A program made the position numbers and the translations under genes. Of a stretch of DNA of 35,211 nucleotides, positions 1-35,211 are shown in pieces. Below the pieces are notes generated by a model. The model was not told where the DNA came from and searched no databases. It worked only from the letters and a program-made list of their open reading frames with translations. Positions within the stretch are counted from its first letter, which is position 1, and every line of letters begins with the position of its first letter. The DNA lies in contig SVLL01000016.1 in assembly GCA_015067935.1 (NCBI GenBank), positions 1 through 35,211 of the forward strand, in the 5' to 3' direction. This DNA comes from Oscillospiraceae bacterium (GTDB lineage Bacteria > Bacillota > Clostridia > Oscillospirales > Oscillospiraceae).

Positions 1-125
1 ACCGCATCTGCGGTGGTGGGGCACCACACGCAAGCGAAAGAAAATTCGATGAGCCTATAGGCTCGGCTGGTAAAAGGCCCTAAGGGGGCCTGTGCATACC
101 ACCGGCACGGCCGGTGGTTATGATT
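1..125. repeat. 125-bp direct repeat, left copy
   Basis: These bases are identical to 2611-2735, and the match ends sharply after TTATGATT in both copies. The left boundary is not visible because the window starts here. The unit is a string of small hairpins: ACCGC/GCGGT, GTGGTG/CACCAC, the palindrome GAGCCTATAGGCTC, AGGCCC/GGGCCT and ACCACCGG/CCGGTGGT. It lies upstream of the promoter of the next gene, so it is not that gene's leader. It is either a mobile repeat or a structured RNA; the sequence does not decide. Confidence 0.9.
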
Positions 126-207
126 ATCCCGATCATATATGCACTCCCATAAACCCTCCCCGTGGGAAGGCGTGTGGCACCAATGCGGAATGTTGCACAT
201 AAAACAT

Positions 208-236
208 TTGCATTCTGATGCCCTACGGGGTATAAT
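208..236 (+). promoter_or_regulatory. sigma-70-type promoter for the GH20-like gene
   Basis: TTGCAT at 208-213 and a consensus TATAAT at 231-236 are separated by exactly 17 bp. The expected start point, near 243, gives a leader of about 28 nt that contains the ribosome-binding site GAGGTG at 262-267. Bases 126-207, between the direct repeat and this promoter, show nothing recognisable. Confidence 0.75.
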
Positions 237-272
237 GGCAGGGAAATCCCATTTTAAAAATGAGGTGCTATG

Positions 273-2360
273 ATGAAAAAAGAAAACGCCTACGATTTTC
301 AAAAACGATTGCTGACCGTTCACGAGCCGAACCGTCGGAATTTTGCCCGTCAGCCCAAGGAAAATGAGCTTCTTTTTCCGGAAAGGGTAACCATTTCCCT
401 GCCCGGGAATGCCGGTCTTGTGACCGCCACCGCAGCGGAGGACTTTGCGGATTTCCTGCAGGTTTCCATGGGCCTGCACGCAGAAATCACCACTGAGGAA
501 AACGCCTTCCTCCGGGTGGCACTTGCGGCAGATGCCGGCATTGATTTGGGCGAATACGCCACCTACAAGGGCTTCCGTATTGAGGTGACGGCATCCGGTG
601 TCCGGGTATTGGGTCACGACGAGCGTGGCATCGGTCAGGCACTTTACTATCTGGAGGATTTGATGTGCTTCGAGTCTGCGCCGGTCCTGAGCATGGGCGT
701 GATCTGCAAAAAGCCTTTGTTTTCTCCTCAGATGATCCACTCCGGCTACTATTTGGATGAATATCCCGATGCATACCTGGCCCGGGTCGCTCACGAGGGA
801 CGGGATGCCATTCTGATTTTTGCCAAGGATGTGAACCTGACTCCCGTCGGACCGGTGGATTTCAATGATCTAATCCGTCGGGCGGCAAAATACGGCTTGG
901 ATGTGTACGCCTACAGCTATATGAAAAGTCCCGTCAGTCCGCTGGACCCCAAGGCGGAGGAATACTACGAGGGTACTTACGGCAAGCTGTTCCGGGAATG
1001 CCCCGGCTTAAAGGGCGTGACGCTGGTGGGCGAAAGTGTGGAATTCCCCAGCACCGACCCCCATGTATCCCCCGGCACTTGGCGGGATACGGTGGTGGAC
1101 GGCATTCCCACCGGCAAGCCCAGCTCCGGCTGGTATCCCTGCGAGGATTACCCGGTTTGGCTGAATTTTATCAAGAAGATCATCCGCAAGTACAATCCCG
1201 ATGCGGACATCGTTTTCTGGTCCTACAACTGGGGCAGTCAGCCCAAGGAGGCCCGGGTCAAGCTGATTGAGAGCCTGCCCAAGGACATCAGCCTGCAGGC
1301 GACCTTTGAAATGTACCAAAAACGCATCTACGACGGTGCTGTGGGCGGCTGTGATGACTATACCCTTGCCTTTGAGGGTCCCGGCGATTACTTTATGAGC
1401 GAAGCGGTGGCGGCGGCAGAAAATAACATCCCGTTATATTCCATGGCCAACTCCGGCGGCTTGACCTGGGACATCGGCGTGATTCCCTATGAGCCAATGC
1501 CGTACCAGTGGATGCGCCGCTTTGAGGCGATGCGGAGCGCCCACGATGATTGGGGCCTGCGGGGCATTATGGAGTCCCACCATTTCGGTTTCTACCCCTC
1601 TTTCATCAGCAAATTGGGCAAGCACGCCTTTATGGAGCCCCGGGAGGACCTGAACGAAGTTCTGAAGAAAATCCTGATTTCCGAGTTTGGCGAGGAAAAT
1701 TATACACAAGTGAACGAGGCAATGGAGCATATCAGCGAGGCCATCACCCACCACACCCCCAGCGACAGCGACCAGTACGGCGCATTCCGGGTGGGTCCCA
1801 GCTTCCCCTTCTGCCTGATCCGGGATACGGTTTTGCCCAATGACCCCGGTGCCCATTTCGGCAGCCACATTTATTATACCGGCGGCACGCCCCGGAGCAG
1901 CTTGTACCGCACTCTGCCCTTGCCTGCACGGATTTTGCAGGAATGTGCTTCCCTTGAAAAGATGCAGGCGTGTATGGAAAAGGGTGTGGAGCTTTTGTAT
2001 GCCGCACCCAACCGGAACGAGCGGCTGGACCGGTTGACCAATCTGTGCCATTTCATCCGAAACTGCGTCCGCACCGGTCTGAACGCAAAGCGGTGGAGCG
2101 TGCTGCTGGCAAAGTCCAATGCGACCTTTGAGGTGACGGGTCTTTCCGAGCTCTACGACCGGATGGATGCGCTGCTGGAGACGGAACGGCAGGTGGTGGA
2201 GGACACCATCCCCTTGGTGGAAATGGATTCCCGCCTTGGCTGGGAGCCCAGTATGCTGTATATGACCGACCGGCGGCATTTGGAATGGAAACTGCGGCAG
2301 CTGGATTATGTGCGCGATTGCGAGCTGGCCAATTACAGAAAATGCCTGAAGCTGAGCTGA
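273..2360 (+). CDS. Putative glycoside hydrolase, GH20-domain-2-like N-terminus
   Basis: This protein of about 695 aa has no signal peptide, so it is probably cytoplasmic. Residues 35-135 resemble the zincin-like domain that precedes the barrel in GH20 hexosaminidases and GH67-type glucuronidases (for example GYATYKGFRIEV followed by GIGQALYYLEDL). The rest resembles a TIM barrel (GVTLVGESVEF, DIVFWSYNWGSQP). I do not see the canonical Asp-Glu catalytic pair of GH20, so substrate and activity are unassigned. Two ATGs are adjacent at 270 and 273; the second sits 5 nt from the SD GAGGTG, while the first is only 2 nt away. The gene is monocistronic, with its own promoter and terminator, and lies between two identical 125-bp repeats. 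Confidence 0.6.
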   Translation: MKKENAYDFQKRLLTVHEPNRRNFARQPKENELLFPERVTISLPGNAGLVTATAAEDFADFLQVSMGLHAEITTEENAFLRVALAADAGIDLGEYATYKGFRIEVTASGVRVLGHDERGIGQALYYLEDLMCFESAPVLSMGVICKKPLFSPQMIHSGYYLDEYPDAYLARVAHEGRDAILIFAKDVNLTPVGPVDFNDLIRRAAKYGLDVYAYSYMKSPVSPLDPKAEEYYEGTYGKLFRECPGLKGVTLVGESVEFPSTDPHVSPGTWRDTVVDGIPTGKPSSGWYPCEDYPVWLNFIKKIIRKYNPDADIVFWSYNWGSQPKEARVKLIESLPKDISLQATFEMYQKRIYDGAVGGCDDYTLAFEGPGDYFMSEAVAAAENNIPLYSMANSGGLTWDIGVIPYEPMPYQWMRRFEAMRSAHDDWGLRGIMESHHFGFYPSFISKLGKHAFMEPREDLNEVLKKILISEFGEENYTQVNEAMEHISEAITHHTPSDSDQYGAFRVGPSFPFCLIRDTVLPNDPGAHFGSHIYYTGGTPRSSLYRTLPLPARILQECASLEKMQACMEKGVELLYAAPNRNERLDRLTNLCHFIRNCVRTGLNAKRWSVLLAKSNATFEVTGLSELYDRMDALLETERQVVEDTIPLVEMDSRLGWEPSMLYMTDRRHLEWKLRQLDYVRDCELANYRKCLKLS

Positions 2361-2364
2361 ATAC

Positions 2365-2394
2365 AAAAACGAGCAGGTTGCCCTGCTCGTTTTT
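2365..2394 (+). terminator. Rho-independent terminator of the GH20-like gene
   Basis: ACGAGCAGG and CCTGCTCGT form a stem with a TTGC loop and a following T run, starting 5 nt after the stop codon. A second hairpin, AACCCCCAGC/GCTGGGGGTT, follows at 2415-2437. Confidence 0.85.
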
Positions 2395-2475
2395 GCCTTA
2401 CTTTTGTCAAAGAAAACCCCCAGCACGGCTGGGGGTTCCAAAAAGCTTTCGCTATGCCTAGTCCCGCCGCAGCGG

Positions 2476-2599
2476 AAAGCCTCCCCTGTGTAAGGGGAGG
2501 TGTCACGGTGCTAAGCCGTGACGGAGGGGTTGTACTCGTAGTGACAATCCCCCAGTCACCGCTGTGCGGTGACAGCCCCCTTTACACAAGGGGGCCTTA
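2476..2599. repeat. Palindromic element, short (empty) form
   Basis: This is a large imperfect inverted repeat. The left arm (2476-2533) contains CCTCCCCTGTGTAAGGGGAGG, then a GTCACGG...CCGTGAC hairpin, then GACGGAGGGGTTGT. The right arm (about 2543-2599) is the approximate reverse complement: ACAATCCCCCAGTCACCG...GGTGACAGCCCCCTTT. Only about ten bases separate the arms. The same arms flank the DUF559 gene at 34709-35161, so this is probably an internally deleted or non-autonomous version of that cassette. Confidence 0.8.
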
Positions 2600-2610
2600 G
2601 TTCGCACCTA

Positions 2611-2735
2611 ACCGCATCTGCGGTGGTGGGGCACCACACGCAAGCGAAAGAAAATTCGATGAGCCTATAGGCTCGGCTGGTAAAAGGCCCTAAGGGGGCC
2701 TGTGCATACCACCGGCACGGCCGGTGGTTATGATT
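2611..2735. repeat. 125-bp direct repeat, right copy
   Basis: The sequence is identical to 1-125 over 125 bases and diverges immediately afterwards (ATCCC after the left copy, CGCAA here). This copy directly follows the palindromic element and lies upstream of the dapH promoter. Confidence 0.9.
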
Positions 2736-2758
2736 CGCAAATGCTTCTTATTTTTCTC

Positions 2759-2787
2759 TTGTGTTTTCAGGTAAAAAATGGTACGAT
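2759..2787 (+). promoter_or_regulatory. Putative dapH promoter
   Basis: TTGTGT at 2759-2764 and TACGAT at 2782-2787 have a 17-bp spacer. A start near 2794 leaves a leader of about 22 nt carrying AAGGAGG at 2803-2809. Confidence 0.55.
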
Positions 2788-2815
2788 GATAAAAACAAAA
2801 CCAAGGAGGCCGATT

Positions 2816-3508
2816 ATGGACGCCCAAAGCATTATTGAATACATCCGCACCTCGGAAAAAAAGACCCCCGTAAAGGTCTATGTGTGGGAGAAAACGCCCG
2901 TAGCTTTCCCCAATTGCCACGAATTTCCTGCAGGTCAGGGCTGTAAGATCGTCTTTGGCGATTGGAAGGACATCGCGCCCGTGCTGGAAAACAACGAATT
3001 TGCCCATCTGGAAATTGAAAACAACTGCCGAAATTCCGCCATTCCCATGCTGGATATGAAAAATATCCCTGCCCGTATTGAGCCGGGTGCTATCATCCGG
3101 GAGCAGGTGGAGATCGGTGCCAATGCGGTGATTATGATGGGCGCAATTTTAAATATCGGTGCCATCGTGGGCGAGGGCACTATGATCGATATGGGCGCAG
3201 TGCTGGGCGGTCGTGCTACCGTGGGCAAAAATTGCCACATCGGTGCCGGCGCGGTGCTGGCCGGCGTGATTGAGCCTGCCTCAGCTACCCCCGTAATTGT
3301 GGAGGATGGGGTGCTGGTGGGTGCCAATGCGGTGGTTATTGAGGGCTGCCGAATCGGCGCGAACGCTGTGGTTGCCGCCGGTGCTGTGGTGGTTTCGGAT
3401 GTGCCTGCCAATGCGGTTGTGGCCGGCTGTCCTGCCCGGGTCATCAAGATGAAGGACGCCCAGACCGCCGGCAAAACCGCGCTGGTGGACGCTCTGCGGG
3501 AGCTGTGA
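2816..3508 (+). CDS. dapH: Tetrahydrodipicolinate N-acetyltransferase (DapH)
   Basis: This enzyme acetylates 2,3,4,5-tetrahydrodipicolinate with acetyl-CoA in the acetylated branch of lysine/meso-diaminopimelate synthesis. The 230-aa product starts [10 protein letters not shown], a typical DapH N-terminal domain. From about residue 90 it becomes a left-handed beta-helix of hexapeptide repeats ([33 protein letters not shown]). The length fits the family. The start at 2816 is fixed by AAGGAGG six bases upstream; the frame stays open upstream into the 125-bp repeat, but that part is not protein-like. An SDR gene follows after one base, so the two are probably co-transcribed, although no functional link is evident. 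Confidence 0.93.
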
Positions 3509-3509
3509 T

Positions 3510-4208
3510 ATGAAAAATGTAGTCATAACCGGAGGAAGCCGGGGCATCGGTGCGGCAGCGGTGGAGCTGTTTGCCGTCCGGGGCGATCGGGTGACCTTCC
3601 TCTTTGAAAAGGACCACGAGGCGGCGGAGGATGTGGCCCGCAGAACCGGCGCGATGGCCATCTGCTGCGATGTGGCGGACGCAAATGCGGTGAAAAAGGC
3701 TTTTTCCGTCATTGATGATGTGGATATTTTGATCTGCAATGCCGGCATCAGTATGACGGGCCTTATGAGCAGTATGCCGGAAAAGGATTGGGACCGAATC
3801 TTTGATGTGAATGTGAAGGGAATGTATCACTGCATCAATGCCGCAATGCCCCATTTTCTGCAAAAGCAGGCCGGTTCTGTGGTGACGGTTGCCTCTATGT
3901 GGGGTCAGGTGGGCGCGTCCTGCGAGGCGGCGTACTCGGCAACCAAGGGTGCGGTCATTGCCCTGACAAAGGCTCTGGCCAAGGAGCTGGGACCCAGCGG
4001 CATCCGGGTCAACTGCGTTTCGCCGGGTGTGATCCTGACGGATATGTGCGCCTTCGTTGCACCGGATATTCTGCAGGATATGGAAGAGGATACCCCCGTA
4101 GGCCGCAACGGCACGCCCATGGATGTGGCCAAGGCAATGGTGTATCTGGCGGATGCGGAGTTTGTCACCGGGCAGGTCCTGCCCGTCAACGGCGGGTATG
4201 TGATATAG
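3510..4208 (+). CDS. SDR-family NAD(P)-dependent oxidoreductase (FabG-like)
   Basis: This is a classical short-chain dehydrogenase/reductase of 232 aa. It has the cofactor glycine motif TGGSRGIG (7-14), CNAG (76-79), the catalytic Ser129 and the YSATK Tyr142/Lys146 pair, and a C-terminal TGQVLPVNGGY segment typical of FabG-like enzymes. The substrate cannot be read from the sequence. 3-oxoacyl-ACP reductase is the nearest generic label, but there are no fatty-acid genes nearby. It begins one base after the dapH stop, with GGGAG inside the end of dapH as a possible ribosome-binding site, so translational coupling is likely. Confidence 0.88.
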   Translation: MKNVVITGGSRGIGAAAVELFAVRGDRVTFLFEKDHEAAEDVARRTGAMAICCDVADANAVKKAFSVIDDVDILICNAGISMTGLMSSMPEKDWDRIFDVNVKGMYHCINAAMPHFLQKQAGSVVTVASMWGQVGASCEAAYSATKGAVIALTKALAKELGPSGIRVNCVSPGVILTDMCAFVAPDILQDMEEDTPVGRNGTPMDVAKAMVYLADAEFVTGQVLPVNGGYVI

Positions 4209-4217
4209 AGGCGCAAG

Positions 4218-4382
4218 AAACCCCTCCTCTAGGGGAGGGTGCCCCCAAAGGGGGCGGGATAGGAACGGCGGCAGAATCGACACGGAGATAGGTCTGTACA
4301 AATGGCATTTATCCAGAATTACCGCCCGCATTCCTCTTCCGTCACCGCCTTTGGCGGCGACACCTTCCCCCCGGGGGAAGGT
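4218..4382. repeat. Diverged palindromic element between the SDR gene and rpiB
   Basis: It contains CCCCTCCTCTAGGGGAGGG followed by GCCCCCAAAGGGGGC on the left. On the right it has TTCCGTCACCGCC...GGCGGCGACACC and CTTCCCCCCGGGGGAAGG. The arm layout (outer hairpin, inner hairpin, CCGTCA-like junction) matches the family seen at 2476, 19537, 25796, 29607 and 34709, but the sequence is more degraded. No gene is visible in 4209-4447. Confidence 0.6.
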
Positions 4383-4447
4383 ATTACAACCGTACTGCGG
4401 AACTGACTTTTTAACGCAATATGACAATCAAATTAGGAGGAAATATT

Positions 4448-4891
4448 ATGAAAATTGCAATTGCTTGCGACCACGGTGCGCTGGCACTGAAAAACACTAT
4501 CATCAACCACCTGACCAAGCAGGGTCATGAGCTGGTTAACTTCGGCACTGATACGCCGGATTCCTGCGATTACCCGGATTTTGCCGCCAAGGCCGCCCAG
4601 GCGGTGGCAGACGGCGAGTGCGAGAAGGGCATCGTCCTTTGCACCACCGGCATCGGTGTTTCCATCACCGCCAATAAGATTGACGGCATCCGCTGCGCCC
4701 TGCTGAGTGATGTGCTCAGCGCGAGAATGACCCGGGAGCATAACGATACCAATGTAATGGCGATTGGTGCCGGTATCGTGGGGGAAAAGCTGGCACTGGA
4801 GATTACCGATATTTGGCTGAATACCCCGTTTTCCGGTGATGCCCGGCATCAGCGGAGAATCGACAAGGTTATGGCACTGGAAAAGAAATAA
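4448..4891 (+). CDS. rpiB: Ribose-5-phosphate isomerase B
   Basis: RpiB interconverts ribose-5-phosphate and ribulose-5-phosphate in the non-oxidative pentose phosphate pathway. The 147-aa product shows ACDHGA near the N-terminus, the catalytic Cys65 in CTTGIG, His98 in TREHN, and SGDARHQRRI near the C-terminus; all are hallmarks of the RpiB/LacA-LacB family. LacAB subunits are an alternative, but they normally occur as a pair, and only one gene is present. The start at ATG 4448 follows AGGAGG (4435-4440) with seven bases between, so the in-frame upstream ATG at 4421 is not needed. Confidence 0.93.
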   Translation: MKIAIACDHGALALKNTIINHLTKQGHELVNFGTDTPDSCDYPDFAAKAAQAVADGECEKGIVLCTTGIGVSITANKIDGIRCALLSDVLSARMTREHNDTNVMAIGAGIVGEKLALEITDIWLNTPFSGDARHQRRIDKVMALEKK

Positions 4892-4920
4892 AAAAAGAGC
4901 CCACGGCAATGCCGTGGGCC
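4890..4920. terminator. Bidirectional terminator between rpiB and the HPr-like gene
   Basis: A 9-bp stem, GCCCACGGC/GCCGTGGGC, has an AAT loop. Read on the minus strand it is followed by TCTTTTTT, a good terminator for the HPr-like gene. The plus direction has only a poor T run but lies directly after the rpiB stop. Confidence 0.75.
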
Positions 4921-4956
4921 TATTAACACCCCGAGTATTCCCGGAATGTAAATGCA

Positions 4957-5196
4957 TTATTGCTCTGTCAGGAATTTCTGTACCACATTGCGGAAGCTTT
5001 CCAGCGCACATTCCTCGCAATCGGCCTGCACCAGCAGGGGACGGGAGTGGTCCAAGCTGACCATACCGATAAAGCTCTTGCCGTTGACCTGCTGGACCTC
5101 GTTGCCAACCATTACGGGGAAGGGTTGTACGGTGGCCATGGAGATGAATTCCTGCACCTCTTGGAAGGAACGGAGCTTAATGTAAAAATTTTGCAT
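4957..5196 (-). CDS. HPr-family protein lacking the phosphoryl-accepting His
   Basis: This 79-aa protein matches the second half of the HPr fold. VNGKSFIGMVSLDHSRPL corresponds to the conserved region around HPr Ser46, and CEECALESFRNVVQKFL forms the last helix. At the place where HPr has its active-site His (LHARPA) it reads LRSFQEVQEF, so it cannot act as a normal PTS phosphocarrier. Such His-less HPr-like proteins occur in Clostridia without a known function; a regulatory or docking role is speculation. ATG 5194-5196 is preceded by AAGGAG. The longer upstream frame runs through the promoter and is not coding. The gene is divergent from mtaB. Confidence 0.8.
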   Translation of the reverse strand: MQNFYIKLRSFQEVQEFISMATVQPFPVMVGNEVQQVNGKSFIGMVSLDHSRPLLVQADCEECALESFRNVVQKFLTEQ

Positions 5197-5287
5197 CGGA
5201 AATTCTCCTTCTGTACAAATCATAGTTTGGTGTGCTATAATTTCGGATGAGATTTCGGTGACTATGTTGCAAAACGCACCGTTTGCA

Positions 5288-5316
5288 ATTATAACAAAGC
5301 CTTTGCAAAAATTCAA
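5288..5316 (-). promoter_or_regulatory. Promoter of the HPr-like gene
   Basis: On the minus strand, TTGAAT (5311-5316) and a perfect TATAAT (5288-5293) are separated by 17 bp. The leader is about 85 nt. No equally good plus-strand promoter is visible for mtaB; a TTCAAT/TATTAG pair with a 16-bp spacer just upstream is a weak candidate. Confidence 0.75.
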
Positions 5317-5375
5317 TACACATTTTTGGTGGATATTAGCAAAAAAATTAACATGAAATTGGTGAAAATAACAAA

Positions 5376-6665
5376 ATGAAAGTTGCTTTTTATACCCTCG
5401 GTTGCAAGACAAACCAATATGAAACCCAAGCAATGGGGCAGCTTCTGCTGGCGAAGGGGCACTGCTTGGGCAATTTTGACGAAAAATGCGATGTCTATGT
5501 GATCAACACCTGCTCCGTCACTGCGGTGGCAGACAAGAAGAACCGGGCGGTGATCCGTCGCTGCCGAAAGGAAAACCCGGATGCGATCATTGGTGTGTGC
5601 GGATGCTATACCCAGCACGATGCTGACGCGGTACGCGCGCTGGGCGTGGATGTTCTGGGCGGCAGCGGCAGTCGGGAGGAGTTTGTGGAGCTGTTGCTGC
5701 GCTCTGCGGAAGAGAAACAGCAATTGGAAAGCTTGGACAATGCCCTCCGCCGCCGGGAGTTTGAAATTCTCCCTGCCGGCGGTCTGGAGGGCCGCACCCG
5801 GGCAATGCTGAAGGTGCAGGACGGCTGCGTAAATTTCTGCTCCTACTGCATCATTCCCTACACACGGGGACCGGTGCGCTCCGCACCGACTGATGTGGTT
5901 GTCCGTCAGGCGAAGGAGCTGGCAGAAAAGGGCTATCGGGAGATCGTGGTCACCGGCATCGAGATCGCCGGCTGGGGTACGGATCTGCCGGGTAAGCCCC
6001 CTATGAGCGATATGCTTGAGGCTGTCTGTACGGCGGTGCCGGAGATCCGGATTCGTCTGGGAAGTCTGGAGCCGAGAGTCATCACGGAGGCATTTTGTCA
6101 AAAAATGGTAAAATTTACCAATTTGTGCCCCCAGTTCCATCTTTCCATGCAATCCGGCTGTGATACGGTGCTGGCGCGGATGAAGCGCAAGTACGATACC
6201 GCCCGGTATCTGCAGAGTGTGGAGCTGCTGCGGCAGTATTTCTCCGGCTGCGCTATCACTACGGATATGATTGTGGCGTTCCCCGGAGAAACCGAGGCGG
6301 AATTTGAAGAAAGTCTGGCATTTATCCGCAAATGTGCCTTCGCGGATATGCACATTTTCCCCTATTCCCGTCGCCCCGGCACCCCGGCGGACAAGATGCC
6401 CGGGCAGCATAACAATGCTACAAAAGAAGACCGCAGCCGTCGGGCCATTGCGGTGGCAGAGGAGATGAATCTGGCATATCGGCAAGCTCTCATCGGCTCC
6501 CGGCAGGAGATCCTCTTTGAGGAAACCGAGGGTGCTTACGATGTGGGCCACGCGCCCAACTACATTAAGGTATATGTCCCCACAGCCGGACGGCATAATG
6601 TTTTGGCCCGTGTGAAGCTCACCGGCATTTATCAGGACGGCCTGATGGGGCAAATTGATAATTGA
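5376..6665 (+). CDS. mtaB: tRNA t6A37 methylthiotransferase MtaB
   Basis: MtaB is a radical-SAM enzyme that adds a methylthio group to N6-threonylcarbamoyladenosine at position 37 of tRNAs reading ANN codons. The 429-aa protein has the three N-terminal UPF0004 cysteines for the auxiliary 4Fe-4S cluster (C10 in TLGCKTNQYE, C46 in INTCSVT, C77 in GCGCYTQ region). The radical-SAM triad CVNFCSYC is at 151-158, and a C-terminal TRAM-like region ends in LTGIYQDGLMGQI. The LGCKTNQYE start and the length distinguish it from MiaB and RimO. The gene stands alone, divergent from the HPr-like gene. Confidence 0.95.
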   Translation: MKVAFYTLGCKTNQYETQAMGQLLLAKGHCLGNFDEKCDVYVINTCSVTAVADKKNRAVIRRCRKENPDAIIGVCGCYTQHDADAVRALGVDVLGGSGSREEFVELLLRSAEEKQQLESLDNALRRREFEILPAGGLEGRTRAMLKVQDGCVNFCSYCIIPYTRGPVRSAPTDVVVRQAKELAEKGYREIVVTGIEIAGWGTDLPGKPPMSDMLEAVCTAVPEIRIRLGSLEPRVITEAFCQKMVKFTNLCPQFHLSMQSGCDTVLARMKRKYDTARYLQSVELLRQYFSGCAITTDMIVAFPGETEAEFEESLAFIRKCAFADMHIFPYSRRPGTPADKMPGQHNNATKEDRSRRAIAVAEEMNLAYRQALIGSRQEILFEETEGAYDVGHAPNYIKVYVPTAGRHNVLARVKLTGIYQDGLMGQIDN

Positions 6666-6785
6666 AAATGCAAGGGCGTAAACATGTCGTCCGTAAACCC
6701 TCTCCCCGAGGGGGTTTCTGCCCTGAATTGTCAACAAGTCCAAACAAAAACGATAAAAAAGTACTTATTTAGTGCAAAAGAATAC

Positions 6786-6814
6786 TTTACAATATTGGAA
6801 TATTGATGTATAAT
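6786..6814 (+). promoter_or_regulatory. Strong promoter of gap
   Basis: TTTACA at 6786-6791 and a perfect TATAAT at 6809-6814 have a 17-bp spacer in an AT-rich stretch. The leader is about 77 nt. I see no riboswitch or T-box in 6666-6897. Confidence 0.85.
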
Positions 6815-6897
6815 GATGTCGTATGGGGTCAAAAATCCCGTATGAATATGTAAACCATACTGCAATGCAGTAATTTTTGAAATGGAGGAAATTTCCC

Positions 6898-7920
6898 ATG
6901 TCTGTTAAAGTTGCTATCAATGGTTTTGGTCGTATCGGCCGTCTGGCTTTCCGTCAGATGTTCGGCGCAGAGGGTTTCGAGGTTGTCGCTATCAACGACC
7001 TGACCTCCCCCAAGATGCTGGCTCACCTGCTGAAGTATGACTCCACTCAGGGTGCTTACGCTGCTCCCTTCGGCGCACATACTGTCGAGGCTGGCGAGGA
7101 CAACATCGTTGTCGACGGCAAGAAGATCACCATCTACGCTAAGGCTAACGCCGCCGAGCTGCCCTGGGGCGAGCTGGATGTGGATGTGGTGCTGGAGTGC
7201 ACCGGCTTCTACACTTCCAAGGCTAAGGCTCAGGCTCACATCGACGCCGGTGCCAAGAAGGTCGTTATCTCTGCTCCCGCAGGCAACGATCTGCCCACCA
7301 TCGTTTACAATGTCAACCACGAGACCCTGACCAAGGAAGACAACATCATCTCTGCTGCTTCCTGCACCACCAACTGCCTGGCTCCCATGGCTAAGGCTCT
7401 GAATGATCTGGCTCCCATCGAGTCCGGCATTATGTGCACCATCCACGCTTACACCGGCGACCAGATGATTCTGGACGGTCCCCAGAGAAAGGGCGACCTG
7501 CGCCGCAGCCGCGCCGGTGCTATCAACATCGTGCCCAACTCCACCGGTGCTGCCAAGGCTATCGGCCTGGTTATCCCCGAGCTGAACGGCAAGCTGATCG
7601 GTGCTGCACAGCGTATCCCCACTCCCACCGGTTCCACCACCATCCTGAACGCTGTTGTGGCTAAGGAAGTGACCAAGGAAGAGATCAACGCTGCTATGAA
7701 GGCTGCTCAGACCGAGTCCTACGGCTACACCGAGGACGAGATCGTTTCCTCCGACATCATCGGCATGACCTTCGGTTCTCTGTTCGATGCTACTCAGACC
7801 ATGGTCAACAAGCTGCCCGGCGGTATGACTCAGGTTCAGGTCGTTTCCTGGTACGACAACGAGAACTCCTATGTTTCTCAGATGGTTCGCACCATCAAGC
7901 ACTTCTCCAAGCTGCTGTAA
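6898..7920 (+). CDS. gap: Type I glyceraldehyde-3-phosphate dehydrogenase
   Basis: This glycolytic enzyme oxidises glyceraldehyde-3-phosphate to 1,3-bisphosphoglycerate with NAD. The 340-aa product starts [15 protein letters not shown] (Rossmann motif) and has INDL with Asp33 for NAD preference. Catalytic Cys156 lies in SCTTNC, and WYDNENSY is near the C-terminus. The start at 6898 follows TGGAGG; the in-frame codons upstream are the leader. Codon use is strikingly restricted (GCT, GGT, CTG, AAG), unlike its neighbours, as expected for a very highly expressed gene. It is monocistronic, with a strong promoter and a strong terminator. Confidence 0.97.
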
Positions 7921-7936
7921 TTAAAAATATAGCAAA

Positions 7937-7966
7937 ACTGCCGACCTTCGGGTCGGCAGTTTTTTT
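7937..7966 (+). terminator. Terminator of gap
   Basis: ACTGCCGACC/GGTCGGCAGT forms a perfect 10-bp stem with a TTCG tetraloop, followed by seven T residues. Confidence 0.95.
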
Positions 7967-7970
7967 GTGA

Positions 7971-8001
7971 AAAAATCACCGGCACACGGCCGGTGATTTT
8001 T
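7971..8001 (-). terminator. Terminator of the mre/PBP2 operon
   Basis: AAAAATCACCGG/CCGGTGATTTTT forms a hairpin around CACACGG. On the minus strand it lies just after the PBP2 stop and is followed by a T-rich stretch. It could also back up the gap terminator. Confidence 0.8.
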
Positions 8002-8011
8002 ATTTTGCTTA

Positions 8012-10123
8012 TCAGCTCAGCTGGTTTTCACCGGAGGGCAGGTCGCCGGCAAGGACATCCTTAAAATAGGCATCCAGCAGAGCCTTGGCAATCTGGCCCA
8101 TAGTGCTTCCGTGACCGGCTCTTTCACCGTAGACCACGATGGCGATCTCCGGATCGTCAAAGGGCGCGTAACAGACGAAGGCACCGTTGTCAGAGCCGTT
8201 GTCCGTTTCCGCTGTGCCGGTCTTAGCTGCTACGGGGATGGGGTAATTCTTGAGGATTTTCCGGGCGGTGCCGGTGAGTGCCGCATCCCGCATACCCTGG
8301 GTGTAGGCCTTGTAGGCATCGTCGGAAATGGCGAACTCGCCCAAAATCACCGGGCTGTTCACATACTCCAGCTTGGTGTAATCGGAAGAAACCACCCGGT
8401 TCAGGAAGGTCGCCTTGTAACGGGTGCCCCGATTGGCAAGGGTGGAGGTGTACACGCACAGCTGCATGGGGGTGAATTTGTTGTCGGATTGACCGATGGA
8501 GGCCATGATCCGGTCGGCGGGATACCAGCCGCTTTCGCCCTCAGCGGTGTGCAGAAGCTTTTTTGTCTCCGCGTTGGCGCGATAGCCGGTGTATTCCAGC
8601 AGCTCCACGCCGGTTTTTTCACCCAGACCGAGGGCCTTTGCGGTGAGGTCCACCACATTCCAATCCACCCGCTCCGACAGCTCATAGAAGAAGTAGTTGC
8701 AGGATACGCACAACGCATAGCTGGAATCCAAATGCCCGTGGGTACGGCCGTTGCTGGTCCAGGTCAGACAGTTGGCGGTAAAGCCCTTGTACTTGGTGAA
8801 TACGCCCTTGTCTTCAATTTGGGTTTTGGAATTGATGGCACCGGAGTTAATGCCAGCCACCACCATATTCATCTTGTAGGTGGAGCCGGGGGCATAGGTT
8901 GCCATCAGTGCCCGGTTAAACATTGGTGCCAACGGATCCTTGACAAGTTCGTTATAGTCCTGGCGGAAGGTGGAAAGATTGTAGGTGGGATAGCTGGCGC
9001 AGGCCAAAATCTGCCCGGTCTTTACATTCATCACCACCACACTGCCGCCGCCGGCATCCGCACCGTCGGGGATCTCATCGTCATCAGGATTTTCATCTAC
9101 TGTCTGCCGCAGCTGTGTGATCAGGGCATCCAGCTGCTGCTCGGCAGTTTCCTGCAATTCCAGGTCAATGGTCAATTCCACATTTTTGCCGGCGACGGGG
9201 CGTAGCTCCTGACCGGTTTTTTTGTCCCGATCATAGTAGCGGTCAATCAGGGTGCCGTCCTCCGTAACCACATCGATCCGGTAGCCGTCCACACCGTGAA
9301 GGTATTCCTCAAAGGCCTCCTCCAGACCGCTTTGCCCCACCAGCGCATCCTGGCCATAGCCGGGCTTTGCCTTGTAAATTTCCGCCCACTGCTTGGCGGT
9401 GATGGCACCGATGTAGCCCAGAATATGGGCACCGTAGACGGTGTTGTACACCCGGACCATGGATTCCTCTGTGGTCAATCCGGGGATGCCCAGCTCCAGA
9501 ACGGCTGCCAGTACCTCATTGTTAACATCCTCCATAAAGATGTACATAGGCAGGTTGGTAATGTCCTGCCGCAGACGCAGCTCATAGCGCAGACCGATTA
9601 CCGCCCGGGCATCCTCGTCGGACCATTCCACGGGGAGCTTGTAATATTCCCGCAGGGAACGAATCAGCACAGGTGCGGTGATGTCTGAGTCCAAGCCGCC
9701 TGCCACCACCGGCAGGTATGCCTGAAAATGACTCTGTCCCGTAGCTCCCACTTCGCTGAGGGTGTACTGGAAGGGGGGCTGCATAGTGATGGGGAAATGA
9801 TCGTTGTAAGAAACTCCCATCTCCCGGCACAGCTGCACCAGCCGCAGCAGATGCTCGTTGGTGTTGGCATTGCTGAGGATGACATAATGGTTGAGCACCA
9901 GATCATAGGTGGCCCGATTGGTCACCAGCACATTGCCGTTGCGGTCCAGAATGTCACCTCGGGCGGCTTTCACCCGAACCCGGGTATAGAATTTTTTTAC
10001 ATTGTCCGTGTTGCCGCCGGTCTGAAAGATCTGTACATCATAGAGCGTCAGGGCAAAATAGCCGATGAGCAGACAAAACAGCAAAATCAGCGCGCGTACA
10101 CGCAGCCGGGTTATTCTTTCCAT
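8012..10123 (-). CDS. mrdA: Penicillin-binding protein 2, elongasome transpeptidase
   Basis: This class B PBP cross-links peptidoglycan during side-wall growth, anchored in the membrane. The 703-aa protein has a membrane anchor at about 10-30 and a dimerisation domain beginning KAARGDILDRNG. The transpeptidase motifs are STYK (about 414-417, catalytic Ser), SCN (about 474-476) and KTGT (about 634-637). It is the last gene of U32-maf-mreC-mreD-PBP2, and its ATG lies 13 nt inside mreD, so translational coupling is likely. This context supports PBP2 (elongation) rather than PBP3/SpoVD, and no PASTA domain is present. Confidence 0.93.
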   Translation of the reverse strand: MERITRLRVRALILLFCLLIGYFALTLYDVQIFQTGGNTDNVKKFYTRVRVKAARGDILDRNGNVLVTNRATYDLVLNHYVILSNANTNEHLLRLVQLCREMGVSYNDHFPITMQPPFQYTLSEVGATGQSHFQAYLPVVAGGLDSDITAPVLIRSLREYYKLPVEWSDEDARAVIGLRYELRLRQDITNLPMYIFMEDVNNEVLAAVLELGIPGLTTEESMVRVYNTVYGAHILGYIGAITAKQWAEIYKAKPGYGQDALVGQSGLEEAFEEYLHGVDGYRIDVVTEDGTLIDRYYDRDKKTGQELRPVAGKNVELTIDLELQETAEQQLDALITQLRQTVDENPDDDEIPDGADAGGGSVVVMNVKTGQILACASYPTYNLSTFRQDYNELVKDPLAPMFNRALMATYAPGSTYKMNMVVAGINSGAINSKTQIEDKGVFTKYKGFTANCLTWTSNGRTHGHLDSSYALCVSCNYFFYELSERVDWNVVDLTAKALGLGEKTGVELLEYTGYRANAETKKLLHTAEGESGWYPADRIMASIGQSDNKFTPMQLCVYTSTLANRGTRYKATFLNRVVSSDYTKLEYVNSPVILGEFAISDDAYKAYTQGMRDAALTGTARKILKNYPIPVAAKTGTAETDNGSDNGAFVCYAPFDDPEIAIVVYGERAGHGSTMGQIAKALLDAYFKDVLAGDLPSGENQLS

Positions 10124-10695
10124 GTGGAGCCTCCAATATTACTGATGGCAGAAAAAACAGGGTACAAAATGGGCATTACCGCCACGGACAGACCGCCGGT
10201 GAGCATAAAGTTGCCAAATCGGGCGGGCAGGGTTTCCTTGAAGAAATAACCCATGGCAAATACCAGCAGCATATAGCCCATCATTCCCACCGCCGCGCAC
10301 AAATACATAGCACTGAACCGCCGCTGCAGATATCCCCAGCGGAACATACACAGAAAAGTGCCCAGCACCGTCAGTATGAGGATCACATACACACCGGGCG
10401 CAGTTCCGGAAAAATAATAGACTGTAGAGCTGATGAGGGAGAAGACCGCGGCGGTTTCCGGGTCAAAGATCATTGCGCACAGCAAAATTCCGCAGGGCAC
10501 CAGCGCGAAATTCGCGCCGTAAATGCTGACCTGCGCCAAAACAACATCCTGCAGCAGCGACAGTGCCAGCAGCACCAGACCCGTCAGACTCCATTTGAGG
10601 ATGCGCTTGCGCTGCTGAGGGGTCAAATACAGCTTTTTCAGGAAACTGCCCTCAGTACGGTCGGGCTTAAATTCATACTTGCGTTTAAAGAACAT
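10111..10695 (-). CDS. mreD: Rod shape-determining protein MreD
   Basis: MreD is an integral membrane component of the elongasome. This 194-aa protein has a basic N-terminal stretch (MFFKRKYEFKPDR, then LTPQQRKRILKW) followed by five or six hydrophobic segments. One of them, ALVPCGILLCAMIFDPETAAVFSL fold region at about 80-105, resembles the FAL-P-D motif of MreD. The N-terminus is somewhat longer and more charged than usual. ATG 10693-10695 has GGAG seven bases upstream; the longer frame reads through a repeat and is not used. Sequence conservation in MreD is low, so position between mreC and PBP2 carries much of the assignment. Confidence 0.85.
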   Translation of the reverse strand: MFFKRKYEFKPDRTEGSFLKKLYLTPQQRKRILKWSLTGLVLLALSLLQDVVLAQVSIYGANFALVPCGILLCAMIFDPETAAVFSLISSTVYYFSGTAPGVYVILILTVLGTFLCMFRWGYLQRRFSAMYLCAAVGMMGYMLLVFAMGYFFKETLPARFGNFMLTGGLSVAVMPILYPVFSAISNIGGSTWKE

Positions 10696-10718
10696 AGTTT
10701 TACTCCATAAGAAAACGC

Positions 10719-10759
10719 TGTCATTCCGAGCCGGTGCACACACCGGCGTGGGAACCCTG
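10719..10759. repeat. Short TGTCATTCCGAG-type repeat between mreC and mreD
   Basis: TGTCATTCCGAGCCGGTG and CACCGGCGTGGGAACC form a hairpin. The TGTCATTCCGAG end matches the ends of the second repeat family found at 11686, 14551 and 33704. It lies in the 136-bp gap between mreC and mreD, so it is probably transcribed with them. Confidence 0.6.
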
Positions 10760-10831
10760 TTAATATTTGGGGCCTTTCTCAAAATTGCCACGGACTTTGC
10801 AGCCCGCGCAAGGGCGAGGGCAAAAAGGCAA

Positions 10832-11662
10832 TCAGCCTGCGTCAAACTCCGTGATGATGAATACCTGCTCCAGAGAATCGATGTCCGCAGCAGGCTCCAG
10901 AATGGCATACTTGGCAATGCCGCTGTCGTTCATTGCCCAATCCACGATATGCCCCAGAATCAAATTCCGGGGATAGACCGTAGAGCCGGCGGTGACCACC
11001 TGATCGTTGTTACGCACTACCGCTGCCGAAGGCAAATAGTCCATCCTCAGCTTTCCCAAGTGACCGGTGGCATAGCCGCCGGAAACAATGCCGGAGTAGC
11101 CGGAGGAGGCGATGGTGGCACTGATATCCAGAGAAGAGTCCAGAACGGATTTGATGACCGCATAATTGGTGCCCACTTCTGACACTACACCCACCACTGC
11201 GCCGCTTTCCGTAATGGCACACATACCCGGTGCGATGCCGGAGGAGGAGCCCCGGTTCACAGTGAAGGAATAGGACCAGTCGTTGGAATTCCACGCGATG
11301 ATATAGCTGTCCACCAGCTCATAATCCTCGTGTTCCTTTAATAGCTCCAGCAGTTGACGCAGCCGGTCATTTTCCCGCTTGATGGATGCCACATCCCGAC
11401 TGTCCTCCTGCATCTGAGCCAATTGCTCACGCAAGGAGGCATTTTCCGCCTGCAGCTGCTCGTATTTGAAAATGTAGTCATAAAGCTGCTCGGCCTTATC
11501 CGTCAGAGCGGCAGTGCCGACGCGCAGAGGCTGCAGAACTGTCTGCACCACCACATCGCCGATGGTATTGCCCAGCACGCTGGACAGCACGATCAGACCG
11601 GCGGTCAGAAGAGCCGCCACGATCAGTATGATTTTTACCTTTTTGGTAAGCAAATAACGCAT
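10832..11662 (-). CDS. mreC: Rod shape-determining protein MreC
   Basis: MreC is the extracytoplasmic scaffold of the elongasome that contacts PBP2 and MreD. The 276-aa protein has a short basic start (MRYLLTKKVK), one membrane segment at about 11-30, a coiled coil (YEQLQAENASLREQLAQM onwards), and then the beta-rich MreC domain (RGSSSGIAPGMCAI, GAVVGVVSEVG, GSTVYPRNLILG). The start at 11662 has GAGGAG eight bases upstream. mreB, normally directly upstream, is absent; the 95-bp gap to maf holds only a repeat. Confidence 0.95.
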   Translation of the reverse strand: MRYLLTKKVKIILIVAALLTAGLIVLSSVLGNTIGDVVVQTVLQPLRVGTAALTDKAEQLYDYIFKYEQLQAENASLREQLAQMQEDSRDVASIKRENDRLRQLLELLKEHEDYELVDSYIIAWNSNDWSYSFTVNRGSSSGIAPGMCAITESGAVVGVVSEVGTNYAVIKSVLDSSLDISATIASSGYSGIVSGGYATGHLGKLRMDYLPSAAVVRNNDQVVTAGSTVYPRNLILGHIVDWAMNDSGIAKYAILEPAADIDSLEQVFIITEFDAG

Positions 11663-11685
11663 AATTACTCCTCTGTGCCTTAATC

Positions 11686-11721
11686 TGTCATTCCGCGGTC
11701 GTAAGCTCCCTTGCAATGACA
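11686..11721. repeat. Short inverted repeat in the place usually held by mreB
   Basis: TGTCATTCCGCGG...CTTGCAATGACA has complementary ends (TGTCATT/AATGACA) and belongs to the TGTCATTSCGAG family. It is the only recognisable feature between maf and mreC. Confidence 0.6.
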
Positions 11722-11757
11722 TTGTTGCTGCACTGTGCGATAAATCTCAACTCACAA

Positions 11758-12324
11758 TTAAAACAGTTCCGGGGCGAGCTGTGTCAGCAGGGCGTGCAGC
11801 TTGCACACCGGCAGACCCATCACATTGTAATAGTCGCCCACCATCTTCTCCGCAAACAGTGCCGCACCGCCTTGGATGCCGTAAGCACCGGCTTTGTCCA
11901 TAGGCTCGCCCGTGGCTACATAGGCGGAGATTTCTTTTTCCCTTAATTCCCGGAAATGGATGTCCGTCACCTCGGTGCAGGAGATTTCCTGCGTTCCCCG
12001 CAGCACCGTCATACCCGTCATCACCTGATGGTCCCGTCCGGAGAGCAGGCGCAGCATTTCCGTTGCTTCCTGCTCGGTGTGGGGTTTTCCCAGTACCTTA
12101 CCCTGACAGACCACGATGGTGTCCGCGGCGATGACAATATCGTCGCGATCCCTAGGAACGGCCAATGCCTTCTCCCGGCTGACCCGGGCGACCTCGTCGT
12201 AAGGGGGTAAATTGGGGTCCATTTCCTCGTCAATATCCGCCACCCGAATCTCAAAGGGCAGACGGAACAGCCCCAGCAACTCCCGCCGACGGGGAGATTG
12301 GGAGGCCAGTATCAGCTTTCCCAT
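11758..12324 (-). CDS. maf: Maf-family nucleoside triphosphate pyrophosphatase
   Basis: Maf hydrolyses non-canonical or excess NTPs (typically dTTP/UTP or methylated bases) to NMP and PPi as a house-cleaning enzyme, and is often linked to septum/shape genes. The 188-aa protein shows LASQSPRRRELL at the N-terminus, a VSREKAL motif, AADTIVV with the catalytic Asp near residue 67, and the GAYGIQGGAALF and VMGLPV signatures. Its ATG overlaps the stop of the U32 gene by one base (TAATG). Its position upstream of mreC follows the usual maf-mreBCD order. Confidence 0.94.
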   Translation of the reverse strand: MGKLILASQSPRRRELLGLFRLPFEIRVADIDEEMDPNLPPYDEVARVSREKALAVPRDRDDIVIAADTIVVCQGKVLGKPHTEQEATEMLRLLSGRDHQVMTGMTVLRGTQEISCTEVTDIHFRELREKEISAYVATGEPMDKAGAYGIQGGAALFAEKMVGDYYNVMGLPVCKLHALLTQLAPELF

Positions 12325-14405
12325 TATTCCAATCCTCTCAAATACAGACCTCTGGTGCAGGCACCGGGGTCAAAGGGCCCGGGATTCATATAGCTTTCCA
12401 GCACAGTATCCACTTCCCGGGCACTTTCTGTGGTGAAATACATCCGGATGCCCCACAGCCCCAGCTTGTTCAGGTCCTTCTGACGGTCCAGCCAGCTGAG
12501 CTTTTTGCCGTTGAGCAATATACTGCGGCAGCGGTTGCCGTCCTTGATGATGGGGAACTCCGCACCGGTCCGATCCACCAGCTTGCCGGGGGTCAGATGG
12601 CAGGAGCAGGTGCCGGTTCGGTTTTTGATCAGGCAGTTTTCCGTAACCATCAGGGGCATTCTGCCGTATACCAGAATCTCACAGGGCAGAGCCTTGGATA
12701 CATCCCGGATCTGGGGCATAGTCATTTCAAAGCTCAGCGTTGCGCTGATCAGCTCCAGCTCCCGCAGAATATTCACCGATTGGGAGTTATAAATGTTGAG
12801 CCCGTAGTCACCGCGAATCCGGAAACCCATCTGTCGGGCAGGCAGCAGCAGACCCAGATTGCCCACCAGAACATCGTGTACGCCCATATCATACACAGCA
12901 CGCAGATCCCGTTTGATGCCATCCAGCTCCAGATCGGTAACGATCCGGGGCAGTACCGCGGCAACCCGAACCCGTCGGTTCAGTTCGTGGCAGAAGATGG
13001 GATCCTCCGCCAGAATGTGCAGGGGCACATAGAGGGCGGCCGGTTTCATTTTCAGCAGCTTGTCGGTGATCTGCTCCTTGCTTGTCACCTGTACCACCGG
13101 CACCGGGGCTTCCTTGGCACCGGGATAGATGTAGGCCCGTTTGGCCTTTCCCGTTTCCGGGATCTCCCGTCTTCCCCGCAGGGCGGTGAGCTGATTCAAT
13201 GCCTCGCGGCGCAGGGCGTTGATGGAGGCGGCCGAAAGGGTCACACCCGGGTCGATATCCACATCGATGTCCTCGCAATAATAGGGCGTGCCGCCGGTCT
13301 TAGCCAGCCGCTCACGCAAGACCTCTTCCGTCAGGGGAAGAGTCCGTGCTTTTTCCGCACCGGCACCCCGTACCTGACACACCCGGCCCTGGGGATCTGT
13401 GACGGTGAGAACGGTTTCTCCTTCCGTTACCACCATTCGGGCGGTGATGGGCACAAGGGGATTTTCCCGGGCCTCGTAAGTAGCACGGGCATCTGCCAGA
13501 TATTTGGGATCGTCGTATTTGTCCTCCCGGATGCCGAACATATTCTGCCCCACATTGCCGGTATAGTATCCGTCGGTAAAGCCCTGCCGGTTAAAGGCGG
13601 CGGACAGAGCACTCATCATCTGTCTGGTTACGGGTTCTCCGTCCAGCACACGGCGATACACATTGGTCACGGTAGCCACATACTCAGGCCGCTTCATCCG
13701 GCCCTCCAGCTTGATGGATGCCACACCCATCCGCTCCAATTCCGCCAGATGGGGCAGCAGACAATTGTCCTTCAGGCTTAGGGGATGGCGATTTTCCCAC
13801 CGTCCGTAGCCATAGCTCTGGCGGCAGGGCTGAGCACAGCGACCCCGGTTGCCGGAACGGCCTCCGATGGCAGCGGACAGATAGCACTGCCCGGAATAGC
13901 ACATACACAGCGCACCGTGGGCGAAGACCTCGATTTCAATGGGGGAATTCTGGGTAATATACAGAATCTCGTCCCGGGCAAGCTCCCGGCTGAGAACCAC
14001 CCGTTTCATCCCCAGCCCGGCGCAAAACAGCACACCGGAAAGAGAGTGGATGCTCATCTGGGTGGAGCCGTGAAGGGGGATGTGGGGGGCAATCTGGCTG
14101 CACAGCCGCGCCACCGCCAGATCCTGCACGATAAAGGCGTCCACGCCGCAATCGGATGCCTCCCGAATGAGAGTGCACACCTGCTCCATCTCCCGGTCGG
14201 ACACCAGCGTGTTCAGGGTCAGATGCACCGCAACGCCACGAATATGGCAGTATTTTACCGCTTCAGCGAGGGTTTGGATTGTGAAATTTTTCGCACCCTG
14301 ACGGGCGTTGAAGATGCCACTTCCCAAGTAGACAGCGTTCGCACCGTTTTGAACGGCAGCGTACAGAGCCTCCATGGAACCGGCAGGAGACAGCAGCTCC
14401 AGCAT
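12324..14405 (-). CDS. U32 peptidase-family protein with DUF3656-like region
   Basis: This 693-aa protein starts LELLSPAGSMEALYAAVQNG, the classical U32 N-terminus, and carries the U32 signature region EVFAHGALCMCYSGQC near residue 160. It also has the cysteine-rich GRCAQPCR segment and KDNCLLPHL. The second half has the pattern LAKTGGTPYYCEDI seen in DUF3656. U32 relatives TrhP and RlhA are known to hydroxylate tRNA or 23S rRNA with prephenate, and the Cys set fits an Fe-S RNA-modifying enzyme better than a protease; which substrate applies is inference. It is the first gene of the maf-mre-PBP2 operon, with an AAGGAG site and its own promoter. Confidence 0.88.
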   Translation of the reverse strand: MLELLSPAGSMEALYAAVQNGANAVYLGSGIFNARQGAKNFTIQTLAEAVKYCHIRGVAVHLTLNTLVSDREMEQVCTLIREASDCGVDAFIVQDLAVARLCSQIAPHIPLHGSTQMSIHSLSGVLFCAGLGMKRVVLSRELARDEILYITQNSPIEIEVFAHGALCMCYSGQCYLSAAIGGRSGNRGRCAQPCRQSYGYGRWENRHPLSLKDNCLLPHLAELERMGVASIKLEGRMKRPEYVATVTNVYRRVLDGEPVTRQMMSALSAAFNRQGFTDGYYTGNVGQNMFGIREDKYDDPKYLADARATYEARENPLVPITARMVVTEGETVLTVTDPQGRVCQVRGAGAEKARTLPLTEEVLRERLAKTGGTPYYCEDIDVDIDPGVTLSAASINALRREALNQLTALRGRREIPETGKAKRAYIYPGAKEAPVPVVQVTSKEQITDKLLKMKPAALYVPLHILAEDPIFCHELNRRVRVAAVLPRIVTDLELDGIKRDLRAVYDMGVHDVLVGNLGLLLPARQMGFRIRGDYGLNIYNSQSVNILRELELISATLSFEMTMPQIRDVSKALPCEILVYGRMPLMVTENCLIKNRTGTCSCHLTPGKLVDRTGAEFPIIKDGNRCRSILLNGKKLSWLDRQKDLNKLGLWGIRMYFTTESAREVDTVLESYMNPGPFDPGACTRGLYLRGLE

Positions 14406-14447
14406 GGTTTTTCTCTCCTTTTGGCGTGAAAGGTATACTTACTTTGC

Positions 14448-14476
14448 ATTATACCACATATCCGTTCCGAGTGCTA
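14448..14476 (-). promoter_or_regulatory. Promoter of the U32-maf-mre operon
   Basis: On the minus strand a perfect TATAAT (14448-14453) is preceded by TGG, an extended -10. The -35 box at 17 bp, TAGCAC, is weak. The leader is about 36 nt. Confidence 0.55.
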
Positions 14477-14550
14477 GTAGAGAGTTTGAATTTTTCATAA
14501 ATAATACTGCCGGTTTTGGGAAAGAATAGGGAAAAGCCTTTCCTCCTACC

Positions 14551-14635
14551 TCGTCATCGCGAAGGAGCAATGCAGCTGTGGCGATCCCGTGATTTTGTGG
14601 GAAATCCACGGCCCTGACAGTCCTCGCAATGACGG
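14551..14635. repeat. TCATYGCGA-type inverted repeat upstream of eutG
   Basis: The ends TCGTCATCGCGAAGGA and TCCTCGCAATGACGGA are inverted copies, and an inner hairpin (CCGTGATTT...AAATCCACGG) lies between them. It fills most of the space before eutG. I searched 14477-14664 for a cobalamin riboswitch or the paired AGNNGN-type hairpins bound by EutV and saw neither. No convincing plus-strand promoter stands out. Confidence 0.7.
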
Positions 14636-14664
14636 ATACTGAGAAAGCTTCAGGAGGTATTACA

Positions 14665-15732
14665 ATGCAGGAATTTATCTGTCAGACACGGATCGTAATG
14701 GGTAACGGGGCGGTCAACGCGCTGTCAGAGGGAAAATTCTCCCGTCTTTTTGTGGTTGCAGACCCCTTTTTCTCCAAAAACGGCTGGGCAGAGCGCGTGG
14801 GCAGGCAGGCAAAGGAATATGAAATTTTTGACCATATCACGCCCGACCCTTCCGTGGAGCTGGTGGCGGAGGGAATGGAAAAGCTCCATGCCTTCAAGCC
14901 GGATGCCATTGTCGCCTTGGGTGGCGGCAGCGCGATGGACTGCGCAAAGGCCATTGCCTGCTTTAGTGAGGGAAAGCTCCCTCTGATCGCCATCCCCACC
15001 ACCTCCGGCTCCGGTTCGGAGGTGACGGATTTTGCCATTTTGACCCACAGGGGGGTAAAGCATCCTCTGATCGATCCGAAGATGCGCCCGGAAATGGCTA
15101 TTTTGGAGGAGGAGCTGCTTCGGGAGCTGCCCCGCACCCTGATCGCCGATTGCGGCTTTGATATTTTGGCCCACGCGCTGGAAGCGTGGGTGGGGAAAAA
15201 CGCCAATCCCTTTACCGATGCCCTGGTGCAGTCTGCGGTTGCAGCAGCGTTGGAATTGCTGCCGGCCTCTTATGAGGGGGATCGGTCCGTGCGGCTGGAG
15301 CTGCACATTGCTTCCACAATGGCAGCTCTTGCCTTCAATCAGGCCGGCCTGGGGCTGTGCCACGCCCTCTCCCACGCGCTGGGGGGACAGTTTCACATCC
15401 CTCACGGGCGGCTCAATGCCGTTTTGCTGCCGGCGGTCCTTGGGCATAACAATGTACCCAAATATGCTGCACTTTCCCGGAACTTAGGGTTGGGGGGCGG
15501 CAGCGATATGCTTGCGCTGCGGAATCTGAAAAATGCCTTGGTGCGCTTGCGCAATCGGCTGAAATTGCCGGATACGCTGGCAGCTGCCGGGGTGGATCTG
15601 CAGCTGCTGCGGACCAAAAGCGAAGAGATCATAACGGCAGCATTGGCTGATCCTTGCTGCGAAACCAATCCCATACCGGTGACGGCAGAGTTGGTCCGGC
15701 AGGTGCTTTGGGAGGTGGCCGGGCGTGGCTGA
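14665..15732 (+). CDS. eutG: Iron-dependent alcohol dehydrogenase EutG
   Basis: EutG reduces acetaldehyde to ethanol, recycling NADH inside the ethanolamine microcompartment. The 355-aa protein has GGGSAMDCAKA (NAD binding), IPTTSGSGSEVT, and the Fe-binding set typical of group III alcohol dehydrogenases (Asp and His in DCGFDILAHALEAW, then His residues in LCHALSHALGG and HIPHG). It is closest in type to EutG/PduQ and somewhat shorter than proteobacterial EutG (about 395 aa). No encapsulation helix is evident. The start at 14665 follows AGGAGG by seven bases. It is the first gene of the eut operon and overlaps eutA by 8 nt. Confidence 0.9.
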   Translation: MQEFICQTRIVMGNGAVNALSEGKFSRLFVVADPFFSKNGWAERVGRQAKEYEIFDHITPDPSVELVAEGMEKLHAFKPDAIVALGGGSAMDCAKAIACFSEGKLPLIAIPTTSGSGSEVTDFAILTHRGVKHPLIDPKMRPEMAILEEELLRELPRTLIADCGFDILAHALEAWVGKNANPFTDALVQSAVAAALELLPASYEGDRSVRLELHIASTMAALAFNQAGLGLCHALSHALGGQFHIPHGRLNAVLLPAVLGHNNVPKYAALSRNLGLGGGSDMLALRNLKNALVRLRNRLKLPDTLAAAGVDLQLLRTKSEEIITAALADPCCETNPIPVTAELVRQVLWEVAGRG

Positions 15733-17089
15733 GCTGCTGAGTGTGGGGCTGGATGTTGGTACAACTTCCACCCAACTGATCGTGTCAAAGCTCACCGTCA
15801 GCAACCGCGCCGGGGCTTTTTCTGTACCGGAAATGGAGATCGCAGAGAGGAAGATCCTGTACCGCAGTCCGGTGCATTTTACCCCTCTTCTGGAGGGAAA
15901 CCTCGTAGATGGGGATAAAATCCGGCTTTTGGTGGAGGAAGAATACAAAAATGCCGGGATTTCCAGAGAGGATGTGGATACCGGTGCGGTGATCATCACC
16001 GGGGAGACCTCCCGGAAAGAAAACGCCCGGGCGGTGGTGTCTGCGCTGTCGGAGCTGGCAGGAGATTTCGTGGTAGCCACAGCCGGACCGGATTTGGAGA
16101 GCGTGCTGGCCGCACGGGGAGCCGGGGCAGTGGCATACTCTGCCGACACCGGGAAAAGGGTATTTCACATAGATATCGGCGGGGGCACTTCCAATATGGC
16201 ACTGATCGAAAGCGGGAAAATTCTCTGCACCGATTGCCTGAATGTGGGCGGTCGGCTGATTAAAATCCAAAACGGAAAAATATCCTATATTTCCCCAGTT
16301 CTGGAGGACCTTTGCGACCTGCGCGTGGGAGAAGACGCGGATTTGAATGCCTTGGAGGAAATTGCCCGGATGCTGACCCAAGCGTTGGAAATGGCGGCGG
16401 GTCTGCGGCAGCCCACCGACTTGCTGTCCCGTTTGCGCACTGCGGAGCTGGGGGCACATCAGGGCTGTGCGGTTGCGGATGCGGTCATCTCCTTTTCCGG
16501 GGGCGTGGCCGATTGTATAGACACCCGTCGCGAAAGCTTCGCCTTCGGGGATATGGGGCCGATTTTGGGACAATGCATCCGAAAAAGCCGGCTCTGTCAG
16601 GGTTCTTACCGCTTGGGCGCAGAGACCATCCGTGCCACTGTCATCGGTGCCGGCTGCCACAGTGCGCAGCTGTCCGGCAGTACGGTTTTTCTGCAGAATG
16701 TTTCGCTGCCCTTGCAAAATTGCCCAGTAGTGGTGCCGGAAAGCACCGATTTGCAAGCCGTCCGCCGACGAATCGAGAATCAGGAGGGGACTTGTGTGGT
16801 GGCGTTGACCGGGGAACCTGCCCCCGGCTATGCGGCAGTCAAAGCCCTTGCAGCTGATTTGGCGGCAATTCTGCCGTCCCCGATTTTGATTGGCGTGGAA
16901 ACGGATATGGCAAAGGCCTTGGGGCAGGCTATCGCCTTGCTGCGCCCGGGGGAAGGGATTTTGTGCATTGACCGGGTGCGATTGCGGGATGGGGATTTTC
17001 TGGATATCGGCTCTCCCATCGGACCGGCTCTGCCGGTGGTAGTGAAAACTCTGATTCTGGAGCAGGAAACGCGCTGCCCCTCACAATGA
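15725..17089 (+). CDS. eutA: Ethanolamine ammonia-lyase reactivase EutA
   Basis: EutA is an ATP-dependent chaperone that removes damaged cobalamin from EutBC so that fresh adenosylcobalamin can bind. The 454-aa product has the actin-like ATPase motifs GLDVGTTSTQL (phosphate 1) and HIDIGGGTSNMAL (phosphate 2), plus the VIITGETSRKENAR segment typical of EutA. The start codon is GTG at 15725, inside eutG. The native C-terminus appears to end around LPVVVKTLIL; the last residues (EQETRCPSQ) and the stop lie in repeat sequence, so the repeat probably replaced the original end. Confidence 0.93.
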   Translation: MAELLSVGLDVGTTSTQLIVSKLTVSNRAGAFSVPEMEIAERKILYRSPVHFTPLLEGNLVDGDKIRLLVEEEYKNAGISREDVDTGAVIITGETSRKENARAVVSALSELAGDFVVATAGPDLESVLAARGAGAVAYSADTGKRVFHIDIGGGTSNMALIESGKILCTDCLNVGGRLIKIQNGKISYISPVLEDLCDLRVGEDADLNALEEIARMLTQALEMAAGLRQPTDLLSRLRTAELGAHQGCAVADAVISFSGGVADCIDTRRESFAFGDMGPILGQCIRKSRLCQGSYRLGAETIRATVIGAGCHSAQLSGSTVFLQNVSLPLQNCPVVVPESTDLQAVRRRIENQEGTCVVALTGEPAPGYAAVKALAADLAAILPSPILIGVETDMAKALGQAIALLRPGEGILCIDRVRLRDGDFLDIGSPIGPALPVVVKTLILEQETRCPSQ

Positions 17090-17210
17090 CATAATTGGGT
17101 CGTCATACTGTAGGGCGGGGGTTTACTCCCGCCGAAAAAGGGACAACAATTGTGGAAACCTATCGTTGTTGCCGTAGGGGCGATTTGTGAATCACCCCCA
17201 ATTTTAATCA
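17066..17210. repeat. Repeat cluster between eutA and pduL
   Basis: The cluster begins within the last codons of eutA (CCCTCACAATGACA). It continues with GTAGGGCGGGGGTTTACTCCCGCC, whose GGCGGG/CCCGCC parts can pair, and GTAGGGGCGATTTGTGAATCACCCCC. The two GTAGGG units resemble each other and differ from the other repeat families in the window. No start codon with a good ribosome-binding site lies inside. Confidence 0.5.
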
Positions 17211-17224
17211 ACGGAAGTGATTTT

Positions 17225-17824
17225 TTGGACACGCAAGCACTTGTAAATACGATAATAAACCGCCTTTTCATCCCTCTGGAGGCCTCCGGGCGGCATGTTC
17301 ACCTGACAAAGGAACAAGCCCAAGTCCTCTTTGGGCACAGCCTGACCCCGAAGCGTCCTCTTTCTCAGCCCGGGCAGTATCTGGCAAACGAACGGGTCAC
17401 CCTTGCAGGACCAAAAGGGGAGTTTCAAAATGTGGCGGTCCTCGGTCCGGAGCGGAAGGAGGGGCAGGCGGAGCTTTCCCTCACCGACGGTCGCGTGCTG
17501 GGCATCACGCCCCCCATCCGGCTATCCGGAGATATCGGGGGCACGCCACCCATTACGGTATTGGGACCCAAGGGTAAGGTGGAATTGCCCCGGGGCTTGA
17601 TTGTCGCCAAGCGGCACATCCATCTGACCCCGGAGGCGGCAGAAAATTTTCAGGTTCGTGACGGTCAGGTGGTGAAATTGCGGACCTTTACCTGCCGACC
17701 CTGTGTTTTTGAAGATGTGGTGGTGCGCATTGATAAGAATTTCGCCCCGGCGGTGCATCTTGACTATGACGAAGCCAACGCCTGCGGCTTTGTTTCCGGG
17801 GATTTGGGGAGGATCGAAAAATGA
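17225..17824 (+). CDS. pduL: Phosphate propanoyltransferase-family PduL
   Basis: PduL transfers the acetyl group of acetyl-CoA to phosphate, giving acetyl phosphate for ATP formation and recycling CoA inside the compartment. Its zinc ligands are visible in GRHVHLT and KRHIHLTPEAA, with LSQPGQYLANERVTLAGPKG and SGDIGGTPPI also typical. A TTG start at 17225, with GGAAGTGA upstream, gives 199 aa beginning MDTQALVNTIINRLF. This is an amphipathic helix like the encapsulation peptides of compartment-bound PduL, which supports that start. The upstream ATG at 17150 would translate repeat sequence. It overlaps the next gene by 4 nt. Confidence 0.88.
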   Translation: MDTQALVNTIINRLFIPLEASGRHVHLTKEQAQVLFGHSLTPKRPLSQPGQYLANERVTLAGPKGEFQNVAVLGPERKEGQAELSLTDGRVLGITPPIRLSGDIGGTPPITVLGPKGKVELPRGLIVAKRHIHLTPEAAENFQVRDGQVVKLRTFTCRPCVFEDVVVRIDKNFAPAVHLDYDEANACGFVSGDLGRIEK

Positions 17825-18219
17825 GCAGAGCCTATCTGATCGGCAAGGCACCGCCCCTGTGTCTGGGCTATGAATATACGGATACACCGCCCTATGACGC
17901 GGTGATCATCGGCTCGCTGACCCTTTGTCAGCTGCTGTGTTTTCAGGAGGAGGCGGTGCTGTGCGCTTTGGCAGAGGGGAAAAGTGTATTTCTCTATACC
18001 CCCGGCTTGCCTGAAGCCCCAAAAAATCGGGCGTTGTCTGCTTCCTTGGCGGCTGCCCGTCGGGAGCTGAAAAATTGGGGCGTTATCTTCACCGATGGGG
18101 GACAAAAGCGGCTCATCACCGCAGAAGAAGCCAGAGCAATGCGCCGGACCGGACGCAAGCCCGGTCCGGGCGCGGTGCTGACGCCCTTGGCAAAGGAAAT
18201 TTTGGAGGGATCGGAATGA
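17821..18219 (+). CDS. Conserved Firmicutes eut-locus hypothetical protein
   Basis: This 132-aa protein starts YLIGKAPPLCLGYEYT and continues with YDAVIIGSLTLCQLLCF and GKSVFLYTPGLPE. The order suggests a small alpha/beta (flavodoxin-like) fold. It resembles, from memory, a family found only in the ethanolamine microcompartment operons of Firmicutes (the 'eut_hyp' type), whose function is not established; it seems shorter than the usual members. It overlaps pduL (ATGA, 4 nt) and eutN (ATGA, 4 nt), so it is translated as part of the set. I assign no function. Confidence 0.6.
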   Translation: MSRAYLIGKAPPLCLGYEYTDTPPYDAVIIGSLTLCQLLCFQEEAVLCALAEGKSVFLYTPGLPEAPKNRALSASLAAARRELKNWGVIFTDGGQKRLITAEEARAMRRTGRKPGPGAVLTPLAKEILEGSE

Positions 18220-18464
18220 AAATCGGTATTGTTTCCGGCTCGGTATGGGCCACAAGAAAAGCTGCCTGCCTGCAGGGGCAGACCTTTTTGGTAGTGAATG
18301 TGGGTTCGGAGCAGATGGTGGCCGCGGATCAGGTGGGAGCCGGTAAGGGCGACCATGTGCTGCTGATTACCGGCACTGTGGCGTCCCGTTACTGTATGGA
18401 TGCCCCAGTGGATGCAGCGGTGGTGGCCATTTTAGACCCGGAGGGGAAATATGAGTGCCCATGA
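18216..18464 (+). CDS. eutN: Microcompartment vertex protein EutN (BMC-P)
   Basis: EutN/CcmL-type proteins form pentamers that cap the vertices of the polyhedral shell. The 82-aa product begins MKIGIVSGSVWATRKA and has LQGQTFLVVN, GAGKGDHVLLITG and APVDAAVVAILD, all typical of the family. The start ATG at 18216 overlaps the previous stop (ATGA); the longer frame from 18075 is an artefact inside the preceding gene. Its end overlaps eutH by 14 nt. Confidence 0.93.
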   Translation: MKIGIVSGSVWATRKAACLQGQTFLVVNVGSEQMVAADQVGAGKGDHVLLITGTVASRYCMDAPVDAAVVAILDPEGKYECP

Positions 18465-19536
18465 GATTCTGATCGCAATTATGGCGTTTTTTGCCGTATT
18501 GGGTGCGCTGGACCGGATTTTCGGGAATAAATTCGGCATCGGCAAGGAATTTGAAAACGGCATTCTGGCCATGGGCAGTCTTGCTATGGCGATGATCGGC
18601 ATCATCTGCCTTGCTCCGGTACTGGCAAACCTCTTAAAGCCGGTGGTCGTGCCGGTCTATAACTTCTTAGGTGCGGACGGAGCGATGTTTGCCGGTACCA
18701 TCCTCGCCTGCGATATGGGCGGCGGCGCGCTGGCCCGGGAGCTGACGGAAAATGCCGAAGCTGCCGCGCTGGGCGGTGTGATTACCGGCTCTATGCTGGG
18801 TGCAACAGTGGTATTTACCATCCCGGTGGCCATGGGCATTTTGCGCGACGAGGACAAGCCCCGGCTTGCCAAGGGAATTCTCTGCGGCATTGTCACCATC
18901 CCTCTCGGTGTGCTGGCAGGCGGCCTGGTGGCAGGGTTTGATATTGTAATGGTGCTTCGCAACCTGATTCCCATTGCCCTTATTGCATTGCTGATTGCCT
19001 TGGGCCTGTGGAAATTCGAGAAAGGGATGATCAAGGGCTTTGCTCTCTTCGGCAAGGGCATTATTGCTTTGATCACCGCCGGTCTGGTGATTGCCATTGC
19101 CCAGGAGCTGACAGGCTTTGTTATCCTTCCCGGTCTTGCTCCGTTAAGTGAGGGTTTTCAGACGGTGGGATCCATTGCCATTGTGCTGGCAGGGGCGTTT
19201 CCGCTGGTGTTTGTGCTGACAAAGCTGCTGAAAAAGCCCCTTTTAAAGCTGGGACAGCTGCTGGGCATCAACGATACTGCCGCAGCCGGGCTGATCGCCA
19301 GCCTTGCCAATTCCATTGCCACCTTTGAGCTGCTGAAAAATATGGACGAACGGGGCAAGGTGGTCAATGTGGCCTTTGCTGTGAGCGCGGCGTTTGTATT
19401 CGGCGATCACATGGGCTTCACCGCCGGATTTGCACCGGAATTGCTTCCGGCAGTGATTGTGGGCAAGTTGGTCGGCGGTGTGAGCGCAGTTGCCGTTGCC
19501 TTGTTGCTGACAAAAAAGGATTTCCTGCGGCCGTAG
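18451..19536 (+). CDS. eutH: Ethanolamine permease EutH
   Basis: EutH is a membrane protein that imports ethanolamine (facilitated uptake, important when the amine is scarce). The 361-aa protein has about ten hydrophobic segments and EutH-type motifs: FGNKFGIGKEFENGI, LACDMGGGALARE, GSMLGATVVFTIPVA, and FVFGDHMGFTAGFAPELL near the C-terminus. The ATG at 18451 follows GAGGGG and sits 14 nt inside eutN. A palindromic element begins right after its stop codon. Confidence 0.95.
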   Translation: MSAHEILIAIMAFFAVLGALDRIFGNKFGIGKEFENGILAMGSLAMAMIGIICLAPVLANLLKPVVVPVYNFLGADGAMFAGTILACDMGGGALARELTENAEAAALGGVITGSMLGATVVFTIPVAMGILRDEDKPRLAKGILCGIVTIPLGVLAGGLVAGFDIVMVLRNLIPIALIALLIALGLWKFEKGMIKGFALFGKGIIALITAGLVIAIAQELTGFVILPGLAPLSEGFQTVGSIAIVLAGAFPLVFVLTKLLKKPLLKLGQLLGINDTAAAGLIASLANSIATFELLKNMDERGKVVNVAFAVSAAFVFGDHMGFTAGFAPELLPAVIVGKLVGGVSAVAVALLLTKKDFLRP

Positions 19537-19673
19537 GCCGCCTTGCCTCCCTCTGAGGAGGGAGGTGGCATTTGCGAGAGACGAGCAAATGACGGAGGGA
19601 GAGATAGCAATCTATTTTCTCCCTAATCTGCCCTTCGGGCATCCACCTCCCTTTACTCAAGGGAGGCTTCAGA
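19537..19673. repeat. Palindromic element between eutH and eutB
   Basis: The left part reads GCCTCCCTCTGAGGAGGGAGG, then CATTTGC...GCAAATG, then GACGGAGGGAGAGAT. The right part reads TTTTCTCCCTAATCTGCCC...GGGCATCCACCTCCCTTTACTCAAGGGAGGC. It has the same arms as the elements at 2476 and 34709, with a short spacer. It abuts the eutH stop and ends 11 nt before the eutB ATG, so it is transcribed within the operon and could act as an RNA hairpin or partial terminator. Confidence 0.8.
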
Positions 19674-19684
19674 AAGGAGAAATT

Positions 19685-21049
19685 ATGATTCTCAAAACAA
19701 CTTTATCCGGCAAGACCTATCTTTTCCGGGATATTAAGGAGGTCCTTGCTAAGGCCAACGAGGAAAAAACCGGTGACAAGCTGGCCGGTCTGGCGGCGGA
19801 ATCTGCGCAGGAGCGCATTGCCGCCAAGGTGGTGCTGTCGGCAATGACCTTGGGCGATCTCCGGGAAAACCCGGCTGTTCCTTACGAACTGGACGAGGTC
19901 ACCCGGATCATTCAGGACGATGTAAATGAGCCAATGTATAACCGCATCCGCAACTGGACGGTGGCGGAATTTCGGGAGTGGCTGCTCTCAGAGACCACAA
20001 CCGGTGCGGACATTCGACGCATCAGCCGGGGTCTGACTTCGGAAATGGTAGCGGCAGTGGCAAAGCTGATGAGCAATCTGGATTTGATTTACGCTGCGCA
20101 AAAAATCACCGTCACCGCTCACTGCAATACCACCATCGGTCTGCCCGGCACCCTTTCCTGCCGCTTGCAGCCCAACCACACCACCGACGACCCGGAGGGC
20201 ATCACCGCTTCGGTTTTGGAGGGACTGTCCTTCGGTGCAGGCGATGCGGTGATCGGATTGAATCCCGTCACGGATTCCCCGGAGCAGGTGGGGAAAATCC
20301 TCCGCCGCTTTCAGGAGATCAAGGAGCATTGGAACATTCCTACCCAGATCTGCGTTCTGGCCCATGTGACCGCCCAGATGAAGGCCGTCCGGGCAGGCGC
20401 GCCCTGCGACCTGATTTTCCAATCCATTGCCGGCTCTGAGGCGGGCAATGCCGCCTTCGGTTTCAATGCCGCCACCATTGCGGAGGCACGGGATCTGCTT
20501 CTGCGGGATGGCACTGCCGAGGGCCCCAATGTGATGTATTTTGAAACAGGGCAGGGCTCGGAGCTGTCGAGCAATGCCCATCACGGCACCGATCAGGTGA
20601 CCATGGAGGCCCGTTGCTATGGCTTTGCCAAGCGTTTTCAGCCTTTTTTGGTCAATACGGTGGTGGGATTCATCGGTCCTGAGTATCTGTACGATGCCCG
20701 GCAGGTGACCCGAGCCGGCTTGGAGGACCATTTTATGGGCAAACTGACCGGCATTTCCATGGGCTGTGACTGTTGCTACACCAATCACATGAAGGCCGAC
20801 CAGAATGATATTGAAAACTTGGCCAGCCTGCTGACCATGGCCGGGTGCAACTACTTTATGGGCATCCCCCACGGAGATGACATTATGCTGAACTATCAGA
20901 CCACCGGCTTCCGGGAAACTGCCGCCCTACGGGAAATCACCGGCAAAACCGCTATCCCGGAATTTCAGCGTTGGCTGGAAAAGATGGGGTTTGCGGAAAA
21001 CGGGCATCTCACGCCCAAGGCCGGCGACGGCTCCAGCTTGTTATTTTAA
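19685..21049 (+). CDS. eutB: Ethanolamine ammonia-lyase large subunit EutB
   Basis: EutB is the catalytic subunit of adenosylcobalamin-dependent ethanolamine ammonia-lyase, which splits ethanolamine into acetaldehyde and ammonia. The 454-aa length matches the family (453 aa in E. coli). The start MILKTTLSGKTYLFRDIKEV, the substrate-site Arg in SCRLQPNHTTDDPEG, GLNPVTDSPEQV, and the catalytic-region FETGQGSELSSNAHHG are all present. ATG 19685 follows AAAGGAG provided at the edge of the repeat; the longer frame from 19565 only reads the repeat. eutC follows after 11 nt. Confidence 0.97.
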   Translation: MILKTTLSGKTYLFRDIKEVLAKANEEKTGDKLAGLAAESAQERIAAKVVLSAMTLGDLRENPAVPYELDEVTRIIQDDVNEPMYNRIRNWTVAEFREWLLSETTTGADIRRISRGLTSEMVAAVAKLMSNLDLIYAAQKITVTAHCNTTIGLPGTLSCRLQPNHTTDDPEGITASVLEGLSFGAGDAVIGLNPVTDSPEQVGKILRRFQEIKEHWNIPTQICVLAHVTAQMKAVRAGAPCDLIFQSIAGSEAGNAAFGFNAATIAEARDLLLRDGTAEGPNVMYFETGQGSELSSNAHHGTDQVTMEARCYGFAKRFQPFLVNTVVGFIGPEYLYDARQVTRAGLEDHFMGKLTGISMGCDCCYTNHMKADQNDIENLASLLTMAGCNYFMGIPHGDDIMLNYQTTGFRETAALREITGKTAIPEFQRWLEKMGFAENGHLTPKAGDGSSLLF

Positions 21050-21060
21050 GGAGGGGCATT

Positions 21061-21969
21061 ATGAACAAAGAAGAACTCTCTGCGCTCATTACGGAAATCC
21101 TCTCCGGGATGGGCAAGGAACCAACAGTCAAGGGCAGTGATTACAAAGCCACCAAACCCGAACCTCAACCGGAAAACACCCATTTTCAGAGCGGAGATTT
21201 TGTTCCGGATGTGACAAAGCTGAATCTGCGGGAGCTGTATCTGGTGGAAAATGCCGCGGATGGGGAGAAATTCAAGAAAATGAAGATGAAAACCCCTGCA
21301 CGTCTCGGCTCCGGTCGGGCAGGCCCTCGCTACAAGACGCTAACAATGCTCCGTTTTCGTGCAGACCACGCGGCGGCGCAGGACGCGGTTTGGTCGGAAT
21401 TGGAGGCGGATTTTGCCAAGGAAAACAATCTGCTCCCAACCAAAACAAAATGCAACGATAAGGAAGAATATCTTACCCGTCCCGACTTGGGCCGCTGCTT
21501 TGACGAGCATAATGCCAAGGCCATCAAGGGGGTCATTGACACACCGCCCCGGGTGCAGCTGGTGGTAGGCGACGGGCTTTCCTCTGCTGCCATCGCCGCC
21601 AACGCCATGGATTGTCTGTCTGCCATCAAGGACGGGCTGAAAATCCGGGGAATTTCCACCGGAAAGGATATTTTTGTCAAATACTGCCGGGTGGGTGCAG
21701 GCGATGCGGTGGGGGACATCACCGGATGCGAGCTGGTGTGCGTGCTGGTGGGCGAGCGTCCCGGTCTGGTGACGGACAAGAGTATGTCCGCCTATATCAC
21801 CTATAGGCCCCACACCGGGGTGTCCGAATCCGCCCGTACCGTGGTCAGCAACATCCACGCCCAAGGTACGCCGGCGGTGGAGGCAGGTGCGTATATTGCA
21901 GAGCTGATCGAGAAGATTCTGCAGAAAAAGGTCTCCGGTGTGGGTCTGCATCTGGAGGCGGCACAATGA
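21061..21969 (+). CDS. eutC: Ethanolamine ammonia-lyase small subunit EutC
   Basis: EutC completes the lyase and contributes to cobalamin binding. The 302-aa protein has LGSGRAGPRYKT, RPDLGRCFDEH, VVGDGLSSAAI, KYCRVGAGDAVGD and ERPGLVTDKSMSAYITY. The N-terminus, MNKEELSALITEILSGM, is a short amphipathic helix followed by a Pro/Lys/Glu-rich linker up to about residue 45. This is the layout of an encapsulation peptide and probably targets EutBC to the shell. AAGGAGG lies between the eutB stop and this ATG. It overlaps eutL by 4 nt. Confidence 0.96.
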   Translation: MNKEELSALITEILSGMGKEPTVKGSDYKATKPEPQPENTHFQSGDFVPDVTKLNLRELYLVENAADGEKFKKMKMKTPARLGSGRAGPRYKTLTMLRFRADHAAAQDAVWSELEADFAKENNLLPTKTKCNDKEEYLTRPDLGRCFDEHNAKAIKGVIDTPPRVQLVVGDGLSSAAIAANAMDCLSAIKDGLKIRGISTGKDIFVKYCRVGAGDAVGDITGCELVCVLVGERPGLVTDKSMSAYITYRPHTGVSESARTVVSNIHAQGTPAVEAGAYIAELIEKILQKKVSGVGLHLEAAQ

Positions 21970-22592
21970 TTCCCGTAAGCATTTTGGCCCTTCGGTACCT
22001 GCCCGGGGCGGAGCCCCGTTTTGCCAGGGCGTTGGGAGCCCCGGAGGGGTGCAACAGCTTGGGCCTTTTGACCACCGATTGCGACGATGCCACCTATATT
22101 GCCCTTGATGCGGCAACAAAGGCGGCGGATGTGTGTGTCAGCTATGCCCGGAGCTTCTATGCCGGTGCTGCCAACGCCTCTACCCCCAATGCCGGGGAGG
22201 TCATCGGCATTTTGGCAGGAAGAAATCCCGATGCGGTGCGCAGCGGAATGGATGCGGCAATTGCCGCACTGGGGCGCATCGGCTTTGAGGAGGCGGACGG
22301 CGTGCCCTATCTTGCCCATACGGTCAGCTCGGTGGGATCATTTCTGGCGAAGGAAGCGGAAGTGCCCATCGGAAGTGCCATCGCCTATCTGATCGCGCCG
22401 CCGCTGGAGGGAATGTACGCACTGGACGGGGCGTTGAAGGCGGCAGATGTGAAGTTATGTAAACTTTATGCGCCCCCCAGCGAAACCAATTTCGGAGGCG
22501 GCTTGCTCAGCGGCACCCAAAGTGCCTGCCAAGCCGCTTGCGATGCCTTTGCAAACGGGGTCAAAGAGGTGGCCGCAAGGCCTTGGCTTTAG
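21966..22592 (+). CDS. eutL: Microcompartment shell protein EutL (tandem BMC, trimer)
   Basis: EutL forms pseudohexameric trimers with a large gated pore in the ethanolamine shell. The 208-aa protein has two BMC-like halves. The first has LGLLTTDCDDATYIALDAAT and VSYARSFYAGAANAS. The second has YLAHTVSSVGSFLAKEA, PPLEGMYALDGALKAADVKL and TNFGGGLLSGTQSACQAAC. The length is slightly below that of E. coli EutL (219 aa). Its ATG overlaps the eutC stop (4 nt). Confidence 0.95.
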   Translation: MIPVSILALRYLPGAEPRFARALGAPEGCNSLGLLTTDCDDATYIALDAATKAADVCVSYARSFYAGAANASTPNAGEVIGILAGRNPDAVRSGMDAAIAALGRIGFEEADGVPYLAHTVSSVGSFLAKEAEVPIGSAIAYLIAPPLEGMYALDGALKAADVKLCKLYAPPSETNFGGGLLSGTQSACQAACDAFANGVKEVAARPWL

Positions 22593-22648
22593 AATAAGCG
22601 CATACAAAACCTTCCCCCCGGGGTAGGGCATACAAAGGAGTTGATATT

Positions 22649-24079
22649 TTGGAAATTGACAAGGACTTAGCCGCCCGGCAGGAGGCAAGATTGCTTTGCC
22701 GTCAGGCGGAGGAGGCCCAAAAGCTTTTGGGGAAATTTCCGCAGGAAAAGTTGGATGCCATCGTGGAGCATATCGCCAAAAAATTCTCCGCTGCAGCCGA
22801 TGAGCTGGCGTGGCTTGCGGCGGAGGAAACCGGCTTTGGCAATGCCACCGACAAAATCGCCAAAAACCGCTTTGCTTCGGAAAAGGTGGCATCGGCCATT
22901 CGTGGGATGAAAACCGTGGGTCTGCTCCGGAAAATCCCCGATAAGCGGCTGTGGGAGATCGGTGTGCCGGTGGGCGTCATTGCCGCCATCGTGCCCAGCA
23001 CCAATCCCACATCGACCATTTGCTACAAGGCACTGATTGCCATCAAAAGCGGCAATGCCATCGTCTTTTCACCCCATCCCAAGGCCATCGACTGCTCCTT
23101 GCGGGCGGCCCGGATCGTAGCCGCTGCCGCAGAGGAGGCCGGCGCGCCACGGGGAACCGTCAGCTGTCTAAGCTTGGGGGCGATGGCCGGAACGCAGGAG
23201 CTGATGAGTGCGCCTGAGATCCGGCTGATCCTGGCTACCGGCGGACCGGCTATGGTTAAAGCGGCCTATTCCTCCGGCAAGCCTGCTATCGGCGTGGGCG
23301 CAGGAAACGGCCCTGCCTATATTCATCACTCTGCCGATGTCAGGCAGGCACTGGCGTGCATCTGCCGTTCCAAGACCTTTGATTACGGCACTGTCTGCGC
23401 ATCGGAGCAGAGCATCATTGTGGAAAAGAGTATGGAAGCCGCGGTGCGGCAAGAGGGCGCGAAGCAGGGGTTCTACTTTATGAATACCGAAGAAGCAGGT
23501 AAGCTTGCAAAGCTGCTGTTTCGTCCTTCCGGTGCGCTGAATCCGGAAATTGTGGGTAAAAATGCGGTGTTTCTTGCCGAAAAAGCGGGATTTTCCGTTC
23601 CTTCCGGCACAAAAGTGCTGGTAGCCAACGAGCAGGAGGCCGGTCCGACGCGCCCTTATTCTATGGAAAAGCTCTGCCCGGTGCTGGCATTTTTTGTGAT
23701 GGACAGCGAGGAAGCCATTTTGCAAAAGGCCATAGAAGTGCTGACCCACGAGGGTGCAGGCCACACCTTCGCAATGCACGCGCAGGATCGCTCTGCAGTG
23801 GAGAAATTTGCCCTGCAGATCCCTGTTTCCCGGTTTTTGGTGAACACACCGGCGGCGTTGGGAGGCATTGGCGCGTCCACGAATCTGTTCCCGGCCCTGA
23901 CGCTGGGCTGCGGTGCGGTGGGCGGCAGCGCATCAAGCAATAATATTTCTCCCCTGGATCTCATCAATATCCGACGGGTGGCGTGGGATGTTGAGGAAAC
24001 ACCTCAAAAACCGACGGCGGATGATGATTTGGTGGCGATCCTTACGGAAAAACTGCTGGAAAGATTGAAGGCAAAATAA
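22649..24079 (+). CDS. eutE: Acylating acetaldehyde dehydrogenase EutE
   Basis: EutE oxidises acetaldehyde to acetyl-CoA with NAD and CoA. The 476-aa protein has PSTNPTSTICYKALIA, ATGGPAMVKAAYSSGKP, GVGAGNGPAYI and the catalytic Cys in YGTVCASEQS. It resembles the AdhE-like Firmicutes type (N-terminus DKDLAARQEARLL) more than E. coli EutE. After a Pro/Asp-rich linker, the C-terminus ends in a separate amphipathic helix (LVAILTEKLLERLKAK), a likely encapsulation peptide. The start codon is TTG at 22649, eight bases after AAAGGAG; no ATG fits. Confidence 0.94.
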   Translation: MEIDKDLAARQEARLLCRQAEEAQKLLGKFPQEKLDAIVEHIAKKFSAAADELAWLAAEETGFGNATDKIAKNRFASEKVASAIRGMKTVGLLRKIPDKRLWEIGVPVGVIAAIVPSTNPTSTICYKALIAIKSGNAIVFSPHPKAIDCSLRAARIVAAAAEEAGAPRGTVSCLSLGAMAGTQELMSAPEIRLILATGGPAMVKAAYSSGKPAIGVGAGNGPAYIHHSADVRQALACICRSKTFDYGTVCASEQSIIVEKSMEAAVRQEGAKQGFYFMNTEEAGKLAKLLFRPSGALNPEIVGKNAVFLAEKAGFSVPSGTKVLVANEQEAGPTRPYSMEKLCPVLAFFVMDSEEAILQKAIEVLTHEGAGHTFAMHAQDRSAVEKFALQIPVSRFLVNTPAALGGIGASTNLFPALTLGCGAVGGSASSNNISPLDLINIRRVAWDVEETPQKPTADDDLVAILTEKLLERLKAK

Positions 24080-24103
24080 TCAACAAACGAAAGGAAAATT
24101 ATA

Positions 24104-24403
24104 ATGGATACAAATTCTTTGGGTATGATCGAAACAAAGGGCCTTGTGGGCGCGATTGAAGCGGCGGATGCCATGGTCAAATCCGCCAATGTGCAGCTGG
24201 TGGGCAAGGAGCAGGTGGGCGGCGGTCTGGTGACCGTGATGGTACGGGGTGATGTGGGCGCGGTGAAGGCCGCAACCGATGCCGGTGCCGCCGCGGCGGA
24301 GAAGGTGGGCGAGTTGGTTTCCGTCCATGTGATCGCCCGTCCTCACACCGAGGTGGACGCCATTCTGCCCTCCAAACGCTCTGCCCCTAACGCCAAGCAG
24401 TAA
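24104..24403 (+). CDS. eutM: Major microcompartment shell protein EutM (BMC-H)
   Basis: EutM forms the hexameric tiles of the shell facets. The 99-aa product begins [20 protein letters not shown] and has [32 protein letters not shown] and VISRPH-like [12 protein letters not shown], the classic PduA/EutM pattern. The ATG follows GAAAGGA. Its stop overlaps the eutT start by one base (TAATG). It is the only single-domain BMC-H gene in the window; EutS and EutK are absent. Confidence 0.96.
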
Positions 24404-25083
24404 TGCTTTTTACGGAGGAAAATGTCCGGGATAACCTGCGCAATCGGGATGGGAAACGGGTCTTTTATCTGGGAAAAAACGATCAGCTGACCTCCGCTGC
24501 CCGGGATTTTCTCACCCGGGAGCGGATTCCCATCCTGCCGGCGGAAACCGCCAAGCCGGAGCGATGGCAGCTGCTGGGGGGCGGCTTTACAGAGGAAAAA
24601 CCGGAGCATATGACCCACCTGAACGGGGATGTTTTGGTGCTGAAAACGCACCCCCGGATTCTTTTCCGGGGGGCAATGGACACACTGGAAGCGGAATTGG
24701 TGTTATGTCAACTTGCTGCCGATGCCGAAACTGCCAAATCCGTGGGGGAGATCCTTCAGTTTGCCCGGATGCTTTTGCGGTGCGAGGTGCTGGGCGAGCC
24801 GGTGCCATCGGGGAAACTGTGCGGTTTGACGCCTGAGGAAATCCGCAGCCATAGTCACCGTCCGCAGGATTTCTATGGGCAGCCCCATTTTATGCCAAGT
24901 GCAGCGGACGGAATGGGGATCGCCCGTTTAAATCGATGCCGCTGTGCCGCCCGGGAGGCGGAGCTGCGTGCTGTTGCCGCATTTACGGATGCCGACGGCT
25001 GTCCCACCAGAGGGGACCTTCTTCAGGCCATGAACCGTATCAGCAGTATGTTGTATATTTTGATGATAAAAGCCAAAAAATAA
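24403..25083 (+). CDS. eutT: EutT-type corrinoid adenosyltransferase
   Basis: EutT makes adenosylcobalamin from ATP and reduced cobalamin for EutBC. The 226-aa protein aligns along the length of enterobacterial EutT: TEENVRDNL, the MTHLNGDVLV region, HPRILFRGAMDTLEAELVL, CEVLGEPVPSGKLCGLT, SHRPQDFYG, and LLQAMNRISSMLYILMI at the end. It lacks the Cys-Cys-x-x-Cys metal motif that precedes KPxxLTHL in Salmonella EutT, like the metal-independent class described for Listeria and other Firmicutes. It is the last gene of the operon and is followed by a terminator. Confidence 0.9.
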   Translation: MLFTEENVRDNLRNRDGKRVFYLGKNDQLTSAARDFLTRERIPILPAETAKPERWQLLGGGFTEEKPEHMTHLNGDVLVLKTHPRILFRGAMDTLEAELVLCQLAADAETAKSVGEILQFARMLLRCEVLGEPVPSGKLCGLTPEEIRSHSHRPQDFYGQPHFMPSAADGMGIARLNRCRCAAREAELRAVAAFTDADGCPTRGDLLQAMNRISSMLYILMIKAKK

Positions 25084-25108
25084 GGTCTGTCGTCCCCGAC
25101 GGACCCAA

Positions 25109-25135
25109 AAACCCGGCAGGATTTCCTGCCGGGTT
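25109..25135. terminator. Bidirectional terminator between eutT and the XRE gene
   Basis: AAACCCGGCAGG and CCTGCCGGGTTT form a 12-bp stem with a four-base loop. On the plus strand it ends the eut operon. On the minus strand it overlaps the XRE stop codon and is followed by a T run. Confidence 0.85.
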
Positions 25136-25353
25136 TAGTTGCGTTTTTTATTGTTCGTAAGACCTGCCAAATAATCCAGTGACACATGATAAAATTCAGC
25201 CAGTTTAATTGCGTGATGCAGTGGGATTTCCCGGTCACCGCGCTCATACAGGGAGTACTGCTGTGTGGTAATGCCGAGAATCCCGGCTACCTCTTTTTGA
25301 ACAAGATCCTTGTCCTCACGCAAATCTTTTATACGGAAATAATGGTACATCAT
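25135..25353 (-). CDS. XRE/Cro-type helix-turn-helix regulator
   Basis: This small DNA-binding protein of 72 aa is an almost bare HTH_3 domain: LREDKDLVQKEVAGILGI, then TTQQYSLYERGDREIPL (recognition helix and following loop), then AIKLAEFYHVSLDYLAGLT. Two adjacent ATGs (25353 and 25350) follow a GGGTG site; the second has the better spacing. It is AT-rich compared with the eut genes and divergent from a small unknown gene, with inverted repeats in the shared promoter. It probably represses itself and that neighbour, as phage or mobile-element regulators do. A role in eut control is possible but unsupported. Confidence 0.85.
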   Translation of the reverse strand: MMYHYFRIKDLREDKDLVQKEVAGILGITTQQYSLYERGDREIPLHHAIKLAEFYHVSLDYLAGLTNNKKRN

Positions 25354-25393
25354 ATCACCCTTCGTAAATTTGTGTGCTAATTTTATCACGCAA

Positions 25394-25447
25394 TCAAATG
25401 AATACTTGACAAATTCATCTATTTGAATGATAATTAGTTTGATCATT
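25394..25447 (+). promoter_or_regulatory. Promoter and likely XRE operators
   Basis: A near-consensus plus-strand promoter, TTGACA (25406-25411) with 17 bp to GATAAT (25429-25434), drives the small gene at 25477. The -35 box lies between inverted TCAAAT (25394-25399) and ATTTGA (25421-25426). AATGAT (25426-25431) and ATCATT (25442-25447) form a second inverted pair over the -10 box and the likely start point. On the minus strand, TTGTCA in the same place may start the XRE gene. The placement suggests repression by the XRE protein; this is inference. Confidence 0.6.
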
Positions 25448-25476
25448 TAATTGAGTGATTATTGGAGGTGATAAAA

Positions 25477-25761
25477 ATGAAACAATATTTAAAAGAAAAT
25501 CCATTTACCGGAGGAGAAAAAAATATCGCAAGTGCTTTGGAGTATTTAACCATCTGCTATTTAGAAGATCACCCGGTATCCAGCGAACCGATTAAAGTTA
25601 TTGAGGAAGAGATGGAACCGTATTACGAAAATATACCCCTTGACATATCAAATCAATTATTTAATAGGGTCTACAGTCTTTGCAGAGCATACGAAGAAAC
25701 GGCATTTCGAGAAGGACTGTTAGTGGGTTTGCATTTATATTCGGAAATCTGCAACCTATAG
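25477..25761 (+). CDS. Small hypothetical protein, divergent from the XRE gene
   Basis: This 94-aa protein (MKQYLKENPF...) is not recognised. It is acidic in the middle (KVIEEEMEPYYEN) and predicted helical, ending FREGLLVGLHLYSEICNL. It has no signal peptide, membrane segment or metal motif. The tail recalls small proteins of the DUF6809 sort carried by clostridial mobile elements, but the similarity is weak. GGAGGTG lies six bases before the ATG at 25477. Its AT-rich composition and tandem operators suggest a transferred regulator-target pair. Confidence 0.6.
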   Translation: MKQYLKENPFTGGEKNIASALEYLTICYLEDHPVSSEPIKVIEEEMEPYYENIPLDISNQLFNRVYSLCRAYEETAFREGLLVGLHLYSEICNL

Positions 25762-25795
25762 CACGCCCACTGCACCTCAATGCTTCGTGCAGGGG

Positions 25796-25950
25796 AGGCG
25801 TTCCGTCTCCCGTCCCCTTGGCCCCCTCTGAGGAGGGGGCTGGATGCCCGCAAGGGCAGACTGGGGGAGAGAAAGAAAATGGCTTAAATCTCTCCCTCCG
25901 TCATTTGCTCGTTCCTCGCAAATGCCACCTCCCTCCTCAGAGGGAGGCAA
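25796..25950. repeat. Palindromic element downstream of the small AT-rich gene
   Basis: The left arm has CTTGGCCCCCTCTGAGGAGGGGGCTGG, then GCCCGCAAGGGCAGACTGGGGGAGAG. The right arm has ATCTCTCCCTCCGTCATTTGC...GCAAATGCCACCTCCCTCCTCAGAGGGAGGCAAG. It belongs to the same family as 19537 and 29607, in the opposite orientation, with a short spacer. Bases 25951-26097 hold no gene; they contain a hairpin GGATACC...GGTATCC and ACATGCC/GGCATGT. Confidence 0.8.
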
Positions 25951-26097
25951 GAGGGGATTTCCATTCCCCACCGAATACCCATATAAAAAGAAAGGATACC
26001 AAAGGGTATCCATTTCTTATTATCGTTCCGGGGCTTTGCCCCGGGGGACTCTCCCACGGCGGGAAAACATGCCACCGGCATGTTTTCTAATCCGCCT

Positions 26098-26120
26098 TTC
26101 GAGTCCCACTACCCACCAAA
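26098..26120 (+). repeat. Inverted fragment of the tRNA-His 3' end
   Basis: The sequence TTCGAGTCCCACTACCCACC matches the T-loop-to-acceptor part of the minus-strand tRNA-His (its complement at 26164-26186) in about 20 of 23 positions, but lies in the opposite orientation. With the terminator hairpin between them, the two copies make one long interrupted palindrome. It may be a duplication scar or an old attachment site. Confidence 0.6.
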
Positions 26121-26128
26121 TACCATAT

Positions 26129-26163
26129 AAAAAAGAGAGTAGCAAATGCTACTCTCTTTTTTA
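26129..26163 (-). terminator. Terminator of the tRNA operon
   Basis: GAGAGTAGC and GCTACTCTC pair around a four-base loop and are extended by A runs and T runs on both sides. On the minus strand it starts immediately after the tRNA-His CCA end. Confidence 0.9.
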
Positions 26164-26240
26164 TGGGGTGGGTAATGGGACTCGAACCCACAACGCCCGG
26201 AACCACAATCCGGTGCTCTGCCAATTGAACTACACCCACC
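26164..26240 (-). tRNA. tRNA-His (GTG)
   Basis: The cloverleaf is complete on the minus strand: the acceptor stem GTGGGTG pairs with TACCCAC, the D-arm contains AGTTCAATTGGCAGAGC, the anticodon loop is TTGTGGT (anticodon GTG), and the T-loop is GGTTCGAGTC. CCA is encoded. A G at position -1 (26240) faces the discriminator C, as required for tRNA-His. It is the last gene of a three-tRNA transcript. Confidence 0.96.
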
Positions 26241-26259
26241 ATATTTAATTTGCTAAAAA

Positions 26260-26336
26260 TGGCACGCCAGGAGGGATTCGAACCCCCGACCTACTGCTTA
26301 GAAGGCAGTTGCTCTATCCTGCTGAGCTACTGGCGC
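26260..26336 (-). tRNA. tRNA-Arg (TCT)
   Basis: On the minus strand, GCGCCAG pairs with CTGGCGT, and the D-arm contains TAGCTCAGCAGGATAGAGC. The anticodon stem-loop CTGCC-TTCTAA-GCAG gives anticodon TCT (reads AGA), and the T-loop is GGTTCGAATC. CCA is encoded. It lies 19 nt upstream of tRNA-His. Confidence 0.96.
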
Positions 26337-26343
26337 ATTTCTA

Positions 26344-26417
26344 TGGAGCGGGTGACGGGAATCGGACCCGCGTATCCAGCTTGGAAGGCTGGTGTTCTAC
26401 CATTGAACTACACCCGC
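26344..26417 (-). tRNA. tRNA-Gly (TCC)
   Basis: On the minus strand, GCGGGTG pairs with CACCCGC, and the D-arm contains TAGTTCAATGGTAGAAC. The anticodon loop CTTCCAA gives TCC (reads GGA), and the T-loop is GGTCCGATTC. CCA is encoded. It is the first tRNA after the promoter and lies 7 nt from tRNA-Arg. Confidence 0.96.
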
Positions 26418-26445
26418 AAGTCCTGTGTACGGTTTCAGCTATGAA

Positions 26446-26474
26446 ATTTTAGCACAGGAAACGCTTCTTGTCAA
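26446..26474 (-). promoter_or_regulatory. Promoter of the tRNA-Gly-Arg-His operon
   Basis: A perfect TTGACA (26469-26474) and TAAAAT (26446-26451) lie on the minus strand with a 17-bp spacer. The -35 box overlaps the stop codon of the upstream HAD gene. Confidence 0.85.
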
Positions 26475-27322
26475 GGTCTATTTTTTAGAATCTCCGGGAT
26501 TTTATTATAAATCACATCCGCGACCGCACCGTCGGCGCAGTTGCACACATTGGGAAACCGATCTGCCACCCGACCGTCTGCCGGGCAGAAGGCAAAATCC
26601 GTATTCTCCAGCATCGTCAGATCGTTCTCCGCATCGCCCACGCAGATCAGGATTTTCTTTCCCAACTGCTTTTGCAGCAACCGGGCGGCATTTCCCTTGG
26701 AAACACCCTTGGCGTGGATGTCCGCGATCCGTGGGCAGGCCCGGAAAATCTCGATTTTATCCCCGTAATTCTCCTCCATATAGGCAGTCATCTCCGCAAA
26801 AGCCGCCAGTTCCTCCTCGGTTGCGGTATACATAGACGCCACCGTGTTCTCCCGGAATTCCCCGTAGAAGGAGAATTTGATAAAGGGACCCGGAATGTCC
26901 TCCGGTGCGGCATATTTCCACGGGCAGCCGTTGTTGTCGCAGTAAGCCTCCCAGCCCGCATCTTTACGCATCAGATAGTGGGCATCGATGGCCTGCACCT
27001 CGATGTTCAGCATGGGAAAGCGTAACTGCAGCTCCGGCAGCAATTTCGCATAGTCCAGCTCAATGGGAGCGTAACGGGTGAACCGGCCCGCTTTTTCGTC
27101 ATAATCCGCGCTGCCGTTATACAGCAGCAGCGGCGCGTTGTTGGGTACGATCCCCAGAATGTTGCGCAACGCCATGGGGATGCTCCGTCCGGTATTCATG
27201 GTAAAAGTGCCGCCGTTTTCCATAAAGTAGCGGATGGCCTCCAGATTCCGCGCCGGGATGGTGGAATCCGGTGCAGTCAGGGTGCGGTCGTGGTCCACTG
27301 TCAGCAAAACATCTGAAAACAT
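26471..27322 (-). CDS. Cof-like HAD-IIB family hydrolase, copy 1
   Basis: This is a probable sugar-phosphate or nucleotide phosphatase of the HAD superfamily, 283 aa. Motif I is DHDRT (nucleophile Asp9, general acid Asp11), motif II is TMNTGR, the motif III Lys lies in GVSKGNAARLL, and motif IV is GDAENDLTML. A large C2-type cap lies between motifs II and III. It is a tandem paralog of the next gene upstream (shared SDxLLT, RNLEAIRYF, NGGTFT, LGKK-L-CVGDAENDL, FPNVC-C). The ATG follows AAGGAG, and it sits 18 nt after its paralog at the end of the operon. The substrate is unknown. Confidence 0.88.
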   Translation of the reverse strand: MFSDVLLTVDHDRTLTAPDSTIPARNLEAIRYFMENGGTFTMNTGRSIPMALRNILGIVPNNAPLLLYNGSADYDEKAGRFTRYAPIELDYAKLLPELQLRFPMLNIEVQAIDAHYLMRKDAGWEAYCDNNGCPWKYAAPEDIPGPFIKFSFYGEFRENTVASMYTATEEELAAFAEMTAYMEENYGDKIEIFRACPRIADIHAKGVSKGNAARLLQKQLGKKILICVGDAENDLTMLENTDFAFCPADGRVADRFPNVCNCADGAVADVIYNKIPEILKNRP

Positions 27323-27340
27323 CGATGACTCCTTTCCGGC

Positions 27341-28183
27341 TCAGTCCGCGATTTGGGGCAATTTGTGATAAATCAGATCTGCCACCGCGCCCTCGTCGCA
27401 AGCACAGACATTGGGAAACAGATGGGCAACCGTGCCGTCACTGGGGCAGAAGGCGTAATCCGCGCCTTCCAGCATCGGCAGGTCATTTTCCGCATCACCG
27501 ATGCACACCAGAAGCTTTTTGCCCAGCTCTTTTTGCAGCCGACGGGCGGATGCAAGCTTGGATACATTAGGGGCGTGTATGTTCAGCACCCGGGCACCTG
27601 CCCGGAATACGGTGATTTTATCTCCGTAGGTCTTTTCCAGCCACGCGGCGGCCTCGTCCAATCGGGCAATTTCCTCGGGCTCACCGGAAAATACCTGATA
27701 GAAGGTGTCGTCCCGAAGCTCCCCGTAAACATTGAATTTCACAAAAGGACCGTAGTCCTTACTTTCCGTTGCCAAAAAATAGCGGCATTTCCGGGCGGCA
27801 TAGTAAGTATCCCAGCAGCCCACCGGCTGAAAGCCCACATGGGCCGAAAGCCCGTGCAGGTCCACATTCAGGTCGGGAAAAGCCTCACACACTGCCCGAA
27901 GAGTTTCTTCCAAGGGCAGGTCGATGGTTTGACAGAATCGGATATCGTCCTTTTCGTCGATGGCCAGAGAGCCGTTGTAGCACAAAAAGGGGGCGTTCAT
28001 CGGAATCGTTTCCCGCACAATGGCCGATTGGGGCAGACTTCTGCCGGTGTTGACGGTGAAGGTGCCGCCGTTTTCTATAAAATAACGGATGGCTTCCAGA
28101 TTTCTTTCCGGTACATTGCCTGCCATATTCGTCAAGGTGCGGTCATAGTCCGCAGTGAGTAAAATATCTGAAAACAATGCCAT
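27341..28183 (-). CDS. Cof-like HAD-IIB family hydrolase, copy 2
   Basis: This 280-aa paralog of the downstream HAD protein shows DYDRT (motif I), TVNTGR (motif II), NVSKLASARRL (motif III; Lys kept but Gly-Asn replaced) and GDAENDLPML (motif IV). The cap region differs most, which suggests a different substrate. Its ATG overlaps the rluD-type stop by one base (TAATG), so it is translationally coupled. The frame continues upstream inside the pseudouridine synthase gene, but that part is not used. Confidence 0.88.
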   Translation of the reverse strand: MALFSDILLTADYDRTLTNMAGNVPERNLEAIRYFIENGGTFTVNTGRSLPQSAIVRETIPMNAPFLCYNGSLAIDEKDDIRFCQTIDLPLEETLRAVCEAFPDLNVDLHGLSAHVGFQPVGCWDTYYAARKCRYFLATESKDYGPFVKFNVYGELRDDTFYQVFSGEPEEIARLDEAAAWLEKTYGDKITVFRAGARVLNIHAPNVSKLASARRLQKELGKKLLVCIGDAENDLPMLEGADYAFCPSDGTVAHLFPNVCACDEGAVADLIYHKLPQIAD

Positions 28184-29088
28184 TATCCCATTCTCTCCAG
28201 TTTCTCGATTACTTTTGTAAAATATTCCGGCAGGGGTGCGAAGACCATCACCGGCCGCTCGTCTCTGGGATGGCGGAAGCACAGCGCACCTGCGTGGAGG
28301 CACTGGCTGTCCTGCCCCAGCTCCGGCTTTTTGTGACCGTACACCGTATCCCCAAGAATGGGGTGACCGATGTGGGCCATATGGACGCGGATCTGATGGG
28401 TGCGCCCGGTTTCCAAACGGCACCTTATGTGGGTGTAGCCCCGGTACCGTGCAACCACCTCCCAGTGGGTCACTGCTTCCTTGGAATTGCGCTGGGTAAC
28501 GCACATTTTCTTCCGGTCGGAGGGATGCCGCCCGATGGGGGCATTGACTGTGCCGCAATCCTCCCGGAAAGAGCCGCAGACGATGGCCTCATAGGTTCTT
28601 GCCATGGTATGATCCTTCAGTTGAGAGGCCAGAATCCGGTGGGCAAAATCATTTTTCGCCACCGCCAGCAGACCGGAGGTGTCCTTGTCGATGCGGTGGA
28701 CGATCCCAGGACGCAGCTGACCGTTGATGCCGGAAAGCCGGTCGCCCAGCGCGTATAAAAGGCCGTTGACCAGCGTGTCGTCGCTGTGACCTGCCGCCGG
28801 ATGGACCACCAAGCCCTTGGGCTTGTTCAGCACCAAAAGGTCCTCATCCTCGTAGACGATGTCCAGAGCCATTTCGGTGGGCACGATGTCCACTTCCTTG
28901 GGCTCGGGTATCTCCAAGGTGACCTCGTCACCGGGTTTTAACTTGTCATTTTTCTTTGCCGGCTTGCCGCAAAGCCGCACACAGCCCTCTTCAATGAGCT
29001 TTTGGGCGGCGGAACGGGTCATATTTTCTACGGACCGGGCCAAAAAGGCATCCAGCCGTTCGCCGGGCATATCGGGATGGAGGGTCAT
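28183..29088 (-). CDS. rluD: RluA/RluD-family pseudouridine synthase
   Basis: This enzyme isomerises uridine to pseudouridine in 23S rRNA (RluD type) or tRNA. The 301-aa protein has an N-terminal S4 RNA-binding domain (RLDAFLARSV, SRSAAQKLIEEG-like, KPGDEVTLEIPEP) and the catalytic HRIDKDTSGLL with its Asp. LETGRTHQIRVHMAHIGHPILGD also belongs to the family signature. The exact target uridines cannot be read, so the symbol is by family. ATG 29088 overlaps the lspA stop by 4 nt (ATGA). The lspA-rluD pairing is common in Firmicutes. Confidence 0.92.
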   Translation of the reverse strand: MTLHPDMPGERLDAFLARSVENMTRSAAQKLIEEGCVRLCGKPAKKNDKLKPGDEVTLEIPEPKEVDIVPTEMALDIVYEDEDLLVLNKPKGLVVHPAAGHSDDTLVNGLLYALGDRLSGINGQLRPGIVHRIDKDTSGLLAVAKNDFAHRILASQLKDHTMARTYEAIVCGSFREDCGTVNAPIGRHPSDRKKMCVTQRNSKEAVTHWEVVARYRGYTHIRCRLETGRTHQIRVHMAHIGHPILGDTVYGHKKPELGQDSQCLHAGALCFRHPRDERPVMVFAPLPEYFTKVIEKLERMG

Positions 29089-29564
29089 TTTTTCTCTTCC
29101 TTCCAGAATTTCTTGTTGAAAAATACCAGATGGAGCATCAGACCGATGCAGCCGCAGGTGATGAAGCAGTCCGCCACATTGAAAATGGGGAAAACCATAA
29201 ACTCCGTCTTGATCATATCCACCACGAAGCCCAGCCGCACCCGGTCGATCACATTGCCCAGACCGCCGGCGTAGATGGCGGCAATGAGCCACCGCTCAAG
29301 GGCGGTGAAGGGCAGAGGGAACTTGAAAAATTCAAGCAGGAGCAAGACTGTAAGCACACCGAAAACCGCCACAAACAGCCACTGCTGACCTTCCAGCAGA
29401 GACCAAGCCGCGCCGGTGTTTTGGGTGTAGGTCCAGCTGAGGACACCGGGCCAGAAATCCACCTGTCCGTACAGGGGGATGTTCTCCACAACAAGCCACT
29501 TTGTCCATTGGTCCACCGCCAACACGGCGATGATCAATAAAATATATTTGAGAAGTTTCTTCAT
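29085..29564 (-). CDS. lspA: Lipoprotein signal peptidase (signal peptidase II)
   Basis: LspA is an aspartyl protease in the membrane that removes signal peptides from prolipoproteins after lipidation. The 159-aa protein has four hydrophobic segments, QNTGAAWSLL, the first catalytic Asp in GGLGNVIDRVRLG, and the second in FNVADCFI. The start is preceded by AAGGAG. A palindromic element separates it from tatD upstream. A candidate lipoprotein is encoded nearby at 31113-31649. Confidence 0.96.
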   Translation of the reverse strand: MKKLLKYILLIIAVLAVDQWTKWLVVENIPLYGQVDFWPGVLSWTYTQNTGAAWSLLEGQQWLFVAVFGVLTVLLLLEFFKFPLPFTALERWLIAAIYAGGLGNVIDRVRLGFVVDMIKTEFMVFPIFNVADCFITCGCIGLMLHLVFFNKKFWKEEKK

Positions 29565-29606
29565 AAGGTGACTCCTTCAAAATGCCTTCCCCTCGGGGAA
29601 TAACCG

Positions 29607-29744
29607 CCGCAGGCGGCTTGCCTCCCTCTGGGGAGGGAGGTGGCAAGAATTTTTTAATTTTTGACGGAGGGAGAGATAATTCGTTTTTCTCTCCCCCAGT
29701 CACGCTTGGTAAGCGTGACAGCCCCCTCCTCAGAGGGGGCCAAG
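29607..29744. repeat. Palindromic element between tatD and lspA
   Basis: The left arm is CGGCTTGCCTCCCTCTGGGGAGGGAGG, then GACGGAGGGAGAGAT. The right arm is TTCTCTCCCCCAGTCACGCTTGGTAAGCGTGACAGCCCCCTCCTCAGAGGGGGCCAAGG. The right arm shares CCCAGTCAC...GTGACAGCCCCC with the element at 2476. It is probably co-transcribed within the PPTase-tatD-lspA-rluD-HAD unit. Confidence 0.8.
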
Positions 29745-29764
29745 GTAGCTATGCGACCGCCCTT

Positions 29765-30526
29765 TTAATCAATCCGGTATAGCCGTTTGCCGTTCTCGAA
29801 GGTGGCTTTTTGTGCCTCTTCCACGGGAATGCCTCTTATTTCCGCCAGCTTTTCTGCTACCCGATAGACCATACCCGGGTCGCACCGTCTGCCCCGGAAG
29901 GGCTCGGGGGCCATAAAGGGACAATCGGTCTCGATCACGATCCGGTCCAGCGGAATTGCCGCCGCGGTCTCCACCGCCTTACGGGCGTTTTTGAAGGTCA
30001 AAACGCCGGTGAAGCCGATGTACCAGCCCAGTTTTACCAGCTGCCGCGCCATTTCCGCAGAGCCGGAATAGCAGTGGAACACGCCCTTGACCGTGGGGAA
30101 TTGCCGGATGATGTTCATTCCGTCCTCGTGGGCCTCCCGTTCGTGGACGATAACGGGCATATCCAGCTCCCGAGCCAGCTCCATCTGGGCAATAAAGGCT
30201 TTCTGCTGGATTTCTCTGGGAATATCCTCGTAGTGATAGTCCAAGCCAATTTCACCTATGGCCTTGACCTTGGGGTTTTGGCACAGCTTGCGGTATTCCT
30301 CCAACACCTCGTCATTGACCTCGTCGCAGGAGTCGGGATGGGAGCCGACAGAGCAGTACAGCCAATCGTAGGGCGCGGCCATTTCCAGAGCCTCCTTGGA
30401 GGTCTGCAGGGAGCAGCCGGCATTCATCGCCAGTGTCAGCCCCTTTTCCGGCAGGGATGCCATCAGCTGGGCGCGATCCGGGTCAAAGCAGGGGTCATTT
30501 AAATGAACATGGGTATCAAACAGCAT
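29765..30526 (-). CDS. tatD: TatD-family metal-dependent hydrolase
   Basis: TatD proteins are TIM-barrel metallo-hydrolases with 3'-5' exonuclease or deoxyribonuclease activity. The 253-aa protein has the full metal set: DTHVHLND, GEIGLDYHY, the His in VIVHEREAHED, HCYSGS and ETDCPFMAP. The start at 30526 follows GGAGG and lies 11 nt inside the PPTase gene; the upstream in-frame ATG at 30550 is less well placed. The absence of tatABC nearby is normal for this family. Confidence 0.93.
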   Translation of the reverse strand: MLFDTHVHLNDPCFDPDRAQLMASLPEKGLTLAMNAGCSLQTSKEALEMAAPYDWLYCSVGSHPDSCDEVNDEVLEEYRKLCQNPKVKAIGEIGLDYHYEDIPREIQQKAFIAQMELARELDMPVIVHEREAHEDGMNIIRQFPTVKGVFHCYSGSAEMARQLVKLGWYIGFTGVLTFKNARKAVETAAAIPLDRIVIETDCPFMAPEPFRGRRCDPGMVYRVAEKLAEIRGIPVEEAQKATFENGKRLYRID

Positions 30527-31007
30527 TTTCTTCCTCCAAAACGGCAACATAACATCCGTTTATCTCCTGCAGTTTCGGACTTTCGGGGTAAAAATCCGTA
30601 TTTTTCAGCCAATTTCCCATTCCCCGTCCGGTGAGCTTGGCACTGGCCTCTTTTTGCACCCACAGCCGCAGAAAGGCATCCTGCGGGTCGCTGCCCAAGC
30701 GAAGCTTTTCTGCTGGGGATGTGAATTTTTCAATCATTGCCGGGGTCACTTTTCGTCCCTTTTCCTCCGCATCCAAGCCGATGTTCCGATCACTCAGAGC
30801 GCAAAAAACGAAATTTTTCGTGTGGGAAATGGAAAAATGCCGCTTTCCGTCAGGAAAATAGGGCTTGCCCCGCTCCGTAAGGGCGATTTTCGGCAGATTT
30901 TCGCCGGTTGCCTGACGGTATGCCCGGGTCAACAGCGCACGCCCTACGGAATGACCGTCCCGGCCATCCAAGGCCTCATACAGCAAAAACACCGCCTTCA
31001 CCCCCAT
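30516..31007 (-). CDS. 4'-phosphopantetheinyl transferase (Sfp-like)
   Basis: This enzyme attaches the phosphopantetheine arm of CoA to acyl or peptidyl carrier proteins. The 163-aa protein has HFSISHTKNF, the Mg-binding IGLDAEE and WVQKEASAKLTGRG (the WxxKEAxxK motif). It is short for Sfp (about 220 aa), and the N-terminal lobe is small. Its promoter ends only about 7 nt before the ATG and no Shine-Dalgarno sequence is visible, so the mRNA may be nearly leaderless. It is the first gene of a long minus-strand unit and overlaps tatD by 11 nt. Confidence 0.88.
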   Translation of the reverse strand: MGVKAVFLLYEALDGRDGHSVGRALLTRAYRQATGENLPKIALTERGKPYFPDGKRHFSISHTKNFVFCALSDRNIGLDAEEKGRKVTPAMIEKFTSPAEKLRLGSDPQDAFLRLWVQKEASAKLTGRGMGNWLKNTDFYPESPKLQEINGCYVAVLEEENAV

Positions 31008-31020
31008 TTTATCTTTTTAT

Positions 31021-31049
31021 AGTATAGCCGCAAAACAGTTCTATGTCAA
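31021..31049 (-). promoter_or_regulatory. Promoter of the PPTase-tatD-lspA unit
   Basis: TTGACA (31044-31049) and TATACT (31021-31026) lie on the minus strand with a 17-bp spacer. The predicted start near 31014 is about seven bases from the PPTase ATG. Confidence 0.8.
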
Positions 31050-31050
31050 C

Positions 31051-31077
31051 AAAAAGCCTCCCCGGGAAGGGAGACTT
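31051..31077 (-). terminator. Terminator of the lipoprotein-like gene
   Basis: On the minus strand, GTCTCCC and GGGAGGC pair (one G-U) around TTCCCG and are followed by five T residues. It lies just upstream of the PPTase promoter. Confidence 0.7.
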
Positions 31078-31112
31078 TCGGCTATTTATAAGGTTTTCGG
31101 AACTTATACTGC

Positions 31113-31649
31113 TTACAGCATTGCAACGAAAATGAACACAATTCCCACAATCAATGCTCCGGCTCCGCCGGCGCGATAGGCAATCAAAGCATTGCGGCTC
31201 GGTTCTTTGTTCCTGCGGAATAAGCCAATGGTCATATACCAAACGATTTGAGGGACAATGAGCGTAATCAAACCGATGTCTGCCAAAATAACAGGACCCA
31301 GATTCAACAGCGTGGAGGTTTTCCAGGCAACCTCATCCTTTAACAAATCGGCAAGCAGCTTTGCTTGCGCTTTCTGTCTGGAAGATGGGCCGTCCACTGT
31401 GCCATTCGGATAAACGCGGTAATGAATATGGAGGTGAGGATCAAAAGTCAGGGAAATACAGGCCCCACCAGGGTAGCTACGGATGTTATATTTATAGGTT
31501 TGTGTTCCGTCGGATATGGTTTGCGCACCGGGGTCGATCACATAGGTTTCGAGGCCTTTCTGCACGGAGTAGGGTTTTCGCGAGAGCGCGCAGGAGGACA
31601 GAGAAAAAAGCAGCAACAAACTCGCAAGCAGTACCAGAAACTTTTTCAC
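31113..31649 (-). CDS. Putative lipoprotein with C-terminal membrane segments
   Basis: The family is unrecognised; 178 aa. The N-terminus is a clear lipoprotein signal: KKFLVLLASLLLLF, then the lipobox LSSC at about 17-20, so Cys20 would be lipidated after cleavage by LspA. A beta-rich domain follows (YVIDPGAQTI, YNIRSYPGGACISLTFDP, YRVYPNGTVDGP). Two hydrophobic segments come at about 115-140 and 160-178, separated by the basic FRRNKEPSRN. A lipid anchor plus two membrane helices is unusual. The start is GTG at 31649 with GGTGGTG upstream. The gene has its own promoter and terminator. Confidence 0.7.
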   Translation of the reverse strand: MKKFLVLLASLLLLFSLSSCALSRKPYSVQKGLETYVIDPGAQTISDGTQTYKYNIRSYPGGACISLTFDPHLHIHYRVYPNGTVDGPSSRQKAQAKLLADLLKDEVAWKTSTLLNLGPVILADIGLITLIVPQIVWYMTIGLFRRNKEPSRNALIAYRAGGAGALIVGIVFIFVAML

Positions 31650-31678
31650 AGAAACACCACCTTTTTGGTTATATTTTC

Positions 31679-31707
31679 ATTATAACGAACAAATTCCCAA
31701 AAATCAA
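31679..31707 (-). promoter_or_regulatory. Promoter of the lipoprotein-like gene
   Basis: TTGATT (31702-31707) and a perfect TATAAT (31679-31684) lie on the minus strand with a 17-bp spacer. Confidence 0.8.
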
Positions 31708-31780
31708 GGTATCAATTACGGTCCTGTCGGCAAGTCATAGGTTTGCATTTTGGCGAATGGTGGCTTTTTTGATATGCTGT

Positions 31781-31806
31781 AAAGGCGGCACTGAAGTGCC
31801 GCCTTT
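31781..31806 (-). terminator. Terminator of the sugar isomerase gene
   Basis: AAAGGCGGCAC and GTGCCGCCTTT form a perfect 11-bp stem with a four-base loop, 11 nt after the stop on the minus strand. Confidence 0.85.
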
Positions 31807-31817
31807 AGGTGTAGAAA

Positions 31818-32663
31818 TTACAGATTGTTCAGAATCTTAACCAGCGTCTGGGCGGCGGCATCGAAGGCAGCCTCGGGCGTTGCAAAGGTCATGTGACCCA
31901 CAAGGCTCTTGTTGCCGGCCTGCTCCAGCTCACTCAAACCCACAAAATCGGACAGGTGGGGCTCAACAGTGAACATCTTACCGCCCTGCGCCACATACTT
32001 GGCGATAATTGCGGGCACATTGCCGTCACCGGTGCCGGGGAGGACCACAGTGCCGTCCAGCTTGGCGTCCTTGATGTGCATATATTCGATGTAAGAGTGC
32101 AGCATATCCCATGCTTCCAGCGTGTCCTGACCGCACTGGACATAGTTGGCAGGGTCAAAAATACCCCGGAGCTCCGGCACAGCCTGATGGATCTCCAGAC
32201 AGCGGCTTGCTACTGCGCCGTAGATGCCCTTCTCGTTCTCGTGGCAGGCCAGAATGCCGAACTGCTTTGCAGTTTCCGCAATCAGACCCATACGGTCCAA
32301 CACCAGATTCTTGTACTGGGCGGGATCCTGATCCTCGGGCAGGAAGAAGCTGAACAGACGGATCATCTCAGAGCCGAAGATGTTGCCCTGCTCCAGAGTG
32401 TGCTTATACAGCTCCATATGGGCATCAAAATCGCCGTCGATCTGGATCTTGCCGATGTTGGAACCCAGACTCTTGACCGTAATGCCGTTGTCGGCCAGAA
32501 TCTTGGCGACCTCCTTGGTCTCTGCGATGGTCAGGCGGTTGAAGCTTTTATCCCCAACGGAGCGGATTTCCAGATAGGAGTAGCCGTTGCGCTTCAGGGC
32601 GTCGACCTGCTGCAGAATGTCGGAGCTGCTCTCATCAGCGAAAGCGGATAACTGATATTTCAT
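31818..32663 (-). CDS. Sugar phosphate isomerase/epimerase (xylose isomerase-like barrel)
   Basis: This 281-aa TIM-barrel protein is of the AP-endonuclease-2/IolE-type superfamily that isomerises or epimerises sugars and inositols. Metal-ligand positions are recognisable in ACHENEKG (His/Glu), GIFDPANYVQCG (Asp/Asn), YMHIKDAK (His/Asp) and FTVEPHLS (Glu). The substrate is unknown. The start at 32663 follows AGGAG. It is divergent from an AraC regulator with a cupin sugar-sensing domain, so the regulator probably controls it in response to a carbohydrate. Confidence 0.85.
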   Translation of the reverse strand: MKYQLSAFADESSSDILQQVDALKRNGYSYLEIRSVGDKSFNRLTIAETKEVAKILADNGITVKSLGSNIGKIQIDGDFDAHMELYKHTLEQGNIFGSEMIRLFSFFLPEDQDPAQYKNLVLDRMGLIAETAKQFGILACHENEKGIYGAVASRCLEIHQAVPELRGIFDPANYVQCGQDTLEAWDMLHSYIEYMHIKDAKLDGTVVLPGTGDGNVPAIIAKYVAQGGKMFTVEPHLSDFVGLSELEQAGNKSLVGHMTFATPEAAFDAAAQTLVKILNNL

Positions 32664-32697
32664 AGTGTTTCTCTCCTTTTCAAGATTGGATATATTC

Positions 32698-32726
32698 ATT
32701 ATAGCAGGAAAATATTTGCAATGCAA
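32698..32726 (-). promoter_or_regulatory. Promoter of the sugar isomerase gene
   Basis: TTGCAT (32721-32726) and a perfect TATAAT (32698-32703) lie on the minus strand with a 17-bp spacer. It lies about 23 bp from the divergent araC-type promoter. Confidence 0.8.
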
Positions 32727-32748
32727 TAGAAAAAAAGAGCAAAAATCC

Positions 32749-32777
32749 TTGCAAAAATTCTCAAACTATGTTATTTT
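32749..32777 (+). promoter_or_regulatory. Candidate promoter of the AraC-family gene
   Basis: TTGCAA (32749-32754) and TATTTT (32772-32777) have a 17-bp spacer. The leader would be only about 11 nt. TTGCAA/TTGCAT words recur on both sides of the gap and may also be regulator contacts. Confidence 0.45.
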
Positions 32778-32794
32778 TATGATAGGTGATGACC

Positions 32795-33613
32795 ATGAAC
32801 GAAAATTACTTTTTTCATAACCCGACATTCAATCTTTTTCGTCGCCGGGACGAGCATCCCAATGTTACAGACTACCGGATGCACACCCACGATGAGGTGG
32901 AGCTTTATATGCTTTTGTCCGGTCACGGCATCTTCCATATTGAGGGCACAGCCTACCCCTTAAGCCCCGGAGATGTTCTGGTAATGCGTCCGGCGGAGTC
33001 CCATTATATCGAGCTGACTGCCGAAGTCCCCTACGAACGGGTGGTTATCAATTTCAATGTGGATGCCTTTCGCAGCATCGACCCCAGCGGCATTCTGACC
33101 GAAGCTCTGCTGAATCGGGAGGCAGGCAAGCATAACCAGTATAAGGCCTTTTCCTTTGCCGGCGGCAGCAGCCTCGGCTACTGGCAGACGATGATGAGCG
33201 AAAACGGCGACCCCTATATCAACCTGCTTTCCGGGTTGATCGGACTGCTGCGGGAAATTCACGATATTTTCTATCGGGAGGACAAGCAGGAGGTTGCCAA
33301 GGAGCTGCTGGAATACCAGATCGTTCAGTACATCAACAGCCACATCACCGAGCAGCTGACGCTGGATCAGATTTGCGACCATTTCTTTATCAGCAAGGCC
33401 CAGCTGTGCCGGTTGTTCCGCAAGACCACCGCCACTACCGTTTGGCAGTACATCACCGTCAAGCGTCTTGTGCTGGCGCGACAGCTGCTGGAAGAGGGGG
33501 AGACCCCCAGTGCTGTATGCACGATGTGCGGATTCCGGGATTATTCCACTTTTTACCGGGCATATTTAAAACACTACGGCTGCCCACCAGCAAAAATCGC
33601 ACTGCCCAATTAA
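32795..33613 (+). CDS. AraC-family transcriptional regulator with cupin sensor
   Basis: This 272-aa protein has an N-terminal AraC-type cupin (RMHTHDEVELYMLLSG, then YPLSPGDVLVMRPAESHY) that probably binds a small sugar-like ligand. The C-terminal double helix-turn-helix comprises LTLDQICDHFFISKAQLCRLFRK and the signature GFRDYSTFYRAYLKHYG. Two earlier in-frame starts (32786 and 32789) exist, but AGGTGA at 32784-32789 is best spaced for ATG 32795. It is divergent from the sugar isomerase gene, its most likely target; the effector is unknown. Confidence 0.92.
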   Translation: MNENYFFHNPTFNLFRRRDEHPNVTDYRMHTHDEVELYMLLSGHGIFHIEGTAYPLSPGDVLVMRPAESHYIELTAEVPYERVVINFNVDAFRSIDPSGILTEALLNREAGKHNQYKAFSFAGGSSLGYWQTMMSENGDPYINLLSGLIGLLREIHDIFYREDKQEVAKELLEYQIVQYINSHITEQLTLDQICDHFFISKAQLCRLFRKTTATTVWQYITVKRLVLARQLLEEGETPSAVCTMCGFRDYSTFYRAYLKHYGCPPAKIALPN

Positions 33614-33636
33614 AACCCGGCTCTGCCGGGTTTTTT
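33612..33636 (+). terminator. Terminator of the AraC-family gene
   Basis: AAAACCCGGC and GCCGGGTTTT pair around TCT, followed by a T run, right at the stop codon. Confidence 0.92.
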
Positions 33637-33703
33637 CTTGACATAAGTGGTATGATATTAAGTGTAGTAATCTCCTTTGTTGAACGCAACGCACTACCGA
33701 TGA

Positions 33704-33885
33704 TGTCATTGCGAGGAACCCCGTAGGGGTGACGCGGCAATCTCCCGGCAGGATGTAAGGTATTGTACAACTTGCCAATGAACTTTCCCAGTCCCGCTGA
33801 AACATATCGCGTTCACCGCCCATTGTACCATTATACAGCATTGTATCGGGAGATTCCCACGGGCCTTGAGGCCCTCGGAATGACA
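33704..33885. repeat. 182-bp TGTCATTGCGAG-type inverted-repeat element
   Basis: The ends TGTCATTGCGAGGAACC and GGCCCTCGGAATGACA are inverted copies. A second inner pair, CAATCTCCCGG and CGGGAGATTC, flanks a core of about 100 bp with no open frame. The ends match the shorter repeats at 10719, 11686 and 14551, so this may be the fullest copy of that family. It fills the gap between the AraC gene and the ECF gene; no clear promoter for the latter is visible. Confidence 0.75.
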
Positions 33886-33961
33886 ACTGGGGGACTTGTG
33901 CATGGAATTGGCGTCTTGCGGGATACACCCACATATCATTATTTCAAAAGAAGGTAATCCT

Positions 33962-34507
33962 ATGAATAAGAAACTTCGCTGGATCACGGAAACTGCCGTG
34001 ATGCTGGCTCTTTTGGTGGCTCTGCAATTTTTTACCAAACCCATGGGTCAGCTGGTCACCGGCTCCTGCGTCAATGCGGTGCTGGCAGTGTCGGTGCTTT
34101 TTGCCGGGCTGTACAGCGGCTTGACCGTAGCATTGGTTTCCCCGGTGCTGGCATTCCTTCTGGGAATCGCGCCCCAGCTGCTGACGGTGCCGGCCATCAT
34201 GCTGGGAAACGCCGCATTTGTTCTGGTGCTGCATTTTATTGCCGGCAAAGCAAGGAAAAATATTGCATCCCAGCTTGTGGCGTGGGTCAGTGCTGCTGCA
34301 GTGAAATTCGGCGTGCTGTATGCGATCGTGGTGTGGCTGATTTGCGATGTGCTTTCCCAAACCCTGCTGGCAAACGGTGCGCTGAAGGCACCAATGCTGA
34401 AGGTCCTGCCGGTGAATTTCGGCATCACCCAGCTGTTTACCGCCCTGATTGGCGGCGGTGTGGCACTGGCCATTGCGCCGGTGCTTCGCAAGGCTCTGAA
34501 AAAATAA
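33962..34507 (+). CDS. ECF transporter S component (substrate-binding membrane subunit)
   Basis: S components bind a vitamin or other micronutrient and work with a shared EcfA/A'/T energising module, usually encoded elsewhere. The 181-aa protein has about six hydrophobic segments and a typical opening (ITETAVMLALLVALQF, then TGSCVNAVLAVSVLFAGLYSG, then ALVSPVLAFLLGI). The N-terminal Ala-rich helix and small size fit the family. The substrate cannot be read, and no riboswitch is visible upstream. ATG 33962 follows AAGGT; the frame upstream lies in the repeat. No EcfA/T genes are in the window. Confidence 0.8.
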   Translation: MNKKLRWITETAVMLALLVALQFFTKPMGQLVTGSCVNAVLAVSVLFAGLYSGLTVALVSPVLAFLLGIAPQLLTVPAIMLGNAAFVLVLHFIAGKARKNIASQLVAWVSAAAVKFGVLYAIVVWLICDVLSQTLLANGALKAPMLKVLPVNFGITQLFTALIGGGVALAIAPVLRKALKK

Positions 34508-34538
34508 AAAAGCGGTGCAAATGGCGGGTGTCCGCAAA

Positions 34539-34582
34539 ACAGTTCCAGTCCCGGCAAGATTGCCTGCCGGGACTGGAACTGT
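34539..34582. repeat. Perfect 18-bp hairpin downstream of the ECF gene
   Basis: ACAGTTCCAGTCCCGGCA (34539-34556) and its exact reverse complement (34565-34582) flank an 8-base loop. No T run follows on either strand, so it is not a typical terminator. Bases 34583-34708 hold smaller hairpins (ACACCG/CGGTGT, GTGCGG/CCGCAC) and no gene. Confidence 0.8.
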
Positions 34583-34708
34583 ATATATTGCAGCCGCATG
34601 ATAAAATAACTCATATAGACCGATAAATTGGAATTTGTCGAACAGATAAAGGGCGCACTTCTATACACCGTTCGGTGTGGTGCGCATTGTGCGGCTTTGC
34701 ACCGCACC

Positions 34709-35161
34709 AAAGCCCCCCTTGTGTAAAGGGAGGTGGCACGGCGAAGCCGTGACGGAGGGATTGTTATGCAGAGAAAGAATAATAAACAGTTGATTCCACT
34801 GGCAAAGTATCTGCGAAGAGAAATGACCAAAGAAGAGCGTCATCTATGGTATGACTTTCTGCACTCCTATCCTGTCCGTTTCTCCTGACAGAAAGTGTTG
34901 GGGAAATACATAGCGGACTTTTACAGTGTAGAAGCTAAACTGGTAATTGAGTTGGATGGTTCACAGCACTACGAAAATGATAACATGGAAAAGGATGCTG
35001 AACGAACCGTTTTTCTGGAAGGTGATGGATTGAGGGTGATCCGAATACCCAATAACGAAGTCAGCAGGAACTTTCGTGGGGTCTGTGAGCACATCGATGC
35101 AGCGGTAAAACAATCCCTCAGTCAGCTTCGCTGACAGCTCCCTTTGCACAAGGGAGCCTTT
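34709..35161 (+). mobile_element. Palindromic element enclosing a DUF559 endonuclease gene
   Basis: The left arm (34709-34765) reads CCCTTGTGTAAAGGGAGG, then CACGGCGAAGCCGTG, then ACGGAGGGATTGTT. The right arm (35109-35161) is its approximate reverse complement: AACAATCCCTCAGTCAGC, then GCTGACAGCTCCCTTTGCACAAGGGAGCC. The gene lies exactly between them. The left arm supplies GGAGGGA as ribosome-binding site, and the right arm encodes the last residues and the stop. The same arms without the gene occur at 2476-2599 and, more diverged, at other sites. No direct target duplication is obvious. That the nuclease moves the repeat is inference. Confidence 0.7.
34766..35134 (+). pseudogene. DUF559 endonuclease-like gene with in-frame stop
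   Basis: The frame from ATG 34766 encodes MQRKNNKQLIPLAKYLRREM, then TKEERHLWYDFLHSYPVRFS, then TGA at 34886-34888. It resumes as QKVLGKYIADFYSVEAKLV and continues to 35134 (122 aa with the stop read through). DUF559 proteins are small PD-(D/E)XK, Vsr-like nucleases; the core is IELDGSQHYE followed by AERTVFLEGDGLRVIRI. The family usually has Arg before Gln at the stop position, so a single C-to-T change (CGA to TGA) explains the break. Restart at a downstream codon seems unlikely to give an active fold. Both gene ends lie in the arms of the palindromic element. Confidence 0.85.
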
Positions 35162-35211
35162 CTATCACCGATACACATCGCAAAAAATCCGACCTATGAT
35201 CGAAACCATAG

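Follow-up and report, generated by a model that had tools for sequence, protein, structure and literature searches.

A DUF559 gene between inverted double-hairpin arms

The window, that is, the whole stretch of DNA analysed here (positions 1-35,211 of the forward strand of contig SVLL01000016.1), belongs to an Oscillospiraceae bacterium (GCA_015067935.1, hereafter G000), whose 1.78-Mb draft genome is 79% complete, is spread over 70 contigs and contains six DUF559 matches. Near the right end of the window lies a small unit which reads, from 5' to 3', AAAGC, hairpins, DUF559 gene, hairpins, and CCTTT (Table 1). The left-arm tail, GGAGGGATTGTT, holds the ribosome-binding site, and the ATG at 34766 abuts this tail. 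The right arm contains the final codons (QSLSQLR) and the stop codon of the gene, and its CCTTT ends at 35161. Hairpin 1 of the left arm has one mismatch. A sequence-only reading of the window had already placed the arms, the gene, the ribosome-binding site before ATG 34766 and the stop codon in this way, and all of these positions were confirmed. The limits it gave for the unit, 34709-35161, fit the ends found across 24 flank contexts.

The DUF559 gene which that reading had described is present, but it is not intact. Because codon 41 is an in-frame TGA (34886-34888), with a first part of 40 codons before it, the window gene is broken. The assembly contains a second DUF559 copy, in two pieces at contig ends (L005, L002), which lacks a stop at that codon, and further relatives of the window gene without the codon-41 stop exist.

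The arm core ACAATCCCTCNGTCA, with at most two mismatches, occurs four times in the window versus 0.19 times expected, with a maximum of two in 100 shuffles. Chance or artefact as the source of the arms and gene was ruled out by shuffles and control stretches. The only Rfam RNAs found in the window were three tRNAs, encoded at 26167-26417 on the minus strand.

Table 1 Positions of the unit, its parts, the gene-less elements and the surrounding cassette in the window
Feature	Position	Strand	Remarks
Whole unit, inverted arms and DUF559 gene, 453 bp	34709..35161	+	conservation drops at AAAGC / CCTTT (65 loci, 24 flank contexts)
Left arm (type A)	34709..34765	+	terminal AAAGC, hairpin 1, hairpin 2 (34735-34753), tail GGAGGGATTGTT
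DUF559 (PF04480) gene, broken by in-frame TGA	34766..35134	+	stop 35132-35134
Right arm (type B)	35109..35161	-	tail 35109-35119, hairpin 2 35121-35135, hairpin 1 35137-35157, terminal CCTTT
Gene-less two-arm element, same arm family as window unit	2476..2600		
Gene-less two-arm element, arms like DUF559 copy L001	4219..4384		structure detector: one arm only
Gene-less two-arm element, apparently one arm each of two families	19541..19669		between EutH- and EutB-coding regions
Gene-less two-arm element, arms like DUF559 copy L004	25814..25954		
Gene-less two-arm element, arms like DUF559 copy L004	29617..29745		structure detector: one arm only
Larger cassette with DUF559 unit, between halves of terminator-like stem	34508..35211, past window end		

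By Pfam, the protein of the window unit has a DUF559 domain (PF04480), with REase_MTES_1575 below the cut-off and no other domain; a HUH/Y1 transposase domain was likewise not found by Pfam in the unit's own gene. In the 122-aa protein, D51, E62, D64, H68, and D77, which we take to be the EDxHD residues, are invariant in 42 aligned sequences. The AlphaFold2 model has a mean pLDDT of 90.5, and its top solved structure in Foldseek was 3hrl (N. gonorrhoeae NGO0050, E 1.3e-5), followed on ranks 2-3 by the catalytic domain of I-Bth0305I (E 7.1e-4, TM 0.65-0.66 by query length). Vsr appeared weakly, at rank 15 (E 0.17). The DUF559 protein has a predicted homing-endonuclease-like fold with invariant acidic and histidine residues, and one paper assigns a DUF559 gene to the EDxHD homing family (PMC9403480). 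Eighteen relatives were found among viral contigs.

The DUF559 protein is under purifying selection. Over codons 1-112, the median dN/dS was 0.057 in 399 pairs with dS between 0.1 and 1.2, none of them above 1; the choice of loci by protein similarity biases this value low, but hardly to 0.057. Internal stops were present in four genes of the best 80 (of at least 575).

Gene-arm linkage and the ends of the unit

The linkage between gene and arms was scored as the best inverted match between the 300 bp before and the 300 bp after the DUF559 domain, with a pass at 15 or higher. In the family, 20 of 33 loci passed, as did 6 of 13 further loci, five of which are weak partial hits, which makes 26 of 46 loci together. 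The fragments at contig ends, L002 and L005, were excluded from the arm counts. At class level, the score was passed by 12 of 18 loci, which are a subset of the class matches and include one with only 2 bases of flank. The own-genome controls gave five passes in 575 sliding stretches, three falling on DUF559 loci and the other two on a single GIY-YIG gene. Since this control detects arms only from a spacing of about 320 bp upwards, gene-less elements are not counted in it.

For the subfamily to which the window gene belongs, a scan of GTDB contigs with the protein of L049 retrieved at least 575 confirmed relatives, the best 80 of which were analysed. The sequence-only reading had tied its proposal to arms being common on homologs, and both inverted arms flank the gene in 74 of these best-ranked 80 (of at least 575). 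Together with the 26 of 46 family and 12 of 18 class loci, this means that the outcome named as refuting the proposal, homologs for the most part without arms, did not occur. Of the 1840 control stretches in the same loci, two have both arms, and one of the two is another DUF559 element. Every match in the 575 and the 1840 control stretches falls on a DUF559 gene, on the one GIY-YIG gene or on one coding region. Selection of the best 80 relied on similarity to a protein that has its last codons in the right arm, a mild bias which leaves the left arm and hairpin 1 unaffected. DUF559 genes without inverted arms by the score used were 13 of the 33, 7 of the 13 (the set with five weak partial hits), 6 of the 18, and six of the best 80; around the genes of L042 and L066 the arms are direct, not inverted.

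The gene also keeps its place relative to the arms, a point which that reading had proposed to check: across many genomes the unit has a fixed register. The start codon is found 3 nt past the tail motif at 67 of the best 80 loci (2-4 nt at 70), and the right-arm tail lies at a single codon register at 75 of the best 80. A detector relying only on structure (two hairpins plus tail), run on 37 family loci and counted from its list, found a forward arm up to 150 bp before the gene at 12 loci versus a reverse arm at 3, and, at the gene end or up to about 120 bp from it, a reverse arm at 17 versus a forward one at 5. It found zero arms in 74 kb of shuffled sequence.

The ends were analysed at 65 of the best 80 loci, those with hairpin 1 intact on both sides, representing 24 flank contexts. 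On the left, the letters of AAAGC are kept in 17-23 of the 24 contexts (17 at the last base); one base further out, the number falls to 10. At the right end, CCTT is kept in 21-24 of the 24, and the fifth base is T in 13. Similarity stops within one or two bases of the arm ends in these contexts. The best of 1568 combinations of offset and length, three bases shared in 5 of the 24 contexts versus 0.43 expected, is, as a best score from so many trials, no convincing target duplication, and the flanks show no target consensus across the 24 contexts.

Within the arms, hairpin 2 was counted with a pattern that does not fix its letters, in 67 left and 70 right arms of the best 80 loci. Its letters vary while the pairing is kept, with GC, AT, TA, and CG at the same positions, and pairs 4-7 are paired in 33-37 of 37-38 distinct left arms. 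Pair 2 is a G.A mismatch in 35 of 38 distinct left arms and T-A in 17 of 17 right arms. Inverted arm pairs consist of one A and one B arm in 71 of 75 cases, namely in 65 of the 69 whose core measures 150-600 bp (for the most part DUF559 loci) and in all six with a short core; the ends are therefore polar, and this polarity is common to the gene-less copies. Arm and protein relatedness, which the sequence-only reading had proposed to compare, are correlated between genomes (Spearman 0.43, reached in 0 of 500 permutations, for the 33 loci at which an inverted repeat was detected). The nearest protein ceases to predict the arm once protein identity falls below about 70%. Taken together, the nuclease gene and its pair of polar double-hairpin ends make up a single unit that is dispersed, under selection and fixed at its ends.

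Insertion sites, gene-less elements and nesting

Orthologous sites were compared between species by eye from aligned neighbourhoods, and the whole unit is either present or absent at them. At the site of DUF559 copy L004 (site G), the unit lies between the same two genes in G000 and G152; these genes lie close together, without the unit, in G109, G118, and G157, and have other palindromes between them in G110 and G130. The unit at the site of copy L006 (site F) is absent in G142, G109, G152, and G111, with another palindrome in G152, and a GIY-YIG gene is found there in G119, G116, G131, and G147, within its own inverted repeats in three of the four. The site of the gene-less element at 19541-19669 (site A) is empty in G109 and G101, and G152 carries elements at places that lack one in the window. 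Between two genomes of 93% identity, one gene-less element differs, its flanks being too diverged for base-exact ends. Same intergenic sites with different palindrome families are shared insertion hot spots. Further palindrome families (GTCATCCTGAGC; GTAGGGGCGACC type) lie at the same intergenic sites in relatives at L102:7522-7721, L112:7935-8150, and L098:8084-8180.

Arms without the gene had been described as scattered through the window. Five such two-arm elements are indeed present, but only the one at 2476 clearly belongs to the arm family of the window unit; the others are similar to the arms of other DUF559 copies in G000 (L001, L004). It had also been suggested that such copies are internally deleted derivatives. 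Gene-less copies are dispersed and share the left/right polarity, but as to internal deletion there is one possible case, L238, which is weakly supported inside the core. A near-identical gene-less element occurs within a longer repeat at seven places in G000 (L007, L010-L013, L015, and L017, with L013 at about 2440-2640 of the window), and several of these seven copies have a terminator-like stem, CCCCCAGC...GCTGGGGG, alongside.

The window unit itself sits within a larger repeated block, from 34520 to past the window end, which recurs within G000. The left half of a terminator-like stem lies at about 34508 of the window and the right half at 411-453 of contig C14 (L069:1-453), and because of this right half, C14 probably continues the window at 35211. 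In G079, a terminator contains a cassette of about 1.3-1.4 kb that carries a different gene and a DUF559 unit; four relatives of G079 have a terminator without the cassette (three of the four folded). The right motif of the cassette is present at 17 loci and both ends at 8; at 5 of the latter, the two outer halves pair with each other at a higher score than any cross-pair, although the left end was taken as the best-scoring of several candidates, which favours own-pair scores. The window copy is nested in a second mobile layer. Cassettes with inverted GGCGGGTGTCCGTAAAACAGTT-type ends and varied cargo were seen in rho-independent terminators at window 34508-35211, L069, L018, L222, L212, L214, and L232.

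A nuclease as proposed engine, rival readings and known systems

The gene has a fixed place in the hairpins and the unit is found at many unrelated sites in gut bacteria, and it therefore looks like a mobile element. With somewhat better than even confidence, we read it as a compact selfish element of REP/RAYT-like build, in which an endonuclease of Vsr/EDxHD fold would replace the HUH transposase and drive the movement. The nuclease would recognise the hairpin ends of its own unit, as cruciform or single strand, and in trans those of gene-less copies. It would cut or nick at the hairpin ends or at the target, and host repair or replication would then insert a copy of the unit. Hairpin 1 and the tail may provide the sequence-specific part and hairpin 2 the shape, with the left G.A mismatch and the right T-A pair in hairpin 2 possibly distinguishing the ends. 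The co-diversification of arms and protein, as well as the covariation in hairpin 2, point to the arms as substrate.

There is a real, if minor, chance that DUF559 is a passenger: the palindromes would be moved by another enzyme, from an insertion sequence or a host process, and the gene would have been captured between the arms and carried since. The arm census bears on this reading. The pattern of the arm family gave 370 matches in 100 family genomes versus 3 for a reversed control pattern, and genomes with matches were 22 of 33 DUF559-positive versus 15 of 67 DUF559-negative ones (p=2.5e-5). The arms in these 15 genomes without a DUF559 hit would suit a passenger, as would the surplus of gene-less over gene-bearing copies (66 arm matches and one DUF559 hit in G091). 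Six of the negative genomes have at least five matches, so that the gene may have been lost, may have been missed in drafts, or may be unnecessary. Against a carried gene speak a dN/dS of about 0.06, the joint diversification of arms and protein across several arm families, and the control stretches, which outside DUF559 genes matched only at one GIY-YIG gene and one coding region.

Against a passenger also stand DUF559 genes of other phyla, which are flanked by unrelated arm sequences. Such inverted arms were found on two Deinococcus plasmids (scores 47 and 20) and a Sphingomonas plasmid (24). A human-gut phage record has DUF559 with arms (score 25), and a second record scores 16 with a distant repeat. 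Below the arm threshold are the genes of Synechocystis (10) and Azospirillum (12), as well as an E. coli ycjD-like gene (9). On the two Deinococcus plasmids (L277, L278), the DUF559 units occupy different places in one hpa gene cluster. The ycjD frame of E. coli (L281) ends in a CACCCTCTCCC-type palindrome, with another just past it; these presumably resemble boxC repeats. E. coli ycjD was also tried as an empty/occupied test, the region being present in 3361 of 5426 genomes at a threshold of 80%. Both inspected genomes without the region have a different neighbour gene and hence do not offer clean empty sites.

We consider it improbable that DUF559 serves the host as a Vsr-like repair or restriction nuclease and that the hairpins are merely expression signals. 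The ribosome-binding site in the left arm and the terminator-like hairpin in the right would agree with such a role, as would weak PADLOC matches of DUF559 to restriction models and the Caulobacter DUF559 protein VsrA, reported as Vsr-like in a methylation context (PMC12907096). Against it stand gene-less A/B pairs of the same arms away from DUF559, the presence or absence of the unit at orthologous sites, and its outer ends in 24 contexts. Very improbable, finally, is a free-standing homing endonuclease which would cut intact intergenic sites and have the unit copied by homologous repair, the arms being not its substrate but recombination-prone ends or transcription signals: the predicted fold match to I-Bth0305I and the same intergenic site hit in different species, by GIY-YIG genes too, would fit, but the 24 unrelated flank contexts without a consensus appear to speak against a conserved cognate site, the arms co-diversify with the protein and covary in hairpin 2, and the 122-aa protein lacks the DNA-binding extension that EDxHD homing enzymes reportedly have (PMC3943268).

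The selfish, nuclease-driven element that we favour may have counterparts. Among single-domain GIY-YIG genes of the window's genus, 6 of 30 have inverted arms, from two other palindrome families, and 24 do not. GIY-YIG genes with palindromes are a parallel nuclease/palindrome system. Inverted GTCATTGCGAG...GTGGCAATC was seen round GIY-YIG genes at L071:4400-5160 (G000:C36), L107, L113, L114, L165, L167, L170, and L173, and GTCATCCTGAGC palindromes instead at L150 and L171. It is conceivable, at somewhat less than even confidence, that several unrelated small nucleases, at least Vsr-like DUF559 and GIY-YIG, are engines of their own hairpin-ended repeats across phyla.

If these readings are true, much "mystery" palindromic intergenic DNA of bacteria would be non-autonomous copies of nuclease elements, and their movement, primed by a break or nick, would involve no transposase. 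The system puts a different enzyme class, with conserved active-site residues under selection and at hundreds of loci, into a REP-like architecture. Part of Pfam DUF559 would thereby gain a function and abundant palindromes of gut Clostridia an origin, and the 122-residue protein and its cognate DNA are a directly testable pair. In the open-licence literature (titles, abstract starts, and passages), we found no paper linking DUF559 with palindromes.

Like MITEs, the gene-less copies are short inverted-repeat elements alongside a gene-bearing form, but unlike MITEs and insertion sequences, the DUF559 unit has no transposase domain and no convincing target duplication. With the EDxHD homing endonuclease I-Bth0305I, the protein shares the predicted fold and the invariant set of D, E-x-D, H, and D; the unit differs from this type by its palindromic ends, its many sites, and the lack of a DNA-binding extension. 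Vsr-like DUF559 proteins (Caulobacter VsrA, E. coli YcjD, and N. gonorrhoeae NGO0050, 3hrl) belong to the same domain family, and the E. coli ycjD-like gene, unlike the window unit, is without inverted arms by our score.

REP-type palindromes are common among bacterial genome repeats, and to our knowledge their only engines are HUH transposases (RAYTs). The sequence-only reading had called the unit REP/RAYT-like. This holds for its build, but because the HUH/Y1 transposase domain is absent, the unit is not a member. Where REP/RAYT has an IS200/IS605 HUH tyrosine transposase, the DUF559 unit has a nuclease of PD-(D/E)XK / Vsr-like type; each of its arms consists of a double hairpin and overlaps the coding frame, and its ends are AAAGC/CCTTT versus the GTAG tag described there (PMC3733652). 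Criteria given for REP/RAYT are a nuclease-type gene between inverted palindromes, co-diversification, and a correlation between gene and palindrome number (PMC2817692). As in those systems (REPtrons, REPINs), protein and palindromes co-diversify, here visibly down to about 70% protein identity, a nuclease-type gene lies between two inverted palindromes, gene-less palindromes are dispersed, and the presence of the gene correlates with palindrome number.
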